Part shown: positions 1 through 64,000 of the stretch, piece after piece | Layout of the letters: each line of letters opens with the position of its first letter | How positions within the stretch are numbered: the stretch's first letter is position 1 | Assembly (NCBI GenBank): GCA_944383405.1 | Contig: CALWPL010000004.1 | Span: forward strand, 1 to 64,000 | Origin: an uncultured Clostridia bacterium | GTDB lineage: Bacteria; Bacillota; Clostridia; Christensenellales; UBA1242 | Reading direction: 5' to 3' | DNA length: 64,000 nt | The notes under the pieces: model-generated | Told to the model about the DNA's origin: nothing | What the model saw: only the letters and a program-made list of their open reading frames with translations | The model's database searches: none | Program-made: the position numbers and the translations under genes

Positions 1-305
1 TTGGAATTATTTCGCTTGTGGCAATCCCTTGTAGCCTTATCATTACAGTTGATGTTTACCAACTTATCATATACTCATATCAATATCGCCAACTCATAAT
101 AAATTCTAAACAAATTGAATCTGCTCAAAAAACTGAATCTAGCCAAAAAAAATCTAATCGAACTAATTCTAGTCAAACAAAATCTAACCAAACTAATCTT
201 GCTCAAACTGAATCTAGTCAAACAAAATCTAACCAAAATAATCCTAGTCAAACAAAAAAAATAAAAGACGCTAAAAAAGAGCCTAAGAAAAAATTAAAAA
301 AATGA
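1..305 (+). CDS. C-terminal end of a membrane protein with an S/Q/N/K-rich repeat tail (partial)
   Basis: The frame is open from the first bases of the window, so the true start lies upstream. The first ~30 residues are hydrophobic (a likely last transmembrane segment). The rest is a low-complexity tail rich in Ser, Gln, Asn, Thr and Lys that ends in a Lys-rich cluster (KEPKKKLKK). A unit resembling SSQTKSNQTN recurs with a 15-residue (45-base) period, and the copies near 168 and 213 are almost identical at DNA level. A GTG at 18 could be read as a start, but it would cut into the hydrophobic segment. The family cannot be identified from this fragment. Confidence 0.55.
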   Translation, partial: GIISLVAIPCSLIITVDVYQLIIYSYQYRQLIINSKQIESAQKTESSQKKSNRTNSSQTKSNQTNLAQTESSQTKSNQNNPSQTKKIKDAKKEPKKKLKK

Positions 306-689
306 TATAACTTGATATATAAATTTTCAATTTTTAAATCGTTTTTTAAAACATCTTGTTAAAAATTAAGGTTTAATTTGTTTTATATTTTAACGAAAAC
401 AATTTTAGAAATTAATAAATTATTAAAGTTTGTGTTTTTTTCATGAACAAATTTTATGTTTTATAGGCAAAATATTAACTATAAAATATAGTTTTTTTGT
501 GCCAATTATTAAATAGAGCACTAAATACAGGGTGCTTTTTATTAATAAATATTGAGTTGACAAATATAAAAATAAATATTAATCTAAAATTACAAAATAG
601 AGTAGTATTTTTTTTAATAAAAAGTGTAAATATAACTTAATTTTTTTGTTAGTTTAAATTGATTATATAAATTTAATTAGGGAAGATAA
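306..689. other. Gene-free AT-rich gap with terminator-like hairpins
   Basis: There is no convincing coding frame. The gap holds a short hairpin followed by a T run at 477-497, and a second weak one near 513-541 (AGCAC pairing with GTGCT, then TTTTT). The 3' half is the promoter side of the downstream ArsR-family gene. No clear operator was recognised there. Confidence 0.5.
477..497 (+). terminator. Probable intrinsic terminator
   Basis: AACTATA at 477-483 pairs with TATAGTT at 487-493, and a T run follows. It lies downstream of the partial membrane-protein gene and upstream of the ArsR-family gene. The stem is AT-rich, so it is weak. Confidence 0.4.
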
Positions 690-1049
690 ATGGATAAAAA
701 TAATAACATAGACAAAATTGAAATAGTCAGAAAAAACATGCCAAGCACTGAAAAATCAAACGACCTTGCAGATTTGTTTAAGGTTTTTGGCGACGCAACA
801 AGAACAAAGATTTTAAGTTGTCTTAGTGTGCAAAGCCTTTATGTGTGCGACATAGCAAATATACTAAACATGACAATTTCTGCTGTTTCTCATCAACTGA
901 GAGTTCTTCGCTCAGCAAAACTTGTAAGGGGCGAAAAACAGGGAAAGGAAGTACTATACTCTCTTGATGACGACCATGTAACAAAAATACTTGAATGTGG
1001 CTTGTCTCATATAAATGAAGGAAATTTTAGTAATAAATTTAAAAATTAA
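690..1049 (+). CDS. ArsR/SmtB-family metal-sensing repressor
   Basis: A 119-residue winged-helix repressor. The recognition region reads VCDIANILNMTISAVSHQL (about residues 52-70), typical of the ArsR/SmtB family. Near the C terminus Asp94, His96, His107 and Glu110 have exactly the spacing (DxH, 10 residues, HxxE) of the alpha-5 zinc site described for SmtB. Only one Cys (Cys53) remains at the place where CadC has CxC, so an alpha-5, Zn-type site is more likely than the Cd/Pb-type alpha-3N site. The SD is AGGGAAG. A Zn/Cd-type ATPase lies 1.5 kb downstream on the same strand and is the natural target. The metal is inferred, not shown. Confidence 0.85.
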   Translation: MDKNNNIDKIEIVRKNMPSTEKSNDLADLFKVFGDATRTKILSCLSVQSLYVCDIANILNMTISAVSHQLRVLRSAKLVRGEKQGKEVLYSLDDDHVTKILECGLSHINEGNFSNKFKN

Positions 1050-1169
1050 TGTCTTTTTAATTTTTTAAACTATTTTAAATTCATTTTATACTAAAATATC
1101 AAAATGTTTTAGTTTAAATATATAGTGGAAATTTTTTTAATTGTGATAAAATAAAACTAAGGAGAAAAG

Positions 1170-2285
1170 ATGTACAAAATATATGAAAAAACATTAAAAG
1201 ATGAAAATAATGTTTATGGCTTAAAAGTACTAGATGAAGATAAAAACCCATTTTTAGAAGGACCATCAGTTCTTACAATTTTAGCACTAACGCTTAATGA
1301 AAAAAATATCAATGGGAGTATGCGTCAAGTGATGGAAGCACTAAGACTAAAAACTTCGAGTAATGAAAACTCTGGCTTGACAATAGATAAAACACCATTT
1401 AAAGTGCTTGGCTTGGCTTATTCAAATAGCAAAGAAAATGGGGCATTTTATAAAGTAAGTGAAAACTCAGACGAAACAGCAAAATTTGTTGAAAAGTACT
1501 TTTATCCACTAGTAAGTGATAGCAAAAACAAAAGGCTATCTCTTGAAGAAGCACAAAGAAATTTAAGAAATGTCAATATTGTTAGTTTTTGTAAAGGAAC
1601 TGAAACTGTAAAGCACATAGAACAGAATTTGGAATCTAAAATGAAAGAACTTAACTATTCACAAGAAGAAATAGACAATATACTATCCCAAATCTGTTCA
1701 TTTCCAGTTGCAGAAGGAGTAATTGACGGAAAGGAAAAAGTTACTTGTATTTCATTTAAAGATTATCAAGACGATGATTGTCATTTTAAATGGGAAGAAG
1801 TTGATAAGGCAGCATTATTAAAAGTATCTGATAATGAGAAAATATTCTTGATAAAGGGAGATGAAAATTATAATAATTCTGATTTTTATCACAGTTTTAA
1901 AAGATATACGCAAAATAATAAATCACTAAGCGTTGCCCTATCAAGTGCTTTAACTCGGGCTGTTGATAATTCAATAAAAAATTATAATAATAAAGAAGAA
2001 TTTTCTCCAATATCTTGCAATGAAGTCGTACAAGACCTACCAAAAATAATTAAATGTATTGAAAAAGATGCCTCTAAAACTGAAATGCTTAAAATTGTAG
2101 ACGAAAATGCAAGTTATATCAGTGATTTTCACAAAATGGATAATAATTCAACAAAAAATAGTTTTCTAAACTATTTAAAAAATAATAAACTGGATAATAA
2201 TAAAAATGAAATTAAATTAAATGAAGATGATGCTAAATTAAAAACAAATAAAATAAAAAATATAGATAATGAACTTGAAAGATAA
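1170..2285 (+). CDS. Uncharacterised hydrolase-like protein, paralogue of the gene at 28660
   Basis: 371 residues with no signal peptide or membrane segment. No named family is recognised. It aligns by eye along most of its length with the protein at 28660-29667: a beta strand (GPSVLTILAL), then KVLGLAYS, an EKYFYPL helix, the turn NIVSFCKGTE near residues 136-145, and a C-terminal helix ending in IKNY. The turn has the position and shape of an alpha/beta-hydrolase nucleophile elbow, with Cys141 where the paralogue has Ser147. The last ~80 residues are charged and Asn/Lys-rich. The SD is AAGGAG. The gene sits between the metal sensor and the metal ATPase, with a strong terminator after it, so it need not belong to that module. 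Confidence 0.7.
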   Translation: MYKIYEKTLKDENNVYGLKVLDEDKNPFLEGPSVLTILALTLNEKNINGSMRQVMEALRLKTSSNENSGLTIDKTPFKVLGLAYSNSKENGAFYKVSENSDETAKFVEKYFYPLVSDSKNKRLSLEEAQRNLRNVNIVSFCKGTETVKHIEQNLESKMKELNYSQEEIDNILSQICSFPVAEGVIDGKEKVTCISFKDYQDDDCHFKWEEVDKAALLKVSDNEKIFLIKGDENYNNSDFYHSFKRYTQNNKSLSVALSSALTRAVDNSIKNYNNKEEFSPISCNEVVQDLPKIIKCIEKDASKTEMLKIVDENASYISDFHKMDNNSTKNSFLNYLKNNKLDNNKNEIKLNEDDAKLKTNKIKNIDNELER

Positions 2286-2439
2286 ATGTTTGACTATGTC
2301 TAATTTGTTTTAAAATATTGTTAATTTTTCAAAAAAATATAAATTTTAATTAATTTCTTTAATTTTTTTTAAAAAAAATATTAATTCTAGTTGATTTTTT
2401 TAAAATTTTTACATATAATATTATTGTTATTTTAAACCG

Positions 2440-2469
2440 TTTAAAAAACAGGGCGACCTGTTTTTTAAA
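2440..2469 (+). terminator. Strong intrinsic terminator (13-bp stem, GCGA loop)
   Basis: A perfect 13-bp inverted repeat (2440-2452 with 2457-2469) closes a GCGA loop, and the 3' arm contains six T residues. It works on paper in both directions. It ends the transcript of the hydrolase-like gene just before the ATPase promoter region. Confidence 0.8.
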
Positions 2470-2479
2470 TAAAGAATAA

Positions 2480-2495
2480 TTGAATAGTTGTTCAA
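2480..2495. promoter_or_regulatory. Candidate ArsR/SmtB-type operator before the P-type ATPase
   Basis: TTGAATAGTTGTTCAA is an imperfect palindrome in which 12 of 16 positions are symmetric, with TTGAA and TTCAA half-sites. It resembles the AT-rich TGAA/TTCA half-sites bound by SmtB and CadC repressors. It lies 26 bp before the ATPase start. No matching copy was seen before the sensor gene itself. Confidence 0.5.
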
Positions 2496-2521
2496 ATGTT
2501 TAATCAAAGGAAATGTTTTAA

Positions 2522-4504
2522 ATGGAAAAAGAACAGAAAAGGGAACTCATTAAAATATTATTATCAATAATAGTTTTTACAATTCTTGTAATACTTGACA
2601 AGACACTTAATTTAAGTAGCGTATTTAGTGGGGATTTTAGTTTTTTATTTCCTTTCTTTTTATACTTAATTTGTTATTTGATAGTTGGATATAAAGTAGT
2701 TTTCAAGGCGTTTAGGCATTTATTTACTGGTAAAATGTTTGACGAAACTTTACTAATGACAATAGCGACCTTTGGGGCTTTTGGGCTAGCAATATATAGG
2801 GGTATCAATGGACTTAAAATTGAAGGATTTGACGAAGCGTGTATGGTTATGATTTTATATCAAGTTGGGGAGTGGTTTCAAGACTATGCAGTTGACAGGT
2901 CAAAAAAATCAATCAAAGGGCTACTTGAACTTAAAGCAGAATATGCCTTAAAAAAAGAAGGGGATAAAATTACTAAAATATCTATTGAAGACATTAAAGT
3001 AGGAGACATTTTAGTAGTAAACCCAGGCGAAAAAGTAGCAGTTGACGGAGAAGTGATAGGGGGAAGTAGCACTATTGATACTCGTGCTATAACAGGAGAG
3101 TCTTTGCCCCGTGAAATTGGAGTTAAAAGTCAAATTATAAGCGGCTCTATTGTTTTAGACAGCCAAATTGAAATGCTTGCAACAAAAAAATACAGCGAGT
3201 CAACAGTGTCAAAAGTAATTAAACTCATGGAAACAGCAACAGATAAAAAGTCAAAGAGTGAAACCTTTATTACAAAATTTGCTCGCATATATACGCCACT
3301 TGTCGTTATTTTAGCACTAATTCTTATGATTGTTCCAAGTATAATTACAAAAGACGCAAATACATGGATATATCGTGGGCTAAGTTTTCTTGTCGTGTCC
3401 TGTCCGTGTGCACTTGTAATATCTGTTCCATTATCTTTCTTTATAGGAATTGGGAAAGCGTCAAAGTGCGGAATACTAATTAAAAATTCAAAATACTTAG
3501 AGCAAATGAATAACGCAAATTACTTTATTTTTGATAAAACAGGAACATTAACAAAGGGAAATCTCGTTGTTTCAAAAATTATTCCAAGTAAGAACTCACA
3601 AGAAATTTTACAAAATGCCTATATTGCAGAAGAATTTTCAAATCATCCAATTGCAATGTCAATAAAAGATTATATATCAAAAAATCTAAATTTAAAGCAA
3701 TCTATTACTCACTACACACTAACAAATATTTCAGGTTTCGGAGTAATAGCCACTAGTTCTAATAGTACTATTTTATGTGGCAATAGTAAACTAATGAAAA
3801 AACAAAATATAGATTTTGACGCACAGGAAGGTACAGTTGTATATGTTGCCAAAAATGATAAATACTTAGGTTGTATAGTTTTGTCTGACGAGTTAAAAAA
3901 AGAAAGTAGTAGTGTTATATCAACTTTAAATAATAGCCACTGCAAAACATGTATGCTATCAGGAGATAACGAAGTTGTAGCAAAGAGTGTCGCTCTTGAA
4001 GTTGGAGTTAGCGAATACTATGCAAACCTTTTGCCACAAGACAAAGTAGAAATTGTAGAAACTAAATTAAAAGATAAAAACAAAAAAGATGTTTTATGCT
4101 TTATTGGAGACGGAATAAATGATGCCCCAGTTTTAACAAGGGCAGACATAGGCATATCAATGGGTGGAGTAGGTAGTGATATAGCAATTGAAGCGTCAGA
4201 TATTGTTTTAATGCATGATAATCTAAATGGAATACTCCAAGCAAAGAAAATCGCAAAATCAACAAATAATATTGTGAAGCAAAATGTTGTGTTTACTCTC
4301 TTTATTAAAGTTGCAATTCTAGTTTTGTCAATGCTTGGAATAACTAATATGTGGTTTGCAATTTTTGGAGATGTAGGCGTAACTCTTCTTACAATTCTAA
4401 ATAGCCTTAGGATAAACCTTTCATGTAAACCTTTAAAAAAGAAATATTTAAAATTAAATAAAAAGTTTAGTATTGATAAAAAAAATGACAAAGGTAACTA
4501 CTAA
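2522..4504 (+). CDS. Zn/Cd/Pb-type P1B ATPase (heavy-metal exporter)
   Basis: 660 residues. It contains the metal-binding transmembrane motif Cys294-Pro-Cys296, the actuator TGES (191-194), the phosphorylation motif DKTGTLT with Asp338, and the hinge GDGINDAPV. The last membrane pair carries the Lys (LFIKVAIL) and Asp (FGDVGVTLL) that mark the Zn/Cd/Pb subgroup (ZntA/CadA). No N-terminal CxxC metal-binding domain is present: the protein begins directly with membrane helices, so it is a short form. It exports divalent soft metals across the cytoplasmic membrane using ATP. The SD is AAAGGA. Regulation by the upstream ArsR-type protein through the palindrome at 2480 is inferred. Confidence 0.92.
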   Translation: MEKEQKRELIKILLSIIVFTILVILDKTLNLSSVFSGDFSFLFPFFLYLICYLIVGYKVVFKAFRHLFTGKMFDETLLMTIATFGAFGLAIYRGINGLKIEGFDEACMVMILYQVGEWFQDYAVDRSKKSIKGLLELKAEYALKKEGDKITKISIEDIKVGDILVVNPGEKVAVDGEVIGGSSTIDTRAITGESLPREIGVKSQIISGSIVLDSQIEMLATKKYSESTVSKVIKLMETATDKKSKSETFITKFARIYTPLVVILALILMIVPSIITKDANTWIYRGLSFLVVSCPCALVISVPLSFFIGIGKASKCGILIKNSKYLEQMNNANYFIFDKTGTLTKGNLVVSKIIPSKNSQEILQNAYIAEEFSNHPIAMSIKDYISKNLNLKQSITHYTLTNISGFGVIATSSNSTILCGNSKLMKKQNIDFDAQEGTVVYVAKNDKYLGCIVLSDELKKESSSVISTLNNSHCKTCMLSGDNEVVAKSVALEVGVSEYYANLLPQDKVEIVETKLKDKNKKDVLCFIGDGINDAPVLTRADIGISMGGVGSDIAIEASDIVLMHDNLNGILQAKKIAKSTNNIVKQNVVFTLFIKVAILVLSMLGITNMWFAIFGDVGVTLLTILNSLRINLSCKPLKKKYLKLNKKFSIDKKNDKGNY

Positions 4505-4828
4505 AAAGGTAACTACTAATAAAATTATTAAATTAAATTGTATATTTTATATGTTATTTATATTATATATTGTATATTATATATGTTTAATAATTGTATT
4601 TTATAGTTATATACTTTATATTAAATGTAACTTATAGTAAATATTCTTTTATAGTATTAGTTAATTTAGTTTTATTATAAAGTGTTTAATTATAATGAAA
4701 AAATCTATAACGAATAAAAGGGAAAACAAAACTTTTATAGTTTTCTCTTTTTTATGTACTTTATAAATAATACAAAACATTTATTTTTTATAAATACGAT
4801 AAAACAACAAAAAAATTATAAAAAAAAG
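4505..4828. other. Gene-free AT-rich gap
   Basis: Nearly pure A/T sequence with many TATAT runs and no coding frame. A terminator-like hairpin lies at 4716-4753. The ctsR promoter starts at 4829. Confidence 0.6.
4716..4753 (+). terminator. Intrinsic terminator downstream of the ATPase gene
   Basis: AGGGAAAAC (4719-4727) pairs with GTTTTCTCT (4740-4748) with one G-T pair, followed by a T run. Confidence 0.6.
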
Positions 4829-4880
4829 TTGACAACAATAAAAAAGTGTAATAAGATATTAAAGGTCAAAGAAAGTCAAA
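4829..4880 (+). promoter_or_regulatory. ctsR-clpC promoter with CtsR operator
   Basis: The -35 box TTGACA (4829-4834) and -10 box TAAGAT (4852-4857) are separated by 17 nt. The heptad direct repeat GGTCAAA-GAA-AGTCAAA occupies 4864-4880, overlapping the expected transcription start. It matches the published CtsR consensus (RGTCAAA, three bases, RGTCAAA) completely. This implies autorepression of class III heat-shock genes. Confidence 0.9.
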
Positions 4881-4901
4881 CTTTTTTAAAAGGAGAATTT
4901 T

Positions 4902-5366
4902 ATGGCAACAATAAGTGATATAATAGAGAACTTTATATTGTCAACACTAGGGAATGACAGTGATGTAAATTTATCAAGAAATGACCTAGCGGACTATTTT
5001 AAGTGTTCGCCAAGCCAAATAAACTATGTTTTAACGACACGATTTAATTTAAACCGTGGCTTTATAATTCAAAGTCAGCGTGGTGGTGGCGGATATATAA
5101 GGCTAGTTAAAATTAAGAATTTTGACAATAATTATATATACAAACTAATTGAAAATATGGAAAAAACCATAAGTTTTAAAGACGCAAAATATATGCTAGA
5201 AGACTTAGTGAGTAAGAACTTTTTAACAAGCACGCAAGCACGAACAATTTGCTATGCAATAACGGACAAGGCACTAAGCAACCCAATAAAACTAGAAGAC
5301 AGTCTAAGGGCTAATATTTTGAAAAGCGTATTTGTAAATATATTAAAGGAGAAAGAGAATGAATAA
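4902..5366 (+). CDS. ctsR: CtsR, repressor of class III stress genes
   Basis: 154 residues. The N-terminal winged helix includes the recognition segment SPSQINYVLTTRF, and the four-glycine loop (Gly61-Gly64 in QRGGGGYIR) is the part of the CtsR wing known to act as thermosensor. The C-terminal dimer domain is complete. The SD is AAAAGGAG. The stop overlaps the clpC start by 8 bases, so the two are translationally coupled. The usual partners McsA and McsB (arginine kinase), which lie between ctsR and clpC in Bacillus, are absent here, so CtsR inactivation and tagging may differ or be encoded elsewhere. Confidence 0.95.
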   Translation: MATISDIIENFILSTLGNDSDVNLSRNDLADYFKCSPSQINYVLTTRFNLNRGFIIQSQRGGGGYIRLVKIKNFDNNYIYKLIENMEKTISFKDAKYMLEDLVSKNFLTSTQARTICYAITDKALSNPIKLEDSLRANILKSVFVNILKEKENE

Positions 5367-7824
5367 TTTTATAAAATTTTCAGATAGTGCACAAAGAATG
5401 CTTAATTATGCGGGCGAGATTACAAAGAAATTGAAAGGCAATCAAATTGACTCTGAGCACCTTTTGTACGGAATTTTATCAGTTTCTTCATCACTTGCCT
5501 GTCGAATGTTAAAAGACCTTAATGTAACAAAGGAAAAATTAGTTGAAAAATTAACTCAACCGGGCTATAACCCAAATCTAGGACCAGATAAACTTGAACT
5601 TACACCAAGAAGCAAAAACATTTTAGTTACCGCTTCTAATATTGCTTATAAACTAGGGCACAATTTTTTGAGTGTTGAGCACTTTTTGATAGGGATTTTG
5701 TACAACGAAGATTGTTTTGCATATAAACTTCTTAGTTCATACTTCAATGTTGACACCCTAAATTTAAGGGAAAGAATATACGACGAACTTAAAAACGCTG
5801 ATATTGAGAGCATTGACAAAAACTACAAACGGATGGACGACAACTCAAATGGCGAAAAGAGCCCACTTCCTGAAAGTTTACTCGAATTTGGCTATGATGT
5901 AACTTTAAAAGCAAGACAAGGCAAAATGGACCCAATTATTGGGCGAGATAAAGAAATTGAAAGAATTATTGAAATTTTATGTCGAAAAACAAAAAACAAC
6001 CCAATTTTAATCGGCGAAGCAGGTGTTGGTAAAACAGCAGTCGTTGAAGGACTCGCACAGGCAATAGTTAAGGGTAGAGTACCACAAGAACTTACAAATA
6101 AAACAATTTTTGCACTAGACATGGGTTCTCTCATGGCAGGAACAAAATTTAGAGGAGAATTGGAGCAAAGATTAAAGGACGCAATAGAAACAATTATAAA
6201 GGACAGAAATATAATAGTTTTCATTGACGAAATTCATACACTCGCAATGGCAGGCAGTGAAAAGGGAGATATAAACCCTTCTGATATGCTAAAACCATAT
6301 CTTGCTCGTGGCGAACTACAAACCATTGGTGCTACAACAACAGACGAGTATAGAAAGTTTATCGAAAAGGACAAGGCACTAGAAAGAAGATTTCAGCCTA
6401 TTATGGTCAATCCACCAAGCATTGACGAAACAATACTAATTTTAAGAGGCTTAAAGGACAGTTACGAAGCCTTCCATAAAATTCAAATAACAGACGAAGC
6501 GATAGTCGCCGCCGCAAAACTTTCAGATAGGTATATTATGGATAGAAGCCTACCTGATAAGGCAATAGACTTAATAGATGAGGCAAGCAGTAGAGTTCGT
6601 GTAAGCGGCACGATTCAGCCAAAGAGTTTGCAAGAACTTGAAGACAAGTTTAAAGAAATCCATAGAAACTACCAAGAAGCACTCGTTCAACACAACTATG
6701 AAAAGTCAACAAAACTTGCAAATGACCTAAATTCGACCTATGCAGAACTCAAAGCGGAGCAGGACAAATACAACTTGTCAAAGCCAAAAACTGAACCACG
6801 AATAACCGAAAAAGACATCGCAGAAGTAGTCTCTCGCTGGACAGGAATCCCAGTTAGCAAAATTACTGAAAGCGAAAAAGAAAAACTACTCAAACTTGAA
6901 GAAACAATTCACAAAAGAGTTATTGGTCAGGATGAAGCGGTCAGTGCAGTCTGCCGAGCAATAAGAAGGTCAAGGGTAGGCTTGCAAGACAGCAAGAGAC
7001 CAATAGGTTCATTCTTGTTCTTAGGTCAAACAGGTGTTGGTAAAACAGAACTTTGTAAGGCACTAGCAGAAGCAATGTTTGATAATGAAAATAATATAAT
7101 AAGAATTGACATGAGCGAGTATATGGAGAGTTATTCTGTCTCAAAACTCATTGGTGCCCCTCCTGGATATGTCGGACATGATGACGGCGGTCAACTAACA
7201 GAACTTGTAAGAAGAAAACCATATTCTGTCGTTTTATTTGACGAAATAGAAAAAGCCCACCCAGATGTATTTAATATTCTTCTTCAAGTGCTTGACGACG
7301 GAAGATTAACAGATAGCCACGGAAGAACTGTCAACTTTAAAAATACAATCATTATTATGACAAGTAACTGTGGTGTCAGTGAAATAAATTCACATACTTC
7401 ACAACTTGGCTTTAATAATCTTGGCTTTACAACAGATAACCCAGACTATGAACAAATGAAAGAAATTATCTTAAATAGTGTTAGGAAAAAATTTAAACCA
7501 GAGTTCTTAAACAGAATTGATGTTATAACAGTTTTCCATAGTCTAACTGAAACCGATTTAACAAATATTGCAAAAATTATGCTTAATAACCTAAATAAGA
7601 GACTTAAAGATAGAAATATTAATCTAAAATTTACTGAAGGTGCTCTAAAATACCTTGTTGAAAAAGGCTATTCAGCAGAATACGGTGCAAGACCACTAAA
7701 AAGACTTATACAAACAGAGATAGAAGACAATTTAACAGACGCTCTTTTATCTGGCGAAATTAAAAATAATAATATAGTTGTCAGCGTGCAAAACGACAAA
7801 TTAAAATTTCAAACAGGAAAATAG
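5359..7824 (+). CDS. clpC: ClpC, AAA+ unfoldase of the ClpCP protease
   Basis: 821 residues. In order: the Clp N-domain repeat (about 1-145), the first AAA+ module with Walker A GEAGVGKT (219-226) and Walker B VFIDEIH, a short coiled-coil middle domain (about 410-460), the second AAA+ module with Walker A GQTGVGKT (556-563) and Walker B VLFDEIEKAHP, and the C-terminal D2-small domain. The short middle domain separates it from ClpB. A LGF segment after the second Walker B region fits the ClpP-docking loop. It unfolds damaged or tagged proteins and feeds them to ClpP in the cytoplasm. It is co-transcribed with ctsR and controlled by the CtsR box upstream. Confidence 0.96.
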   Translation: MNNFIKFSDSAQRMLNYAGEITKKLKGNQIDSEHLLYGILSVSSSLACRMLKDLNVTKEKLVEKLTQPGYNPNLGPDKLELTPRSKNILVTASNIAYKLGHNFLSVEHFLIGILYNEDCFAYKLLSSYFNVDTLNLRERIYDELKNADIESIDKNYKRMDDNSNGEKSPLPESLLEFGYDVTLKARQGKMDPIIGRDKEIERIIEILCRKTKNNPILIGEAGVGKTAVVEGLAQAIVKGRVPQELTNKTIFALDMGSLMAGTKFRGELEQRLKDAIETIIKDRNIIVFIDEIHTLAMAGSEKGDINPSDMLKPYLARGELQTIGATTTDEYRKFIEKDKALERRFQPIMVNPPSIDETILILRGLKDSYEAFHKIQITDEAIVAAAKLSDRYIMDRSLPDKAIDLIDEASSRVRVSGTIQPKSLQELEDKFKEIHRNYQEALVQHNYEKSTKLANDLNSTYAELKAEQDKYNLSKPKTEPRITEKDIAEVVSRWTGIPVSKITESEKEKLLKLEETIHKRVIGQDEAVSAVCRAIRRSRVGLQDSKRPIGSFLFLGQTGVGKTELCKALAEAMFDNENNIIRIDMSEYMESYSVSKLIGAPPGYVGHDDGGQLTELVRRKPYSVVLFDEIEKAHPDVFNILLQVLDDGRLTDSHGRTVNFKNTIIIMTSNCGVSEINSHTSQLGFNNLGFTTDNPDYEQMKEIILNSVRKKFKPEFLNRIDVITVFHSLTETDLTNIAKIMLNNLNKRLKDRNINLKFTEGALKYLVEKGYSAEYGARPLKRLIQTEIEDNLTDALLSGEIKNNNIVVSVQNDKLKFQTGK

Positions 7825-7883
7825 GCAAAAACATTTGAGATTAAATAAAACTTTTGCTAAAATGACAAAAGAAGGAGAAGAAA

Positions 7884-8411
7884 ATGAAAATAGAAATTAA
7901 TTCAAAAAACTATAATGTTTCAGAAAAATTAAAAGACATCATAGAAAAGAAGGTAAGTAAACTAGACAAGTACTTTAATGATGACGCAGTTGCAAAAGTA
8001 AATTGCAAAATGGAAGGGCTTGCTAGCAAACTTGAACTTACTGTCAGGAGCAGGGGACTTTTTTATAGAGCAGAAGTAACAGGCGACAATATGTATGAAA
8101 ATATTGATCTTGCACTTCCAAAGGTTGAAAGACAAATCATAAAGTATGGCGATAAGTTTTTCACTAGGCTTAAAAAAGACTCTCTTAATAAAGACTACTT
8201 ATTCTTTGATGAAACACCTATTTTTGAAAAGCCAGAAGTTGTTAGGAAGAAGTCTTTTGAGTTGGAGCCAATTTCAGTTGAAGACGCAGAAGTATTCCTA
8301 GAAACTATCGACAATAATTTCTATATCTTTTTAAATAGAGAAACAAATAGAGTTAATGTTTTGTACAAAAGAAATGACGGCAACCTAGGCTTGATTGAAG
8401 CAATATACTAA
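7884..8411 (+). CDS. hpf: Long-form ribosome hibernation promoting factor
   Basis: 175 residues. The N-terminal RaiA/YfiA-type domain (1 to ~100, starting MKIEINSKNYNVSEKLKDII) binds the small ribosomal subunit. A short linker leads to the C-terminal domain (about 120-175, with EDAEVFLETIDNNFYIFLNR) that pairs two ribosomes into 100S dimers in long-form HPF proteins. The SD is GAAGGAG. It follows clpC by 60 bases, so it may be read from the heat-shock promoter as well as its own. A terminator follows at 8433. Confidence 0.93.
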   Translation: MKIEINSKNYNVSEKLKDIIEKKVSKLDKYFNDDAVAKVNCKMEGLASKLELTVRSRGLFYRAEVTGDNMYENIDLALPKVERQIIKYGDKFFTRLKKDSLNKDYLFFDETPIFEKPEVVRKKSFELEPISVEDAEVFLETIDNNFYIFLNRETNRVNVLYKRNDGNLGLIEAIY

Positions 8412-8432
8412 AATTTAATTATAAATAGTTTT

Positions 8433-8475
8433 AAAAACAACACTTTAACTTAACTTTTAAGGTGTTGTTTTTTTA
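8433..8475 (+). terminator. Intrinsic terminator after hpf
   Basis: AACAACAC pairs with GTGTTGTT, extended inwards by AT pairs, with a run of seven T at the 3' end. Confidence 0.85.
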
Positions 8476-8650
8476 TTTCAAAAAAATATATTTTTAAAAA
8501 ATTTCAATAGTTTATTTTTTAAAATAATTATAAAAACTTTTGAGCAGTCCTATTTTAGTTTTTTTATTCCTTAATACGCTTGTATGATTAAAATGGCTTT
8601 TGTATAGTTTTATTTTTTTGAATACAAAAATAAAATAAAAATAATGTAGA

Positions 8651-8688
8651 AAAAAAAAGACATTTATTAAATATAAAATGCCTTTTTT
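8651..8688 (-). terminator. Intrinsic terminator of the oxoamine synthase gene
   Basis: Read on the minus strand, AAAAAAGGCATTT pairs with AAATGTCTTTTTT (one G-T pair), followed by more T residues. Confidence 0.75.
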
Positions 8689-8700
8689 AAATATTAAACT

Positions 8701-9891
8701 TTACTTTTTAAGTAAGTTAAGTTCTTCCATAACTTTTGCAATAATATCAGTTGCTCTTTCAATTTGTTCGTCAGTTAATGTTGCCATATAACTTGTTCTA
8801 ATAATGCTTTGCCCAACAGGAACAGCAGGGGAGACAACGGGATTTACATACACACCATTTTCAAATAACTTTTTGCAAGCAATAAAAGTCGTTTCATTAT
8901 CATAAGTGTTAATTGGAATAATAGGTGCTTCTGAATCTCTAATATCAACTCCTTTTTCTTTAAGTCTTTTTCTTGCAAGGTCGGCAATATCTTTAAGTCT
9001 TTTAATTCGCTCTGGCTCACGCTTAATAATTCTAAGAGAGGCTCTCGCACATTCAACGCTTGCAGGTGTAATTGACGCACAAAAAACATAAGGTCTTGAA
9101 TTGTGTTTTACATAATTGCAAACACTCTTACTTGCTACCATATACCCGCCAATAGAAGCGAGAGACTTTGAAAAAGTGCCCATTATAATATCAACTTCAT
9201 CTTCAAGTCCAAAGTGAGAGGCAGTCCCACGACCATTTACTCCTATAACTCCAAGAGCGTGAGCGTCATCAACCATAACCCTTGCGTTGTATTTTTTTGC
9301 AAGCCTAACAATATCAGGGAGTTTGCAAATATCTCCGCCCATGCTAAAAACCCCATCGGTTATAATTAGTTTTCCACTATCAAGGGGAATAGATTTAAGT
9401 TGCCTTTCAAGGTCGTCCATATCACTATGATTATATCTAAGGAGTTTTTTTGTATAACTAAGTTTGCACCCATCATAAATGCTTGCATGATTTTCCTTGT
9501 CTCCAATTATGTAGTCATTTCTTCCAACAATAGAACTAATAATACCAAGATTTGTTTGGAATCCAGTACTAAAAGTAACACAATCTTCCTTATGCAAAAA
9601 TTCAGCAAGTTCTTTTTCAAGTGCCAAATGGAGTTTAGTTGTACCATTTAAAAATCTAGACCCCGAGCACCCAGACCCAAACTCATCAAGAGCCTTTTTG
9701 CCCGCATCAATAACTTCCTTGTTGCTAGTTAAACCTAAATAGTTATTTGAACCAAGCATAATCTCGTTTATTCCTTCCATGACAACTTCTGTATCTTGCT
9801 TAGTTTCAAGTGCATGAAAATAGGGATATATGTCTTCTTTTATAAGTTCATCAACAATCTTAAAGTCTTTACATTTATCAAATAAATCCAT
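8701..9891 (-). CDS. PLP-dependent alpha-oxoamine synthase (Kbl/BioF/serine palmitoyltransferase family)
   Basis: 396 residues. The PLP lysine is Lys242 in TFSKSLASIGG. The cofactor ring is stacked by His135 (KENHASIYDG), and Asp208 and His211 lie in VDDAHALG. The family condenses an amino acid with an acyl-CoA and releases CO2. Members include glycine C-acetyltransferase, 8-amino-7-oxononanoate synthase and serine palmitoyltransferase. No threonine dehydrogenase or biotin genes are adjacent. The segment HNSRPYVFCASITPA looks somewhat like serine palmitoyltransferase-type enzymes, but the substrate cannot be fixed from sequence reading. It is a single-gene transcript on the minus strand. The SD (AAGGAG) is about 10 nt before ATG. 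Confidence 0.85.
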   Translation of the reverse strand: MDLFDKCKDFKIVDELIKEDIYPYFHALETKQDTEVVMEGINEIMLGSNNYLGLTSNKEVIDAGKKALDEFGSGCSGSRFLNGTTKLHLALEKELAEFLHKEDCVTFSTGFQTNLGIISSIVGRNDYIIGDKENHASIYDGCKLSYTKKLLRYNHSDMDDLERQLKSIPLDSGKLIITDGVFSMGGDICKLPDIVRLAKKYNARVMVDDAHALGVIGVNGRGTASHFGLEDEVDIIMGTFSKSLASIGGYMVASKSVCNYVKHNSRPYVFCASITPASVECARASLRIIKREPERIKRLKDIADLARKRLKEKGVDIRDSEAPIIPINTYDNETTFIACKKLFENGVYVNPVVSPAVPVGQSIIRTSYMATLTDEQIERATDIIAKVMEELNLLKK

Positions 9892-10116
9892 ATTTATAAT
9901 AACTCCTTAAAATTTAAAACTCTAATAAAAAGTGTAACATAAATATTTTTATTAGTCATTTAATTTTAGTAATTTTTTTATCACTTTTTAAATTTATCGT
10001 GTAATTTTATTAAAAAAAATTATTTTTTAAAATTATTCAATTAATTTTAATAATAAAAAACTTATTAGTAATTATTTCCAAAATAAAATTTTTTTGTTAA
10101 AGTTGCTCAAATTATT

Positions 10117-10143
10117 TTGAAAATAAAAAAAATAATGTATAAT
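10117..10143 (+). promoter_or_regulatory. Promoter placing the start codon at or near +1
   Basis: TTGAAA (10117-10122), 15-nt spacer, TATAAT (10138-10143). The start codon of the next gene begins 8 nt after the -10 box and no Shine-Dalgarno sequence is present, so a leaderless mRNA is likely. Confidence 0.55.
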
Positions 10144-10151
10144 ATAAATGT

Positions 10152-10805
10152 ATGATATCATTAGTAAGCGTTTTTAAAAGATATACAAGGGAATATTATG
10201 CTCTGTCAAATATCACTTTTGAGGCAAAGAAAGGGGAAGTACTCGTTTTGCTTGGTCAAAAAGATAGTGGTAAAACTTGTATTATGCGAATTTTGGCAGG
10301 ACTTGAACATCCGGACAAGGGCGAAGTGTATATAAAGAATATCCCACTTGAAAAGATTGATTTTTCAATTGATGTATCAATGGGTTATATACCATATAAA
10401 ACAGTTTTTTTTGAAAAGAAAACAGTGTACGAAAATTTAAAATATGTGCTCGATATTAGGAAAACCGACAAGAGTGAGATTGAAGAAAAAATAAATAAGG
10501 CAATAATTGATTTTAGGCTAGAAAGTATAAGAGACACAAAAATTGAAAAATTGTCTTTATACCAAAGATACCTTGTTTCAATTGCTCGTTTAAGTTTTAG
10601 AAAACTTGAAATTGTTTTAATTGATAATATTTTTGAAGAAATATCTAGTAGCGAAGTTAAGGAATTAATGAGACTGTTTAAAAAATATTTCTTTAAACCA
10701 AATATTTTGGTAGTGCTCGCAACAAGTAGTGAGAGTTTGGCAAGAAGCGTTTCATCTCACATTGTCCACTTAAAATATGGTGGTATTGAAAAAATAGAAG
10801 AATAA
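10152..10805 (+). CDS. Degenerate ABC-ATPase-like protein (probable pseudo-ATPase)
   Basis: 217 residues with the overall order of an ABC nucleotide-binding domain. Walker A GQKDSGKT (35-42) is intact. The Q-loop Gln is replaced (GYIPYK), the LSGGQ signature reads LSLYQ (134-138), Walker B ends IDN instead of DE (Asp158, Asn159 at the catalytic Glu position), and the switch His is missing (VLATSSES). It may bind ATP but is unlikely to hydrolyse it well. No permease gene is next to it. Instead a PucR-type HTH gene follows after 17 bases. It starts without an SD, directly behind TATAAT. A regulatory rather than transport role is inferred. Confidence 0.75.
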   Translation: MISLVSVFKRYTREYYALSNITFEAKKGEVLVLLGQKDSGKTCIMRILAGLEHPDKGEVYIKNIPLEKIDFSIDVSMGYIPYKTVFFEKKTVYENLKYVLDIRKTDKSEIEEKINKAIIDFRLESIRDTKIEKLSLYQRYLVSIARLSFRKLEIVLIDNIFEEISSSEVKELMRLFKKYFFKPNILVVLATSSESLARSVSSHIVHLKYGGIEKIEE

Positions 10806-10822
10806 AAGAAGGGTATTTAGAA

Positions 10823-11215
10823 ATGGGTAGAAAAAAACTAATTGTTTGTAATTTGTCATTTGACGAAAACGACACTATTGAAAGTAAAATCTTAAAAATG
10901 TTCTCGCCAGAAAACCTTATTAATTGTTTTTCTGAAAAAAATTACGAGTCATATAAGCAGGTAATAGACCATGCAAATATTCAAATGATTTTAAAAGATA
11001 AGGAACTTATGGACACTATTCACGCCTTCTTTGAAAATAACCTAAATACAAGTGTTACAAGTACAAAAACTTTTATGCATAGAAATACATTAAATTACAG
11101 GTTAGATAAAGTAAAAAAATTAACCGGTCTTAACTTAAAACTTTTTGAGCATGCCATAGTCTTTAAAAACTTAATGATTATTAATGATATAATAAACTCT
11201 TTTAAGGAAATTTAA
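10823..11215 (+). CDS. Small protein with a PucR/CdaR-type C-terminal HTH
   Basis: 130 residues. The C-terminal ~65 residues (DTIHAFFENN, then TFMHRNTLNYRLDKVKKLTG) match the HTH domain at the end of PucR/CdaR-family regulators, including the hallmark HRNTLNYRL. The ~60 residues before it match nothing recognised, and the usual PucR sensory domain is absent. It is in an apparent operon with the degenerate ABC-like protein (17-base gap, SD GAAGGG). Together they look like a two-protein regulatory unit whose target is unknown. Confidence 0.75.
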   Translation: MGRKKLIVCNLSFDENDTIESKILKMFSPENLINCFSEKNYESYKQVIDHANIQMILKDKELMDTIHAFFENNLNTSVTSTKTFMHRNTLNYRLDKVKKLTGLNLKLFEHAIVFKNLMIINDIINSFKEI

Positions 11216-11255
11216 TTTGAAAATTAAAAAACAAAGTAAGGTTAAAACTTTTTTA

Positions 11256-11556
11256 AACTAGCAAAAAATAGTGGTAAAAATTATATCACTGTTTTTTCTT
11301 TTATATTAGTTTCAAAAACAACAGACTAATGTTAATAGATTTTGAAACTAGCAAAATAAAAAAGGAATTATACTTTTTAAGTTAAACTCCTTTTTTAATT
11401 AGTATCAAAAACAACAGGCTAAACTATAATTTTTATCCTTAATGTTTTTAATAGTTTTTATGTTAAGGTTAAATCATTTTGAAACTAACATAGTAAAGGA
11501 GAAAAAGAGTTCTACATTTAGCGGTAAAACTCTTTTTTAATTAGTTTGAAACTTTA
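11256..11556. repeat. Array of three terminator-like hairpin repeat units
   Basis: Three imperfect tandem units share the layout AAACTAGCA, then an A-run/T-run hairpin, then TTAGTTTCAAAAACAACAG. The hairpins lie near 11265-11300, 11355-11396 and 11502-11537. Each keeps its own stem by paired changes, for example GAGTT/AACTC in the third and AAGGA/TCCTT in the second. The blocks between units carry TAGTTTCAAAA facing TTTTGAAACTA, so they can also fold. No protein is encoded. No second copy of the array was seen in the window. The function is unknown. It may be a stack of terminators or a mobile repeat. Confidence 0.6.
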
Positions 11557-11620
11557 TAGGTCAACTCTTTTTTAAAAATATTAAATTAATTGCATTCATA
11601 ACAAAAAAGATATTGAAAAA

Positions 11621-12067
11621 TCACTCAATATCTTTTATTTTTTTAAAGTTTTTTATCTTTGACAACTTGTTATCAACATTTTTACTACCTGAATTTCCTT
11701 GTTTATTTAAAAGCGTTGAAATTAAATTGGCACCATTTTGCCCATTATTTTGGGCTAATTTTGTGGCAAGTGATAATAAATTTCCTGTATCTAAATTGTT
11801 TGCATTTTGCATTAAATTAAAAAGATTACCAAGCATATTATTGCTAATTTGCGTGTTATTCGTCATATTATTTGCCGCTTGATTTTCGTCTTTATTAAAA
11901 ACATTTTGACTCGTTAAATTATTTACATTATTAAAATTATTTATATTTTGATTGTAGTTAAAATTATTACTATAAGGTCTATTATGCTTTTTTTCATCAA
12001 GCATTGTGTCTGGATATGACATATATACTTGGTTTATACTTTCTTGATAGTTTTCTTTATTTTCCAT
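11621..12067 (-). CDS. Asn-rich low-complexity protein of unknown function
   Basis: 148 residues, strongly enriched in Asn with scattered Gln, Tyr and Lys. The middle is NN-rich (NFNNVNNL, NNMTNN). A short helical segment near residues 78-118 (NMLGNLFNLMQNANN, LLSLATKLAQNN) is the only ordered-looking part. There is no signal peptide and no recognised domain. The start lacks an SD: the ATG sits just after TATAAT-like sequence. It is convergent with the HTH gene across the hairpin array. It could be a structural (for example spore-associated) protein, but nothing proves this. Confidence 0.55.
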   Translation of the reverse strand: MENKENYQESINQVYMSYPDTMLDEKKHNRPYSNNFNYNQNINNFNNVNNLTSQNVFNKDENQAANNMTNNTQISNNMLGNLFNLMQNANNLDTGNLLSLATKLAQNNGQNGANLISTLLNKQGNSGSKNVDNKLSKIKNFKKIKDIE

Positions 12068-12350
12068 ATATTATACATATAATATGATAAAATAAGTAGT
12101 ATTTGTTATTTGTGTTTTTTAAATAAACATTTTCGTTAATTAAATTTTTAACTTGTATTTATTCTTATCATTTAAGTAATATTTTTTATAGAACAAGTAT
12201 ATTCTTTAATTGTATTTTAAACCTATTTTTATTCTGTTTTTTTGTAAATAAATAAAACATGGTAAATAGATATTTTTAAAATAAAAACTTTTTTGTTATT
12301 TTAATTTTAATAATTAAGTATGTTTTTTATTTCTTTTAATTTATTTATAT
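12068..12350. other. Divergent gap between the Asn-rich and subtilase genes
   Basis: AT-rich, with no coding frame of its own. It holds the upstream region of both divergent genes. A longer in-frame extension of the 12404 gene back to 12320 exists but has no SD and overlaps the promoter-like sequence. Confidence 0.5.
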
Positions 12351-12379
12351 CACGCAAGGATAGCAATTTTCATATAATA
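12351..12379 (+). promoter_or_regulatory. Candidate mother-cell (sigma-K-like) promoter
   Basis: CATATAATA (12371-12379) fits the sigma-K -10 pattern CATAnnnTA, and CAC at 12351 sits 16 bases upstream of it in the position of the minimal AC -35 element. The same bases contain TATAAT for sigma-A, but no -35 box lies at 17 nt. This is a weak assignment in AT-rich DNA. Confidence 0.35.
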
Positions 12380-12403
12380 GAATTAGACTTAACGGGGGTA
12401 GAA

Positions 12404-12709
12404 ATGAAAAAAAATTTATCAGATTTTGCAAATGAAAAGGTTTGCAAAGACAATCCAAACATAACACAAGAAGATATTAATAGTATAGATGATTCGACGC
12501 AGCAAGAAGTAAAAGATTTATATGAAAAGTATAAGAATTATTCGCAAGACGAGTTGTTAAATGAGTTTTTGACATCATCTAAAAAGAAGATAAATCAAGG
12601 GAGTTTGTCAAAGGAAAAATTAGAAAGCACTATTGATAGTTTATCTCCATACATAAATAGTGAACAAAAATCTTTTCTTGACAATTTGATAAAAAAACTA
12701 GATGATTAA
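12404..12709 (+). CDS. Small acidic protein coupled to the subtilase
   Basis: 101 residues from the ATG at 12404, chosen because GGGGG lies just upstream. An extension to 12320 would lack an SD. The protein is Asp/Glu/Lys/Ser-rich and predicted mostly helical, with no membrane segment and no recognised domain. Its stop overlaps the protease start by 8 bases, so translation is coupled. A role as inhibitor, chaperone or substrate of the protease is plausible from the coupling alone. Confidence 0.65.
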   Translation: MKKNLSDFANEKVCKDNPNITQEDINSIDDSTQQEVKDLYEKYKNYSQDELLNEFLTSSKKKINQGSLSKEKLESTIDSLSPYINSEQKSFLDNLIKKLDD

Positions 12710-13883
12710 CATTTTTCATAAAATTTGCCCCGAACTCTTAAAGGTCGTAGAACTCAAAAACAAGGAGTCATTAAATGACTGTATAGTTTATGCAAATGAA
12801 TATAAAAAACTTAAACAAGAAGTTGAAAAATTAAATGTAGAGTACTTTGAATATCCATTTATTAATGCAATAGGAATAAGGTTAAATCAAGCCCAAATTA
12901 TCAAATTTGCAAAGACAAAAATAGTAGGGTTTATCTCAAAGCAAACAAGAGTCTCAACTCAAATTCATGTGGCAAAGAAAATATTGCAGATAGACAATTT
13001 ATATTCAGGTGGAGTCAATCAAAATAATGCAACTATTGCAATAATTGATACAGGCATTAACCCACATGTAGACTTTTGCCTGCCGCAAAATAGAATAGTT
13101 AAATTTGTTGATTTAATAAATAATAAGAAAACGCCTTATGATGATAATGGGCATGGTACTTATGTCGCAAGTATTGCCTGTGGAAGTGGTTTTGCAAGTG
13201 GCAAAAAATATGTAGGAATTGCTCCAAATGCCAGGATAATTTCAATAAAAGCACTAGAAGAAAACGGGGAAACAGGAGCATACAAAATACTTGAAGCAAT
13301 GCAATGGATAAGTGATTATCATAAAAAATATAATATTAAAGTCGTGTGCATGAGTTTTGGGAGTAACCCAATAGGGAAAAACGACCCATTGGTAGTCGGA
13401 GCAGAAAGCCTTTGGAATATGGGGATAGTCGTTGTCGCAGCGGCAGGTAATAGTGGACCTGAAAATTACACAATAAAAGCCCCTGGATATTCAAGCAAAA
13501 TAATAACAGTTGGCGGATTAGACGACAAGCGAGATGATGATGACAACATAGACAATAAAAAATTTGAAATAGCAAAATTTTCTTCTCGTGGGCCTGCTGG
13601 AATGTTTTTTAAACCTGACCTTATTGCACCTGCTGTAAATATTGTTGGAGCGTCATTTAATAGTGAAAAAGGTTCTTTCTATGTAAAAATGAGTGGAACA
13701 AGTGTCGCTACCCCTATGATAGCAGGCATTTGCTACTTAATAATTTTAAAATATCCAAATATAACTCCCGACCAATTAAAGATAAGACTCCTTAGAAATT
13801 GCCAGCCTATATCACGGAATAAAAACGAAGAAGGCTTTGGTCTTTTAAAAATTCCAAACTTTAATAAACAAATAAATAATTAA
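12702..13883 (+). CDS. Intracellular subtilisin-like serine protease (S8, AprX-like)
   Basis: 393 residues. Catalytic Asp116 (IIDTG), His151 (NGHGT) and Ser334 (SGTSVATP), with oxyanion Asn250 (AAAGNSG), are all present. There is no signal peptide. The ~100 residues before the catalytic domain resemble a short N-terminal pro-region. This fits the cytoplasmic AprX/intracellular subtilisin type, not a secreted enzyme. It is translationally coupled to the 101-residue gene upstream. A mother-cell-type promoter candidate precedes the pair, which would fit protein turnover during sporulation, but that is inference. Confidence 0.9.
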   Translation: MINIFHKICPELLKVVELKNKESLNDCIVYANEYKKLKQEVEKLNVEYFEYPFINAIGIRLNQAQIIKFAKTKIVGFISKQTRVSTQIHVAKKILQIDNLYSGGVNQNNATIAIIDTGINPHVDFCLPQNRIVKFVDLINNKKTPYDDNGHGTYVASIACGSGFASGKKYVGIAPNARIISIKALEENGETGAYKILEAMQWISDYHKKYNIKVVCMSFGSNPIGKNDPLVVGAESLWNMGIVVVAAAGNSGPENYTIKAPGYSSKIITVGGLDDKRDDDDNIDNKKFEIAKFSSRGPAGMFFKPDLIAPAVNIVGASFNSEKGSFYVKMSGTSVATPMIAGICYLIILKYPNITPDQLKIRLLRNCQPISRNKNEEGFGLLKIPNFNKQINN

Positions 13884-14200
13884 TTATAGCCTTAATAATT
13901 TAGTTTTTTGGCACAAAATATTATATAGTTGTATACTAAAATGCTTGCTTATATATAAAATTATATGCTTTAAATTAATATAAACAAATAAAAATTAGGT
14001 AAAATCCAAACTAAACAAATAAGCATCAAACAAAATTTAAACTAAATCATATTTAAAGAATAAAAGAAATAAAATATTGTGGGCTTTTTTAATATCAAGA
14101 AAATTTGCTATTGGCATAGAATTTGGTCAAATTTGGTTAAATTTTGTTGAAACCAGTAAAAAATTAGATGCATAAAATTAATTTTCGTGCTTTAATTTGT
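13884..14200. other. Gap upstream of ftsA
   Basis: AT-rich and non-coding. It contains a CtsR-box-like repeat at 14125-14141 and the motif TTTTGTGCCA on the minus strand near 13907. No terminator with a clean stem was found after the protease gene. Confidence 0.5.
14125..14141 (+). promoter_or_regulatory. CtsR-box-like heptad repeat upstream of ftsA
   Basis: GGTCAAA-TTT-GGTTAAA differs from the CtsR consensus at one base of the second heptad. It lies 60 bp before the ftsA -35 box. It could be a weak CtsR site or a chance match in AT-rich DNA. Confidence 0.3.
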
Positions 14201-14229
14201 TTGACAAGGTTTTTTTAGAACTTTATAAT
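14201..14229 (+). promoter_or_regulatory. Consensus sigma-A promoter of ftsA-ftsZ
   Basis: TTGACA (14201-14206), exact 17-nt spacer, TATAAT (14224-14229). This is a perfect match to the housekeeping consensus, with an expected transcript start about 30 bases before the ftsA ATG. Confidence 0.9.
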
Positions 14230-14265
14230 GTAACTATATAAAATTTAATTTTATATGGAGTTTAT

Positions 14266-15378
14266 ATGGCAAATCAGGATACTGCAATCCTAGATTTTGG
14301 AAGCCAGAAAATTACAGTGCTAATTGGTTCAAGAGATGTCAATAACACAATTAACATTAGGTGCTTATATGAAGAGAGCTATGAAGGGTTTATGGATGGA
14401 GAATTTATCACACCTGATAATCTTGAACAAGAAATTTTAGCAAGTATAAAAGGGGCTGAAAAAATCTGTGGTAGGCAGATTAAAAACTTAACAGTAGGTG
14501 TTCCGACAGAATTTTGCTTTTGTATGTGTAAGAGTGTTACAAAGACCTTTCAAAAACAAAAAAGAATAACAAAGCGGGATATTGACGAGTTGTTTGACAG
14601 CGTAGACATTGACCTAAAAACTCACACAGTAATTAATAGGGATAGCGTTTATTATGTTTTAGGGGAGAGTAACAAGGTCAAAGACCCAATAGGTCAGATT
14701 GAAAACAAAATTACTGCTTGCTTGTCTTTTATACTTGCTGACAATAGTTTTTTAAATTTTGTTTCAAAGATACTTGTCAGAATTGGACTTGATGAATTTA
14801 ACTTTGTTTCTTCTGCGTACGCTCAATCACTATATTTATTTGATGAAGAAGAAAGGGACAAGTATGTTTTAATGGTGGATTGTGGTTACATTACAACAAC
14901 AGTCATGCTTGCAAGGGGGAACGGAATTTTAAATTTAACAAGTTTTTCACTTGGCGGCGGACACATTGCAGCAGACCTGTCAAAGTGCTTAAAAATTCCT
15001 TTTAATGCTTCTGAACAACTTCTTAGAAAAATCGTGCTTTGCATTGAGCCAGACGAAAATGATACATATGACATTATGGTAGATAGAAATGTAATCCCGG
15101 TATCAATGCGAGTTGCGAACGCAATAGTTGAAAGTAGAATTGAAGTGATTGTTCAGGTTCTTCAAAAATGTTTTTCTTCTTGGCAATACAATTTTCCAGA
15201 CTTCATACCTCTAAAATTGACAGGCGGCGGACTTTCATTTATAAAGGGCGGTAAAGATGTTCTATCAAAATTGCTAGGGAAAAATGTTGAAGTGATATCA
15301 CTTCCGTATAATATAACTATGAAAACAAATTATTCATCGTGTATGGCAGTATTAAATTTTGCAATAAATAATAACTAA
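14266..15378 (+). CDS. ftsA: FtsA-like actin-fold cell division protein
   Basis: 370 residues. The N-terminal ILDFGSQKITVLIG is the first phosphate-binding strand-turn. The inserted SHS2-type domain spans about residues 80-165, the second phosphate loop is VDCGYITTTV, and LTGGGLSFIKG is the adenosine loop. FtsA binds FtsZ and normally anchors it to the membrane through a C-terminal amphipathic helix. Here the protein ends at LNFAINNN directly after the actin core, and no amphipathic helix is visible, so it is shorter than usual. It sits 61 bases before ftsZ, behind a perfect sigma-A promoter, with SD TGGAG. Confidence 0.85.
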   Translation: MANQDTAILDFGSQKITVLIGSRDVNNTINIRCLYEESYEGFMDGEFITPDNLEQEILASIKGAEKICGRQIKNLTVGVPTEFCFCMCKSVTKTFQKQKRITKRDIDELFDSVDIDLKTHTVINRDSVYYVLGESNKVKDPIGQIENKITACLSFILADNSFLNFVSKILVRIGLDEFNFVSSAYAQSLYLFDEEERDKYVLMVDCGYITTTVMLARGNGILNLTSFSLGGGHIAADLSKCLKIPFNASEQLLRKIVLCIEPDENDTYDIMVDRNVIPVSMRVANAIVESRIEVIVQVLQKCFSSWQYNFPDFIPLKLTGGGLSFIKGGKDVLSKLLGKNVEVISLPYNITMKTNYSSCMAVLNFAINNN

Positions 15379-15439
15379 TTAAGTGTGCTAGTTTTTAAAA
15401 CAAACTAATTATAAAATTAAAATTTTAGGGGGATAAAAA

Positions 15440-16606
15440 ATGTATAATGCAAATAGTATTAGTCATGTAGCAAATATCAAAGTTGTTGGTATTGGCGGTG
15501 GCGGAAATAACGCAGTAAATAGAATGGTTGCTGCAAATGTAACAAGTGCAGAGTTTGTCGCAATAAATACAGACAAGCAGGCACTTTTAATGTCAAAAGC
15601 GACTCACAGAATACAAATTGGCGAAAAACTCACTCGTGGACTTGGTGCAGGGGCAGACCCAGAAATAGGCCAAAAGGCAGCAGAAGAAAGTAAAGCTGTA
15701 ATTAACGAAATGCTAAAAGGTTGCGACCTTGTATTTATTACTGCTGGTATGGGTGGCGGAACAGGGACAGGTGCTGCACCTGTTGTTGCTCAAATTGCAA
15801 AGGAACTTGATATTCTTACAATCGCTGTCGTAACAAAGCCTTTTAATTTTGAAGGCAAAAAAAGAATGGAGAACGCAGAAAAGGGTATTGCTAATCTTAA
15901 AAAATTTGTTGATACTCTTGTCATTATTCCAAATGATAAATTACTAAAAATTGTACCAAAAGGGACCCCAATAGTTGAAGCATTTAGATGTGCTGACGAT
16001 GTTTTAAGACAAGGTATTCAAGGCATTTCAGATTTAATTGTTACTCCAAGTTTGATAAATCTTGACTTTGCTGATGTAAAAACTATTATGAAAGATAAAG
16101 GGCTTGCCCATATGGGAATAGGTAGGGGAAAAGGAGAAACAAAGACTATTGATGCCGTTCGTCAAGCCGTTCAAAGCCCACTTCTTGAAACAAATATAGA
16201 AGGTGCTACTGGAATTTTACTCAATGTTAAAGGTGGTCTTGACTTGCCCCTTGACGAAGTAAACGAAGCAGCAGAACTTGTTAGAGAAGTAGTAGACCCA
16301 AATTGCAACATAATTTTTGGTGCTGGCGTTGATGAAGCGTTGAGCGAAGAAGTTGAAATCACAGTAATTGCAACTGGGTTTAATCAAAAACAACCACAAG
16401 CCCAACAAGTAAATAATGATGAGCAAGAAGAAAGTGAGTTTAATATCCCAAGAATGAATTTTGACGATTTTGTAAATCATGATGATAAAGAAGAGCCAGC
16501 AGAAGAAGAACCAAAACAACAAAGTATTCCAACTTCAAGAATAAAAATTGACGAGAGAAATTCAACTATTCCTGCTTTTTTAGACAAGTTAAGAAGAAAT
16601 AGATAA
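15440..16606 (+). CDS. ftsZ: FtsZ, tubulin-like division GTPase
   Basis: 388 residues. The GTP-binding strand [15 protein letters not shown] lies near the N terminus, the tubulin signature GGGTGTG is at about residues 105-111, and the synergy (T7) loop is NLDFADVK. After residue ~320 comes an acidic Gln/Glu linker, then the conserved C-terminal peptide [12 protein letters not shown] that binds FtsA, SepF and EzrA-type partners. It polymerises into the Z-ring at mid-cell, and in sporulating cells at the polar septum. The SD is AGGGGGA. A strong terminator follows at 16812. Confidence 0.98.
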
Positions 16607-16811
16607 TTTATTTTAGTTTAACATTGGTTTATTATTGCATTTTTAATAAATATACATTTGTATTAAATAAAGTTTATTTTAGTAAATTTAATAAAACATG
16701 TTTTATATTTTAAACAAAAGTTTATCCTTACTAATTTAATTAAAATTTATATTTATATTTTTATCCAACTAAAAATTTAATTTTAATATTTGTTTTATAA
16801 AAACAAAATAA

Positions 16812-16845
16812 ATGACTCCAAAGTATAAATGGAGTCATTTTTTGA
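16812..16845 (+). terminator. Intrinsic terminator between ftsZ and spoIIGA
   Basis: ATGACTCC (16812-16819) pairs with GGAGTCAT (16831-16838), and six T residues follow. It separates vegetative ftsAZ from the sporulation genes. Confidence 0.85.
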
Positions 16846-16892
16846 CACGCAATATAATTTTAAATTTTATTCACTAATAGTAAAATCATTAT

Positions 16893-17705
16893 ATGGAAAT
16901 TTATATTGAAGATGCCATTATTCAAAATATTGTTATTAATTACACTCTTCTTTCAATATCTGAAAAAGCAGTTTTGCAGAAATCTAAGTTTTGGAAAAAA
17001 ATACTTGCTTCCATTATTGGCACATTATTTGCTATATTAATCACTTTTTTTAAACTAAATGCTTTTTTTGAAATTATAATAAAACTACTTTCCGGACTTG
17101 TAATGGCACTTATTATTATAGATAAATTTGTTTTTAAAAAGTTTCTTTTACTTTTTATTGTTTTTATTTCATCTACATTTTTAATGGGCGGACTTATAAT
17201 CGCTATGGAATATTTATTTAATGTTTCAATTAATGGACTAATGTCAGCAGGTATAATTCTTTTATTCTATTTTATTTTAAAAGGAGTGATAAAGCAGTTT
17301 TACATAAAAAGAAAATTAAATAAATTCTACTATAACTTACTTTTAACTAATGGAGAGAAAACACTTGATATTAAAGCATATCTTGATAGTGGTAATTTAC
17401 TACAAGACGATGAAACAGGGCTTTCAATTTTGGTCATAAATTATAGTACTTTTTCAAAATTATTTGATAATAAAGTATCTGTTATGGACTATCTACAAAA
17501 GAAACTGGATAAGAAAATAAAGGGTAAATATATTTCTTTTTCAACAGTGGGTGGAGTGTCAAAAATGTTTGTTTGTAATATTGATAAAGTTATGACATAT
17601 GAAAAAGGAGAAGAAAAAAAGGAAATTCATGTCTTACTTGGCATTGGAACAAAATGTTTTAAAAGTAATGATTGCGATGCACTACTTAGCCCACTTGCAT
17701 TATGA
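16893..17705 (+). CDS. spoIIGA: SpoIIGA, membrane aspartic protease that activates sigma-E
   Basis: 270 residues, a little shorter than Bacillus SpoIIGA (about 309). The N-terminal half has five hydrophobic segments (roughly residues 8-25, 37-53, 58-78, 83-107, 112-132). The C-terminal half is a retropepsin-like domain with the catalytic motif AYLDSGN (Asp165). It cleaves the pro-sequence of sigma-E at the sporulation septum after a forespore signal. It lies directly upstream of sigE, as in other spore formers. No SD precedes the ATG, and TAAAAT ends 6 nt before it. TTTGACA at 16841 differs by one base from a reversed Spo0A box, which is only suggestive. Confidence 0.95.
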   Translation: MEIYIEDAIIQNIVINYTLLSISEKAVLQKSKFWKKILASIIGTLFAILITFFKLNAFFEIIIKLLSGLVMALIIIDKFVFKKFLLLFIVFISSTFLMGGLIIAMEYLFNVSINGLMSAGIILLFYFILKGVIKQFYIKRKLNKFYYNLLLTNGEKTLDIKAYLDSGNLLQDDETGLSILVINYSTFSKLFDNKVSVMDYLQKKLDKKIKGKYISFSTVGGVSKMFVCNIDKVMTYEKGEEKKEIHVLLGIGTKCFKSNDCDALLSPLAL

Positions 17706-17922
17706 CGAACTAAAAATTAAATCAAAATTAAAAAATTTTTATAAAAATTTATTTTGCTTTTTTGCATAACTTATTAAATATTTTTTATTTTTTGGTGTTA
17801 ATTGTTAAATTTAAACAAAAATTTTCTAAGTAATATTAAAAAAATAAAATGTGCTTTATTACAAATTAAACAATATGCTGGCACAAAAAATTAGTTTAAT
17901 TAAAGGTAAAAAGGAGAATAGA
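17706..17922. other. Unusually long spoIIGA-sigE gap
   Basis: 217 bases with no gene. In Bacillus the two genes are nearly contiguous. No strong promoter or terminator was recognised. TTTTGTGCCA occurs on the minus strand near 17878, about 40 bp before sigE. Confidence 0.45.
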
Positions 17923-18651
17923 ATGAATTTAATTGATAAAATTAAAAAATTTTTTAAAAAATTATTTAACATTGACTTTTTTAAAATACAAGAAAAACTC
18001 ATTGCCTACATAAGTGGTCGTGAAGTTTTACCACAAGCACTTAGTAATGAAGAAGAAGAAAAATTGCTTGAAAGACTAAGAAGGCATGATGAGTCTGCTC
18101 GTAATGAATTGATTGAACATAATTTAAGACTTGTTGTATACATTGCAAAAAAGTTTGAAAATACTGGGGCAGACCTTGACGATTTAATTTCAGTTGGAGC
18201 AATAGGACTTATAAAAGCGGTACAATCCTTTAATGTTGAAAAAAATATAAAACTTGCCACTTATGCCTCAAGGTGTATTGAAAATGAGATATTGATGTTT
18301 ATTAGAAAAAGAAGTAAACAGAATTTTGAAGTTAGTCTTGACGAACCATTAAATTATGACAAGGATGGAAATGAATTGCTTCTTGCGGATATTTTAGAAA
18401 GTGATAGTGAAGGAGCAAGTGCTGAACTTGAAAAAAACAGTGAAAATAAATTACTTTGGAATGCAATAAGGAAATTAAACGCAAGAGAACAAAAAATAAT
18501 GGAATTAAGATTTGGCTTAAATGGAGATGAAGAAAACACCCAAAAAGAAGTCGCAGACATGTTGGGTATTTCCCAAAGTTATATTTCTAGGATAGAAAAG
18601 AAAATTCTAAATAGATTAAAAAAAGATTTAATTAAGTCAAATGCTAACTAA
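17923..18651 (+). CDS. sigE: RNA polymerase sigma-E precursor (mother cell)
   Basis: 242 residues from the ATG at 17923, chosen for its SD AAGGAG 6 nt upstream. A GTG-started extension to 17851 has none. The first ~25 residues ([17 protein letters not shown]) are a basic amphipathic pro-sequence, as removed by SpoIIGA. Region 2 ([19 protein letters not shown], then [11 protein letters not shown] and [15 protein letters not shown]) and region 4 ([14 protein letters not shown]) closely match Bacillus sigma-E. It directs early mother-cell transcription. The 3' end overlaps the convergent sigG gene by 8 bp. Confidence 0.96.
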
Positions 18652-19417
18652 AATTTTTCTTAATCTCTTTTAGTGCATTTTTTTCAAGTCTACTTACTTG
18701 TGCTTGCGAAATGCCCACTTCTGTACTTATTTCAACTTGGGTTTTCCCAATAAAATACCTTAACCATAGTATTTCTTTTTCACGAGAATTTAGGTTGTTT
18801 AGAGCATCTTTTAATGCTACATGTTCAATAAACCTTTCACTACTATTCACACTATCTTTTAATTGGTCCATGACCATTACGGCTTCGTCGCTATCATTAT
18901 AAATTGGTTCATATAAAGAAATAGGCTCAGAAATTGCGTCAAGTGCACTTAAAACTTCTCGCATTGATAAACCTGCTTCTTTTGCAATGTCTTCCAAACT
19001 TGGTTCATTTGGATTGTTTTTTGAAAGTTTATCTCTGGCTTGTAGTGCTTTATAAGCAATATCTCTTAAACTACGACTAACTCGGATGCTCGAATTATCC
19101 CTTAAAAATCTTCTAATTTCTCCAATAATCATGGGAACGGCATAGGTTGAAAATTTAACATTAAAACTTTCATCGAAGTTGTCCATGGCTTTAATTAGTC
19201 CAACAAATCCAACTTGAAAGATATCATCAATACTATTTTTATTTGTATGAAACCTTTTTACAACGCTTAACACAAGTCTCATATTGGAAAATAAAAAAAG
19301 TTGACGAGCATTTTCGTCTCCTTTTTTTAATTTTTTCATTAGTTCTGCAATTTCCTGCGCTTTTAGTTTTGGGAGTTCAGAAGTATTTATCCCGCAAATA
19401 TCAACTCTACTAGACAT
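18644..19417 (-). CDS. sigG: RNA polymerase sigma-G (forespore)
   Basis: 257 residues from the ATG at 19417. A GTG one codon earlier is possible. It opens [17 protein letters not shown] like Bacillus sigma-G. It carries [20 protein letters not shown] in region 2, [13 protein letters not shown] in region 3, and the region-4 helix [17 protein letters not shown]. It directs late forespore genes. In Bacillus sigG follows sigE on the same strand. Here it is inverted, tail to tail with sigE, so read-through from spoIIG cannot reach it. A sigma-F-like promoter lies about 30 bp upstream. Confidence 0.95.
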
Positions 19418-19450
19418 CACTAAAAAACCTACCTATAAAGTGTCTAAAAA

Positions 19451-19480
19451 TAGAGTGCCCCAATAAAAAAGTTATTATTC
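19451..19480 (-). promoter_or_regulatory. Candidate sigma-F-type promoter of sigG
   Basis: On the minus strand: GAATA (-35, plus-strand 19476-19480), 15-nt spacer, GGGCACTCTA (-10, plus-strand 19451-19460). The -10 matches the GGnnAnAHTR pattern at all but one position. This fits known sigma-F control of sigG in the forespore. Confidence 0.6.
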
Positions 19481-19697
19481 ATAAATTTAATATTTAATTT
19501 TAAAAAAATGTAATTTTTTGTATTATTTTGTTGGCTTTATGCATAAATATGTAAAAACAGTCTTTCTGCAGGTATTATTTTGATAAAGATTTTTTTTATT
19601 AAAAAAACTTTTTTTCATTTAATTTCATATCATTTCAAACCGATAAAATAATACAAACTTTTTTATATGCAATAAGTCTTTTAAAAAGGATTATACT

Positions 19698-20024
19698 ATG
19701 GAAACATCTTTTACAGAACTAAGAGATAAAGAAGTAATTAATGTTTTAAGTGGGCGAGTACTAGGGCATATTAACGACATAATTATAGACTTAACAAGAA
19801 ATTGCGTTCTTGGCTTTATGGTACCAGGTTGTAGATCATTTTTTAATTTTTTTAAACCACCACAAGAGATTTTTATACCTTTTAACAATATCTGCAAAAT
19901 TGGAGAAGATGTAATTTTAGTTGAAGTCGTTGAAGCGCCAACAAAAAAGAAAAAAGGAAAACAGGTAAGAGTTTTTGACGCAGGATTAAAAGATGAAGAA
20001 GTAGTTGAAAATGAGAAAAAATAA
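19698..20024 (+). CDS. YlmC/YmxH-family PRC-barrel protein
   Basis: 108 residues. The N-terminal ~80 residues form a PRC-barrel-like domain (ELRDKEVINVLSGRVLGHINDIIID, split here at about 25 residues by the VLG turn), as in YlmC/YmxH proteins found next to sigG in spore formers. The C terminus is Lys/Glu-rich. Its biochemical role is not established. Neighbouring sigG and nrdR match the usual clostridial context. The SD is AAAAAGGA. No clear sporulation promoter could be fixed upstream. Confidence 0.82.
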   Translation: METSFTELRDKEVINVLSGRVLGHINDIIIDLTRNCVLGFMVPGCRSFFNFFKPPQEIFIPFNNICKIGEDVILVEVVEAPTKKKKGKQVRVFDAGLKDEEVVENEKK

Positions 20025-20080
20025 GTTGTTATATTATTTAATTTTTGTTATATTGTAATTAACAAAAGGAAAATAGTAAA

Positions 20081-20527
20081 ATGAAATGTATATATTGTGG
20101 TTACGAAGATAGTAAAGTAGTAGATTCTAGGTCGTCAGAAGACAATAATTCAATTAGAAGAAGGCGTGAATGTCTCAAATGTGGCAAGCGTTTTACAACA
20201 TATGAAATGGTGGAAAGCACACCGGTACTAGTCATAAAAAATGATGGTTCAAGGCAGATTTTTGACGCACAAAAAATAAAAAGGGGAATTATTAAGGCTT
20301 GTGAAAAAAGGCCAGTATCATTAAGCCAGATTGACGAACTAGTTAGCGACATTGAAAAGCAAATTAGCAATTCTCTTGACCAAGAAATTAAAAGTGCTGA
20401 TATTGGCGAGATGGTAATGGAAAGACTTAAAAAATTAGACGAAATAGCCTATGTTCGTTTCGCAGCGGTTTATAGAAAGTTTAAGGATATTACGACCTTT
20501 ATAAACTTTCTTAATTCTATGCAATAA
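20081..20527 (+). CDS. nrdR: NrdR, ATP/dATP-sensing repressor of ribonucleotide reductase genes
   Basis: 148 residues. The N-terminal zinc ribbon has Cys3, Cys6, Cys31 and Cys34, and is followed by the ATP-cone domain (VIKNDGSRQIFDAQKIKRGI). The length is typical. It represses nrd operons when dATP is bound. No nrd gene is in this window. The SD is AAAGGA, and it follows ymxH by 56 bases, so the two may share a transcript. Confidence 0.96.
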   Translation: MKCIYCGYEDSKVVDSRSSEDNNSIRRRRECLKCGKRFTTYEMVESTPVLVIKNDGSRQIFDAQKIKRGIIKACEKRPVSLSQIDELVSDIEKQISNSLDQEIKSADIGEMVMERLKKLDEIAYVRFAAVYRKFKDITTFINFLNSMQ

Positions 20528-20800
20528 ATTTAATGTTAAAAAGTATAATTGCTTTACTCTAATATTGATTAAATATTACAAAATGGAATTTCACTAGTAT
20601 TGCAGAGTTCTTGTTGTTTTTTTAAAGCATTTACCTTAACATGAATCCTTTTTATAATTTACTTATATTATTTTAATTTATTTAGTTTTTTATTAAACAT
20701 TGTTTAATACATATATGATTATTTATTAATCTATCAAATATTCATTATTAAGTTTAAAATTTAAGAGATAAATTTTTTTAGTTGTTCATATTTATAAAAT

Positions 20801-21037
20801 ATGGACAACTTTTTTAGTTTGGATAAAGGAATAGAAAATAAAAAATATAGAGTTGTTGATATAGGCGGTAGTGAAAAAATAAAAAGAAGAATGTTAGACC
20901 TTGGATTTGTTGATTGTGATGTAATGATTGTAAAAAGGTCGGCATTAAAAGGAGTCTATTTAATTCAGATAAGAAATTTTATTTTGGCACTTAAAAGAAA
21001 AGAAGTGGCAAATGTATTGGTGAAAAAATATGAATAA
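20801..21037 (+). CDS. feoA: FeoA, small SH3-like partner of FeoB
   Basis: 78 residues with the FeoA SH3-like fold. The segment KIKRRMLDLGFVDCDVMIVKRSA (about residues 27-49) is the family core. It overlaps feoB by 8 bases, so the two are translationally coupled. No SD precedes the ATG at 20801, and the upstream bases are TATAAAAT-like. The role is ferrous iron uptake accessory, cytoplasmic. Confidence 0.9.
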   Translation: MDNFFSLDKGIENKKYRVVDIGGSEKIKRRMLDLGFVDCDVMIVKRSALKGVYLIQIRNFILALKRKEVANVLVKKYE

Positions 21038-23159
21038 TAAAATTGCTCTTATTGGTAACCCAAATGTAGGGAAAACAACCCTTTATAATAACTTAACAAA
21101 AAGTTTTGAACATACAGGTAATTGGCATGGCGTAACAGTAGATAAAAAAGAAAAAGCGTTTAAATATGAAAATAATATATACGATATAGTTGATTTACCA
21201 GGATTGTATTCTCTAACTAGTTTTTCGTTTGAAGAACAGGTAAGTATTGATTATCTTTTATCTAATAATACTCAAATTATAAATATATGTGATGCAAACT
21301 TGCTTGCTCGAAACCTTTATCTTACACTCCAATTACTTGAAATGGGGAAACACCCCATTTTACTTATTAATTTTGATAGAGAAGTAAGGTCAAGGGGAGT
21401 AGTATACGATTATGACACACTATCAAAAATGTTAGAGTGTGAAGTTATAGTAAATGACAAAAATATAAAAGAAAAAGTGGCAAAAAAAGTTATAAGTAAT
21501 AGTCTTTCTTTTAATTATTCTCCAAATTACTACACTAAACTTCCAATACATGAAATATCAAGTGTTCTCACAAACGAACAAATAAATTGCCTAAAAACTC
21601 CAAAAGAATTTATTGCTATAAAGTTGCTTGAAAAAGACGAAAACATAAAAGGACGCTTGTATTTAACACCAGAACAGGAAAAAAAGATTAATAGAATTGT
21701 AAATCATAAAGATTACTTATCATTGATTGCCAGTTTAAGATATTCGTATATTGACGAACTAATTAATAAAATAACAAAGAAGAAAAAAGACTTTGTATAT
21801 GGAAAATTTAAAATAGATAAAATATTTTTAAATAAATTTCTTGCTATCCCAATATTTTTTGTGATTTTATTTACAATTTTTTATATAACTTTTTCATCAG
21901 TTGGAGCATATTTATCAGAATGTTTAAAATTTTTAATTGATAAGTTAATTGGAGAACCAGTAACTCAAGTGTTACTTAAAATCAATGCTCCAAGTTGGAT
22001 AATTGGATTATTTGTATCTGGCATAATCTCTGGCGTTGGGGGATTACTTAGTTTTATACCGCAAATTGTACTCTTATTCCTATTTCTGTCTTTACTTGAA
22101 GATAGTGGATATATGTCAAGACTTGCATTTCTATTCGAAGACCTGTTTTATAAATTTGGTCTAAGTGGAAAAAGCATATTTACTATTCTTATGAGTTTTG
22201 GATGTACGACAAGTGCCGTTTTAACTTCTAGAAACATTGAAGATAAAAACACAAAAATAAAAACAGCAATGATAAGCCCTTATATGAGTTGTAGTGCAAA
22301 ACTACCAATATACGCAGTAATCGGTGGGGCATTTTTTGGTAAAGGTAATATTCTTATTATTATACTCTTATATATTCTTGGAGTAATTGTAGGGCTTCTT
22401 ATCTCAAATATTCTAAGTAAAAAAATATTAAAAAGTAAAGAACGCTCTTTTATTCTTGAATTTCCACCATATAGAGTACCAAGTTTTAAGCAAATTTTAA
22501 GAATTATTGCTCAGAATATTAAATCGTTTGTAGTAAAAGTATCAACAATTTTACTATCTTTTAGCGTAATAGTTTGGATTTTTCAAAATTTTACTTTTAA
22601 ATTTGAGTATATTCCGACTATGAGTTCGGGGCGTAGTATGCTGGAAGTAATTGGCGAAGAACTCGCTATATTTTTTCGACCAATCGGTCTTGGAAATTGG
22701 GGAATAGTTGTAAGTCTAATAGTAGGCATTATGGCAAAAGAAATGGTTGTTGGAACAATGTCTATAATTAATAAAGTTCCAAATTCAACTAATTTTGATG
22801 CACAACTTGGTCTTAGTTTTATTACAAGCGGTTTTGTAATATCTTTTACTCCACTAACAGCAGTTATAATGCTAATTTTTAGTTTGCTTTATATGCCATG
22901 TATTTCAACTATTGCAGTTTTACATAAAGAAATTGGCTTGAAATGGACAGTTATTACTTGTCTTTTACAATTTTTTGTTGCTTACACTATATGTTTTTTC
23001 ATTTATCAAATAGCAATAGGTGGAATATTATCTAAAATTTTACTTAGTATTTTAGCATTATCTTTTATAATTTTTATTTTTATTTTATCAAAAAAACTTA
23101 GCAGAAAACATTCCTTTTGTACTTTTAAATGCAAAGACTGTAACAAAAATTGCCACTAA
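21030..23159 (+). CDS. feoB: FeoB, ferrous iron transporter
   Basis: 709 residues. The N-terminal G domain has G1 GNPNVGKTT, the switch region WHGVTVDKKE, and DLPGLYSL as G3. A helical GDI-like domain follows to about residue 260. The membrane part has two Gate motifs, the first including SFGCTTSAV and the second KEMVVGTMS. The protein ends with a cysteine cluster (CTFKCKDCNKNCH) in the cytoplasmic tail, as in other anaerobe FeoB proteins. It imports Fe(II) across the cytoplasmic membrane. No Fur or DtxR box was recognised upstream of feoA. Confidence 0.97.
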   Translation: MNNKIALIGNPNVGKTTLYNNLTKSFEHTGNWHGVTVDKKEKAFKYENNIYDIVDLPGLYSLTSFSFEEQVSIDYLLSNNTQIINICDANLLARNLYLTLQLLEMGKHPILLINFDREVRSRGVVYDYDTLSKMLECEVIVNDKNIKEKVAKKVISNSLSFNYSPNYYTKLPIHEISSVLTNEQINCLKTPKEFIAIKLLEKDENIKGRLYLTPEQEKKINRIVNHKDYLSLIASLRYSYIDELINKITKKKKDFVYGKFKIDKIFLNKFLAIPIFFVILFTIFYITFSSVGAYLSECLKFLIDKLIGEPVTQVLLKINAPSWIIGLFVSGIISGVGGLLSFIPQIVLLFLFLSLLEDSGYMSRLAFLFEDLFYKFGLSGKSIFTILMSFGCTTSAVLTSRNIEDKNTKIKTAMISPYMSCSAKLPIYAVIGGAFFGKGNILIIILLYILGVIVGLLISNILSKKILKSKERSFILEFPPYRVPSFKQILRIIAQNIKSFVVKVSTILLSFSVIVWIFQNFTFKFEYIPTMSSGRSMLEVIGEELAIFFRPIGLGNWGIVVSLIVGIMAKEMVVGTMSIINKVPNSTNFDAQLGLSFITSGFVISFTPLTAVIMLIFSLLYMPCISTIAVLHKEIGLKWTVITCLLQFFVAYTICFFIYQIAIGGILSKILLSILALSFIIFIFILSKKLSRKHSFCTFKCKDCNKNCH

Positions 23160-23349
23160 AAAGCCTAGTATTATATAATAATTTTGTGCCAATGGTTATT
23201 TTTTTACTTTTTTTATTTTATAATCTACTTATCAAGTATATTTATATAAAAATAAAAAAAATTGAGTTTATTATTTTATTTTTTTATATATAAATTGCAA
23301 ATATAATTGATTTATGCTACAATACTAAAAATTTAAAGGGGTAAAAGAT

Positions 23350-24681
23350 ATGAAGCCTTTGGTAGCAATTGTTGGTAGACCTAATGTAGGTAAGAGCACT
23401 TTTTTTAATAAAATATGTGGCAAGCGAATTAGTATTGTAGATGACATTGCAGGAGTTACAAGAGATAGAGTATATGGGGATGCTGTTTGGTGTGAAAATT
23501 ATTTTACACTTATAGATACGGGCGGGCTTGATTTTGAAAGCAAAGGCGAGATTGAAGAAAATATTTTAAATCAAGCACAAATAGCAATAGACCTTGCAGA
23601 TGTTATACTTTTTTTTGTTGATGGTAAAACAGGTCTTGTAAACGCAGATAGACAAGTTGCAGATTACCTAATGAAAAGAACAAAAAAAGATGTCATTGTT
23701 GTTGTCAATAAACTTGATAATTTTGAATTAGATAATTTATACGAATTTTACGAACTTGGGTTTAGTAGAGTTTTTCCTATTTCTTCCGAGCAAAGTAAGG
23801 GACTTGGCGAATTATTAGATGAAGTTGTATCATGCTTTAAAAATAAAAATCTAGACCTATCAATTAAAACAGATGCAGTAAAAATTGCTATTGTTGGAAA
23901 ACCAAATGCGGGAAAAAGTAGCCTTATAAATAAACTCCTTGGGGAAGAAAGGCTTGTGGTCAGCAAAATTGCAGGTACAACAAGAGACGCTATTGATACA
24001 CCCTTTAGATATAATGGCAAAGATTATATTTTGATTGACACAGCAGGAATGAGAAAGAAAAATGTCATTGAAGATGCGTCAATAGAAAGATATAGTGTTT
24101 TAAGGACAATAGAAGCAATAAAAAGAGCAGATATTGTGCTTGTTGTTATCGATGTGGATGTTGGAATTACAGAACAAGACATAAAAGTGGCTGGCTTTGT
24201 ACATGAACAAAACAAACCAAGTATAATTTTACTAAATAAATGGGATTTAATAGGCAATAAAGATGATAAAACAATAAATAAGTATACAAAGAAACTGCAA
24301 GAAGATTTAAAGTTCATGGATTATTTTGTTCCACTTTTTATCTCAGTTAAAACAGGACAAAGAGTAACAAGAATCATGGAAGAAGTAGAAAAAATAATGA
24401 ACAATGCCGCAAAGCGAATAACAACAGGACAATTAAATGAGATTATTCAAGGGGCAATTAACCTAAAACAACCACCAAGTAAAAACGGACAAAGACTTAA
24501 AATTTACTATGCGACCCAAACTGGAATAAATCCACCAAATTTTGTTATATTTGTAAATGATAAAAATTTGATGCATTTTTCGTATTTAAGATATCTTGAA
24601 AACACGATAAGAAAATCTGTTGACTTTACAGGAACGCCAATTAAAATTGTGATTAAAAACAAAAGCGATAAGGAAGAATAA
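23350..24681 (+). CDS. der: Der (EngA), double-GTPase for 50S ribosome assembly
   Basis: 443 residues. Two tandem G domains have P-loops GRPNVGKST (near residue 9) and GKPNAGKSS (near residue 183). Each has DT(A/G)G and NKxD motifs, and a C-terminal KH-like domain follows from about residue 350. This tandem arrangement is unique to Der. It is essential for large-subunit maturation in the cytoplasm. The SD is AAAGGGG. plsY follows after 5 bases, as in many Firmicutes. Confidence 0.97.
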   Translation: MKPLVAIVGRPNVGKSTFFNKICGKRISIVDDIAGVTRDRVYGDAVWCENYFTLIDTGGLDFESKGEIEENILNQAQIAIDLADVILFFVDGKTGLVNADRQVADYLMKRTKKDVIVVVNKLDNFELDNLYEFYELGFSRVFPISSEQSKGLGELLDEVVSCFKNKNLDLSIKTDAVKIAIVGKPNAGKSSLINKLLGEERLVVSKIAGTTRDAIDTPFRYNGKDYILIDTAGMRKKNVIEDASIERYSVLRTIEAIKRADIVLVVIDVDVGITEQDIKVAGFVHEQNKPSIILLNKWDLIGNKDDKTINKYTKKLQEDLKFMDYFVPLFISVKTGQRVTRIMEEVEKIMNNAAKRITTGQLNEIIQGAINLKQPPSKNGQRLKIYYATQTGINPPNFVIFVNDKNLMHFSYLRYLENTIRKSVDFTGTPIKIVIKNKSDKEE

Positions 24682-24686
24682 ATAAT

Positions 24687-25394
24687 ATGGAATGGTGGAA
24701 ATTTGTTGTTTTAATAATAGGCTCATATCTCATAGGCAACATATTTTTTGCAAGAATTATAAGCAGGGCAAAGCACTATGACATAAGCAAGTCAGGAAGT
24801 GGCAACCCCGGTACAATGAATATGTTAAGAACTATGGGTTTTGGAATTGGTCTTCTTACACTAGTGCTTGATATGTTAAAGGGAATTATTCCTGCTCTAG
24901 CAGGCTTTTATCTCTTTGGCGGGGTTCAGGGCGGAGTTAATGCGTACATTGGCTTGTTTACAGGTGGTCTGTCAGCACTTATTGGGAACATTTTTCCAGT
25001 TTTTTATAAATTTAAAGGTGGAAAAGGCGCCGCCGTTGTGTATGGGATGTATTGCACTGCAAATCCACTACTTGGAATAATAATATTTGTTGGCGGGTTT
25101 ATATTCTTACTTCTTTTTGATTATGCATCTCTTGTTTCATTTTTTATGATAACCATTTTTACAATCTTTGAAGCGTATAGTCTAGGGCTACTATCAGGGC
25201 AAGGAAATATTGTTTTAAGTTGTCTATTATTTGCAATTTTCTGCCTAGTCTTTTTTGCACACAGGCAAAATATTTTTAGATTACTTACAGGCAAAGAAAA
25301 CAAAATAAATTTTAAAGAAAAAATTAAAAAGTTAAATAAGAAAAAATTAACAAAAGACCAAAAAGAAGAAATTAAACAAAAAGAAATAGGATAA
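24687..25394 (+). CDS. plsY: PlsY, acyl-phosphate:glycerol-3-phosphate acyltransferase
   Basis: 235 residues with five or more membrane segments. The three PlsY motifs are visible: SGSGNPGTMN, KFKGGKGAA, and the segment ending FAHRQNIFRLL. It makes lysophosphatidic acid, the first step of membrane phospholipid synthesis. The C-terminal ~35 residues are a Lys-rich tail (NKKKLTKDQKEEIKQKE), longer than usual. It is in an operon with der. Confidence 0.95.
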   Translation: MEWWKFVVLIIGSYLIGNIFFARIISRAKHYDISKSGSGNPGTMNMLRTMGFGIGLLTLVLDMLKGIIPALAGFYLFGGVQGGVNAYIGLFTGGLSALIGNIFPVFYKFKGGKGAAVVYGMYCTANPLLGIIIFVGGFIFLLLFDYASLVSFFMITIFTIFEAYSLGLLSGQGNIVLSCLLFAIFCLVFFAHRQNIFRLLTGKENKINFKEKIKKLNKKKLTKDQKEEIKQKEIG

Positions 25395-25585
25395 AAGGTT
25401 ACTTAAATTTTTGTAATCTTTTATTTTTACTTTAAATGGTTGTATTTAAACCTTTAACTTACATATTAAATTAAGACTTGTAAAAGTATTTCCTAATGAC
25501 TACTATTATTAAAATTTTAATAATTCCTAAAATTAAACTTATGTCAAAAAATTACATAAAAATCTATTTTTTTGACAAAAATTTT

Positions 25586-25614
25586 GCATAACTAAATAAT
25601 ACGAGTCATATATT
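25586..25614 (+). promoter_or_regulatory. Candidate sigma-E promoter of spoIVA
   Basis: GCATAAC (-35), 14-nt spacer, CATATATT (-10). It compares well with the sigma-E pattern KMATATT-n14/15-CATACAHT (5 of 7 and 7 of 8). It lies about 30 bp before the ATG. spoIVA is sigma-E-controlled in Bacillus. Confidence 0.65.
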
Positions 25615-25642
25615 TTTGTATATGAATTTTTCGGAGGAGTAT

Positions 25643-27118
25643 ATGGATTCGTATAAGATTTATGAAGACATAGCACAACGAACAGGTGGAGACATCTATG
25701 TCGGTGTTGTAGGCCCTGTAAGGTGTGGTAAGTCTACATTTATAACAAATTTTATGAATAAAATGGTTCTACCAAACATTACAAACACCTTTGATAGAAC
25801 CCGCACGATAGATGAATTGCCACAAAGTGCAGACGGAAAGACAATCATGACAACCCAACCACGATTTGTACCAAAAGACGCTGTTAAAATTAAAGTGGAT
25901 AATATTGACCTAAAAATAAGACTTGTTGACTGCGTGGGTTACACAGTAAATGGGGCAGAAGGACTAACAGAGAACGATAAGCCAAGGTTAATAAAAACCC
26001 CATGGAGTGAAACGCCACTTCCATTTGAAGATGCAGCGGAAATTGGAACGAGAAAGGTAATAAAAGAGCATTCAACAGTTGCAGTTGTCATGACAACAGA
26101 TGGTTCATTTGGAGAACTAAAAAGAGACAATTTTATTGCCGCCGAAGAACAAACTATAAAAGAACTAAAAGAGTGCAATAAGCCATTTGTCCTTGTTGTA
26201 AACTCAGCAAAAAAGGACAATATAGAAACTAAAACATTAGTCGAAAAATTAAGAGAAAAATATAATGTACCAACACTTTCTATTGACGCAGTTAATTTAA
26301 GTGAAGATGACATAAAAGTCATTTTTGAGAGTTTACTCCAAGAATTTCCACTATATTCACTAAGGGTTCGCATGCCTAAATGGATACAAACACTTCCATT
26401 TGAAGATGAGTTAATTCAAGAAATTGTACTTGAATGTAAAAACCTAGTTAACTCTGCAACAAAAATTGGCGAAATAAATAGTTCGACTCGCTCATTTAGT
26501 CAAAGTCAAAACTTTGAAGAAGTACAATTATCAAATATTGACATGGGAGAAGGGATAGCCTATCTTGATGTTACACCTAAGCAAGATTTATTCTATAAGG
26601 TTTTATCTCGTGAGTGCGAACAGGAGATAAAAAGCGACTTTGAACTTGTTAGCCTTATTAAACAACTTGCAGTAGCAAAAGTTGAGTATGATAAAATGAA
26701 AGAAGCCTTAAAACAAGTTGAAGAAGAAGGCTATGGTGTTGTCAGTCCAAAAATGGAAGACATGAAACTCGAAGAACCTGAAATTGTAAAACAAGGTTCA
26801 AGATATGGCGTAAAATTAAAGGCTAGTGCTCCAAGTTTACACATAATGAGAGTCGATGTTGAAACAGAAATTTGTCCTGTTGTTGGCAGTGAGCAACAAA
26901 GTGAAGATATTGTAAAATATTTACTTAAAGAATTTGAAAATAATCCAAAAGGTCTTTGGGAAACAAATATGTTTGGCAAAAGCCTTCATAGTTTAGTCAA
27001 TGAAGGATTAAATAAAAAAATTCTTCAAATGCCACCGGAAGCCCAAAAGAAAATGCGAAAAACATTGAGTAGAATAGTCAACGAAGGTAAAGGCGGAATA
27101 ATTTGTATTTTATTATAA
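25643..27118 (+). CDS. spoIVA: SpoIVA, spore coat morphogenetic ATPase
   Basis: 491 residues from the ATG at 25643, chosen for its SD GGAGG and because Bacillus SpoIVA is 492 residues. A TTG-started extension to 25616 would overlap the promoter. Walker A is GPVRCGKS (24-31), the G3-like motif is VDCVGY, and the C terminus ends GGIICILL. SpoIVA hydrolyses ATP to polymerise on the forespore surface and forms the basement of the coat. It is a single-gene transcript with a sigma-E-like promoter and a strong terminator. Confidence 0.97.
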   Translation: MDSYKIYEDIAQRTGGDIYVGVVGPVRCGKSTFITNFMNKMVLPNITNTFDRTRTIDELPQSADGKTIMTTQPRFVPKDAVKIKVDNIDLKIRLVDCVGYTVNGAEGLTENDKPRLIKTPWSETPLPFEDAAEIGTRKVIKEHSTVAVVMTTDGSFGELKRDNFIAAEEQTIKELKECNKPFVLVVNSAKKDNIETKTLVEKLREKYNVPTLSIDAVNLSEDDIKVIFESLLQEFPLYSLRVRMPKWIQTLPFEDELIQEIVLECKNLVNSATKIGEINSSTRSFSQSQNFEEVQLSNIDMGEGIAYLDVTPKQDLFYKVLSRECEQEIKSDFELVSLIKQLAVAKVEYDKMKEALKQVEEEGYGVVSPKMEDMKLEEPEIVKQGSRYGVKLKASAPSLHIMRVDVETEICPVVGSEQQSEDIVKYLLKEFENNPKGLWETNMFGKSLHSLVNEGLNKKILQMPPEAQKKMRKTLSRIVNEGKGGIICILL

Positions 27119-27254
27119 ATTAAGTTATTAATTTTAATATTTTAATTGAAAATAATAATAAAATAGTAGTAAAAATTATTTGTTTCTGTAAATATTTATA
27201 AAATATAATATTATAAATCTATTTAAATAAAAATTAATTTATTTTAAAACACAT

Positions 27255-27299
27255 AAAAAACACACAGGGAAGTATAAATGCTTTTTCTGTGTGTTTTTT
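27255..27299. terminator. Bidirectional terminator between spoIVA and the DUF378 gene
   Basis: AAAAAACACACAG (27255-27267) pairs perfectly with CTGTGTGTTTTTT (27287-27299). Both strands end in a T run, and the flanking genes are convergent. Confidence 0.9.
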
Positions 27300-27307
27300 A
27301 TTTAAGA

Positions 27308-27526
27308 TTAATCTCTATTCCAAAGAGAAATTCTACCATGATTTATAATCGGAGCAATTAGAATCCATAATGCACTAATACCAACTAAAATGTAAACGAT
27401 TGTTACAAGTGCTGGTACTCCACCAAAAATAGCGGTAACAAGGTTCCAGGAGAAAATCCCAATAAGCAACCAATTAAGACCCCCAATTAATAAAAAAATC
27501 CAAGCAATAGTATTTACAATTCTCAT
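27308..27526 (-). CDS. DUF378 small membrane protein
   Basis: 72 residues with two hydrophobic helices (about 5-30 and 36-60) and the family pattern GGLNWLLIGIF. The family is widespread in Firmicutes and has no known function. The SD is AAAGGGGG. Confidence 0.85.
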   Translation of the reverse strand: MRIVNTIAWIFLLIGGLNWLLIGIFSWNLVTAIFGGVPALVTIVYILVGISALWILIAPIINHGRISLWNRD

Positions 27527-27949
27527 TTTAAGTCCCCCTTTATGAGTATTTTAGGTAAAACCAAACGAAATATGCATAAAGAGAGAATTTACTTACTAAC
27601 CAATTTTTGTAAATAAGATGTCGATGCTTTTAAAATGATAATTTGTAAATGCAAAATAAAAATTATCAAATTAAATAACTGTATTTTCTTTATTAATAAT
27701 AATTAAAGTAGAATATAAATCATTTACTACTTACTTTACAAGTTTTATATCAAACTTTATTAAAGTTTATTTAACTATTAATAGGGTAAAATTGTGTATT
27801 CATAACATTAATATAATAAAATATATAAAAGTGAGATGTTTAATATTGTGTAAAGATTACTTATTAATAATATCTTTTACCAATAATTATAAATTTTCTT
27901 ATATTTATAAAGAATTAAATTTTGTATTTAATAACAAATTGATACAATT
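27527..27949. other. Gene-free gap upstream of the DUF378 gene
   Basis: A/T-rich, and no gene is supported. An open frame at 27792-28040 runs into the tRNA-His gene and is judged spurious. Confidence 0.6.
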
Positions 27950-27978
27950 AAAAAAACCACTATATAAAAGCGGTTTTA
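27950..27978 (-). terminator. Terminator of the minus-strand tRNA operon
   Basis: On the minus strand AAAACCGC pairs with GTGGTTTT (one mismatch), followed by more T residues, directly after the tRNA-His 3' end. Confidence 0.6.
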
Positions 27979-27982
27979 AAAC

Positions 27983-28060
<78 letters not shown>

Positions 28061-28071
28061 ATATAAAAAAA

Positions 28072-28148
28072 TGGTGTTCCAGGAGGGATTCGAACCCCCG
28101 ACACCCGCCTTAGAAGGGCGGTGCTCTATCCAGCTGAGCTACTGAAAC
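28072..28148 (-). tRNA. tRNA-Arg (TCT)
   Basis: The acceptor GTTTCAG pairs with CTGGAAC. The anticodon loop is CTTCTAA, giving TCT. The T loop is GGTTCGAATC, and CCA is encoded. Confidence 0.95.
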
Positions 28149-28158
28149 AAAAAAAATA

Positions 28159-28232
28159 TGGAGCGGGTGAAGGGAATCGGACCCTCGCAGCCAGCTTGGA
28201 AGGCTGGAACTCTACCACTGAGCTACACCCGC
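28159..28232 (-). tRNA. tRNA-Gly (TCC)
   Basis: The acceptor GCGGGTG pairs with CACCCGC. The anticodon loop CTTCCAA gives TCC. The T loop reads GGTCCGATTC, and CCA is encoded. It is first in the operon Gly-Arg-His. Confidence 0.95.
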
Positions 28233-28250
28233 ATGATTAAATACTGAAAT

Positions 28251-28279
28251 AATCTATCACATCTATAAAATATTGTCAA
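28251..28279 (-). promoter_or_regulatory. Promoter of the tRNA Gly-Arg-His operon
   Basis: On the minus strand TTGACA (28274-28279), 17-nt spacer, TAGATT (28251-28256), about 20 bp before tRNA-Gly. The rest of the 28233-28520 gap is AT-rich and holds no gene. Confidence 0.75.
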
Positions 28280-28520
28280 CTCATTTACAAAAAATTTTTT
28301 TTATTACTTCCATACTTTCTTATTATAAATTTAAGAATAATATAATTAACAACTCTTTAAAACTTTAATATTCAAATATATATAAAATGTTATTATATTT
28401 ATCTTAAATAAATTTATAATCTATAATTAATAAAGGATTATATAAAATTCAAAAAAAGTAATTTTTTATTATTGATTTAAACTTTCTAAATAAAAAGTTT
28501 TTAAATTTGCAAAAATTCTA

Positions 28521-28549
28521 TTGATTTTTAATCTAAAATGATAGATAAT
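28521..28549 (+). promoter_or_regulatory. Promoter of tRNA-Gln (CTG)
   Basis: TTGATT, 17-nt spacer, GATAAT, 17 bp before the tRNA 5' end. Confidence 0.7.
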
Positions 28550-28566
28550 ATATAAGTATTAAGTAT

Positions 28567-28642
28567 TGGGGTGTCGCCAAGTGGTAAGGCATTGGACTCT
28601 GACTCCAACATTCCGTAGGTTCGAATCCTGCCACCCCAGCCA
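28567..28642 (+). tRNA. tRNA-Gln (CTG)
   Basis: The acceptor TGGGGTG pairs with CACCCCA. The anticodon loop CTCTGAC gives CTG. CCA is encoded. It is nearly identical outside the anticodon arm to the tRNA-Gln (TTG) at 29885. A protein gene starts only 17 bases after its 3' end. Confidence 0.95.
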
Positions 28643-28659
28643 AATATAAGGAAAAAGCA

Positions 28660-29667
28660 ATGCGTTCAGATGATGAAAAATATGTATCCGCTAAAATAGG
28701 GAAAAGAGATTTAACTTGTGTTAATCATTGGAAAACACTTGATATAGAAAACCTTAAAATAACAAAGCCAACTGTATTATGTTTTGGTGGTAATAGAAGC
28801 ATGGACGAAAGAGACGCTAATGCTTTTTGTAAATCCGCTGAAAAAATGCTCAATTTTGACAGCCTTTTTGGGTCAACAAATAGAAAAGATATAGATTTAA
28901 TTGGTATTTCTTATGGACATTATAAGGGAGATAAATATAAAAGTAAAGACGGCGTTGAAACCTCAAGCCTAACAAAAGATGAAATAAAAAAATTTGCAAT
29001 AAGTGTTTTTAGACCTCTTTACCTAAACGAAGAAGGAAACAGAATCAACAAGTATACTGCTATGAAAAACTTTAATTTAATAACAACCTTTTCACATAGT
29101 TATGGCTCAATGGCAATAAATAGTATTATAGAAGAAGTTTATCAAGATATGATAAGAGCAGGATATACATATTTAGACACTTGTGATATATTTTCTCAAA
29201 TAATAAGCGTGTCTTATGCACCAAGAGGCGTTATTTCAGGCGTATCAAATATCCAAATTATTTCTGGTTGTGATGGGTATGATGTGCCACTGAACTGTAA
29301 CAAAAAAACAAAAAATATATATTACAATCATTTTTACAATGTAGGCGAAAATGGCAAAAAGGGAAACGGAGCAGTTATTACAGACGATAATACAATAAGC
29401 GTGTTTACAACCAATATGACAAATAATCCTAAAATTGATGACCATGCATTGAAAGTTCTAGTTAATGCAGGACAAAATCTTTCAAATGAACAAAGTAAAT
29501 TTTCGGGAAGCATTTTTTCAGTAGCACAAGATTCGTTAATTTTATCAGTAAAAAATAGTCTGCATAACTATTTATCAAATGATTTTATTCCAAAACCAAG
29601 TTTAAATGAATTGCTATCAAATACAAAACAAATATTAGGTAAAGAGCAATTTAACCTTGAAATGTGA
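28660..29667 (+). CDS. Uncharacterised alpha/beta-hydrolase-like protein, paralogue of the gene at 1170
   Basis: 335 residues. An early strand runs into a loop (VLCFGGNRSMDE, 39-50), followed by a second strand (IDLIGISYGHYKG). FSHSYGSMAI (144-153) looks like a nucleophile elbow with Ser147. A possible catalytic His is in KIDDHALKVL. No signal peptide or membrane helix is present. The same order of blocks occurs in the protein at 1170-2285, where Cys141 replaces Ser147. No promoter or terminator separates it from the tRNA-Gln gene 17 bases upstream, so it is probably transcribed with it. The SD is AAGGAA. The substrate and role are unknown. Confidence 0.72.
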   Translation: MRSDDEKYVSAKIGKRDLTCVNHWKTLDIENLKITKPTVLCFGGNRSMDERDANAFCKSAEKMLNFDSLFGSTNRKDIDLIGISYGHYKGDKYKSKDGVETSSLTKDEIKKFAISVFRPLYLNEEGNRINKYTAMKNFNLITTFSHSYGSMAINSIIEEVYQDMIRAGYTYLDTCDIFSQIISVSYAPRGVISGVSNIQIISGCDGYDVPLNCNKKTKNIYYNHFYNVGENGKKGNGAVITDDNTISVFTTNMTNNPKIDDHALKVLVNAGQNLSNEQSKFSGSIFSVAQDSLILSVKNSLHNYLSNDFIPKPSLNELLSNTKQILGKEQFNLEM

Positions 29668-29838
29668 TATTCTTATTGCACCCTAAAATTATGCTTTGAT
29701 AATGTTAAAATTTTTATTTTATTTTAAATAATATATCAATTTAACACTTAAATACAAATTATAAAAATTAAAATTTTATATTAATTTAATAATTTAAAAA
29801 TTTTTTAATTTAAAATGCTAAAAAATTTAAAAAAGTAC

Positions 29839-29867
29839 TTGATTATTTTCATTAATACTATTATAAT
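29839..29867 (+). promoter_or_regulatory. Promoter of the tRNA Gln-Lys-Leu operon
   Basis: TTGATT (29839-29844), 17-nt spacer, TATAAT (29862-29867), 17 bp before tRNA-Gln. Confidence 0.8.
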
Positions 29868-29884
29868 ACATAAGTACTAGGTTT

Positions 29885-29960
29885 TGGGGTGTAGCCAAGT
29901 GGTAAGGCACAAGACTTTGACTCTTGCATTGCGTAGGTTCAAATCCTGCCACCCCAGCCA
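29885..29960 (+). tRNA. tRNA-Gln (TTG)
   Basis: The acceptor TGGGGTG pairs with CACCCCA. The anticodon loop CTTTGAC gives TTG. CCA is encoded. Confidence 0.95.
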
Positions 29961-29967
29961 TTATCGT

Positions 29968-30043
29968 GATTCACTAGCTCAGTCGGTAGAGCACTTGACT
30001 TTTAATCAAGGGGTCCCGAGTTCGAACCTCGGGTGGATCACCA
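29968..30043 (+). tRNA. tRNA-Lys (TTT)
   Basis: The acceptor GATTCAC pairs with GTGGATC (one G-T pair). The anticodon loop CTTTTAA gives TTT. CCA is encoded. Confidence 0.95.
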
Positions 30044-30058
30044 TTTATAATCTTTCAG

Positions 30059-30141
30059 GCGGATGTGGCGGAATTGGTAGACGCGTTAGACTTAGGATCT
30101 AATGGGAGACCGTGGGGGTTCGAGCCCTCTCATCCGCACCA
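30059..30141 (+). tRNA. tRNA-Leu (TAG)
   Basis: The acceptor GCGGATG pairs with CATCCGC. The anticodon loop CTTAGGA gives TAG. A long variable arm, as expected for Leu, is present. CCA is encoded. Confidence 0.95.
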
Positions 30142-30205
30142 GCCTTATTTAAAATAAGGCAAGATTACACCCATAGATAAAGGTTTAAGGTACATAAGAT
30201 AAAGA

Positions 30206-30235
30206 ACACTTACTTTAAATAAGTAAGTGTTTTTT
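30206..30235 (+). terminator. Intrinsic terminator of the tRNA Gln-Lys-Leu operon
   Basis: ACACTTACTT pairs with AAGTAAGTGT, followed by five T. A second, T-less hairpin (GCCTTATTT with AAATAAGGC) directly follows tRNA-Leu at 30144. Confidence 0.8.
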
Positions 30236-30247
30236 AAAAGGTAGTAT

Positions 30248-30565
30248 ATGAAGAAAATATTTGAGGAAGTATATAAAATAGTAAAACAAGTCCCAAAAGG
30301 CAAGGTAACAACTTATGGCGATATTGCACGAATACTTGGCAATGTTAGGCTTTCTCGTGTAGTAGGTTTTGCCTTGCACGCCAATCCATATTTTGGGGAA
30401 GTCCCTTGCCATAGAGTAGTAAGTAAAAACGGTGGTCTTGCCCCAAACTTTGCCTTTGGCGGAATTAATGTACAAAAACAAATGCTTGAAAATGAAGGAA
30501 TTAAAATAGAAAACAACTGTGTCGTTAATCTCAAAAACTTTTTATTTGATTTTGATAAAAATTAA
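30248..30565 (+). CDS. Short methylguanine-DNA methyltransferase family protein
   Basis: 105 residues, only the DNA-binding/active-site domain of the O6-alkylguanine transferase family. The alkyl-acceptor motif is PCHRVV with Cys54 intact, unlike alkyltransferase-like (ATL) proteins, which replace this Cys. The helix-turn-helix arm TYGDIARILG is present. The N-terminal RNase H-like domain of Ogt/Ada is missing. It could be a true minimal methyltransferase or an ATL-like damage sensor. The start is GTATATGAAG after AAAAGGTAG. It is a single gene between the tRNA terminator and the polymerase gene. Confidence 0.85.
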   Translation: MKKIFEEVYKIVKQVPKGKVTTYGDIARILGNVRLSRVVGFALHANPYFGEVPCHRVVSKNGGLAPNFAFGGINVQKQMLENEGIKIENNCVVNLKNFLFDFDKN

Positions 30566-30774
30566 GTTTTAATTAATAATCAATATTATGCTAAAAATTT
30601 ATATAAAATAATATTAATAATTTTTTAAAAAATGTAGAATAAAAAATTTACTTATATTTTTTACTACTAAAATTAAATATATAGTTTAACACAAAAAAGA
30701 ATTTGTTTTTAAATTTTTATAAATTAAACACAAATAAAAGCATTATATTACAACAAAATAAATTTAAAAAAATA

Positions 30775-30786
30775 GTACATTTGTTC
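30775..30786. promoter_or_regulatory. Candidate LexA (SOS) box before the Y-family polymerase gene
   Basis: GTACATTTGTTC matches GAACnnnnGTTC at 7 of 8 fixed positions and shares ACATTTGTT with the box before lexA. It lies 55 bp upstream of the GTG start. Confidence 0.6.
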
Positions 30787-30840
30787 GAAAAATTATGTTA
30801 TTTGCTTAATTATTTTTTTTATTAGTGTTATACTACTATT

Positions 30841-32136
30841 GTGGAAAATAAAAAAGATAAACAAAGATATTATTTTGTAATTGATATGAAATCATTTTTT
30901 GCGTCATGCGAGTGCGCAGATAGGGGACTTGACCCAATGAAAACACTTCTCGTTGTCGCAGATGAATCACGCTCACAACAAACTGTTTGTCTTGCAGTAA
31001 CTCCTGCATTAAAAAAACTTGGCATTAGAAATAGGTGCAGACTATTTGAAATTCCAAGTGATATTGAATATATTATTGCTCCACCGAGAATGAAACGCTA
31101 TATTGAATATGCTTCCCAAATTTATGGAATTTATTTAAAATACATTGATAAAAATGATATTCATGTTTATTCAATAGACGAGTGTTTTCTAGATGTAACC
31201 GATTATTTAGAATTGTATTCTATAAAACCAAAAGATTTTGCCATAAAACTTGGAAAAGAAATACAAAATACGCTCCATATTCCATCTAGTATTGGAATAG
31301 GAACAAACATGTATTTAGCAAAAATAGCACTTGACATAACCGCAAAAAAGACAAAAGACCAAATAGGCTTTTTGGATGAAAGAAAATATATACGGAGTCT
31401 TTGGGCTCATAAACCAATCACAGATTTTTGGCAAATATCAAAGGGGATAGCCACACGCCTTGAAAAGTATGGGATATACACCATGGGAGAACTTGCAAAA
31501 TTTGATGAAGATGTCTTGTATAAAGAATTTGGAATTAATGCGGAATTACTTATTGATCATGCGTGGGGAAGCGAAAGTTGCTTAATATCAGATGTAAAGT
31601 CATATAAAAGTAAATCTCGTTCAATATCATCATCACAAATTTTGCCTTGCAATTATTCGTTTAACGAGGCAAAACTAGTATTTAAGGAAATGATACAAAA
31701 TGGATGTTACGACCTAGCACAACAAAATTTTTCCACTCAACTTATACACATTTTTGTTGGCTATGGAGATAATAAAGGGGATGGCTCAAAAGGCACAATT
31801 AGAATGAATATGACAACAAATTTATACTCTGTCATTATAGATTACGCTCTGCAACTATTTGATAAAATAGTAAATCATAATAAACCTATTAGAAAAATAG
31901 GATATGATTTTAGCGAACTTGTGTCAGAAGACAGGGAACAATATGACCTTTTTATCCCTTTAAAAAATATCAAAAGAGAAAAGCAAGTTGTAAAAAGTAT
32001 TATAAATGTAAAAAATAAATATGGTAAAAATGCTATAATAAAAGCCTTAGACTTAAATGAAAAAGCAACTCAAAGAGAAAGAAATGCAATGATAGGGGGT
32101 CATAGAAGTGGAGAGAGTAAAAATGCCAAGAAGTGA
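30841..32136 (+). CDS. Y-family DNA polymerase (DinB/UmuC type, UvrX-like)
   Basis: 431 residues. The catalytic carboxylates lie in FVIDMKSFFAS (Asp15) and YSIDECFLDVT (Asp113, Glu114). A helix-hairpin-helix and a little-finger domain follow. The pairing with a downstream YolD-family gene is typical of the UvrX/YqjW group of Firmicutes. It performs error-prone bypass of lesions. It starts with GTG and has no SD. TATACT (30829-30834) ends 6 nt before it, suggesting a leaderless mRNA. A LexA-box-like sequence is upstream, so SOS induction is likely. Confidence 0.9.
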   Translation: MENKKDKQRYYFVIDMKSFFASCECADRGLDPMKTLLVVADESRSQQTVCLAVTPALKKLGIRNRCRLFEIPSDIEYIIAPPRMKRYIEYASQIYGIYLKYIDKNDIHVYSIDECFLDVTDYLELYSIKPKDFAIKLGKEIQNTLHIPSSIGIGTNMYLAKIALDITAKKTKDQIGFLDERKYIRSLWAHKPITDFWQISKGIATRLEKYGIYTMGELAKFDEDVLYKEFGINAELLIDHAWGSESCLISDVKSYKSKSRSISSSQILPCNYSFNEAKLVFKEMIQNGCYDLAQQNFSTQLIHIFVGYGDNKGDGSKGTIRMNMTTNLYSVIIDYALQLFDKIVNHNKPIRKIGYDFSELVSEDREQYDLFIPLKNIKREKQVVKSIINVKNKYGKNAIIKALDLNEKATQRERNAMIGGHRSGESKNAKK

Positions 32137-32452
32137 GAGAGCAAAACAATTTGCACCTTTTGATGCATTAAAAGGGTTACAAAAAGCCCTTAGAATGAAA
32201 GAATATGAGCATGAAAGAAATCTAAAAGGGGACTTGCCAGATGAAAAAATTGAAGCAATTTCAAATTTACTACTCAAACTAAAAAAAGGTGAAGTTGTCT
32301 ACGCCAAATATTTTGATGATGGATTTTATAAAGAAATTCAAGGTAAAGTTTTAGTTGATATTACAAAACAACTAATTGTAATTGAAAATAAAAAAATAAA
32401 TTTTAGCGACCTTTTTGAACTAGAAAAACAATCAAAAATTGACAAAATATAA
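32123..32452 (+). CDS. YolD-like partner of the Y-family polymerase
   Basis: 109 residues from the ATG at 32123, chosen for GGAG 9 nt upstream. An ATG at 32108 is also in frame. It has the YolD-family opening RSERAKQFAPFDALKGLQ and a C-terminal beta-rich half. It overlaps the end of the polymerase gene. YolD proteins form a conserved two-gene unit with UvrX-type polymerases. Their exact function is not established. Confidence 0.85.
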   Translation: MPRSERAKQFAPFDALKGLQKALRMKEYEHERNLKGDLPDEKIEAISNLLLKLKKGEVVYAKYFDDGFYKEIQGKVLVDITKQLIVIENKKINFSDLFELEKQSKIDKI

Positions 32453-32506
32453 GCAAAAAAATATCCAAATTTCACAAATTGAAGTTGTCATTTCATATAT
32501 AACTAA

Positions 32507-33214
32507 ATGTTAAGTTCTGACTATATTTTAGTTTACGATAGTGGAAACGGCGGAAAATATGTTTTACAAAATCTCAAAAAAAAATTACCACTGGAAAATT
32601 TTATTTTATTTAAGGACACCGAGTTTTGTCCTTATGGAAATAAAAAAATATTGGATTTAAAAGAAAATATTACAAAAAAAATTAACTACTTACTTTCAAC
32701 TTATAAGATAAAACTCATAGTTATTGCTTGTAATACAATAAGTAGTTTATTTAAAACCTATTTACTAAATAAATTTACGCAATGTAACTTTTTATTTGTA
32801 AACCCTAAAATAACTACACAAATGCTAAAAAATAAGACATTAATTCTTGGCACAACAAATACAATAAAAAATAATAAAAGGATACAATTTTACAAAAATA
32901 ATAAAAATTTATATGTGTTAGGTTTGTCAAATCTAGCAAAGATAATTGATGATAATATAAAAAAACTAGACACAATTTTACCTATATTAAGGGCTAAATT
33001 AGTCCCTTATATAAATTTTGAAATTAAAAATATAGTCCTTGCTTGCACCCATTATAATTACATAAAAAAACAGTTAAAAACTATTTTTCATCAAGTAAAA
33101 TTCTATGAAAGTAGTATGGAAGTTTCAACACTTGCAAAAAGATTACTAGAAAATTTGGGCTTAATAAATATAAATAACAAAAAACAAACGGTTTTAATAC
33201 TAAATAAAATTTAA
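32507..33214 (+). CDS. murI: Glutamate racemase
   Basis: 235 residues. The motifs are DSGNGG (Asp11), FCPYG, IACNT with catalytic Cys75, and ACTHY with catalytic Cys180. It interconverts L- and D-glutamate for peptidoglycan. It is about 30 residues shorter than usual, with loops trimmed. The start ATG has no SD. TATATA-like sequence ends 5 nt upstream. Confidence 0.92.
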   Translation: MLSSDYILVYDSGNGGKYVLQNLKKKLPLENFILFKDTEFCPYGNKKILDLKENITKKINYLLSTYKIKLIVIACNTISSLFKTYLLNKFTQCNFLFVNPKITTQMLKNKTLILGTTNTIKNNKRIQFYKNNKNLYVLGLSNLAKIIDDNIKKLDTILPILRAKLVPYINFEIKNIVLACTHYNYIKKQLKTIFHQVKFYESSMEVSTLAKRLLENLGLININNKKQTVLILNKI

Positions 33215-33438
33215 CAATTAAAAATTATATAAATATTTAATAAAAATTCGCATTTAAAAGATAATCAAGGTAGATAAATTTTAAAATAATAAAATCAAAA
33301 AAGCATTTTAAAACTATTAAGCTGCTATTTTTTACTTTAATAAATATGTAAATAATATTTGGTTTTTATTTCTAGTTATATATAAATATAATTTCTTTTT
33401 ATATTTTTTCAATAAAAATTATTAAACAATAAAATAAT
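33215..33438. other. Gene-free gap before the tRNA-Val promoter
   Basis: AT-rich, with no coding frame and no clear hairpin. murI has no obvious terminator here. The gene-free stretch continues to 33563, interrupted only by the promoter-like element at 33439. Confidence 0.5.
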
Positions 33439-33466
33439 TTGCAAATCTTCATTTTTATGCTATAAT
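33439..33466 (+). promoter_or_regulatory. Possible promoter of tRNA-Val
   Basis: TTGCAA (33439-33444), 16-nt spacer, TATAAT (33461-33466). It is nearly 100 bp before the tRNA, so the assignment is tentative. Confidence 0.45.
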
Positions 33467-33563
33467 ATTTGTATGTAAAAGTAAGTTTTATTGATTTTAA
33501 CTTAGTTTTATTTCTTCATTTTTAAGATTAAAATAAATTATTCAATTTTAAGTCAAATTATTT

Positions 33564-33640
33564 GGTCTTATAGCGCAGTTGGTTAGAGCGTTTCCTTCAC
33601 ATGGAAAAGGTCATAGGTTCGAGTCCTATTAAGACCACCA
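33564..33640 (+). tRNA. tRNA-Val (CAC)
   Basis: The acceptor GGTCTTA pairs with TAAGACC. The anticodon loop TTCACAT gives CAC. The T loop is GGTTCGAGTC, and CCA is encoded. It is a single tRNA. 90 bp after it comes a tandem GAGTAGAAT repeat. Confidence 0.95.
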
Positions 33641-33732
33641 GTATTAAATCACAACATATTGTGTTTAGATATATTTCAAAACTACAACATATAATGTCAA
33701 AAAAGTTGAATTTTTTCAATCTTCTTTTTTTT

Positions 33733-33754
33733 GAGTAGAATCTGAGTAGAATTT
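33733..33754. repeat. Tandem 11-bp repeat after tRNA-Val
   Basis: GAGTAGAATCT is followed directly by GAGTAGAATTT. Its position just downstream of a tRNA 3' end suggests a possible remnant of an integration site, but no integrase is adjacent. Confidence 0.35.
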
Positions 33755-33893
33755 GTAGTAAATAATTATGTATTATTTAGCATTTTTTAGTTTATAGTAA
33801 AAATTAAATAAAGAAAAATATTAAGTTGCAGATAATCAAATAGTAAAAAGTATAATTAGTTATAATAAATCAATAAATTTAAATTTAATCTTG

Positions 33894-34466
33894 CTAAATA
33901 ATTGAAACAACAAAAATTTCTAGACCAATAATAATTAAAATTATTCCACCTAAAATTTCAGCTTTATTACCAAGAATAATTCCAAATTTTTTTCCAAGAA
34001 AAACACCAAGTAAACACATAAAAAAAGTTATAAATGCAATAACAATAGCCGAAATAATTACCATTAATACATTATAACTTGCAAATGTAATACCAATTGA
34101 TAGGGCGTCAATAGAAGTTGCAAAAGCCTGTGTTATAAGTCCCCAAAAAGTTAAAGGCTTAGTATTTTTCTCCTTATTTTCACTATGTTTTATGCCGTCA
34201 ATTATCATCTTATACCCAACAATAGTAAGCAAAAAAAGAGCAATATATGGTATATAATTATAAATATAGTCTAAAATTGCATAACCTATTAAATACCCAA
34301 GCATTGGCATAATAGCCTGAAACAAGGCAAAAGTAAAAGCCATGATAATTATTTTTTTCTTACTGATATTTATATTACTCAAACCATTTCCCATTGAAAT
34401 CACACAAGCATCCATAGCGAGCCCAACAGCAAGAGAAATTGTCCTTATAAAAAATTCAACATTCAT
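33894..34466 (-). CDS. mntP: MntP-type manganese efflux pump
   Basis: 190 residues, six membrane helices in two repeats of three. The two conserved acidic motifs are LAMDACVISMG (Asp19) and ATSIDALSIG. MntP exports excess Mn(II). A Mn riboswitch or MntR site would be expected upstream, but none was recognised in 34467-34713. It is a single gene on the minus strand. Confidence 0.92.
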   Translation of the reverse strand: MNVEFFIRTISLAVGLAMDACVISMGNGLSNINISKKKIIIMAFTFALFQAIMPMLGYLIGYAILDYIYNYIPYIALFLLTIVGYKMIIDGIKHSENKEKNTKPLTFWGLITQAFATSIDALSIGITFASYNVLMVIISAIVIAFITFFMCLLGVFLGKKFGIILGNKAEILGGIILIIIGLEIFVVSII

Positions 34467-34713
34467 TTTAAGTCCTTATTGAAAAATTTAATCTAAATAG
34501 ATCATTTTTACTATTTAATATCAACTAAATTTAATTTACAGGTAATATTTTTGCTTATAAGTTGTTAATTTTAAACAAAAGGGTAAATATAATCCTTTAT
34601 TAATTAATATGTTTATTTTTATTAAAATTGCTAAAAATTTTAATAAAAAAAAATTACCTTTATAAAAATTAGTTTAAAACAAAAATATTAATTTTTATAT
34701 ATAAAATTCATTT
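34467..34713. other. Divergent gap between mntP and fhs
   Basis: AT-rich, and no gene is supported. No yybP-ykoY-like riboswitch structure could be seen. The fhs promoter begins at 34714 and fhs itself at 34779. Confidence 0.5.
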
Positions 34714-34741
34714 TTGATTGAATTTTAAATTGTGCTATAAT
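34714..34741 (+). promoter_or_regulatory. Promoter of fhs
   Basis: TTGATT, 16-nt spacer, TATAAT. The leader is about 30 nt. Confidence 0.75.
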
Positions 34742-34778
34742 AAATTTTAAGATAAAAAATTTAATTAAAGGAGCAAAC

Positions 34779-36428
34779 ATGACCGACATAGAAATAGCAA
34801 ATTCGATTAAGCCAAAAAATATAAAACAAATAGCAAAAAAACTTGGAATAAAAAAAGAGGATATAGAATTATATGGCGATTATAAAGCAAAAATTAAAAA
34901 TTTGTCCACATCTCCAAAGTCAAAATTAATATTAGTTACAGCAATTAACCCAACAAGTTTAGGGGAAGGGAAGACAACAGTTTCAATAGGACTTGCTGAC
35001 GCATTTCAAAAGTTAAATAAAAAAGTATGCCTATCTCTTAGAGAGCCATCTCTTGGTCCGGTTTTTGGATTAAAAGGTGGTGCAACAGGCGGTGGGTATA
35101 GTCAGGTAATACCAATGGACGATATAAACCTACATTTTACAGGAGATTTTCATGCAATTACAAGTGCTAATAATTTGCTAGCATCTTTTATTGATAACCA
35201 TATTTACCATGGGAATGAATTAAATATCAACCCAGATAAAATTGTTTTTAATAGATGCTTAGATTTAAACGATAGGGCTCTTAGAGTAGTTAAAGTTGCT
35301 TGCGGAGAAAAAAACGGAATAGAGCGAACAGATAAATTTAATATAACGGCAGCGTCTGAAATTATGGCAATTTTATGTCTTAGTTTAAATATTGATGATT
35401 TAAAACAAAGACTTAGTAATATTCTTGTTGCATATACATTTGATAACAAGCCAATATATGCAAGGGACCTTCATGCTCAAGATGCTATGGCCATTTTACT
35501 TAAAGATGCAATAAAGCCAAATTTGGTTCAAACATTATATGGAACCCCAGCAATAATTCACGGAGGACCATTTGCAAATATTGCACATGGCTGCTCATCT
35601 ATTCTTGCAACAAGACTTGCCATGACTTATTCTGACTATACAATTACTGAGGCTGGTTTTGGAGCGGACCTTGGAGCACAAAAGTTTTTTGATACAAAGT
35701 GTAGGATATCAAATCTAAAACCTAATGCAGTTGTTCTTGTCGCAACAATTAGAGCGTTAAAATTACACGGCGGAATGAATAAAGATATGCTTACAGAAAA
35801 AAACTTAAATTATTTAAAAAATGGACTTCCAAATCTCATAAAACACTTAGAAAATATTAAAAATGTTTATAAACTACCAGTTGTAGTAGCAATTAATAAG
35901 TTTAATACTGACGATAAAGAAGAAATAGAACTAGTAGAAAACCAAGTTAAAAAATTAAATTGCAGTGTAAAACTCATATCATCTTGGGGAGAAGGAGCGA
36001 AAGGTGGGGTAGAACTTGCAAAAGAAGTTATAAAATTATGTGATGAAAACTCAAATAATTTTAGTTTTTCATACGACATAAATTCAAGTATTGAAAAAAA
36101 AATAGAAGATATTGCAATAAAAATTTATGGGGCAAGTAGTGTTGAATTTTCAACAAAAAGCATAGAACAGATTAGAGAAATTGAAAAACTAGGCTATTCA
36201 AATCTAACAGTTATTATTGCAAAAACACAATATTCTTTAAGTGATAACGCAAAATTACTTGCAAGACCAACAGATTTTAAAATAAAAATTAGAGAAGTAC
36301 AACTTAGGTCAGGGGCAGGCTTTATAGTTGCCATTGCAGGTTCAATGTTACTTATGCCAGGGCTTCCAAAAACACCTGCGGGGGCTAAAATGACAATAAA
36401 CAATAATATAATAACTGGCTTGTTTTAA
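34779..36428 (+). CDS. fhs: Formate-tetrahydrofolate ligase
   Basis: 549 residues, full length. The P-loop-like nucleotide motif is LGEGKTTVSIGLADAF (around residue 60), and RPSL-type folate/formate segments such as SLREPSLGPVFGLKGGATGGG follow in two blocks. It makes 10-formyl-THF from formate and ATP, for purine and formyl-Met synthesis or in the methyl branch of acetogenesis. It is a single-gene transcript with its own promoter and terminator, and no other Wood-Ljungdahl genes are near. The SD is AAAGGAG. Confidence 0.97.
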   Translation: MTDIEIANSIKPKNIKQIAKKLGIKKEDIELYGDYKAKIKNLSTSPKSKLILVTAINPTSLGEGKTTVSIGLADAFQKLNKKVCLSLREPSLGPVFGLKGGATGGGYSQVIPMDDINLHFTGDFHAITSANNLLASFIDNHIYHGNELNINPDKIVFNRCLDLNDRALRVVKVACGEKNGIERTDKFNITAASEIMAILCLSLNIDDLKQRLSNILVAYTFDNKPIYARDLHAQDAMAILLKDAIKPNLVQTLYGTPAIIHGGPFANIAHGCSSILATRLAMTYSDYTITEAGFGADLGAQKFFDTKCRISNLKPNAVVLVATIRALKLHGGMNKDMLTEKNLNYLKNGLPNLIKHLENIKNVYKLPVVVAINKFNTDDKEEIELVENQVKKLNCSVKLISSWGEGAKGGVELAKEVIKLCDENSNNFSFSYDINSSIEKKIEDIAIKIYGASSVEFSTKSIEQIREIEKLGYSNLTVIIAKTQYSLSDNAKLLARPTDFKIKIREVQLRSGAGFIVAIAGSMLLMPGLPKTPAGAKMTINNNIITGLF

Positions 36429-36557
36429 ATAGAATTTCTTCAATTAAATTTTTAAAAATATTAATTTAAGTAAAAATTCTAAATATAAATGTAAATAAAT
36501 ATAAGAACAAATGAAACTATATTAGGGTAAATTGTTGTTTTATAAATTTTTTAAAAG

Positions 36558-36593
36558 AAAAAACCACTTTGTTATAATCAAAATGGTTTTTTT
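36558..36593 (+). terminator. Terminator of fhs
   Basis: AAAAACCA and TTTG pair with CAAA and TGGTTTTT around one mismatch, ending in seven T. Confidence 0.8.
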
Positions 36594-36697
36594 ATTTAAA
36601 ACTGTATTTTTTTAAAAACATTATTTATAAATTTAATTCTTTAATATGATAGCATAAAGAGTAATATTAACTAATATTTATAATTTTAAAAAGCCTC

Positions 36698-37876
36698 TTA
36701 GTCTGCATAATTTGTAAAATAATTTTGTATTAGTACAACAGGTGTTCCTTTATCCCCGCTACCGCTTGTTAAGTCTGCAAGCGAGCCAAGTAAATCAACA
36801 TATCTTCTTGGAGTAGTACCTTGAGTTTCCATACTACCTTTAAGATTACTATTCTTATGTTTAATTTCATTTTTCATGGCGTCAATAAGTTCTTGACCAC
36901 GCAAATCCTTAAATTTATTGTCAGATAAAAATTTAAGTTTTAATTCATTTGGCGTTCCTATAAGTCCTGATGTATAGGCAGGGGAGACAATAGGGTCTGC
37001 AAGTTCCCAAATACCACCAACAGGGTCTTTAAAAGCCCCGTCTCCGTAAATCATAACTTCAACTTTTTTACCCGTTCTATCAAGAATCATCTTCTGAATA
37101 TTATCTACAAGTTGCTGCCCATTTTCAGGGAAAAGTTTAACCCTTTCTTCTGTTGATTTATTTGAGCCAAGAAGCCCATAAGTTGAGTTAAACCCGCTAC
37201 CATCAACACTTTTATTTAAAATATCGCATAGCGTTAAAACCTTTTCTCCGCCCGCTTTTTTAATTAAATTTTGAGTGCGATTTCTACTATGAATGTCAGC
37301 ACAAATTACATTTTTTGTATAATTTAAAATTGTTTCTGGTCTATTTGAAAGAATAATCTCAGTATTTTCTCCGCCATATTCTTTAAAAAGGTCAATGTAA
37401 TTTATCCCAGTAAAAGTATGTGTTGGATGATTAAACTTTTTATTAAACTCATCTCCTGTAAACACATCGCTATAAGGATTAACACCTGAATTATAAAAAG
37501 TCTCACTATCAACAAGAGAATTTCCAACCTCGTCGCTAGGGAATGAAAGTTGTATAATAAGTTTTTTTACACCCTTTGCAATACCTTTAAGTAACATAGA
37601 AAAACGATTTCTACTAAGAATAGGGAAGACAAGCCCTACAACTTCATTACCAAATTTACTATTTACATCTTTTGCTATCTGGTCAATAGTTGCATAATTC
37701 CCTTGCGAAATACCAACAACAGCCTCAGTAACCGCTATAACATCTTTGTCTTGTAATTCAATATTTGCTTTTTTAGTTGAATTAATTACACTATCACAAA
37801 CAATACTTGCTAAGTCGTCCCCTTCTTTAATAATAGGGGTTTTAATTCCTCGTGAAATAGTTCCAAAAATTTTCAT
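36698..37876 (-). CDS. CofE-like (F420-0:L-glutamate ligase family) protein
   Basis: 392 residues. The N-terminal block GTISRGIKTPIIKEGDDLASI and the strand DKDVIAVTEAVVGISQGNY resemble the F420-0:gamma-glutamyl ligase (CofE/FbiB N-terminal) fold. EVMIYGDGAFKDPVGGIWEL further on is a probable metal/nucleotide-binding block. It is much longer than CofE (about 250 residues). Coenzyme F420 is not known from this kind of organism and no other cof genes are here, so a different amide-bond-forming substrate is likely. It is a single gene on the minus strand. The SD (GAGGTG) is 8 nt before ATG. Confidence 0.7.
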   Translation of the reverse strand: MKIFGTISRGIKTPIIKEGDDLASIVCDSVINSTKKANIELQDKDVIAVTEAVVGISQGNYATIDQIAKDVNSKFGNEVVGLVFPILSRNRFSMLLKGIAKGVKKLIIQLSFPSDEVGNSLVDSETFYNSGVNPYSDVFTGDEFNKKFNHPTHTFTGINYIDLFKEYGGENTEIILSNRPETILNYTKNVICADIHSRNRTQNLIKKAGGEKVLTLCDILNKSVDGSGFNSTYGLLGSNKSTEERVKLFPENGQQLVDNIQKMILDRTGKKVEVMIYGDGAFKDPVGGIWELADPIVSPAYTSGLIGTPNELKLKFLSDNKFKDLRGQELIDAMKNEIKHKNSNLKGSMETQGTTPRRYVDLLGSLADLTSGSGDKGTPVVLIQNYFTNYAD

Positions 37877-37943
37877 ATAAACACCTCGTTATCTATGTTA
37901 TTAAAATTAATGATTTTGGTCAAATACTTTTTGACAATTAAAA

Positions 37944-37974
37944 AATATCTAGGGAATAATAAGCCCTAGATATT
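37944..37974 (-). terminator. Terminator of the DUF4364/PH-domain operon
   Basis: A perfect 11-bp stem (AATATCTAGGG with CCCTAGATATT), followed on the minus strand by a T run. Confidence 0.85.
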
Positions 37975-37987
37975 CGAAAAGTTATTT

Positions 37988-38629
37988 TTAATTGTTTGTT
38001 TTTTTAGTGCTACTACTTTTTTTTGTCCTAGTTGTAGTTGTGGATGCTTTCTTTTTTGTTGATGTAGAAGTAGTTTTTTTAGAAGTAGTTCGCTTTTTTG
38101 GAGTTTCTTTCTTTTCTTCAGCACCTCCAACAGTTTGCTGTGGTTCTTCCACAACCACATTATTATTTTGATTATCTAAATTCTTTGTCTCAACAATAAC
38201 TTCATTTTTTGCTTCACTCTTTTTGCCAATCTTTAAATTAATAATATCCATTAACTTATCATTATCGTCTACTGCAATATAATAAACTTTTTGCTTTCCT
38301 TGACTATTATATGTTAAAACCCTTATTCTGTCATAAGATAAGGCAAGGGAAGAGTAGATATTTTTTGATTTATCAACTCTTGAAATTTCGTTAAATGGAA
38401 TAACATACTTAAACATCCCGGTTCTAAAAATGATATAGTCATCATCTAAATCACAACTTGCAAAAATCACACAAGAGTTATAAATAATAGTGATAATAAC
38501 AATAATACCAAAAAAAATCCAAAAGAACCAAGATGTCGCCGTCAAGAAAAGAGTCATACAAATAAGCAAAACAAAGAAAGCGTTAAGTAAAAAAATAGAA
38601 ATAAAATCTCGTTTAACTGAAAAATGCAT
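37988..38629 (-). CDS. Membrane PH-domain-like protein with a histone-H1-like Lys/Thr/Ser tail
   Basis: 213 residues from the ATG at 38629, chosen for its SD AAGGAG. An upstream in-frame start at 38668 is less likely. Two adjacent membrane helices (about residues 8-52) are followed by a small beta-rich domain resembling bacterial PH domains (FRTGMFKYVIPFNEISRVDK). From about residue 150 the chain is disordered, ending in a Lys/Thr/Ser/Ala tail (KKRTTSKKTTSTSTKKK) like bacterial H1-like proteins. The function is unknown. It follows the DUF4364 gene on the same strand. Confidence 0.65.
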   Translation of the reverse strand: MHFSVKRDFISIFLLNAFFVLLICMTLFLTATSWFFWIFFGIIVIITIIYNSCVIFASCDLDDDYIIFRTGMFKYVIPFNEISRVDKSKNIYSSLALSYDRIRVLTYNSQGKQKVYYIAVDDNDKLMDIINLKIGKKSEAKNEVIVETKNLDNQNNNVVVEEPQQTVGGAEEKKETPKKRTTSKKTTSTSTKKKASTTTTRTKKSSSTKKTNN

Positions 38630-38682
38630 AGTTTTTCTCCTTTTTAAAAATATAAAATAACTTTTCAAATTATTTAATTAGT

Positions 38683-39246
38683 CTAGTTGTCAGAAATAAG
38701 GTTCTCAAAAATATACTCATAAATTTGAGCCGCCTTTTTACGCCACTTTCTTCCAGCAGCGACAGCAGCGCTTCTTGTTGTAGTTTTAAGGCGAATTTCA
38801 AACATAGGTTGAGCAAGAGTTGGTTCTTTAATTCTGAACACCACTGTATGAGAGCCATCTCCATTTTTAAAGTATTCATAGACATATTCTTGACTTCGTT
38901 TAAAAACCATCCTGTTTTGCTTAGCATAGTTTACAATTTCTTCTCTTGTATGCTGTCTTATTCTATTAAAAAAGTGAGCAAGGCAATTTCTGCCTTCAAT
39001 CGTAATAGAATATCTAACATCTTTTGGATCAGAATCAATGCCTTCATTATCGAGTTTGCAAATAAACTTAACATCTATAAGTTGTGTAAGTGCTTCTTTA
39101 CAATCAATGTATTTTAGCCAATCATTACGACTAGTGCAAATATCAATGATTGAATCCTCAGTCAAAGGAATTTCCATTTGATCAAGTACAAAAAGCAAAA
39201 TAAGTTTTTTTACAGTCTCGTCAAGAATTATATCCATTCTCAGCAT
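38683..39246 (-). CDS. DUF4364-family winged-helix protein
   Basis: 187 residues. The N-terminal half looks like a winged helix (KKLILLFVLDQMEIPLTEDS, then YSITIEGRNCLAHFF as the wing). The C-terminal half is a beta/alpha domain. It resembles DUF4364, a regulator-like family in Clostridia without a known target. The start may be 39246 (GGAG close upstream) or three codons later. The membrane PH-domain gene follows after about 50 bases, so an operon is likely. Confidence 0.75.
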   Translation of the reverse strand: MLRMDIILDETVKKLILLFVLDQMEIPLTEDSIIDICTSRNDWLKYIDCKEALTQLIDVKFICKLDNEGIDSDPKDVRYSITIEGRNCLAHFFNRIRQHTREEIVNYAKQNRMVFKRSQEYVYEYFKNGDGSHTVVFRIKEPTLAQPMFEIRLKTTTRSAAVAAGRKWRKKAAQIYEYIFENLISDN

Positions 39247-39389
39247 CCACTCCTAGTTAAATAATTCTTTTTTAATATAACAAATTGAATAAAAAAAAGC
39301 AAACAAATAAAGATAATTGCTAAAAATTGTTTTTTAAAATTTTATTTTATGCTATGATAGAATAAATTTAGTTAATTTGGGAGATAAAA

Positions 39390-40214
39390 ATGGAAACAAC
39401 AAATCAATATGAAAATGACGAAATAATAAATTTCTTTTCAGCATGTGATGAATTTATAGAAGGGAAATTTATTCTTGCTGATATTAAAATCGCAAAAATA
39501 TTAAGAGCAATATCTGAATCTTCAATAATTTATAACTTAATAGCAGAAAGTCTTATAAACTACGATTTTAGTAGTGAATATGATAAAACTATGCAAGATA
39601 GCATAGACAATCATGGTGGCGTCTTAACTCTCAAAGAAGACGCCCAACAAGTCGTTCCTTTTGTTTTTTCATTGCTAGTCGAAATTGATAGTAAGCAAAT
39701 AAGTTTTAATGAGTTTTTAGCGTCTGCCTTTATAAACGCAAACTCTCAAAAAGAAGAATACGAAGTATTTGCAAACCAAATAATAGTTCCTTTTAAAAAT
39801 GCCGTAGCAGAACTTCTTGGAATAGACATAAATGAAGAAAAGGAAGGTGTTGTAGAACTCGTAAAAAAAGAACAAGAGAGAATTGAAAATTTAGAAAAAA
39901 ATAACGATATTACAAGCACAGAAGAAGTAGAACAAGATAGCATAAACGAAGAAGATGATGAAGAAAAACTCTTGTTTGATAGAATTAATCGTATGGCAAG
40001 CATAATAAATGATAAATTAATTTTTATAAATAAACCGCTAAAAAGGTCAAATCTTGAACTTCTTGTAAACGCACTCCAAGAAGCATGCAAAATAAAAAAT
40101 ATAACTATTTTAATTGCTCTTGTGATGTCATTAAATGAACTTGCTTACAGAGAAAGAAAATTTAGAAAAGAATTAGATGAAATAAACACTATTTGTTTTG
40201 AATTTTATAAATAG
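39390..40214 (+). CDS. Acidic helical protein of unknown function
   Basis: 274 residues, almost all predicted helix, with an acidic Glu/Asp-rich linker at about residues 155-195. There is no signal peptide, membrane segment or recognised domain. The two helical halves (1-150 and 200-274) may be separate domains. A promoter with TATGAT lies about 35 bp upstream and the SD is GGGAG. It is divergent from the DUF4364 gene and convergent with ylbJ, with 9 bases between stops. Confidence 0.6.
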   Translation: METTNQYENDEIINFFSACDEFIEGKFILADIKIAKILRAISESSIIYNLIAESLINYDFSSEYDKTMQDSIDNHGGVLTLKEDAQQVVPFVFSLLVEIDSKQISFNEFLASAFINANSQKEEYEVFANQIIVPFKNAVAELLGIDINEEKEGVVELVKKEQERIENLEKNNDITSTEEVEQDSINEEDDEEKLLFDRINRMASIINDKLIFINKPLKRSNLELLVNALQEACKIKNITILIALVMSLNELAYRERKFRKELDEINTICFEFYK

Positions 40215-40223
40215 GCACCAAAT

Positions 40224-41219
40224 TTATAATAAAATCATACTAAAAATACCGCTTACAATAAATGTTATAATTGTTTGAGTTGTTTTAATTAAAAGAAAAA
40301 ATCTATATTTTATTCCAACTTTTGATAAAAACATTTGACTTTGTAAATGAATTGAGAGACCACCAAAAGAAATAAGTGAAGATAAAATAATACATATCGT
40401 TTTTAATGGTAGTGAATGTGTTAAACTAACGCATCCGTTAGTAATTTCAACTATTCCTTTAATTATTGCTTCAAAAATATTGGAACCAAATAAATTAATA
40501 AAAAATGTATTGATATTATTAAAAAACGAAAGTGATGTAATAAGTTCAAGTGCTGTAAAACAAAGAGTTATATATCCACCAATCATAAGAATTGATGTAA
40601 TTGTATTATACATAATATCATTTAAAGTTTGCTTTTTAAACTTAATTGTGTATAATGCTTCATTTTTGGTATTATTTTTACCATTTTTTGTGCCAATATT
40701 CCTATATATTAACCCATTTAAAAGAGATGATAAAAGATGAGATAATAAAATAACTAAACCTAATTTATAACTATTAAAAATTTTTACAGCAATACTTCCA
40801 ATAATAAACATTGGTCCAGAAGTAGAAGCAAAAGAAATTATTTTTTTTGCCTGCGTTTGTGAAATTAATTTTTGTTCATAAAATTCGCTTATAAGTTTTG
40901 CTCCTATTGGATAACCTGATAACGCACTCATTAGAAAAATATATCCGCCACCACCATTAATAGAATATAGTTTATTAAAAGGTTTATCAAGTATACTAAA
41001 TATTTTTAGACTTTTTTCTGATTGCATAAGAAGTTTTGTAAGAATAAAAAAAACAAAAAGACTAGGAAGTACAATTTTTGCCCATACAGTAAGTCCTGTC
41101 CATGTTGATAATATGTAAGGTGCTGGATTAAACGAAATAATTAGTATAATTCCAAATAAAATAAAGCAAAAAATAAATTCATAATTCTTTTTAAAAAACA
41201 AATAAAGCAATTTAAACAT
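40224..41219 (-). CDS. ylbJ: YlbJ-family sporulation membrane protein
   Basis: 331 residues with about eight membrane segments. The two conserved Gate-type motifs, SGYPIGAKLISEFY and FASTSGPMFIIGSIA, are those of the YlbJ sporulation integral membrane family, and a mirrored second half follows. It is probably a transporter needed for spore cortex formation. Its substrate is not established. No SD precedes the ATG at 41219 and no clear sigma-E promoter could be placed. Confidence 0.88.
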   Translation of the reverse strand: MFKLLYLFFKKNYEFIFCFILFGIILIISFNPAPYILSTWTGLTVWAKIVLPSLFVFFILTKLLMQSEKSLKIFSILDKPFNKLYSINGGGGYIFLMSALSGYPIGAKLISEFYEQKLISQTQAKKIISFASTSGPMFIIGSIAVKIFNSYKLGLVILLSHLLSSLLNGLIYRNIGTKNGKNNTKNEALYTIKFKKQTLNDIMYNTITSILMIGGYITLCFTALELITSLSFFNNINTFFINLFGSNIFEAIIKGIVEITNGCVSLTHSLPLKTICIILSSLISFGGLSIHLQSQMFLSKVGIKYRFFLLIKTTQTIITFIVSGIFSMILL

Positions 41220-41343
41220 ATTTATTTTTATTTATTTAATTCCATAATTATGTAAATGTAGTAATTAAAACAAATAAATTATTAAATTTTGTTTGCAATT
41301 TTAAATTCAAATTACTTATAATAATTTAAAGGGGGAAATGAGA

Positions 41344-42126
41344 ATGAAAAAGATAGCACTCGTTTTAAGTGGTGGATCGGCATATGGATTTGCACATATT
41401 GGAGTTTTAAAGGTTTTGGAAAAAAATAATATAAAAGTTGATTTAGTGGCTGGGACTTCAATGGGAGCAATTGTTGGCGGCCTATATGCTGCAGGTATAA
41501 CTATTGATAAGATGGAAGAAATTCTTGTAGGATTTTCAAGGAATAAAATTGTTGACATAAACATTTTTGGTCTTACAGATGATGGTTTTCTATTTGGTAA
41601 AAAGGTTAGTAATCTTCTCAAAAAAATAGTAGGAGACAAACAAATTGAAGATTGCGAAAAGCAGTTTTTCTGTATTGCATCAGACCTTGCTAGCGGAGAA
41701 AAAGTTGTATTTACAAAAGGGTCTCTTGTAAACGCAATTAGAGCGAGCATGTCAGTCCCTGGCGTCTTTAAGCCAGTTAAAATTGATAACATGGTTTTGG
41801 TAGATGGTTGTGCGTGTGATAATTTTCCAATTTTAGACGCAAGAGAAATGGGGGCAGATTTTGTAATTGGGGTTGATGTTTGCACTCATTATAAAAAACA
41901 AAACCAACTAAAATCGGCATTTGATATTATTGTTAGTGCTTCTAATCTTACTATGTCAAATTGGATTAAATCGCAAAAGGACAAGGGAGATGTATATATA
42001 AAAATAGACCAACCTAAAGTATCCTTTTTAAAGTTTTCTTATAATGATGCGATAGAATCAATAAAATATGGGGAAAAAGCGGCAAAAAAAATACTCCCTG
42101 AACTACTAGCAAAATTAAAAGATTAA
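41344..42126 (+). CDS. Patatin-like phospholipase (RssA/YchK type)
   Basis: 260 residues from the ATG at 41344. An ATG two codons earlier would sit only 2 nt from GGGGG. The nucleophile elbow AGTSMG (Ser39) and the Asp of LVDGCACDN form the Ser-Asp dyad. The oxyanion segment reads SGGSAYGFAH, with Tyr where most have Arg. It is soluble, with no signal peptide. It probably hydrolyses membrane lipids or thioesters at the membrane surface. It is a single gene, with a weak hairpin (AAGGCTC/GAGTCTT) after the stop. Confidence 0.9.
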   Translation: MKKIALVLSGGSAYGFAHIGVLKVLEKNNIKVDLVAGTSMGAIVGGLYAAGITIDKMEEILVGFSRNKIVDINIFGLTDDGFLFGKKVSNLLKKIVGDKQIEDCEKQFFCIASDLASGEKVVFTKGSLVNAIRASMSVPGVFKPVKIDNMVLVDGCACDNFPILDAREMGADFVIGVDVCTHYKKQNQLKSAFDIIVSASNLTMSNWIKSQKDKGDVYIKIDQPKVSFLKFSYNDAIESIKYGEKAAKKILPELLAKLKD

Positions 42127-42300
42127 GGCTCTTTATTGAGTCTTATTTTATTTTAAATAAAAAAATAAACAATCAAATTATATATAAATGTTGTAGCGAA
42201 AGTTAATTTACATTCACTTCAAAAAAATTAAATCCTAATTTTAAATTATTAGTAGACATAAAAAAAATGATATTATATTATTAATTCTAGGTAGGTAAAA

Positions 42301-43296
42301 ATGTTTAAAATTTCAAAATTAATAAAAGAGTCAAAAAAATTACAAAAAACAATTGTATATCCAGAAGCAGAGTATAGTGAACGAGTAATAAAGGCAGTAG
42401 AAATAGTACTTAGAAAAAAAATTGCAAAAGTAATTTTACTTGGTAATCCTGAAAAAATTTTAAAAAAGTCAAAAAAACTTAATAATGCAATAATAATAGA
42501 CCCCAGTACAAGTGAACTATTAGATGAATTTACACAAAGACTTTTAGAAATTAGAAAAAGTAAAGGACTAACAAGAGAGCAAGCAAGTGAACTACTAAAA
42601 AATAACTTTTATTTTGCTGCCATGTTAGTTGAAATGGGTTATGCAGATGGCTATTTGGGTGGAGCAGAAACATCAACTGCCGATGTTTTAAGACCAGCGC
42701 TTCAAATAATTAAAACTAAAGAGGGTATAAAGACAGCGTCATCATGCTTCATGTTTGTTGGCACACAAAAACTTGGTTTTGGCGAAAACAATGTATTATT
42801 TACTTCCGATTGTGCACTAAATATTGAACCAGATGCAGAACAACTAAAAGATATTGTAATTGCGACAACAAACACCGCAAGGAAATTTTGTAATATTACC
42901 CCAAGGGTTGCTATGTTATCTTTTTCAAGTTTTGGTAGTGGTGGAAATGAAAATAAAAGTATACTAAAAATCCGGGATTCCATAAATTTAATAAGACAGG
43001 AAGATAGTAATTTATTAATAGATGGAGAAATGCAACTGGACTGTGCGCTAATAAAAGAAGTTGCTAGTGTTAAGGCAAAAAACAGTCTTGTAGCAGGGCA
43101 CGCAAACATTTTAATATTTCCAGACCTAAACGCAGGAAATATAGGATATAAACTAATTGAGCGTTTTGGAAAATTACAAGCGATTGGTGTTATTATGCAG
43201 GGATTTAAGAAACCTATTAATGATTTATCTCGTGGCTGCAAAATAAATGATATTGTTGTTATGACTGCAATAACTTGTTTACAAGCGGTAAAATAA
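42301..43296 (+). CDS. pta: Phosphate acetyltransferase
   Basis: 331 residues, the short (class I) form. The N-terminal block is IVYPEAEYSERVIKAVEIV. GGAETSTADVLRPALQIIKT is the CoA/acetyl-binding region, and GYKLIERFGKLQAIGVIMQG lies near the end. It converts acetyl-CoA and phosphate to acetyl phosphate. It directly precedes ackA (78-base gap), which is the usual fermentative ATP-yielding pair. Confidence 0.96.
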   Translation: MFKISKLIKESKKLQKTIVYPEAEYSERVIKAVEIVLRKKIAKVILLGNPEKILKKSKKLNNAIIIDPSTSELLDEFTQRLLEIRKSKGLTREQASELLKNNFYFAAMLVEMGYADGYLGGAETSTADVLRPALQIIKTKEGIKTASSCFMFVGTQKLGFGENNVLFTSDCALNIEPDAEQLKDIVIATTNTARKFCNITPRVAMLSFSSFGSGGNENKSILKIRDSINLIRQEDSNLLIDGEMQLDCALIKEVASVKAKNSLVAGHANILIFPDLNAGNIGYKLIERFGKLQAIGVIMQGFKKPINDLSRGCKINDIVVMTAITCLQAVK

Positions 43297-43374
43297 AATT
43301 TATATAAAAATTAATTTGAAAATTATATTTTTTTGATTATAATAGATTTCAGACTAAATAAAAGAAGGAGAATT

Positions 43375-44577
43375 ATGAAAGTTTTAGTTATAAATGCAGG
43401 CAGTAGTTCAATTAAATATCAACTTATTGATATGGCAAACGAAAAGTTACTTGCAAAAGGTTTAGTAGAAAGAATTGGTGGGGAAGGTTCTCAACTTACT
43501 CACAAAGTAAATGGAGTTGCAACTGAAATAAAACAACCTATGAAAGACCATTCAGAAGGTTTAAGATTAGTTTTAAATGCCCTTATTGATGAAAAAATTG
43601 GAGTTATAAAATCACTTAGCGAAATAAGTGCAATAGGACATAGAATATTACATGGTGGCGGAAAGTATAGCCATGCAACACTTATAAATGAAGAAGTTAT
43701 AAAAGATTTAAAATCATACATCCCACTTGGACCATTACATATGCCAGCAAATATTCAAGGAATTGAAGCATGTATGAAAGTTATGCCAGGGACAAAAAAT
43801 GTAGGCGTTTTTGATACTGCATTTCATGCAACAATGCCTGATTATGCATATATGTACGCAGTTCCTTATTCATGGTATAAAGATTATGGAATAAGAAAAT
43901 ATGGATTTCATGGAACAAGCCATGAATACATAGCAAAAGAAACTGCAAAAGTAATGGGACAAGATATTAGTAAACTTAAAATTATTTCTTGCCATCTAGG
44001 TAATGGAGCAAGTGTTGCCGCAGTAAAAAATGGAAAATGTATTGACACTTCTATGGGTTTTACGCCACTTGAAGGACTTGTGATGGGAACTAGAAGCGGA
44101 GACATTGACCCTGCTGTTCTTGAGTTTGTCATGGATAAAACAGGAATGAATGTTCATGAAATGTTAAATGCACTAAACAAAAAAAGTGGTTTGCTTGGTT
44201 TAAGTGAACTAAGTAATGATATGCGAGATGTTTTAAAAGCCGAAAAAGAAGGGAACGACAAGGCTAGACTTGCTGTTGATAAATTTGTTTATTCAGTAAA
44301 AAAATATATTGGAGCATATGCAGCAGCAATGGGTGGAGTGGATGCTATTTCTTTTAGTGCAGGAACGGGCGAAAATAGAGATGACATAAGAGAAAGAATA
44401 ATGGAAGGATTAGACTTTTTGGGAGTTGATTTTGATAAACAAAAGAATAAAGATTTTATCCGTGGAGAAAACTTTAAAATTTCAAAAGACAACTCAAAAG
44501 TAGCAGTATACATTATTCCAACAGACGAAGAAATGAGCATTGCTAGACAAACAAAAGAGATTATTGAAACAAAGTAA
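43375..44577 (+). CDS. ackA: Acetate kinase
   Basis: 400 residues from the ATG at 43375, chosen for its SD GAAGGAG. An upstream in-frame start at 43333 lacks one. The motifs are VLVINAGSSSIKYQL at the N terminus, HRILHGGG, FDTAFHATMP, YGFHGTSH and SFSAGTGENRDD. It makes ATP and acetate from acetyl phosphate. Together with pta it points to acetate-forming fermentation. glyQS follows after 21 bases and may be co-transcribed. Confidence 0.98.
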   Translation: MKVLVINAGSSSIKYQLIDMANEKLLAKGLVERIGGEGSQLTHKVNGVATEIKQPMKDHSEGLRLVLNALIDEKIGVIKSLSEISAIGHRILHGGGKYSHATLINEEVIKDLKSYIPLGPLHMPANIQGIEACMKVMPGTKNVGVFDTAFHATMPDYAYMYAVPYSWYKDYGIRKYGFHGTSHEYIAKETAKVMGQDISKLKIISCHLGNGASVAAVKNGKCIDTSMGFTPLEGLVMGTRSGDIDPAVLEFVMDKTGMNVHEMLNALNKKSGLLGLSELSNDMRDVLKAEKEGNDKARLAVDKFVYSVKKYIGAYAAAMGGVDAISFSAGTGENRDDIRERIMEGLDFLGVDFDKQKNKDFIRGENFKISKDNSKVAVYIIPTDEEMSIARQTKEIIETK

Positions 44578-44598
44578 TTTAAAAGGATTGAACTTAAA

Positions 44599-45981
44599 AT
44601 GAATGTTACTATGCAAAAATTAGTTGCTTATTGCAAAAATAGAGGCTTTGTATTTCCGGGCAGTGAAATTTATGGCGGCCTTGCAAATACTTGGGATTAT
44701 GGTCCACTAGGAGTTGAATTAAAAAACAACATAAAAAAGGCATGGTGGGACTATTTTGTTACACAAGATGAAAATAGTTATGGTGTTGATTGTGCTATTT
44801 TAATGAATCCAAGAGTTTGGGAAGCAAGTGGGCATGTCGCATCTTTTTCAGACCCAAAAATGGATTGTAAAAATTGTAAAACTCGTCATAGGGCTGATAA
44901 TTTAATAGAAGAATATAACAAAAAACATAATATTGACATGGCAGTTGACCTTATGTCAAAAGAAGAAATGTCAAAATATATAAAAGACCACGACATTAAA
45001 TGCCCAAATTGTGGGAAATGTGATTTTACAGAAATAAAAAATTTTAATTTAATGTTCCAAACTAAGCGTGGAGTTACAGAAGATAATAGTGATATAATAT
45101 ATCTTAGACCTGAAACTTGTCAGGGGGAATATGTTAATTTCTTAAATGTTCAAAGAACAATGCGTGCAAAAATACCTTTTGGCATAGGTCAAATTGGTAA
45201 ATCTTTTAGAAATGAAATTACTCCAGGAAACTTTATTTTCAGAACAATTGAATTTGAACAAATGGAATATCAACTCTTTTGTAAAGAAGGAGATGATGAA
45301 AAATTTTTTGATATTTACAAACATAAGGTTATGGATTTCTACAAATCACTTGGACTTCCTGCTGAAAAACTAAAATTTAAAGACCACGATAAACTTGCTT
45401 TTTATGCAAAAGCGGCAACTGATATTATATTTAATTTCCCATTTGGTTGGGAAGAACTTAATGGTATCCATAATAGAACTAACTATGATTTATCAAGACA
45501 TCAGGAATATTCTGGTAAAAATTTAATGTATCTTGACCCAATTACAAATGAAAAATTTATTCCATATATAATTGAATTTTCTGTTGGGGCAGATAGGTTA
45601 TTCTTAACTTTAATTGCAAATGCATATACAGAAGAGACATTAGATAATGGGGAAACAAGAGTGGTACTAAAAATACTGCCAAAACTTGCGCCAATAAAAG
45701 TCGCAGTATTACCTTTACAAAAAAACCTTAGTGAAAAAGCAAGAGATGTATTTAATGATTTAAGAAAGGACTTTAATTGCGACTATGACGAATCTGGTAG
45801 CATTGGTAAAAGGTATAGAAGACATGACGAAATCGGTACTCCTTGTTGTGTAACTATTGATTTTGATACTCTTGAAGATGATTCAGTAACCGTAAGAGAT
45901 AGAGACACAATGAATCAAGAAAGAATTAAAATTAGTGATTTAAAAGATTATTTACAAAAGAAAATATACGAAAATAACTAA
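44599..45981 (+). CDS. glyQS: Glycyl-tRNA synthetase (dimeric alpha2 type)
   Basis: 460 residues, class II core. The N-terminal VAYCKNRGFVFPGSEIYGG is typical of the dimeric enzyme. A zinc-knuckle-like insertion with CKNC and CPNCGKC lies at about residues 93-142. Motif 2 is FRNEITPGNFIFRTIEFEQME, and the anticodon-binding domain is at the C terminus. It charges tRNA-Gly. There is no T-box leader, since it is only 21 bases after ackA. Confidence 0.97.
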   Translation: MNVTMQKLVAYCKNRGFVFPGSEIYGGLANTWDYGPLGVELKNNIKKAWWDYFVTQDENSYGVDCAILMNPRVWEASGHVASFSDPKMDCKNCKTRHRADNLIEEYNKKHNIDMAVDLMSKEEMSKYIKDHDIKCPNCGKCDFTEIKNFNLMFQTKRGVTEDNSDIIYLRPETCQGEYVNFLNVQRTMRAKIPFGIGQIGKSFRNEITPGNFIFRTIEFEQMEYQLFCKEGDDEKFFDIYKHKVMDFYKSLGLPAEKLKFKDHDKLAFYAKAATDIIFNFPFGWEELNGIHNRTNYDLSRHQEYSGKNLMYLDPITNEKFIPYIIEFSVGADRLFLTLIANAYTEETLDNGETRVVLKILPKLAPIKVAVLPLQKNLSEKARDVFNDLRKDFNCDYDESGSIGKRYRRHDEIGTPCCVTIDFDTLEDDSVTVRDRDTMNQERIKISDLKDYLQKKIYENN

Positions 45982-46020
45982 AAATTCATATCATATAATA
46001 AACGAAAGAGAGGACTATAT

Positions 46021-47451
46021 ATGAAAATAGAAATAGTAATGAAAAGTGTTCTTGAAGGTCCACTGGGTCAAATAAAAAATGATGACCTGGCCAAAGAAAT
46101 AATCAATTTAATTAAACAAGAAGAAAAGAAAGAAAATCAAAAGATATTACAAGATAGTCCTCAAAAGACTACTGAGTTTATTCTTAATATGATTAATAAA
46201 TTAAAAGCAGGAAAAACTATTCAGACTTATAGTAAGTTTGACGAAAACTTTAATAATATTGTAGCAGGTATCATGGGCTCTACATGTTATATGAAGGACA
46301 ACTTTGATAAATTATATAAAAAGACAGAAGAAAGTATATTGAGAATTGCAAATATTGTTTTAACTAATGGGCATCATTCAACTTTTGGACATTCACATTT
46401 AACTCTTCAAATTTCTGATATTCCAAAGGCTCTTGCAATGGTTTTAAATAATGAAAAAGAGTATAATACTTCTGAAAAATCAGCAAGATACACAGTAATG
46501 AAAGATATAGACCCAAAAAACAATGCTTTATATGAAAAGTGGATTGAGATTTTTAATAGAAAAATAACTGAAGAATATGGAAACAAATCTGCATTTTTTG
46601 ATGAAAAAGGCATAAAAGCAAAAAAACTGAGTCAAGAAAACGCAAGATACTTAATTCCTGTTACTACAAGAACAAGTATGGTTTACACTACATCTTTTAG
46701 ACAACTAAATTATATTTGTCATTGGCTTGAAAATGAAATTGAAAAACCTTCAAACCCATTTTATTCAAATATTAAAGACGACATGATTGACTTTGTTTAT
46801 AATATAAAAAACCTAGGATTATATGTCGACGAATTAGAAGATGGTAAAGATAGACAATTGAGTTTGTTTGGGAAGGGAATAATTGAAAACAATTTTTCAA
46901 ACACTTACCAACAGGAATATCAAATGTCTCTTGCTTGTTTGGCTCAAAGTCAAAGGCATAGAACAATAAATTATAATATAGTAGAAAAAAAATTTGATAT
47001 TGAAAAAGCAAATGTTTATGTCCCTCCAATATTAAATAATGATAAAAAATTGACAGATGAATTTGTTAATGATTTTAATTCTGTGAGAGAATCTATCCCA
47101 CAAGGAATGATGGTTGATTGTGTTGAAAGGGGAAGTATTGAAAGTTTCATTTTAAAAGCAAAAGAAAGGCAATGCTCAATGGCTCAAAAGGAAATTAGAG
47201 ATAAAACATTCATGCAATCAAAAGAATATAATAGTGCTCTTCTTGAAAAGAAAAAAGGATTTGAATCTATTATTGCAAGTAAATACATTAAACAAAGTTA
47301 TAAAGATGAAATAAAAGAAAAACTTGAAAATATAGATGAATTAATTCAAGAAATTGAACCTTTAACAAAAGGGGCAAGATGTTTATCTGGCTATGAATGT
47401 AAATCTCCTTGTGGTTTTAAAGAGGGAATAGAATTAGAAAGTAGGATATAA
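46021..47451 (+). CDS. thyX: Unusual two-domain flavin-dependent thymidylate synthase (ThyX family)
   Basis: 476 residues, about twice normal ThyX length. The first half has the ThyX pattern HHSTFGH (118-124) and SARY (154-157), but NEK where RHR is expected, then SFRQLNYICHWL. The second half has QRHRTINYN (RHR at 312-314) and AQKEIR (388-393), but lacks SARY. The signature RHRxxSxxxxSxRY is therefore split across a tandem duplication. It should make dTMP from dUMP using FAD and methylene-THF. The C terminus adds four Cys (CLSGYECKSPC). The SD is GAGAGG, and it may be read with glyQS (39-base gap). Confidence 0.85.
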   Translation: MKIEIVMKSVLEGPLGQIKNDDLAKEIINLIKQEEKKENQKILQDSPQKTTEFILNMINKLKAGKTIQTYSKFDENFNNIVAGIMGSTCYMKDNFDKLYKKTEESILRIANIVLTNGHHSTFGHSHLTLQISDIPKALAMVLNNEKEYNTSEKSARYTVMKDIDPKNNALYEKWIEIFNRKITEEYGNKSAFFDEKGIKAKKLSQENARYLIPVTTRTSMVYTTSFRQLNYICHWLENEIEKPSNPFYSNIKDDMIDFVYNIKNLGLYVDELEDGKDRQLSLFGKGIIENNFSNTYQQEYQMSLACLAQSQRHRTINYNIVEKKFDIEKANVYVPPILNNDKKLTDEFVNDFNSVRESIPQGMMVDCVERGSIESFILKAKERQCSMAQKEIRDKTFMQSKEYNSALLEKKKGFESIIASKYIKQSYKDEIKEKLENIDELIQEIEPLTKGARCLSGYECKSPCGFKEGIELESRI

Positions 47452-47465
47452 TATCCTACTTTTTT
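47440..47465 (+). terminator. Terminator overlapping the thyX stop
   Basis: AGTAGGATA (47440-47448) pairs with TATCCTACT (47452-47460), with the stop codon as the loop, followed by T residues. Confidence 0.85.
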
Positions 47466-47598
47466 ATAATACCAATTATAGAGAATAAAATAATTTTATT
47501 AATAATTTTTTAAAAACTGATTGTTTTAAATTATAAAAAAATAAAATTATCTAAATATTGAAACTAATTACTTTTTTTATTTTACCTTTTTTTACTAA

Positions 47599-48225
47599 TT
47601 ATATATGTCTAATTAATCCAATTACTTTTCCTAAAATTTCAACATTATCAGTATAAATTGGCTCCATAAAATCATTCTCAGGTTGCAATCTAACTCTATT
47701 TTTCTCTTTATAAAACCTTTTAACTGTAACTTCGCCGTCAATCATTGCCACAACAATCTCCGTATTATCAGCATAGTTTTGTTTTCTAACAAGAATAATA
47801 TCTCCATTTAAAATTCCAGCATTAATCATACTTTCACCCTTAACTTTGAGCATAAAAACATCACTTTTAATATTAAATAAATTGTCTGAAATTTCATATA
47901 TTTCATCATAATTCTCAATCGCAAAAATTGGCTTTCCAGCAGCAACATCACCAAGTAAGGGCACTTCTTTAATATGACTATTATCCTTTATATTTAATTT
48001 TGATTTGTTTACAAGTTCAATACCTCTACTTTTATTATTTAATCTTTTGATTAAATTTTTTTCTTCTAATTTATCTAAATAATATTTAACAGTAGATGTA
48101 GAAGCAACAGACATTTCTTTCATTATCTCTCGCATTGTTGGAGGATAACCGTTTTCTAATATATTTTTTTCTATCAAATTATAAACTTTTGATAGGGTAT
48201 ATTCCATATCTTTTCTGTGTTTCAT
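47599..48225 (-). CDS. lexA: LexA, SOS repressor
   Basis: 208 residues. The N-terminal winged helix (YPPTMREIMKEMSVASTSTV) is followed by the self-cleavage site Ala96-Gly97 and the catalytic dyad Ser132 (GESM) and Lys169 (VTVKRF). It represses DNA-damage genes until activated RecA triggers autocleavage. The SD is GGAG. Its promoter contains a near-perfect SOS box, so it is autoregulated. Confidence 0.96.
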   Translation of the reverse strand: MKHRKDMEYTLSKVYNLIEKNILENGYPPTMREIMKEMSVASTSTVKYYLDKLEEKNLIKRLNNKSRGIELVNKSKLNIKDNSHIKEVPLLGDVAAGKPIFAIENYDEIYEISDNLFNIKSDVFMLKVKGESMINAGILNGDIILVRKQNYADNTEIVVAMIDGEVTVKRFYKEKNRVRLQPENDFMEPIYTDNVEILGKVIGLIRHI

Positions 48226-48244
48226 ATTATCTCCATTGATAATA

Positions 48245-48283
48245 TTTTTATCACATTATAAAAAAAATGTCAAACAAATGTTC
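48245..48283 (-). promoter_or_regulatory. lexA promoter with SOS box
   Basis: On the minus strand: GAACATTTGTTT (plus-strand 48272-48283, 7 of 8 fixed positions of GAACnnnnGTTC) overlaps the -35 box TTGACA (48268-48273). A 17-nt spacer then leads to TAAAAA (48245-48250). LexA bound here would block RNA polymerase. Confidence 0.75.
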
Positions 48284-49344
48284 TAATTATCTTTAGTTTT
48301 GTCCCGTAATTTTATAACATTAGCGACACTTCTCCTTGCATCTTCTGAAATTGCTGCATAGTGTTTTTTAGTTGTATTCACATCTTTGTGCCCTAAAACA
48401 TCGGCTACTATATAAATATCCTTTGTTTCTCTATAAAGGTTTGTACCATAAGTGCTTCTCAATTTATGTGGAGTAATATGTTTAAGCGGAATACAAGACT
48501 CGCTATACTTTTTAACTAATTTTTCAACTGCACGAACAGATATTCGTTTATTTTGTAATGAAAGAAACAGGGCAGTTTCGTCCTTATCAACATTTGGATT
48601 ATTTAATCTTTCTTGTAAATAATTTTTTAGAGCCTTTGCAACTTCATCTGAAAAATATAAAATAACTTGACTACCGCCTTTTCTTGTTATTTTAAAGCCA
48701 TTAATTTTAAAATCAATATCATCAATGTTGAGGCCAACACATTCACTTACACGAATACCAGTGCCTAGGAGCAAAGTTAATAGGGCAGTATCTCTATTTT
48801 TTGTAATATTATTATATGATTTCTGTCGCTTTGTAAAGTTTTCAGGATTCTCGGTATTATTAAGTAGTTTTACAATTTCATCTATTTCTAGTCTAATAAT
48901 TTCTTTTTCCCTTAGTTTTGGGTTGTCAATTTTTGTAGAAACATTAGCAGGTATTTTATCTTTTCTATAAAAATAATTTAACAAACTTCTAATAGCAGAC
49001 AACTTTCTTGCCTTAGCAGTTGCTCCATTTGATAATTGTTTATCATTCATATTATAAGTTGATAAATAATTTAAATAGTATTCAATATGTGTTGTACTGA
49101 TTTTTGCTAGGTCATCGTAAGTTAAGTTTTTTATCTGCTTACAATTAAACTCAGCAATTTCCTTTGTCAAAAATGTAAAAAAATTATTCAAATCATGTAA
49201 ATATTCTAGCCTTGTTAGTGGAGTCGTTTTATTTTCAATTCCAATTATATAATCAGCACAAAATACAGGAAGTTTTGATAATAGTTCACTAATTTTTTCA
49301 TTACTATTTATATCTCTTTGTTTAAAATAACTAATTTTACTCAT
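48283..49344 (-). CDS. XerS-like tyrosine recombinase
   Basis: 353 residues with the complete catalytic set Arg198, Lys222, His293-xx-Arg296, His319 and Tyr329. Its length and the segment ALFLSLQNKRISVRAVEKLV before the active-site box resemble the single-subunit XerS type. Its place beside lexA and serS argues for a chromosomal resolvase and not a mobile-element integrase. It probably resolves chromosome dimers. No dif site was recognised nearby. The start has no SD, and TATAAT ends 3 nt before ATG. It lies upstream of and co-oriented with lexA. Confidence 0.82.
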   Translation of the reverse strand: MSKISYFKQRDINSNEKISELLSKLPVFCADYIIGIENKTTPLTRLEYLHDLNNFFTFLTKEIAEFNCKQIKNLTYDDLAKISTTHIEYYLNYLSTYNMNDKQLSNGATAKARKLSAIRSLLNYFYRKDKIPANVSTKIDNPKLREKEIIRLEIDEIVKLLNNTENPENFTKRQKSYNNITKNRDTALLTLLLGTGIRVSECVGLNIDDIDFKINGFKITRKGGSQVILYFSDEVAKALKNYLQERLNNPNVDKDETALFLSLQNKRISVRAVEKLVKKYSESCIPLKHITPHKLRSTYGTNLYRETKDIYIVADVLGHKDVNTTKKHYAAISEDARRSVANVIKLRDKTKDN

Positions 49345-49389
49345 ATTATTATAAGTTTAACAATTAAAAGAAAAAATGTAAAACAAAAG

Positions 49390-49418
49390 TTGACTAAATC
49401 TATCAATAAAATTATAAT
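49390..49418 (+). promoter_or_regulatory. Promoter of serS
   Basis: TTGACT (49390-49395), 17-nt spacer, TATAAT (49413-49418). The leader is only ~22 nt, so no T-box is possible. Confidence 0.85.
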
Positions 49419-49446
49419 AAGAGAGTATTATAAGGAGTATTTTTCA

Positions 49447-50733
49447 ATGATTTCTATTGAACTAATTAAAAACGAAACAAATAAAGTTATTACACTTTTA
49501 CATAAAAAAGGTTGCGATGTAAGTTTTGATGAATTACTTAAATGGGATGAAGAAAGAAGAAAAACAATTCAAAGTGTCGAAGAATTAAAAGCAACAAAAA
49601 ATAAAGTTAGTTCTCAAATCCCTTTACTGAAAAAAAACAACCAAGATACCACTCAAATATTTAACGAAATGAAAGAACTTGGAAATAAAATAGAAAAACT
49701 TGACAAGAAAAGGGAAGACTTAGAATTAAAAATAAATAATTTTATCTCAGTACTTCCTAATCTTCCTGACGAAGATTTACTTCCAGGTGGAAAAGAAAAT
49801 AATAAGGTATTACGCCAAGGGAACAAAAAACCTGAGTTTTCCTTCAAAATTAAAAATCATGTTGATATATGTACAGACTTAGGACTTATTGATTACGACA
49901 GAGGGGTAAAACTCTCTGGAAATGGAGCGTGGTTATATAGAAGGCTTGGAGCGCAACTTGAGTGGGCTTTACTTAACTTTTTTGTTGAAGAACACCTAAA
50001 AGACGGCTATGAATTTATTCTCCCACCACATATGTTAAATTATGATTGTGGATATGGAGCAGGTCAATTTCCTAAATTTGCTGATGAAGTATATTGGATT
50101 GATAATAAAGACGCAAAATCCAAATTTTTACTACCAACAGCAGAAACTGCACTTGTCAATTTATATAAAGGGGAAATTATCCCAGAAGAAAAACTCCCAT
50201 TAAAATTTTTTGCTTATACTCCTTGTTATAGAAGAGAAGCAGGAAGTTATAGACAAGAAGAACGAGGCATGATAAGAGGACATCAATTTAATAAAATTGA
50301 AATGGTACAAATAACTACACCGGAAAACAGCCAAAAGGCATTTGAAGAATTAGTTTCAAAAGCAGAAAATTTGGTAAAAAAACTAGGATTACACTATCAA
50401 GTATCTAAACTTGCAGCAGGAGATTGTTCTGCTTCTATGAAAAGGACTTATGATATTGAAGTATGGATTCCAAGTATGGGTATATACAAAGAAGTTTCTT
50501 CTGCATCAAATGCTGGCGATTATCAAGCAAGACGAAATAATACAAAATATCGTAAAAATGATACTAAAAAAACAGAGTTTGTTCATACTCTTAATGCAAG
50601 TGGACTTGCAACATCAAGACTTCTTCCTGCTATAGTAGAACAATTTCAAAATGAAGATGGAAGCGTAACTATTCCAGAAGTTTTAAGAAAATATATGGGT
50701 GGACTTGAAGTAATAAAGAAAAATAGGGAATAA
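49447..50733 (+). CDS. serS: Seryl-tRNA synthetase
   Basis: 428 residues from the ATG at 49447, chosen for SD AAGGAG. An in-frame extension to 49318 overlaps the promoter and the divergent gene. The N-terminal coiled-coil arm spans about residues 25-100, then comes the class II core with motif 2 CYRREAGSYRQEERGMIRGH (20 residues) and motif 3 near LNASGLATSRLL. It charges tRNA-Ser. A nucleotidyltransferase-like gene follows after one base. Confidence 0.96.
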   Translation: MISIELIKNETNKVITLLHKKGCDVSFDELLKWDEERRKTIQSVEELKATKNKVSSQIPLLKKNNQDTTQIFNEMKELGNKIEKLDKKREDLELKINNFISVLPNLPDEDLLPGGKENNKVLRQGNKKPEFSFKIKNHVDICTDLGLIDYDRGVKLSGNGAWLYRRLGAQLEWALLNFFVEEHLKDGYEFILPPHMLNYDCGYGAGQFPKFADEVYWIDNKDAKSKFLLPTAETALVNLYKGEIIPEEKLPLKFFAYTPCYRREAGSYRQEERGMIRGHQFNKIEMVQITTPENSQKAFEELVSKAENLVKKLGLHYQVSKLAAGDCSASMKRTYDIEVWIPSMGIYKEVSSASNAGDYQARRNNTKYRKNDTKKTEFVHTLNASGLATSRLLPAIVEQFQNEDGSVTIPEVLRKYMGGLEVIKKNRE

Positions 50734-50734
50734 T

Positions 50735-51634
50735 ATGACAGATGAACTTATAAGAGAATTTTCAAAAAAACAAAGTAAAGCAAAAGTTCAAGAATTTTAT
50801 GAAAATGCTTTATCTATTTTGACTTCTGCACTTTCTGATTTACAATCAAGTGAAAATAATAACAATTTAAACTTGTCGGAAAAATATGTAAAAATTTTCC
50901 CAATGGGAGATTACACAAATGACACTTTTATTGATCAAACTGGTGAACTAGAAATTGTCATTGCTTCCAATAATCCCCAATTAATTTTAGCCAATGAAAC
51001 ATACTTAAATAATTTAAAAAATGCCAAAAATAAAAAAGCAAAGGATTCTGTGTCAAGAGAAGGAACATTAGATAAAATCATTTTTGAACTCTTAAATTCT
51101 TTAACAAAATATTTTACAAAAGAAACGACACTTTTAATAATTAATGATGGAATAAAAATAATTTGTTTAAAAGAATATGGTTTTAGGCTACTAATAAGGT
51201 TTGCTACTTTTGATATCAAAGATAAACACGCAATATTGTTTTTTTGGGATCCTGTTGCAAAAAATCAAAAGCCTATTAATTTATTTCTCTATAACGAAAA
51301 TATGGAAAAAAAGGATAGACAAACAAATGGCAATTATAAAAGGTTAATTAGAATTTATAAAAACATTCGCAAAACAATTCTTATAAATAAATGGTCTGTT
51401 AATAACGACCTTAATAAATATTTTGTTGAATTAATTTTATATAATATACCAAATTCTTTAATGGTAGGGAATGATATTGTTAAAATTTTCTATAAAACCT
51501 ATAACTATATAATAAACTGCAATATTCTAAATTTTTATTCTTTTGATAATAAAAGTATTGATTCTTTTAAATTAGCAAAAATTAATTTTAGCAAAATTAG
51601 TAATTACATTCATTTGTTAAAAAAAATAGTTTAA
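50735..51634 (+). CDS. Degenerate nucleotidyltransferase-like protein
   Basis: 299 residues. The opening helices and the segment FPMGDYTNDTFI then GELEIVIAS mimic the active-site region (GS, then DxD) of pol-beta-type nucleotidyltransferases. The usual Ser is Asp59, and the metal-binding carboxylates read Glu71-Leu-Glu73. A later block, TNGNYKRLIRIYKNIRKT, matches the helical core seen in CD-NTase-like enzymes. It may be an inactive or altered member. There is no cyclic-nucleotide effector next to it. It is co-transcribed with serS (1-base gap). The family assignment is tentative. Confidence 0.5.
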   Translation: MTDELIREFSKKQSKAKVQEFYENALSILTSALSDLQSSENNNNLNLSEKYVKIFPMGDYTNDTFIDQTGELEIVIASNNPQLILANETYLNNLKNAKNKKAKDSVSREGTLDKIIFELLNSLTKYFTKETTLLIINDGIKIICLKEYGFRLLIRFATFDIKDKHAILFFWDPVAKNQKPINLFLYNENMEKKDRQTNGNYKRLIRIYKNIRKTILINKWSVNNDLNKYFVELILYNIPNSLMVGNDIVKIFYKTYNYIINCNILNFYSFDNKSIDSFKLAKINFSKISNYIHLLKKIV

Positions 51635-51644
51635 TATTATATAT

Positions 51645-51808
51645 TAGTACTATGCAAATATAATAATTTAATGTTTTATTATTAATAAATAAGTAAATAT
51701 CATACAATCTATTAATTATTTTTATTTTATTAATAGATAGTACTATGCAAACTAATCTATATGTTAAAATATTTCTTTAATTTTTAATACGCCTTAGTAC
51801 TATGCAAA
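51645..51808. repeat. Three direct copies of TAGTACTATGCAAA
   Basis: Exact 14-mers at 51645-51658, 51738-51751 and 51795-51808. The last two extend to TAGTACTATGCAAACT. The spacings are 93 and 57 bp, so this is not a regular CRISPR array. The start of the motif looks like the 5' part of some type II CRISPR repeats, but no cas gene or full repeat is present. Confidence 0.7.
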
Positions 51809-52157
51809 CTCTTAAATAAAACTTTCATTATTTGTAAACTCAAATCAATATAAAATTCCATTCAGTTTTTCTGTATATTTATTATAAGATTAATTTAGTA
51901 GAATTTTCGTACAAATTTTAAAAATTTTTAAAATTTTTCATACAGAATAAAATTTTAAATGAGTTATTCATAAATAAATTTAAATTCTGTCTCAGAGCGT
52001 TTATAATAGAGAATTAATATAAAAATTACTTAAAATAATTATAGAAAAATGAATCAAGTATGAATATGTTTTTTATAAATATTTTCTAAAAATAATTTAA
52101 ATATTTAATAAATAAAAAATTATAAAACTTTATTTTTTATTAATTTTATATCAATGT

Positions 52158-52183
52158 ATTCGTAAAACCGTGATTTTACGAAT
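52158..52183. repeat. Perfect 10-bp inverted repeat
   Basis: ATTCGTAAAA (52158-52167) and TTTTACGAAT (52174-52183) surround CCGTGA. No T run follows on either strand, so it is more likely an operator or RNA structure than a terminator. It lies 30 bp beyond the stop of the minus-strand peptidase gene. Confidence 0.5.
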
Positions 52184-52212
52184 AGTTTAAAAAAGTCTTA
52201 TAATTTTTCAAA

Positions 52213-52890
52213 TTAATATAATTCAAGTAAAAATGAATAATTTTTCAATTCTGCCCTGCTCTCTTTCCATGACGGACATAATTTTTCTAATTCTCTATAA
52301 AACTTAGGAGAGTGATTTAATTCTTTCAGATGAGTTAATTCATGGAATATTACAAAATCTATAAGCTTTGGTTTAACCATGGAAAGTCTCCAATTTAACT
52401 TTATAACTCCAAATCTATCACAACTACCCCATTTAGCCCTATAACTTCCTATAATAATTTTGCTTACATCAAATTTATAATTTTGAATAATATCTTTAAA
52501 TCTTTTGACCACAACTCGTTCCGCAATTTCTTTCACAATTTTTTTTATATAAAACGAAACTTTCCCTGCGTCATAGTGTTTTTTTGGTATTAAAAAGTAC
52601 TCGTCAGTAAAACATGGTTTATTAACTTTTGTTGTAGGAACAATAATATATTCATTCCCAAATAAAAGAATATGCTCCATATTTATAATCTTAGAAAATC
52701 TACTTGTAAGCATTTTCGCTTTACTTACTTTTCTTTCAAGTAAATTTCTCTTTGATTCTAAAATTTCTTCTATTTTTTTAAGAGAAAGTCCAAATGGACA
52801 GTAAACAGTAATGTTCCCTTCCCTATCAATAGTTATCTTTACTGTTTTTCTTTTTTCTCTAATAATGCTTGTTTGCTCTAACATCTTCAT
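52213..52890 (-). CDS. YgjP-like zinc metallopeptidase
   Basis: 225 residues. The zinc motif HELTH (183-187) with a third ligand at His193 (LNHSPKFY), and the preceding GSYRAKWGSC block, define the YgjP/DUF45 family. It has no signal peptide or membrane segment, so it is cytoplasmic. The substrate is unknown. It is a single gene on the minus strand, with SD AAAGGAATG close to the start. Confidence 0.9.
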   Translation of the reverse strand: MKMLEQTSIIREKRKTVKITIDREGNITVYCPFGLSLKKIEEILESKRNLLERKVSKAKMLTSRFSKIINMEHILLFGNEYIIVPTTKVNKPCFTDEYFLIPKKHYDAGKVSFYIKKIVKEIAERVVVKRFKDIIQNYKFDVSKIIIGSYRAKWGSCDRFGVIKLNWRLSMVKPKLIDFVIFHELTHLKELNHSPKFYRELEKLCPSWKESRAELKNYSFLLELY

Positions 52891-53164
52891 TCCTTTTTGA
52901 GTTTATTTTAACACAAAATAAAACTATTAAAAAGCATTTAAAAGTCTTTTTTTGTTGACTAAAAAACAACTATTTTGTAATATATAATTATTGGATATAA
53001 AATTAAAGGCAAAACTATTATCGTAATTTCAAACTTAAAATTTTAAATTTAAATTTATTACTTATCATGTTAAAATTATAACTTATAATGAATTGTTTTA
53101 TACAAAAATTTTAAACTCAATTCTTTGGCTTATAACAAAGAAATTAATAAAAGGGTGAAGAAAA

Positions 53165-54817
53165 ATGTCAGAAAACACAGAAAATAAAGCTTCAAGAGGA
53201 AGTATTTCACAAATTATAATCACTGCTCTTAGTTCTGGAAGTAAATATGGCTATGAAATTTGCAAAGAAATTGAGAGACTGTCCAATGGAGTTTTAATTC
53301 TAAAACAACCTAGTTTATATAGTAGTTTAAGAAGAATGGAAGAACAAGAATTAATTAAGTCCTATTGGCAAGATAGTGAAATTGGCGGGAAAAGACATTA
53401 CTATTCCCTAACTGAAAAAGGACAAGTAATTTTTAATGAGAATAAAGACAAATGGGAAATGAAAGATTTAATCAATAATTTACCTTTAAACGAATTTGAT
53501 TTTGAAACAAATGAAAAAACTTTATATGATAGTAATTCTACTCAGGTTGTTAATCAAGAAAATTTATTTAATTTAGTAAAAAAGAACAATGATGTTGAAC
53601 TAATAAATGAAAATGAAAAAATAAATGAAGAAAATAATTCTTTTGTTCAATTTGATTTATTTGACCAAAATATTAATTTCATAAAAGAAGATTCAAAAAC
53701 ATCAAATATGGTTGAAACATATTCAAACAAATATGAAAATCTTGACAATCACCAACAAGAAATTGAACCTGATAAAGGAACAATCTTAGATGAGACCCAA
53801 AAAATTGAACCTATAACAAGAAGTTCTATTTTTGGGAAACAAGATAATATTATTTCCATTGTTGAAAATAATAAAACACAAAATGAAAATATTATATCAA
53901 ATGATGAGCCAATAAATAAAAATACAACAAATGAAAAAGAGTTAGAACTTAATAATGTTCCATCTGAAGAAGAAAATATCAATAATGATAATATTAATAA
54001 CAAAACAAGTTCTGAAAATGACGACTATACTGTCAAATATGATTCTTCTAAAATAGTTTGGGAAAATCCTGCTATTCAAGAAGATGAAGTGAAATTCTCT
54101 ACAAACGATTATAAGTCTGTTATTGGGAAATTATATAATAATTCTAAACTCCCTGACCCATATGAAGAAAATAAATTTTATACTTTTAAAGAAATATTCC
54201 CTTCTGCCAATATTAAAAAACAAAAAGCAAAAGAGAAATCACAAAGTGAAATAGATTCTTTTGTGGAGCAAAATTATATTAACAATAATACTGAAAGTAT
54301 GGAAAAATTGAATAAACAGTTCACTTCACAAGGCATAAAAATTAGAATTCATGATAATACAAAAAATAAAAATAATTTAAGACTATACTCGGATGTAAAT
54401 AAATTAAACATGGTTACATCTTGGTTTGTATCAGCAATTATGTTATTAGAAATTATTTTTTGTTATATAATTTTAAAAAATTCAGATTATATTGTTAAAG
54501 GTCAAACGCTTGTATATTTCTTGGGAGGCTCACTTGCACTTAGTTTATCAATAGTTGCAACACTTGAAAATTTATTTGACAGATTTAAGCTAGTAATTTT
54601 AAAAAATGATTTTAAAAAAGACTTTACGAAAAGATTTTTAATTTTTGTTTTTTTATCTATTACAGTTTTTGCTGTTTGCTTGTTGTGTGGAATGCAAAGT
54701 TTAGCCCAGGTAGAGTTTTTTAGTTATTGGTTAGTCCCTATTCTTATTTTATCAAATATTATCACATATGCTTTAATCTATAATGCCCTACTAAAAACTA
54801 AAAATTTTAATAATTAA
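53165..54817 (+). CDS. Membrane-anchored PadR-family regulator
   Basis: 550 residues. The N-terminal ~95 residues are a PadR winged helix (ISQIIITALSSGSKYGYEIC, then PSLYSSLRRMEEQELIKSYW and KRHYYSLTEKG). A long Asn/Glu-rich disordered region (about 100-405) follows, then four membrane helices (about 416-437, 447-466, 492-510, 521-540). The DNA-binding end would face the cytoplasm. Ordinary PadR proteins are 100-200 residues, soluble. An ABC exporter operon follows after 55 bases and is the likely target. The SD is AAGGGTG. Confidence 0.85.
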   Translation: MSENTENKASRGSISQIIITALSSGSKYGYEICKEIERLSNGVLILKQPSLYSSLRRMEEQELIKSYWQDSEIGGKRHYYSLTEKGQVIFNENKDKWEMKDLINNLPLNEFDFETNEKTLYDSNSTQVVNQENLFNLVKKNNDVELINENEKINEENNSFVQFDLFDQNINFIKEDSKTSNMVETYSNKYENLDNHQQEIEPDKGTILDETQKIEPITRSSIFGKQDNIISIVENNKTQNENIISNDEPINKNTTNEKELELNNVPSEEENINNDNINNKTSSENDDYTVKYDSSKIVWENPAIQEDEVKFSTNDYKSVIGKLYNNSKLPDPYEENKFYTFKEIFPSANIKKQKAKEKSQSEIDSFVEQNYINNNTESMEKLNKQFTSQGIKIRIHDNTKNKNNLRLYSDVNKLNMVTSWFVSAIMLLEIIFCYIILKNSDYIVKGQTLVYFLGGSLALSLSIVATLENLFDRFKLVILKNDFKKDFTKRFLIFVFLSITVFAVCLLCGMQSLAQVEFFSYWLVPILILSNIITYALIYNALLKTKNFNN

Positions 54818-54872
54818 TATTGTATTTTAATCTATTTTTAAAGTATAATAAAACATAATTGGAGTTGTAATT

Positions 54873-55820
54873 TTGAATAAAGTAGTTTTAAAAGTTGAAA
54901 ATTTAACAAAGAAATTTAACGAAAGAATTGCAGTCAACAGCCTCACCCTTCAAATTTATGAGGGTGAGATTTTTGGATTTCTTGGACCAAATGGCGCTGG
55001 CAAGACAACCGCCATTAGAATGATTACAGGCTTAGCCAAGATGGATAATGGAGATGTATATATTTGTGGAAAATCGATTAAAAAAGACTTTGAAAAGGCT
55101 ATTATAAATGTAGGCGGAATTATTGAGAACCCAGAAATGTATAAAAACTTATCTGGTTTAGAAAATTTAAAATACTATGCTAGTTTATATGATAATATAC
55201 CAAAGGAAAGAATAAAAAATATTGTTGAGTTAGTTGGACTTTCTGGAAGAATTAAAGATAAGGTTAAAACATATTCTCTTGGAATGAAACAACGCCTTGG
55301 AATCGCACAGGCTCTTTTACATTACCCTAAATTATTGATATTAGACGAACCAACTAATGGACTAGATCCTGAAGGTATAATTGATTTAAGAAGATTTCTA
55401 AAAAAGGTTGCTCAAAAAAATAAAATGGCAATACTTATTTCTAGTCATAATTTATCCGAAATGGAATTAATGTGTGATAGTATAGGTATAATTAATCACG
55501 GAAAACTTGAAAGTATAAAAACTATTGATAACCTTAAAAATTACAACACAAATGGACGGATTATGCTTAAAGTAAACTTCCCTAATTATGCAGGTAAACT
55601 TATATCTCAAAAATTTAATCCTGAAAAAATGTCAATTGTAAAAAATGTTTTAACTGTAAGTTTAGAGAAAAATAAAATTCCTGATATTACAGTTCTACTT
55701 GTATCAAATGGTATTTCGATATATTCAATATCCAGCCAAAATCAAACACTAGAAGATGTATTCCTTGAAACTGTAAATAAACGGGCGCTTCCTGCCCCAA
55801 AAGGAGTAAATAATGTTTAA
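54873..55820 (+). CDS. ABC exporter ATP-binding protein
   Basis: 315 residues, start codon TTG with GGAG upstream. Walker A is GPNGAGKTT, the signature YSLGMKQRLG, Walker B LLILDEPTNGLDPEG, and the switch His is in ISSHNLS. The C-terminal ~90-residue extension is typical of the BcrA/NatA-type exporter subfamily (antimicrobial peptide, lipid or Na+ export). It overlaps the permease gene by 8 bases. The PadR-like regulator lies directly upstream. Confidence 0.94.
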   Translation: MNKVVLKVENLTKKFNERIAVNSLTLQIYEGEIFGFLGPNGAGKTTAIRMITGLAKMDNGDVYICGKSIKKDFEKAIINVGGIIENPEMYKNLSGLENLKYYASLYDNIPKERIKNIVELVGLSGRIKDKVKTYSLGMKQRLGIAQALLHYPKLLILDEPTNGLDPEGIIDLRRFLKKVAQKNKMAILISSHNLSEMELMCDSIGIINHGKLESIKTIDNLKNYNTNGRIMLKVNFPNYAGKLISQKFNPEKMSIVKNVLTVSLEKNKIPDITVLLVSNGISIYSISSQNQTLEDVFLETVNKRALPAPKGVNNV

Positions 55821-57558
55821 AATTTCAAAATTATTTAGGGGTGAAATAAAAAAAATTTTTTTAGGACCTGGTATGTTTATCATGGCGGGATTATTTATAT
55901 TAGTTCTTGCTTTAATCCCTACTATATTTAATCCAAGTGAAAAAAGTTCTTCCCTTTCCCAAATTGAACTAACTACAAATAGTGTTACAAGTACTTATTC
56001 ATCTTTTTTAGATTATAAAAACATTTATGAAAATGAACTAGAAACAACTCATAGCGATATAGCAACTCTTATTAATTATAATGGAAATTTTTCTCAAAAC
56101 CTTATTGACCTTGGAAATGAGTTATATAATATAAGAATTTCATTTGCGGAAGCAACTAATCGAGAAGTAATTAATGGGACAAATGGATGTTTCTCACTAC
56201 ATAAAAGTCTTATTGATAAAGTTAGTGAAATTGAAAATTTATATTCAGCCTATATGAACAATTATTTTATTCCATTAATACTAGTCGATGATGACTTAGA
56301 TTTTAAAATTACAACAGAATTGACTCTCTTATCAAGATTACTCGATGGAAGCAGTAGCGATAAAACAATTAATTATTATAGAGAACTCAATTTAACTCTT
56401 GATGAATATGGTAGTGTAAGTACAATAAGAGAATTGTTATCTCAGACAATTACATTAAACTATTCAAATAGTAGTCTCAACGAACAAATAAATAATTTAT
56501 ATAATTCTAAAAATGAATATCTTGAAAATATTTTAAGTAATATCACTTCACTAGTAAATTTGGCAGGAACAAGCGAAGAAGTTAATGCTAGTAAAATTAA
56601 TAGAAATCAAATTGAAAATGATTCATATCATTATTTGTCTACATTAATAAACCTTAATACAGCATTAAAAAACTCTACCCTACTTGAAATCGCAGAAAAT
56701 TATTCTGATGATTATTTGTCAAAATATATAGGTTTTGAAAACTTTAATTCATATATGTATCAAGAGCAACTTATAAGAACCAATTATTATCTCGAAAACA
56801 ACTTACTAGATAAAGAAATATCTAATACGCTTGCATTTAATATAAGCTCATCAGAAAGCACTAATGCTTTTGATTATATGTATTTTTCATTAGAAGTTGT
56901 TAGTGTTTTAATAGTCGCATTTACGGTTATAATTGGGGCTGGGATGATAGCAAAAGAGCATAGCGATGGCACAATAAAACTACTTGCAATTAGACCTTAT
57001 AAACGAAGTAAAATTATTTTTGCTAAAATACTTGCTACAATTTTTATTGGTTTTATTTTTGTATTAATTGCAACAATTATTTCTACAATTGCAGGATGTA
57101 TTATTTATGGCATTTCATTCCCTTCTGTATTAATTATTTTTAATGCAACTCATGCTCTTACTCTTCCAATTTGGGCTGTATTTTTAATATATCTGTTAAG
57201 TACTATGATAAAAATCACAATATATGCCCTGCTCGCCATTACAATTTCAACAATATTTAAATCCTATATTGCTGCCGTATGCGTTTCTGCTGGATTATAT
57301 ATAGTTAATATAATAATTACTTTTATTTCAAATGGTGCTTCTTGGTTAAAATATAATGTATTCTCTAATCTTGATTTATTTAAATATTTTGGTGGAAGTT
57401 TCTTAGCAAATAGTTCTTCAAATAGTATAACAAACTTATTTTTCTCACCAGTATTTGCAGACACATCAATTTGGGTGTCAATTATAGTTATTTTCTCTGT
57501 TGGAATTCTTCTTAATATAATTACATTTACTGTATTTAATAAAAGAGATATTACATAA
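55813..57558 (+). CDS. ABC-2-type permease with a large extracytoplasmic domain
   Basis: 581 residues. One membrane helix (about 17-36), then a ~315-residue outward-facing helical domain, then about five or six membrane helices from residue ~358. IAKEHSDGTIKLLAIRPYKR is the ABC-2 coupling segment. The large external loop resembles exporters that sense or handle cell-wall-active compounds. It is partnered with the ATPase by an 8-base overlap. The substrate is unknown. Confidence 0.92.
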   Translation: MFKISKLFRGEIKKIFLGPGMFIMAGLFILVLALIPTIFNPSEKSSSLSQIELTTNSVTSTYSSFLDYKNIYENELETTHSDIATLINYNGNFSQNLIDLGNELYNIRISFAEATNREVINGTNGCFSLHKSLIDKVSEIENLYSAYMNNYFIPLILVDDDLDFKITTELTLLSRLLDGSSSDKTINYYRELNLTLDEYGSVSTIRELLSQTITLNYSNSSLNEQINNLYNSKNEYLENILSNITSLVNLAGTSEEVNASKINRNQIENDSYHYLSTLINLNTALKNSTLLEIAENYSDDYLSKYIGFENFNSYMYQEQLIRTNYYLENNLLDKEISNTLAFNISSSESTNAFDYMYFSLEVVSVLIVAFTVIIGAGMIAKEHSDGTIKLLAIRPYKRSKIIFAKILATIFIGFIFVLIATIISTIAGCIIYGISFPSVLIIFNATHALTLPIWAVFLIYLLSTMIKITIYALLAITISTIFKSYIAAVCVSAGLYIVNIIITFISNGASWLKYNVFSNLDLFKYFGGSFLANSSSNSITNLFFSPVFADTSIWVSIIVIFSVGILLNIITFTVFNKRDIT

Positions 57559-57600
57559 AACTTGATTAGTTTGAATTATATTTTTTTAATTATGGAACAT

Positions 57601-57636
57601 AAAAAGGATACACAATCTATTTTGTATCCTTTTTAT
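57601..57636. terminator. Bidirectional terminator between the ABC operon and rnhA
   Basis: AAAAAGGATACA pairs with TGTATCCTTTTT. The hairpin overlaps the last codons of rnhA on the minus strand. Confidence 0.85.
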
Positions 57637-58078
57637 TATTTTTTAAGATTTTTTGAATCTCCATTCGTGCGACTTCATCGCATCTATTGTTTTTCTCATT
57701 ATCAGAATGTCCTTTCACTTTGTGAAAAATAACTTTATGTATACTTAATAATTGCAATAATTCTTGCCATAAATCTTTATTTTGAACCTCTTTTTTCGAA
57801 GCAGTTCGCCAATTATTAAACTGCCAAGTAATTAACCATTTCTCATTGATGGCATTACATACATAAGCAGAATCACTATATAAATCAACTTTACATTCTT
57901 CTTTTAAAGCTTTAAGTGCAACTATAACCGCTATAAGTTCCATTCTATTATTAGTTGTGTTTTCTTCCCCACCTGAAATAATCTTTTCTTTATTAGCATA
58001 ACTTAAAATAGCACAATAACCTCCAGGTCCTGGATTATATGAACAAGCACCATCTGTGTATATCTCTACTTCTTTCAT
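57617..58078 (-). CDS. rnhA: Ribonuclease HI
   Basis: 153 residues from the ATG at 58078. A TTG-started extension to 58114 would cover the promoter. The active-site carboxylates are in YTDGACSYNPGPGG, NRMELIAV, YSDSAYV and RCDEVAR. It degrades RNA in RNA-DNA hybrids. There is no SD: TATAAT ends 7 nt before the ATG, so the transcript is probably leaderless. Confidence 0.95.
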   Translation of the reverse strand: MKEVEIYTDGACSYNPGPGGYCAILSYANKEKIISGGEENTTNNRMELIAVIVALKALKEECKVDLYSDSAYVCNAINEKWLITWQFNNWRTASKKEVQNKDLWQELLQLLSIHKVIFHKVKGHSDNEKNNRCDEVARMEIQKILKNNKKDTK

Positions 58079-58085
58079 GTTATAT

Positions 58086-58114
58086 ATTATAATGCAAAAA
58101 TAAAATTTAATCAA
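58086..58114 (-). promoter_or_regulatory. rnhA promoter (leaderless)
   Basis: On the minus strand TTGATT (58109-58114), 17-nt spacer, TATAAT (58086-58091). The ATG begins 8 nt after the last base of the -10 box, at the expected +1. Confidence 0.8.
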
Positions 58115-58353
58115 ATTATTAAATTAATTTAATTAAATAATAGTTTAATTAAAATTTTTAGTTAAATTTTTAAAGTATAAAATTTTAATAACTAACTTTA
58201 AAAATAATAAAAAAAACTTTGTTGTTTTTAAAGAATAAATTTAATTCAAATTTATTTTGTGAAATTTAAAAATTTTATAACATTCAAACTTTATGCTTAC
58301 ATTTACATAAATAATAAATCATATTTAATTATATATAAACAATATGATTTTTA

Positions 58354-58382
58354 TTGACAAAAATTAAAAAATCACTTAAAAT
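58354..58382 (+). promoter_or_regulatory. Promoter of tRNA-Trp
   Basis: TTGACA (58354-58359), 17-nt spacer, TAAAAT (58377-58382), 14 bp before the tRNA. Confidence 0.85.
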
Positions 58383-58396
58383 AATTAAGTTAGTAT

Positions 58397-58470
58397 AGGG
58401 GAATAGTTCAATGGTAGAGCTATGGTCTCCAAAACCATCGATGGGGGTTCGAATCCCTCTTCCCCTGCCA
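58397..58470 (+). tRNA. tRNA-Trp (CCA)
   Basis: The acceptor AGGGGAA pairs with TTCCCCT. The anticodon loop CTCCAAA gives CCA. The T loop GGTTCGAATC and a 3' CCA are encoded. Confidence 0.96.
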
Positions 58471-58530
58471 AATAAAAAACAAAACTTCATTATATTTTTA
58501 TAATGCTTTTAAAATTAACATTTAATAATT

Positions 58531-58556
58531 AACCCCACATAAAATACGGGGTTTTT
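58531..58556 (+). terminator. Terminator of tRNA-Trp
   Basis: AACCCC pairs with GGGGTT across an 11-base loop, followed by T residues. Confidence 0.75.
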
Positions 58557-58569
58557 GTAATTTATAAAG

Positions 58570-58606
58570 AAAAAAGATAAACTTTTAAGTTGTTTATCTT
58601 TTTTTT
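58570..58606 (-). terminator. Terminator of rny
   Basis: AAAAAGATAAAC pairs with GTTTATCTTTTT. Both strands end in T runs. It lies just beyond the rny stop on the minus strand. Confidence 0.8.
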
Positions 58607-58614
58607 ATGCTCTA

Positions 58615-60168
58615 TTACTTTGCTACATCACTTGCCCTAGTTTCTCTTATAACATTAACTTTAATTTGTCCTGGATATTGTAATTCACTTTCGATTTTTC
58701 TAGCAATATCTTTTGCCAAGAAAACCATTGTTTCATCGTTAATTTCTTCTGGCTTAACCATAATTCTTATTTCCCTGCCTGCTTGAATTGCGTAAGATTT
58801 TTCAACCCCTTTAAAACTATTTGCAATTCTTTCCAAATTTTCAAGTCTTTTAATATACGCATCAAGAAGTTCTCTTCTTGCACCAGGTCTGCTGCTTGAA
58901 ATCGCATCAGCAGTTTGAACAATAATCGCTTCAAGCGAATTAAAATCAACACCACCATGATGGGCTTCAATACAATGAATAACTTCTGGGGATTCCTTAT
59001 ATTTTTTTGCAAGGTCTACACCAATTGAAACATGTGTGCCTTCCTGTTCGTGGTCGAGCGCTTTTCCAATATCGTGTAACAAACCACCCCTTTTAGCAAT
59101 TTTTGCATTCGCCCCAAGTTCTTCTGCTAATAATCCTGCCAAATGACAAACTTCAAGACTATGTTTTAAAACATTTTGTCCATAACTCGTTCTAAACTTT
59201 AATCTTCCAAGAACTTTTATCAATTCTGGATGTAAACCTATTACACCTGCTTCATATACTGCATTTTCGCCCGCTTCCTTTACTGTTGCATCTACATCCT
59301 TTTGTGCTTTTTCAACTATCTCTTCAATTCTTGCTGGATGGATTCTCCCATCTAAAATAAGTTTTTCCAAAGCAACTCTTGCAATCTCTCTCCTATATGG
59401 GTCAAAACCTGATAGTACAACTGCTTCAGGAGTATCATCAATTATTAGGTCAACTCCAGTCGCATTTTCAATTGCACGAATATTTCTTCCTTCCCTACCT
59501 ATAATTCTGCCTTTTAACTCTTCAGAAGGTAAAGGCACAACAGTTACTGTAATTTCAGAAGTTATATTTGTAGCACACCTTTGTACTGCAAGTGTAACAA
59601 TCTCTCTTGCTTTTTTTTCTGCATTTTCAACTGCATTTTCTTCCATAAGCCTAACAGTAGTTGCACAATCATGTTTTGCTTGCTCAACAAACATATCAAC
59701 AAGTTGTTTTTTCGCCTCTTCCTTGGTAAGTCCTGACACCTTTTCAAGAGCTATTGTAATTTTTTCATTAGCCTTTACAAGTTCCTTCTTTGTTTCTTCA
59801 ATCTCTAATTCTTTTTCTTTAACCTGATTAAATGTAGTATCAAGTGTCTCTGCTCTTTTATCAAGAGCTTCTTCTTTTCTTGTTAGCGATTCTTCTTTAA
59901 GAAGCAATCTATTTTCTGATTTAGAAATTTCATTGTATCTTTCAGCAATCTCAGCATCGCATTTTTCTTTAAGATTATGAATTTCTTCTTTTGCTTCTAA
60001 AATCGCCTCTTTTTTTGCTGTTTTAGCCTCAGCATAGGCGTTTTCTAAAATTTTAGCTGCATTGTTTCTTGACTGAGAAGATTTTTTAACTACTAAAAAA
60101 TAAGTAACACCTGTTCCAACTCCAATACATAGAACGCAAGCAACTAAAAACCATACAATAGGTATCAT
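58615..60168 (-). CDS. rny: Ribonuclease Y
   Basis: 517 residues. An N-terminal membrane anchor (about 1-27), a long coiled coil (about 30-190), a KH domain ([20 protein letters not shown], 20 residues) and an HD domain with [12 protein letters not shown]. It is the membrane-bound endonuclease that starts mRNA turnover in Firmicutes. It is full length and a single gene on the minus strand. Confidence 0.97.
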
Positions 60169-60431
60169 TTAGTTACTCTTCCTTTTTTTAGATTTATCAA
60201 AATTCAATAAGAAATTATCATATTAATATTTTTGACTATAATTAGTTTAACAATATAAAAGCCGATTGTCAACCGATTTAGTTTAGAGTAAGTAAAGATA
60301 CTATAAATTTAAAATAATATAAAATTATATAAAATAAAATTTAACTAACTTGAAAATTTTTAAAATAAATTCTTCTTTTAGTATTTATAATAAATCTATT
60401 TCAAGCAAGTTTAGTATTAAAAATCAAAATT

Positions 60432-61607
60432 TTAGATGTTTCTTGTAAATAATTTTATATCAATTATTTCTATATTATTTATTGCTTCTAATATTAAATT
60501 TTCTCTATCAAGTAAAGATTCATTTTTCTCTACTCTTTCAATTTTTGGGTGAGTAACAGGTTTTTTTGGTAAAAACACACTACAACAATCTTCATAAGGT
60601 AAAATTGAGGTGTTATATGTACCAATTTTCTCTGCAATTTTTGAAATATCAATTTTATCAAAAGCAATTAATGGCCTAAAAATAGGTAAATTTTTTGCCA
60701 TTTTATTTGTGCAAGTAATACCTTCAACAGTCTGGCTTGCAACTTGTGCCAAATTTTCTCCCGTGATTATAGCAGAACATTCATTTTGCTTTGCAACCCT
60801 TTCTGCGATATCCATCATAAATCTTCTAACCAAAGTTACCATATACTCATCATCACAATTTTTATGAATTTCTTCTTGAATTTTTGTAAATGGCACTATA
60901 AAAAGCCTTATATTTCCAGTATATTTTTTAATAATATTTGCTAAATCTATTACTTTTTGTTTTGCTTGTTCACTCGTATATGGATAACTATAAAAATGGA
61001 TAGCATCTATCTGTAAACCCCGTTTTGCCATTAAAAAACCTGCCACCGGACTATCAATTCCACCACTTAAAAGTAACATTGCCTTACCAGAAGTCCCAAC
61101 AGGCATACCACCAAGGCAAGTTATCTTATCATGATAAATATATGTCTTATTATTTTGTCTTATTTCAACATAAACAATCTCTTCTGGCGCATGTACATCA
61201 ACACTTTTATCTAAATTATTTTCTAAAATTATATGCCCTATCTCTCTTGCTAGCACAGGGGATTCAATTGGAAAATGTTTATCTGCTCGCTTAACTTCCA
61301 CTTTAAAGGTGGAATTTTTTAAAATAATTTTTTTGCATGTATTATAAATATTATCAATAGAAGTATCTATTTCATAGGCAAGACTTATAGATACAATACC
61401 AAAAATTGTTTTCAAAATATCAATAATTTTATTTTTATCATCTTGACTAAAATTTGTAACTAAAAATCTGCCCGCTATACGCTCTAACTTTAAATCAATA
61501 TTTCTTAATCTATTTTGTATGTTTTTAAATAAAGTATTTTCAAAATAAAAATAGTTTTTACCCTTTAAAAAAATTTCGCCAAATCTAATTAATATCGCTT
61601 CATTCAT
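60432..61607 (-). CDS. thiI: ThiI, tRNA 4-thiouridine synthetase
   Basis: 391 residues. An N-terminal ferredoxin-like/THUMP region (1 to ~165) and a PP-loop ATP pyrophosphatase domain with SGGIDSP (181-187). No C-terminal rhodanese domain is present, as in Bacillus ThiI, which takes sulfur directly from a NifS-type partner. That partner gene lies immediately upstream (13-base gap). It makes 4-thiouridine at position 8 of tRNAs and may supply sulfur for thiamine. Confidence 0.95.
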   Translation of the reverse strand: MNEAILIRFGEIFLKGKNYFYFENTLFKNIQNRLRNIDLKLERIAGRFLVTNFSQDDKNKIIDILKTIFGIVSISLAYEIDTSIDNIYNTCKKIILKNSTFKVEVKRADKHFPIESPVLAREIGHIILENNLDKSVDVHAPEEIVYVEIRQNNKTYIYHDKITCLGGMPVGTSGKAMLLLSGGIDSPVAGFLMAKRGLQIDAIHFYSYPYTSEQAKQKVIDLANIIKKYTGNIRLFIVPFTKIQEEIHKNCDDEYMVTLVRRFMMDIAERVAKQNECSAIITGENLAQVASQTVEGITCTNKMAKNLPIFRPLIAFDKIDISKIAEKIGTYNTSILPYEDCCSVFLPKKPVTHPKIERVEKNESLLDRENLILEAINNIEIIDIKLFTRNI

Positions 61608-61619
61608 ATTTACACCTTT

Positions 61620-62753
61620 TTACGCATTAATATTTTTTAAATAGTCATCTATACAAGTAATAAAATAATCTATTTCTCCTTTTGTATTATCCGCACTAAA
61701 ACTAATTCTAATTGACCCTAAAATTTGATTCTTGTTAAAACCCATGTTTTCTAGTACTCTATTCCCAACCTTACTTGACGAACAAGCAGAACCAGTGCCT
61801 ACAAGAATACCTTTTGAGTCTAAAAACCGCATAATAGTTTCTCCTCTATTACCCTCAAATATTAAACTATTAATATACGGAGAGCACTCATTATCTGAAA
61901 CAATCCTAATCTTATTTTTATTTAATTTCACTAATTGTTCCCTTAAATAATTTTTTAAATTAGTAACCTTTACAAAATTTTTTTTCATATTTTCACAAGT
62001 TGTTTGTGCTGCCTTATAAAAAGATATAATCCCCGGATAGTTTATAGTTCCAGACCTAAGCCCAAATTCTTGACCACCGCCAAAAATTATATTTTTTAAT
62101 TTAGTTCCCTTTGAAATATATAAAGCCCCAAGTCCTTTTAGCCCATGAATTTTATGTGCAGATATTGAAAACAAATTAATTCTAGCCTCTGTTACATCAA
62201 TAGGAATTTTACAAAATCCCTGTACCCCATCTACATGAAATACGCAATTTTTTGCCTTCTTATCAATAATATTCCTTATTCTTATTAAATCATTTATAGC
62301 CCCTGTTTCATTATTAACAAACATGGTCGAAACAAAACAAACATCATTATCGCACAAATTATCAAGTTTATCATAATCAACCTGGCCATTTTTTTGAAGC
62401 GGTATAAAAAATACCTTGTACCCTTTATTTTTAAGTTCCATGGCACAATTGTAAACCGCAGGATGTTCTCCAACAGAGAAAAGATATTTCTTTTCTTTAT
62501 TAAAGCACGACCCAAAGATTGCTAAATTATTAGATTCAGTAGCCGATGATGTAAAAACTATATTATCAGATTCTACATCTCCATTAAGAATAGAAATAAA
62601 TTTTTTTCTTATATCCCCTATTTTTTTATACAAATTGAAAGACAAAGAATATGATGCTGATGGATTAAAATATTCATCTGCACCACATTCATTAAATGTT
62701 TTTAAAACTTCTTCATAAGGCTTTGTTGTTGCCGCATTGTCAAAATAAACCAT
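61620..62753 (-). CDS. NifS/IscS-type cysteine desulfurase partnered with ThiI
   Basis: 377 residues. The PLP lysine is Lys201 (ISAHKIHG), His97 stacks on the cofactor, and Cys324 in GTGSACSSS is the sulfur-carrying cysteine. It removes sulfur from cysteine as a persulfide. It is the first gene of a two-gene unit with thiI, equivalent to the Bacillus nifZ-thiI pair. It has no SD-strong start: the ATG lies close to AT-rich promoter-like sequence. Confidence 0.94.
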   Translation of the reverse strand: MVYFDNAATTKPYEEVLKTFNECGADEYFNPSASYSLSFNLYKKIGDIRKKFISILNGDVESDNIVFTSSATESNNLAIFGSCFNKEKKYLFSVGEHPAVYNCAMELKNKGYKVFFIPLQKNGQVDYDKLDNLCDNDVCFVSTMFVNNETGAINDLIRIRNIIDKKAKNCVFHVDGVQGFCKIPIDVTEARINLFSISAHKIHGLKGLGALYISKGTKLKNIIFGGGQEFGLRSGTINYPGIISFYKAAQTTCENMKKNFVKVTNLKNYLREQLVKLNKNKIRIVSDNECSPYINSLIFEGNRGETIMRFLDSKGILVGTGSACSSSKVGNRVLENMGFNKNQILGSIRISFSADNTKGEIDYFITCIDDYLKNINA

Positions 62754-62888
62754 GAAATTATATTATCAAAAAAATTTATTAAAGTCAATTTTATATTATT
62801 TATAAAAACTTTGTGTTTTAATTCATATAATTATCAATTTTTACTTAAATAATAAAAATATATATTTATTAAATAACTCTTCCTTATT

Positions 62889-64000
62889 CTACAATTTAAG
62901 TTCAATTCCATTGTCTTTGAATTTATTAATTACACTAGAATGAAATTGTTCTATATCTTCATTAGTTAAGTTTCTTTCCATACTTGTTATTTCATAGTGT
63001 AAAGTATAACTCTTAGCCCCATCATTATTTTCATATATGTCAAGTAGTGAAACATTATAAACTAAGTCAGTTTTAATATCTTTTGCGTAAAAAATAATAT
63101 CTTTATAGAGTTTATTCTGTGGAATTAAGAAGTTAAAATCAAGTTTAGTAATTGGAAATTTACTTATTTTTTCAAATTTTGTACTAATTTTATCTAATCC
63201 TGTAATAGCACTAAAATTAATTTCAAAACCAACAACTGAACAATTTTCTTCTATATTATCACAAGTTAGTGGATGAATAGCAAATATATCTCCAACTTCA
63301 ACTCCATTTGCAAAAATTTTATAATAGTTCTTTTGAATATAATAATCAACAGTTGGTATATCTAAACTTAATGATAAATCTAATTTCATTATATAACTAA
63401 ATAAATAATCAAGTATTTCCTTGAGTTTTAACAATTCCTCTTCAATCTTACCATTTTTATTATAAATCACAACTCCCAAACTCTTTGTTTCATCTGCAAG
63501 TCCATCTTCTTTAATTTTCTTTACAACCCTTCCGATTTCAAAAGTCCCAAAATCATTATACCATCCTTTATTTTCAACAATAACTTTTAGAAGACTAGGA
63601 ATAATTGTACTTCTAATTTTGTTGTTATCCTTATTAATTGAATTTACGCACCGAATAACACTAACAGGATTTAGATTTAAAGCCTTATTACAATTTACAT
63701 CATCCCAAATATAAGAATGTGTTTCATTAAGATTAAATCTATCAGCAAGCGCATATTTAACATCATACTCTAAACTTATATTTCTATCTAATAAAGTTGG
63801 CTTTACAATTTGTTTAATAGACTTTGGCGTAATATTGTCATAGCCATAAATTCTAGTAACTTCTTCAACAAGATCTGCTTTCCCATTTATATCTTTTGTT
63901 GCTCTAAAAGAAGGAACTGCAAATTTATAAGTTCCGTTTTTATTTTCAAGTAAATTAAATTCAAGACTAGTCAAAATATCAATAATAGTTTTTTCTGGTA
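62889..64000 (-). CDS. pheT: Phenylalanyl-tRNA synthetase beta subunit, C-terminal part (partial)
   Basis: At least 370 residues. The frame stays open to the window edge (upstream residues read PEKTIIDILTSLEF), so the N-terminal domains lie outside. Visible parts are the end of the B5 domain (VPSFRATKDINGKADLVEEV), the catalytic-like core, and the C-terminal ferredoxin-fold anticodon-binding domain (ISKFPITKLDFNFLI). It works with PheS to charge tRNA-Phe. pheS would be expected beyond 64000. There is no clear terminator after the stop. Confidence 0.95.
   Translation of the reverse strand, partial: PEKTIIDILTSLEFNLLENKNGTYKFAVPSFRATKDINGKADLVEEVTRIYGYDNITPKSIKQIVKPTLLDRNISLEYDVKYALADRFNLNETHSYIWDDVNCNKALNLNPVSVIRCVNSINKDNNKIRSTIIPSLLKVIVENKGWYNDFGTFEIGRVVKKIKEDGLADETKSLGVVIYNKNGKIEEELLKLKEILDYLFSYIMKLDLSLSLDIPTVDYYIQKNYYKIFANGVEVGDIFAIHPLTCDNIEENCSVVGFEINFSAITGLDKISTKFEKISKFPITKLDFNFLIPQNKLYKDIIFYAKDIKTDLVYNVSLLDIYENNDGAKSYTLHYEITSMERNLTNEDIEQFHSSVINKFKDNGIELKL

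Follow-up and report, generated by a model that had tools for sequence, protein, structure and literature searches.

The window, the whole 64,000-nucleotide stretch of DNA analysed here, encodes two alpha/beta-hydrolase-like proteins, p1 and p2, each with a Shine-Dalgarno-like AAGGA(G) upstream of its start codon. An earlier, sequence-only reading had placed both frames correctly, and had numbered the presumed nucleophiles, Cys141 of p1 and Ser147 of p2, correctly as well. The two genes and the tRNA genes on either side of p2 are as follows:

1170..2285, + strand: p1, a 371-aa alpha/beta-hydrolase-like protein with a presumed Cys nucleophile (ORF with ATG, homology, AlphaFold2, Foldseek)
28567..28642, + strand: tRNA-Gln(ctg), ending 18 bp upstream of the p2 ATG (ARAGORN)
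28660..29667, + strand: p2, a 335-aa alpha/beta-hydrolase-like protein with a presumed Ser nucleophile (ORF with ATG, AlphaFold2, Foldseek)
29885..29960, + strand: tRNA-Gln(ttg), the next tRNA gene after p2 (ARAGORN)

The p1 gene has the gene of an ArsR-type regulator on one side and that of a P-type ATPase on the other, with ctsR and clpC coming next; the p1 orthologue keeps the ATPase side of this arrangement. The p2 gene is set inside a tRNA cluster at positions 27983-30141 of the window (His, Arg, Gly, Gln, Gln, Lys and Leu). At the start of the contig there is a low-complexity ORF (positions 18-305) with repeated SQTKSNQ/AQTESSQ-type units, possibly the end of a longer protein.

Judged by their sequences, p1 and p2 are real, distant homologues. 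Pairwise BLASTP aligned them with 40.4 bits (E 3e-8; 27% identity across 131 positions including the nucleophile elbow), a score that was reached against p1 by none of 2000 shuffles of p2 (best shuffle 25.4 bits). A profile-profile comparison of the orthologue sets only, the p1 pair versus the p2 trio, gave E 1.7e-10 over 255 columns, and one family profile retrieves both proteins. The sequence-only reading had related the two through quoted sequence blocks, which do align, and through a common order of secondary-structure elements, on which the two AlphaFold2 models agree. Overall identity is only ~21%, but given these scores and the many intermediates that join p1 and p2 in one connected family, it is barely conceivable that their likeness reflects chance or a convergent fold similarity. 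In the trees each protein sits in its own old clade, for which reason a local duplication was rejected; on this phylogeny p1 and p2 are old paralogues, not a local expansion.

Structural models were predicted with AlphaFold2 from shallow alignments (12 and 10 rows) of the window sequences and loci from the searches. The p2 model had a pLDDT of 79.9 and a pTM of 0.86; the p1 model had a pLDDT of 72.8 and a pTM of 0.74, with a K/N-rich, low-confidence tail beyond about residue 320. An alpha/beta-hydrolase fold is recognised by a mostly parallel central sheet, flanking helices and a strand-elbow-helix arrangement at the nucleophile, and both models agree with it in the elements around the elbow and in their top Foldseek matches. 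Ser147 of p2 follows strand E141-146 and precedes the long helix H149-166; Cys141 of p1 is likewise placed between strand E135-140 and helix H143-160. The two elbows are equivalent, as had been proposed, and a common alpha/beta-hydrolase-type fold is supported.

When the models were compared with the PDB using Foldseek, the best solved match of both was Obc1 (5iky for p2, E 2.8e-8; 5ikz for p1, E 3.1e-5), followed in the case of p2 by the pancreatic lipases 1gpl and 1hpl (E 3.7e-4 and 1.6e-3). In Pfam, the Obc1_C model (PF21498) matched the elbow region of p2 below the cut-off (E 0.0032, 16.8 bits). Sub-threshold Obc1_C matches were also present in the elbow region of two clostridial relatives and two 'uncultured proteobacterium' members (E 4.2e-5 and 1.4e-4), and 12 of a set of 30 proteobacterial members had one too; the best score among the relatives was 23.0 bits (E 4.2e-5), and all of these matches stayed under the gathering cut-off of 27 bits. 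Sequence profiles of the family searched against the PDB returned no Obc1 chain up to E 10, and the link to Obc1 therefore rests on the fold comparison together with the sub-threshold Pfam matches. In a weak match (E 0.097), the HChGa motif of one family profile, A7, fell opposite GHSvGA, the elbow of a serine hydrolase of known structure. Since the fold match and the sub-threshold Pfam match are independent kinds of evidence and agree on a remote Obc1_C relationship, we regard the p1/p2 family as a remote relative of Obc1's C-terminal hydrolase domain that, by the cut-off rule, falls outside Obc1_C. Obc1_C itself was absent from 249 genomes of the phylum, but it was absent from 14 controls too, so that its absence carries no weight.

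The sequence-only reading had recognised no evident known family, and our searches agree: for p1, p2 and their relatives, nothing exceeded a curated cut-off in Pfam, NCBIfam, PHROGs or PADLOC. The PADLOC defence models gave no match to eight members at E 1, and dienelactone hydrolase and PHA synthase profiles gave none in Pfam or NCBIfam. Neither the protein lengths nor the Pfam results for p1, p2 and further members point to a second domain, including an ObcA-like N-terminal one. The p1/p2 family is undescribed, and is a variant of a known fold and mechanism. Weak matches such as NAPRTase_N, HopA1 and Csm6 were rejected as identities, each being single and not common to the relatives. The family proteins are about 316-653 aa long. 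Three of 546-653 aa (L090:5066-7024, L084:4788-6476 and L065:5935-7878) carry a C-terminal extension of ~200-300 aa that corresponds to no Pfam family. In L092:4388-5509 and L094:3420-4514 the hydrolase frame stays open upstream across a tRNA-Ser gene, which places the real start codon downstream of the mechanical one.

The active site was analysed in a set of 94 relatives. These come from the clostridial family of the window and from 'uncultured proteobacterium' MAGs (taxon name as in the record title), two lineages whose genomes measure about 0.7-1.4 Mb. In p2 numbering, the most conserved columns are Asp205 (98%), Gly149 (98%) and His262 (97%), and then Gly44 (95%). An acid and a His are therefore conserved after the nucleophile, the His of p1 being uncertain. 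The corresponding positions in the two proteins of the window are:

1278..1292, + strand: p1 loop ILALT, at the place of an oxyanion-type GGN (alignment; the p1 clade lacks GG)
1590..1592, + strand: p1 Cys141, codon TGT, presumed nucleophile (alignment; kept in the orthologue L080)
1770..1772, + strand: p1 Asp201, presumed catalytic acid (aligns with p2 Asp205; kept in L080)
1890..1892, + strand: p1 His241, uncertain candidate for the catalytic base (aligned with His262 in one alignment; kept in L080)
28786..28794, + strand: p2 Gly43-Gly44-Asn45, presumed oxyanion loop (G44 in 95% of 94 members)
29098..29100, + strand: p2 Ser147, codon AGT, presumed nucleophile, in SHSYG (alignment)
29272..29274, + strand: p2 Asp205, presumed catalytic acid (Asp in 98% of 94 members)
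29443..29445, + strand: p2 His262, presumed catalytic base (His in 97% of 94 members)

The nucleophile column contains Cys in 77 members, Ser in 16 and Asn in one. Gly occupies the second position after the nucleophile in 98% of members; the second position before it is Gly only in a GHSAG clade and in scattered members and is otherwise S/T/A or another residue, giving elbow forms such as SHCYG and FCKG that depart from the usual G-x-Nuc-x-G. By this count the Cys copy of the window, p1, is the family norm and the Ser copy, p2, the exception. The sequence-only reading had considered that a Cys might signal a dead paralogue. With 77 of 94 relatives using Cys as the nucleophile, and Ser a nested minority, a Cys does not identify a copy as dead; nor did we find evidence for the other suggestion, a split into Ser esterases and Cys proteases. 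The Asn belongs to L066:4281-5990 (+ strand), which also lacks the His, carries a C-terminal extension, is still an open frame and lies directly upstream of an intact Cys copy in tandem; from its sequence this is clearly a dead duplicate.

A tree of the 94 members, built by a quick method with the nucleophile column left out and with no outgroup root, requires at least six changes between Cys and Ser, four of which are forced by well-supported branches. A bootstrapped tree of a 59-member, clostridial-centred set requires four such changes, three of them forced for the Ser group. At this position Cys is encoded by TGT/TGC, while Ser is encoded by AGT/AGC in the clades of p2 and of the GHSAG members and by TCN in L115 and the proteobacterial Ser clades. 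AGT, AGC, TCT and TCC are each one step from TGY, the AGT codon of p2 Ser147 being one base change from TGT, whereas passing from AGY to TCN takes two steps, which makes separate exchanges the simplest explanation. The Cys majority in both lineages and the nested position of Ser argue that, by parsimony without an outgroup, Cys is probably ancestral and Ser was probably derived several times, once in the p2 clade. Obc1 itself is described as a serine hydrolase, and this would allow Ser at a deeper root.

Taken together, these results make it likely that a single undescribed family of cytoplasmic enzymes, with an alpha/beta-hydrolase fold and a remote kinship to the Obc1 C-terminal domain, includes both p1 and p2, and that an ancestral Cys has repeatedly been replaced by Ser within it. 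The analysis establishes the homology, the fold prediction, the conservation of three catalytic columns and the repeated Cys/Ser exchange; that the enzymes are active, the direction of the exchange and the chemistry are what we infer. In the mechanism we propose, the elbow Cys (Ser in p2) would attack the carbonyl of an ester, thioester or amide, with the conserved His and Asp assisting the nucleophile and relaying a proton. Backbone amides of the GGN loop, together with those just past the nucleophile, would form an oxyanion pocket that stabilises the intermediate, and the acyl-enzyme would then be resolved by water or another acceptor. We see even chances for the broader proposition that this is a hydrolase family, shared by two unrelated reduced-genome gut lineages, that stayed active through at least four to six exchanges of its nucleophile between Cys and Ser, this genome holding both types.

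The residues of p1 fit this scheme less closely than those of p2. The oxyanion-loop GG is absent from p1, from L080 and from the sister clade L081/L082, and ~30-40 residues before the His region are missing. The position of the His differs between alignments: the first put DNE of p1 in the DEH columns, and H241 is aligned with His262 in one alignment and not in the larger 94-member one; the model around H241 has a pLDDT below 50. Lacking the GG loop and with an uncertain His, p1 may be altered or weakened. These features would also fit a reading in which p2 works as a serine hydrolase but p1, descended from active Cys members, has become a pseudoenzyme retained for some other function. We consider this a serious contender but not the favoured reading: p1 and L080 are 61-65% identical and Cys141, Asp201 and H241 are kept in both orthologues, and the surroundings of H241 (HSFKRYT in p1) match H-x-[FY]-x-x-[FY], the pattern seen in the sister clade (HDFAMFF in L081, HTYKEYF in L082), so that the apparent loss of the catalytic His may be an alignment effect. 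Furthermore, dN/dS between p1 and its orthologue is near 0.19 (dS 1.55). Among the orthologues of p1 and of p2 it is 0.12-0.19, which indicates functional constraint on both proteins, though dS is high (1.6-2.1).

The interchange of Cys and Ser, the lack of the GG loop and perhaps of the His in p1, and the existence of dead copies, as exemplified by the Asn-bearing duplicate, could alternatively be explained if the whole family were a non-enzymatic scaffold, that is, a binding or regulatory alpha/beta-hydrolase core in which Cys and Ser drift without a need for catalysis. This is improbable. One would not expect a mere binding scaffold to preserve just the catalytic columns, yet the Asp, the His, the elbow Gly and the oxyanion Gly are the most conserved of the 94-member set, and, with the one Asn exception, the nucleophile column holds only Cys or Ser, both of which are able to do the job.

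In the window's genome (1.33 Mb, 98% complete) no copy besides p1 and p2 was found; the two copies in 64 kb, which had been read as an expansion, are the genome's total. In the bacterial family of the window, p1 matches 32 of 147 genomes and p2 matches 39 of 147, with usually 1-4 copies per carrying genome. Among congeneric genomes, G113 has an orthologue of p1 alone, G017 and G075 have one of p2 alone, and G053 and G137 have no member at all. The rest of the order yielded one weak match, 299 genomes across the phylum yielded none besides the window's own, and searches of plasmids, phages and viral contigs gave no relatives. Members recur in the bacterial family of RUG585, an 'uncultured proteobacterium' of 0.9 Mb, where 44 of 113 genomes have them; given its presence in this second, distant group, the family is not confined to one lineage, contrary to what had been supposed. 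It is patchy in both lineages and is present in 20-40% of the sampled genomes.

The p2 slot between the tRNA-Gln genes is also kept in two congeneric genomes (L112 and L113). A tRNA gene lies within 500 bp of 11 of 58 members versus 20 of 366 control ORFs, a figure inflated by orthologues, and this proximity looks like an insertion hotspot. Relatives are found in other slots of the same tRNA cluster or by tRNA-Leu(tag), even in proteobacterial MAGs. The neighbours of the clostridial members are assorted housekeeping genes (recF/gyrB, DegV, NUDIX, CysRS and CtsR/ClpC), and assigning a function from these unrelated neighbours failed. In the proteobacterial lineage the gene is regularly located downstream of lon-like, tsaB-like and rimI-like genes, with its start codon overlapping the rimI stop. 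The Lon-like protein encoded upstream of the tsaB-rimI-hydrolase genes in L143:4644-6395 (- strand) has 584 aa, with substrate-binding, AAA and lid domains and no match to a proteolytic domain; similar lengths occur in several related genomes.

The patchy restriction to two reduced-genome gut/rumen lineages, the fast divergence and the variable C-terminal extensions might suggest effectors delivered to a eukaryotic host, for example a protist. The best viral fold match of the p2 model (BFVD search) points the same way, being a 661-aa ORFan of Tupanvirus deep ocean, an amoeba virus, with an E of 1.7e-11 that is stronger than the match to Obc1. We regard delivery to a host as unlikely: no signal peptide is apparent in the sequence, no secretion genes were seen among the adjoining genes, and the housekeeping operon of the proteobacterial copies, with tsaB and rimI, favours a cytoplasmic role in ordinary physiology over that of an exported effector.

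Collectively, our results provide a fold assignment for unannotated genes in small-genome gut bacteria and place the p1/p2 family closest to the C-terminal domain of Obc1, a Burkholderia alpha/beta hydrolase that produces oxalate from the C6-CoA adduct. This domain resembles p1 and p2 in fold as the top solved match for both, and its profile recurrently matches, below threshold, over the family's nucleophile elbow. Unlike Obc1, the family has no ObcA-like N-terminal domain, uses mostly Cys and scores below the Pfam cut-off. Pancreatic lipases and related serine hydrolases (1gpl, 1hpl) are the next fold matches of p2, but with TM-scores of ~0.3 and no sequence similarity detected. Dienelactone hydrolase is a Cys-His-Asp alpha/beta hydrolase and shares with the family a natural Cys nucleophile in this fold; however, there is no match to its profile, and the p1/p2 family alternates between Cys and Ser among relatives. 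The PHA synthase PhaC has a Cys291-His477-Asp447 triad and a GxCxG elbow (PMC5509742). It is similar to the family in its alpha/beta-hydrolase fold, its elbow Cys and the order of Asp and then His along the chain (PMC5509742), but differs in that there is no sequence match, that the family elbow is usually [ST]HCxG and not GxCxG, that no CAP domain is seen in the family and that no PHA genes were noted adjoining its genes. Cys-His-Asp alpha/beta hydrolases are also treated in PMC9853848 and PMC9825947. With PhaC and dienelactone hydrolase as natural examples, the fold was already known to occur with a Cys nucleophile. The unusual point is the repeated Cys/Ser exchange inside one family, as opposed to laboratory Ser-for-Cys exchanges in hydrolase triads, which, according to PMC6642262, usually destroy activity. 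Near neighbours fall on both sides of the exchange, with Ser in p2, L112 and L113 and Cys in L083 and others of the same genus, and such pairs are ready-made material for learning what else must change.
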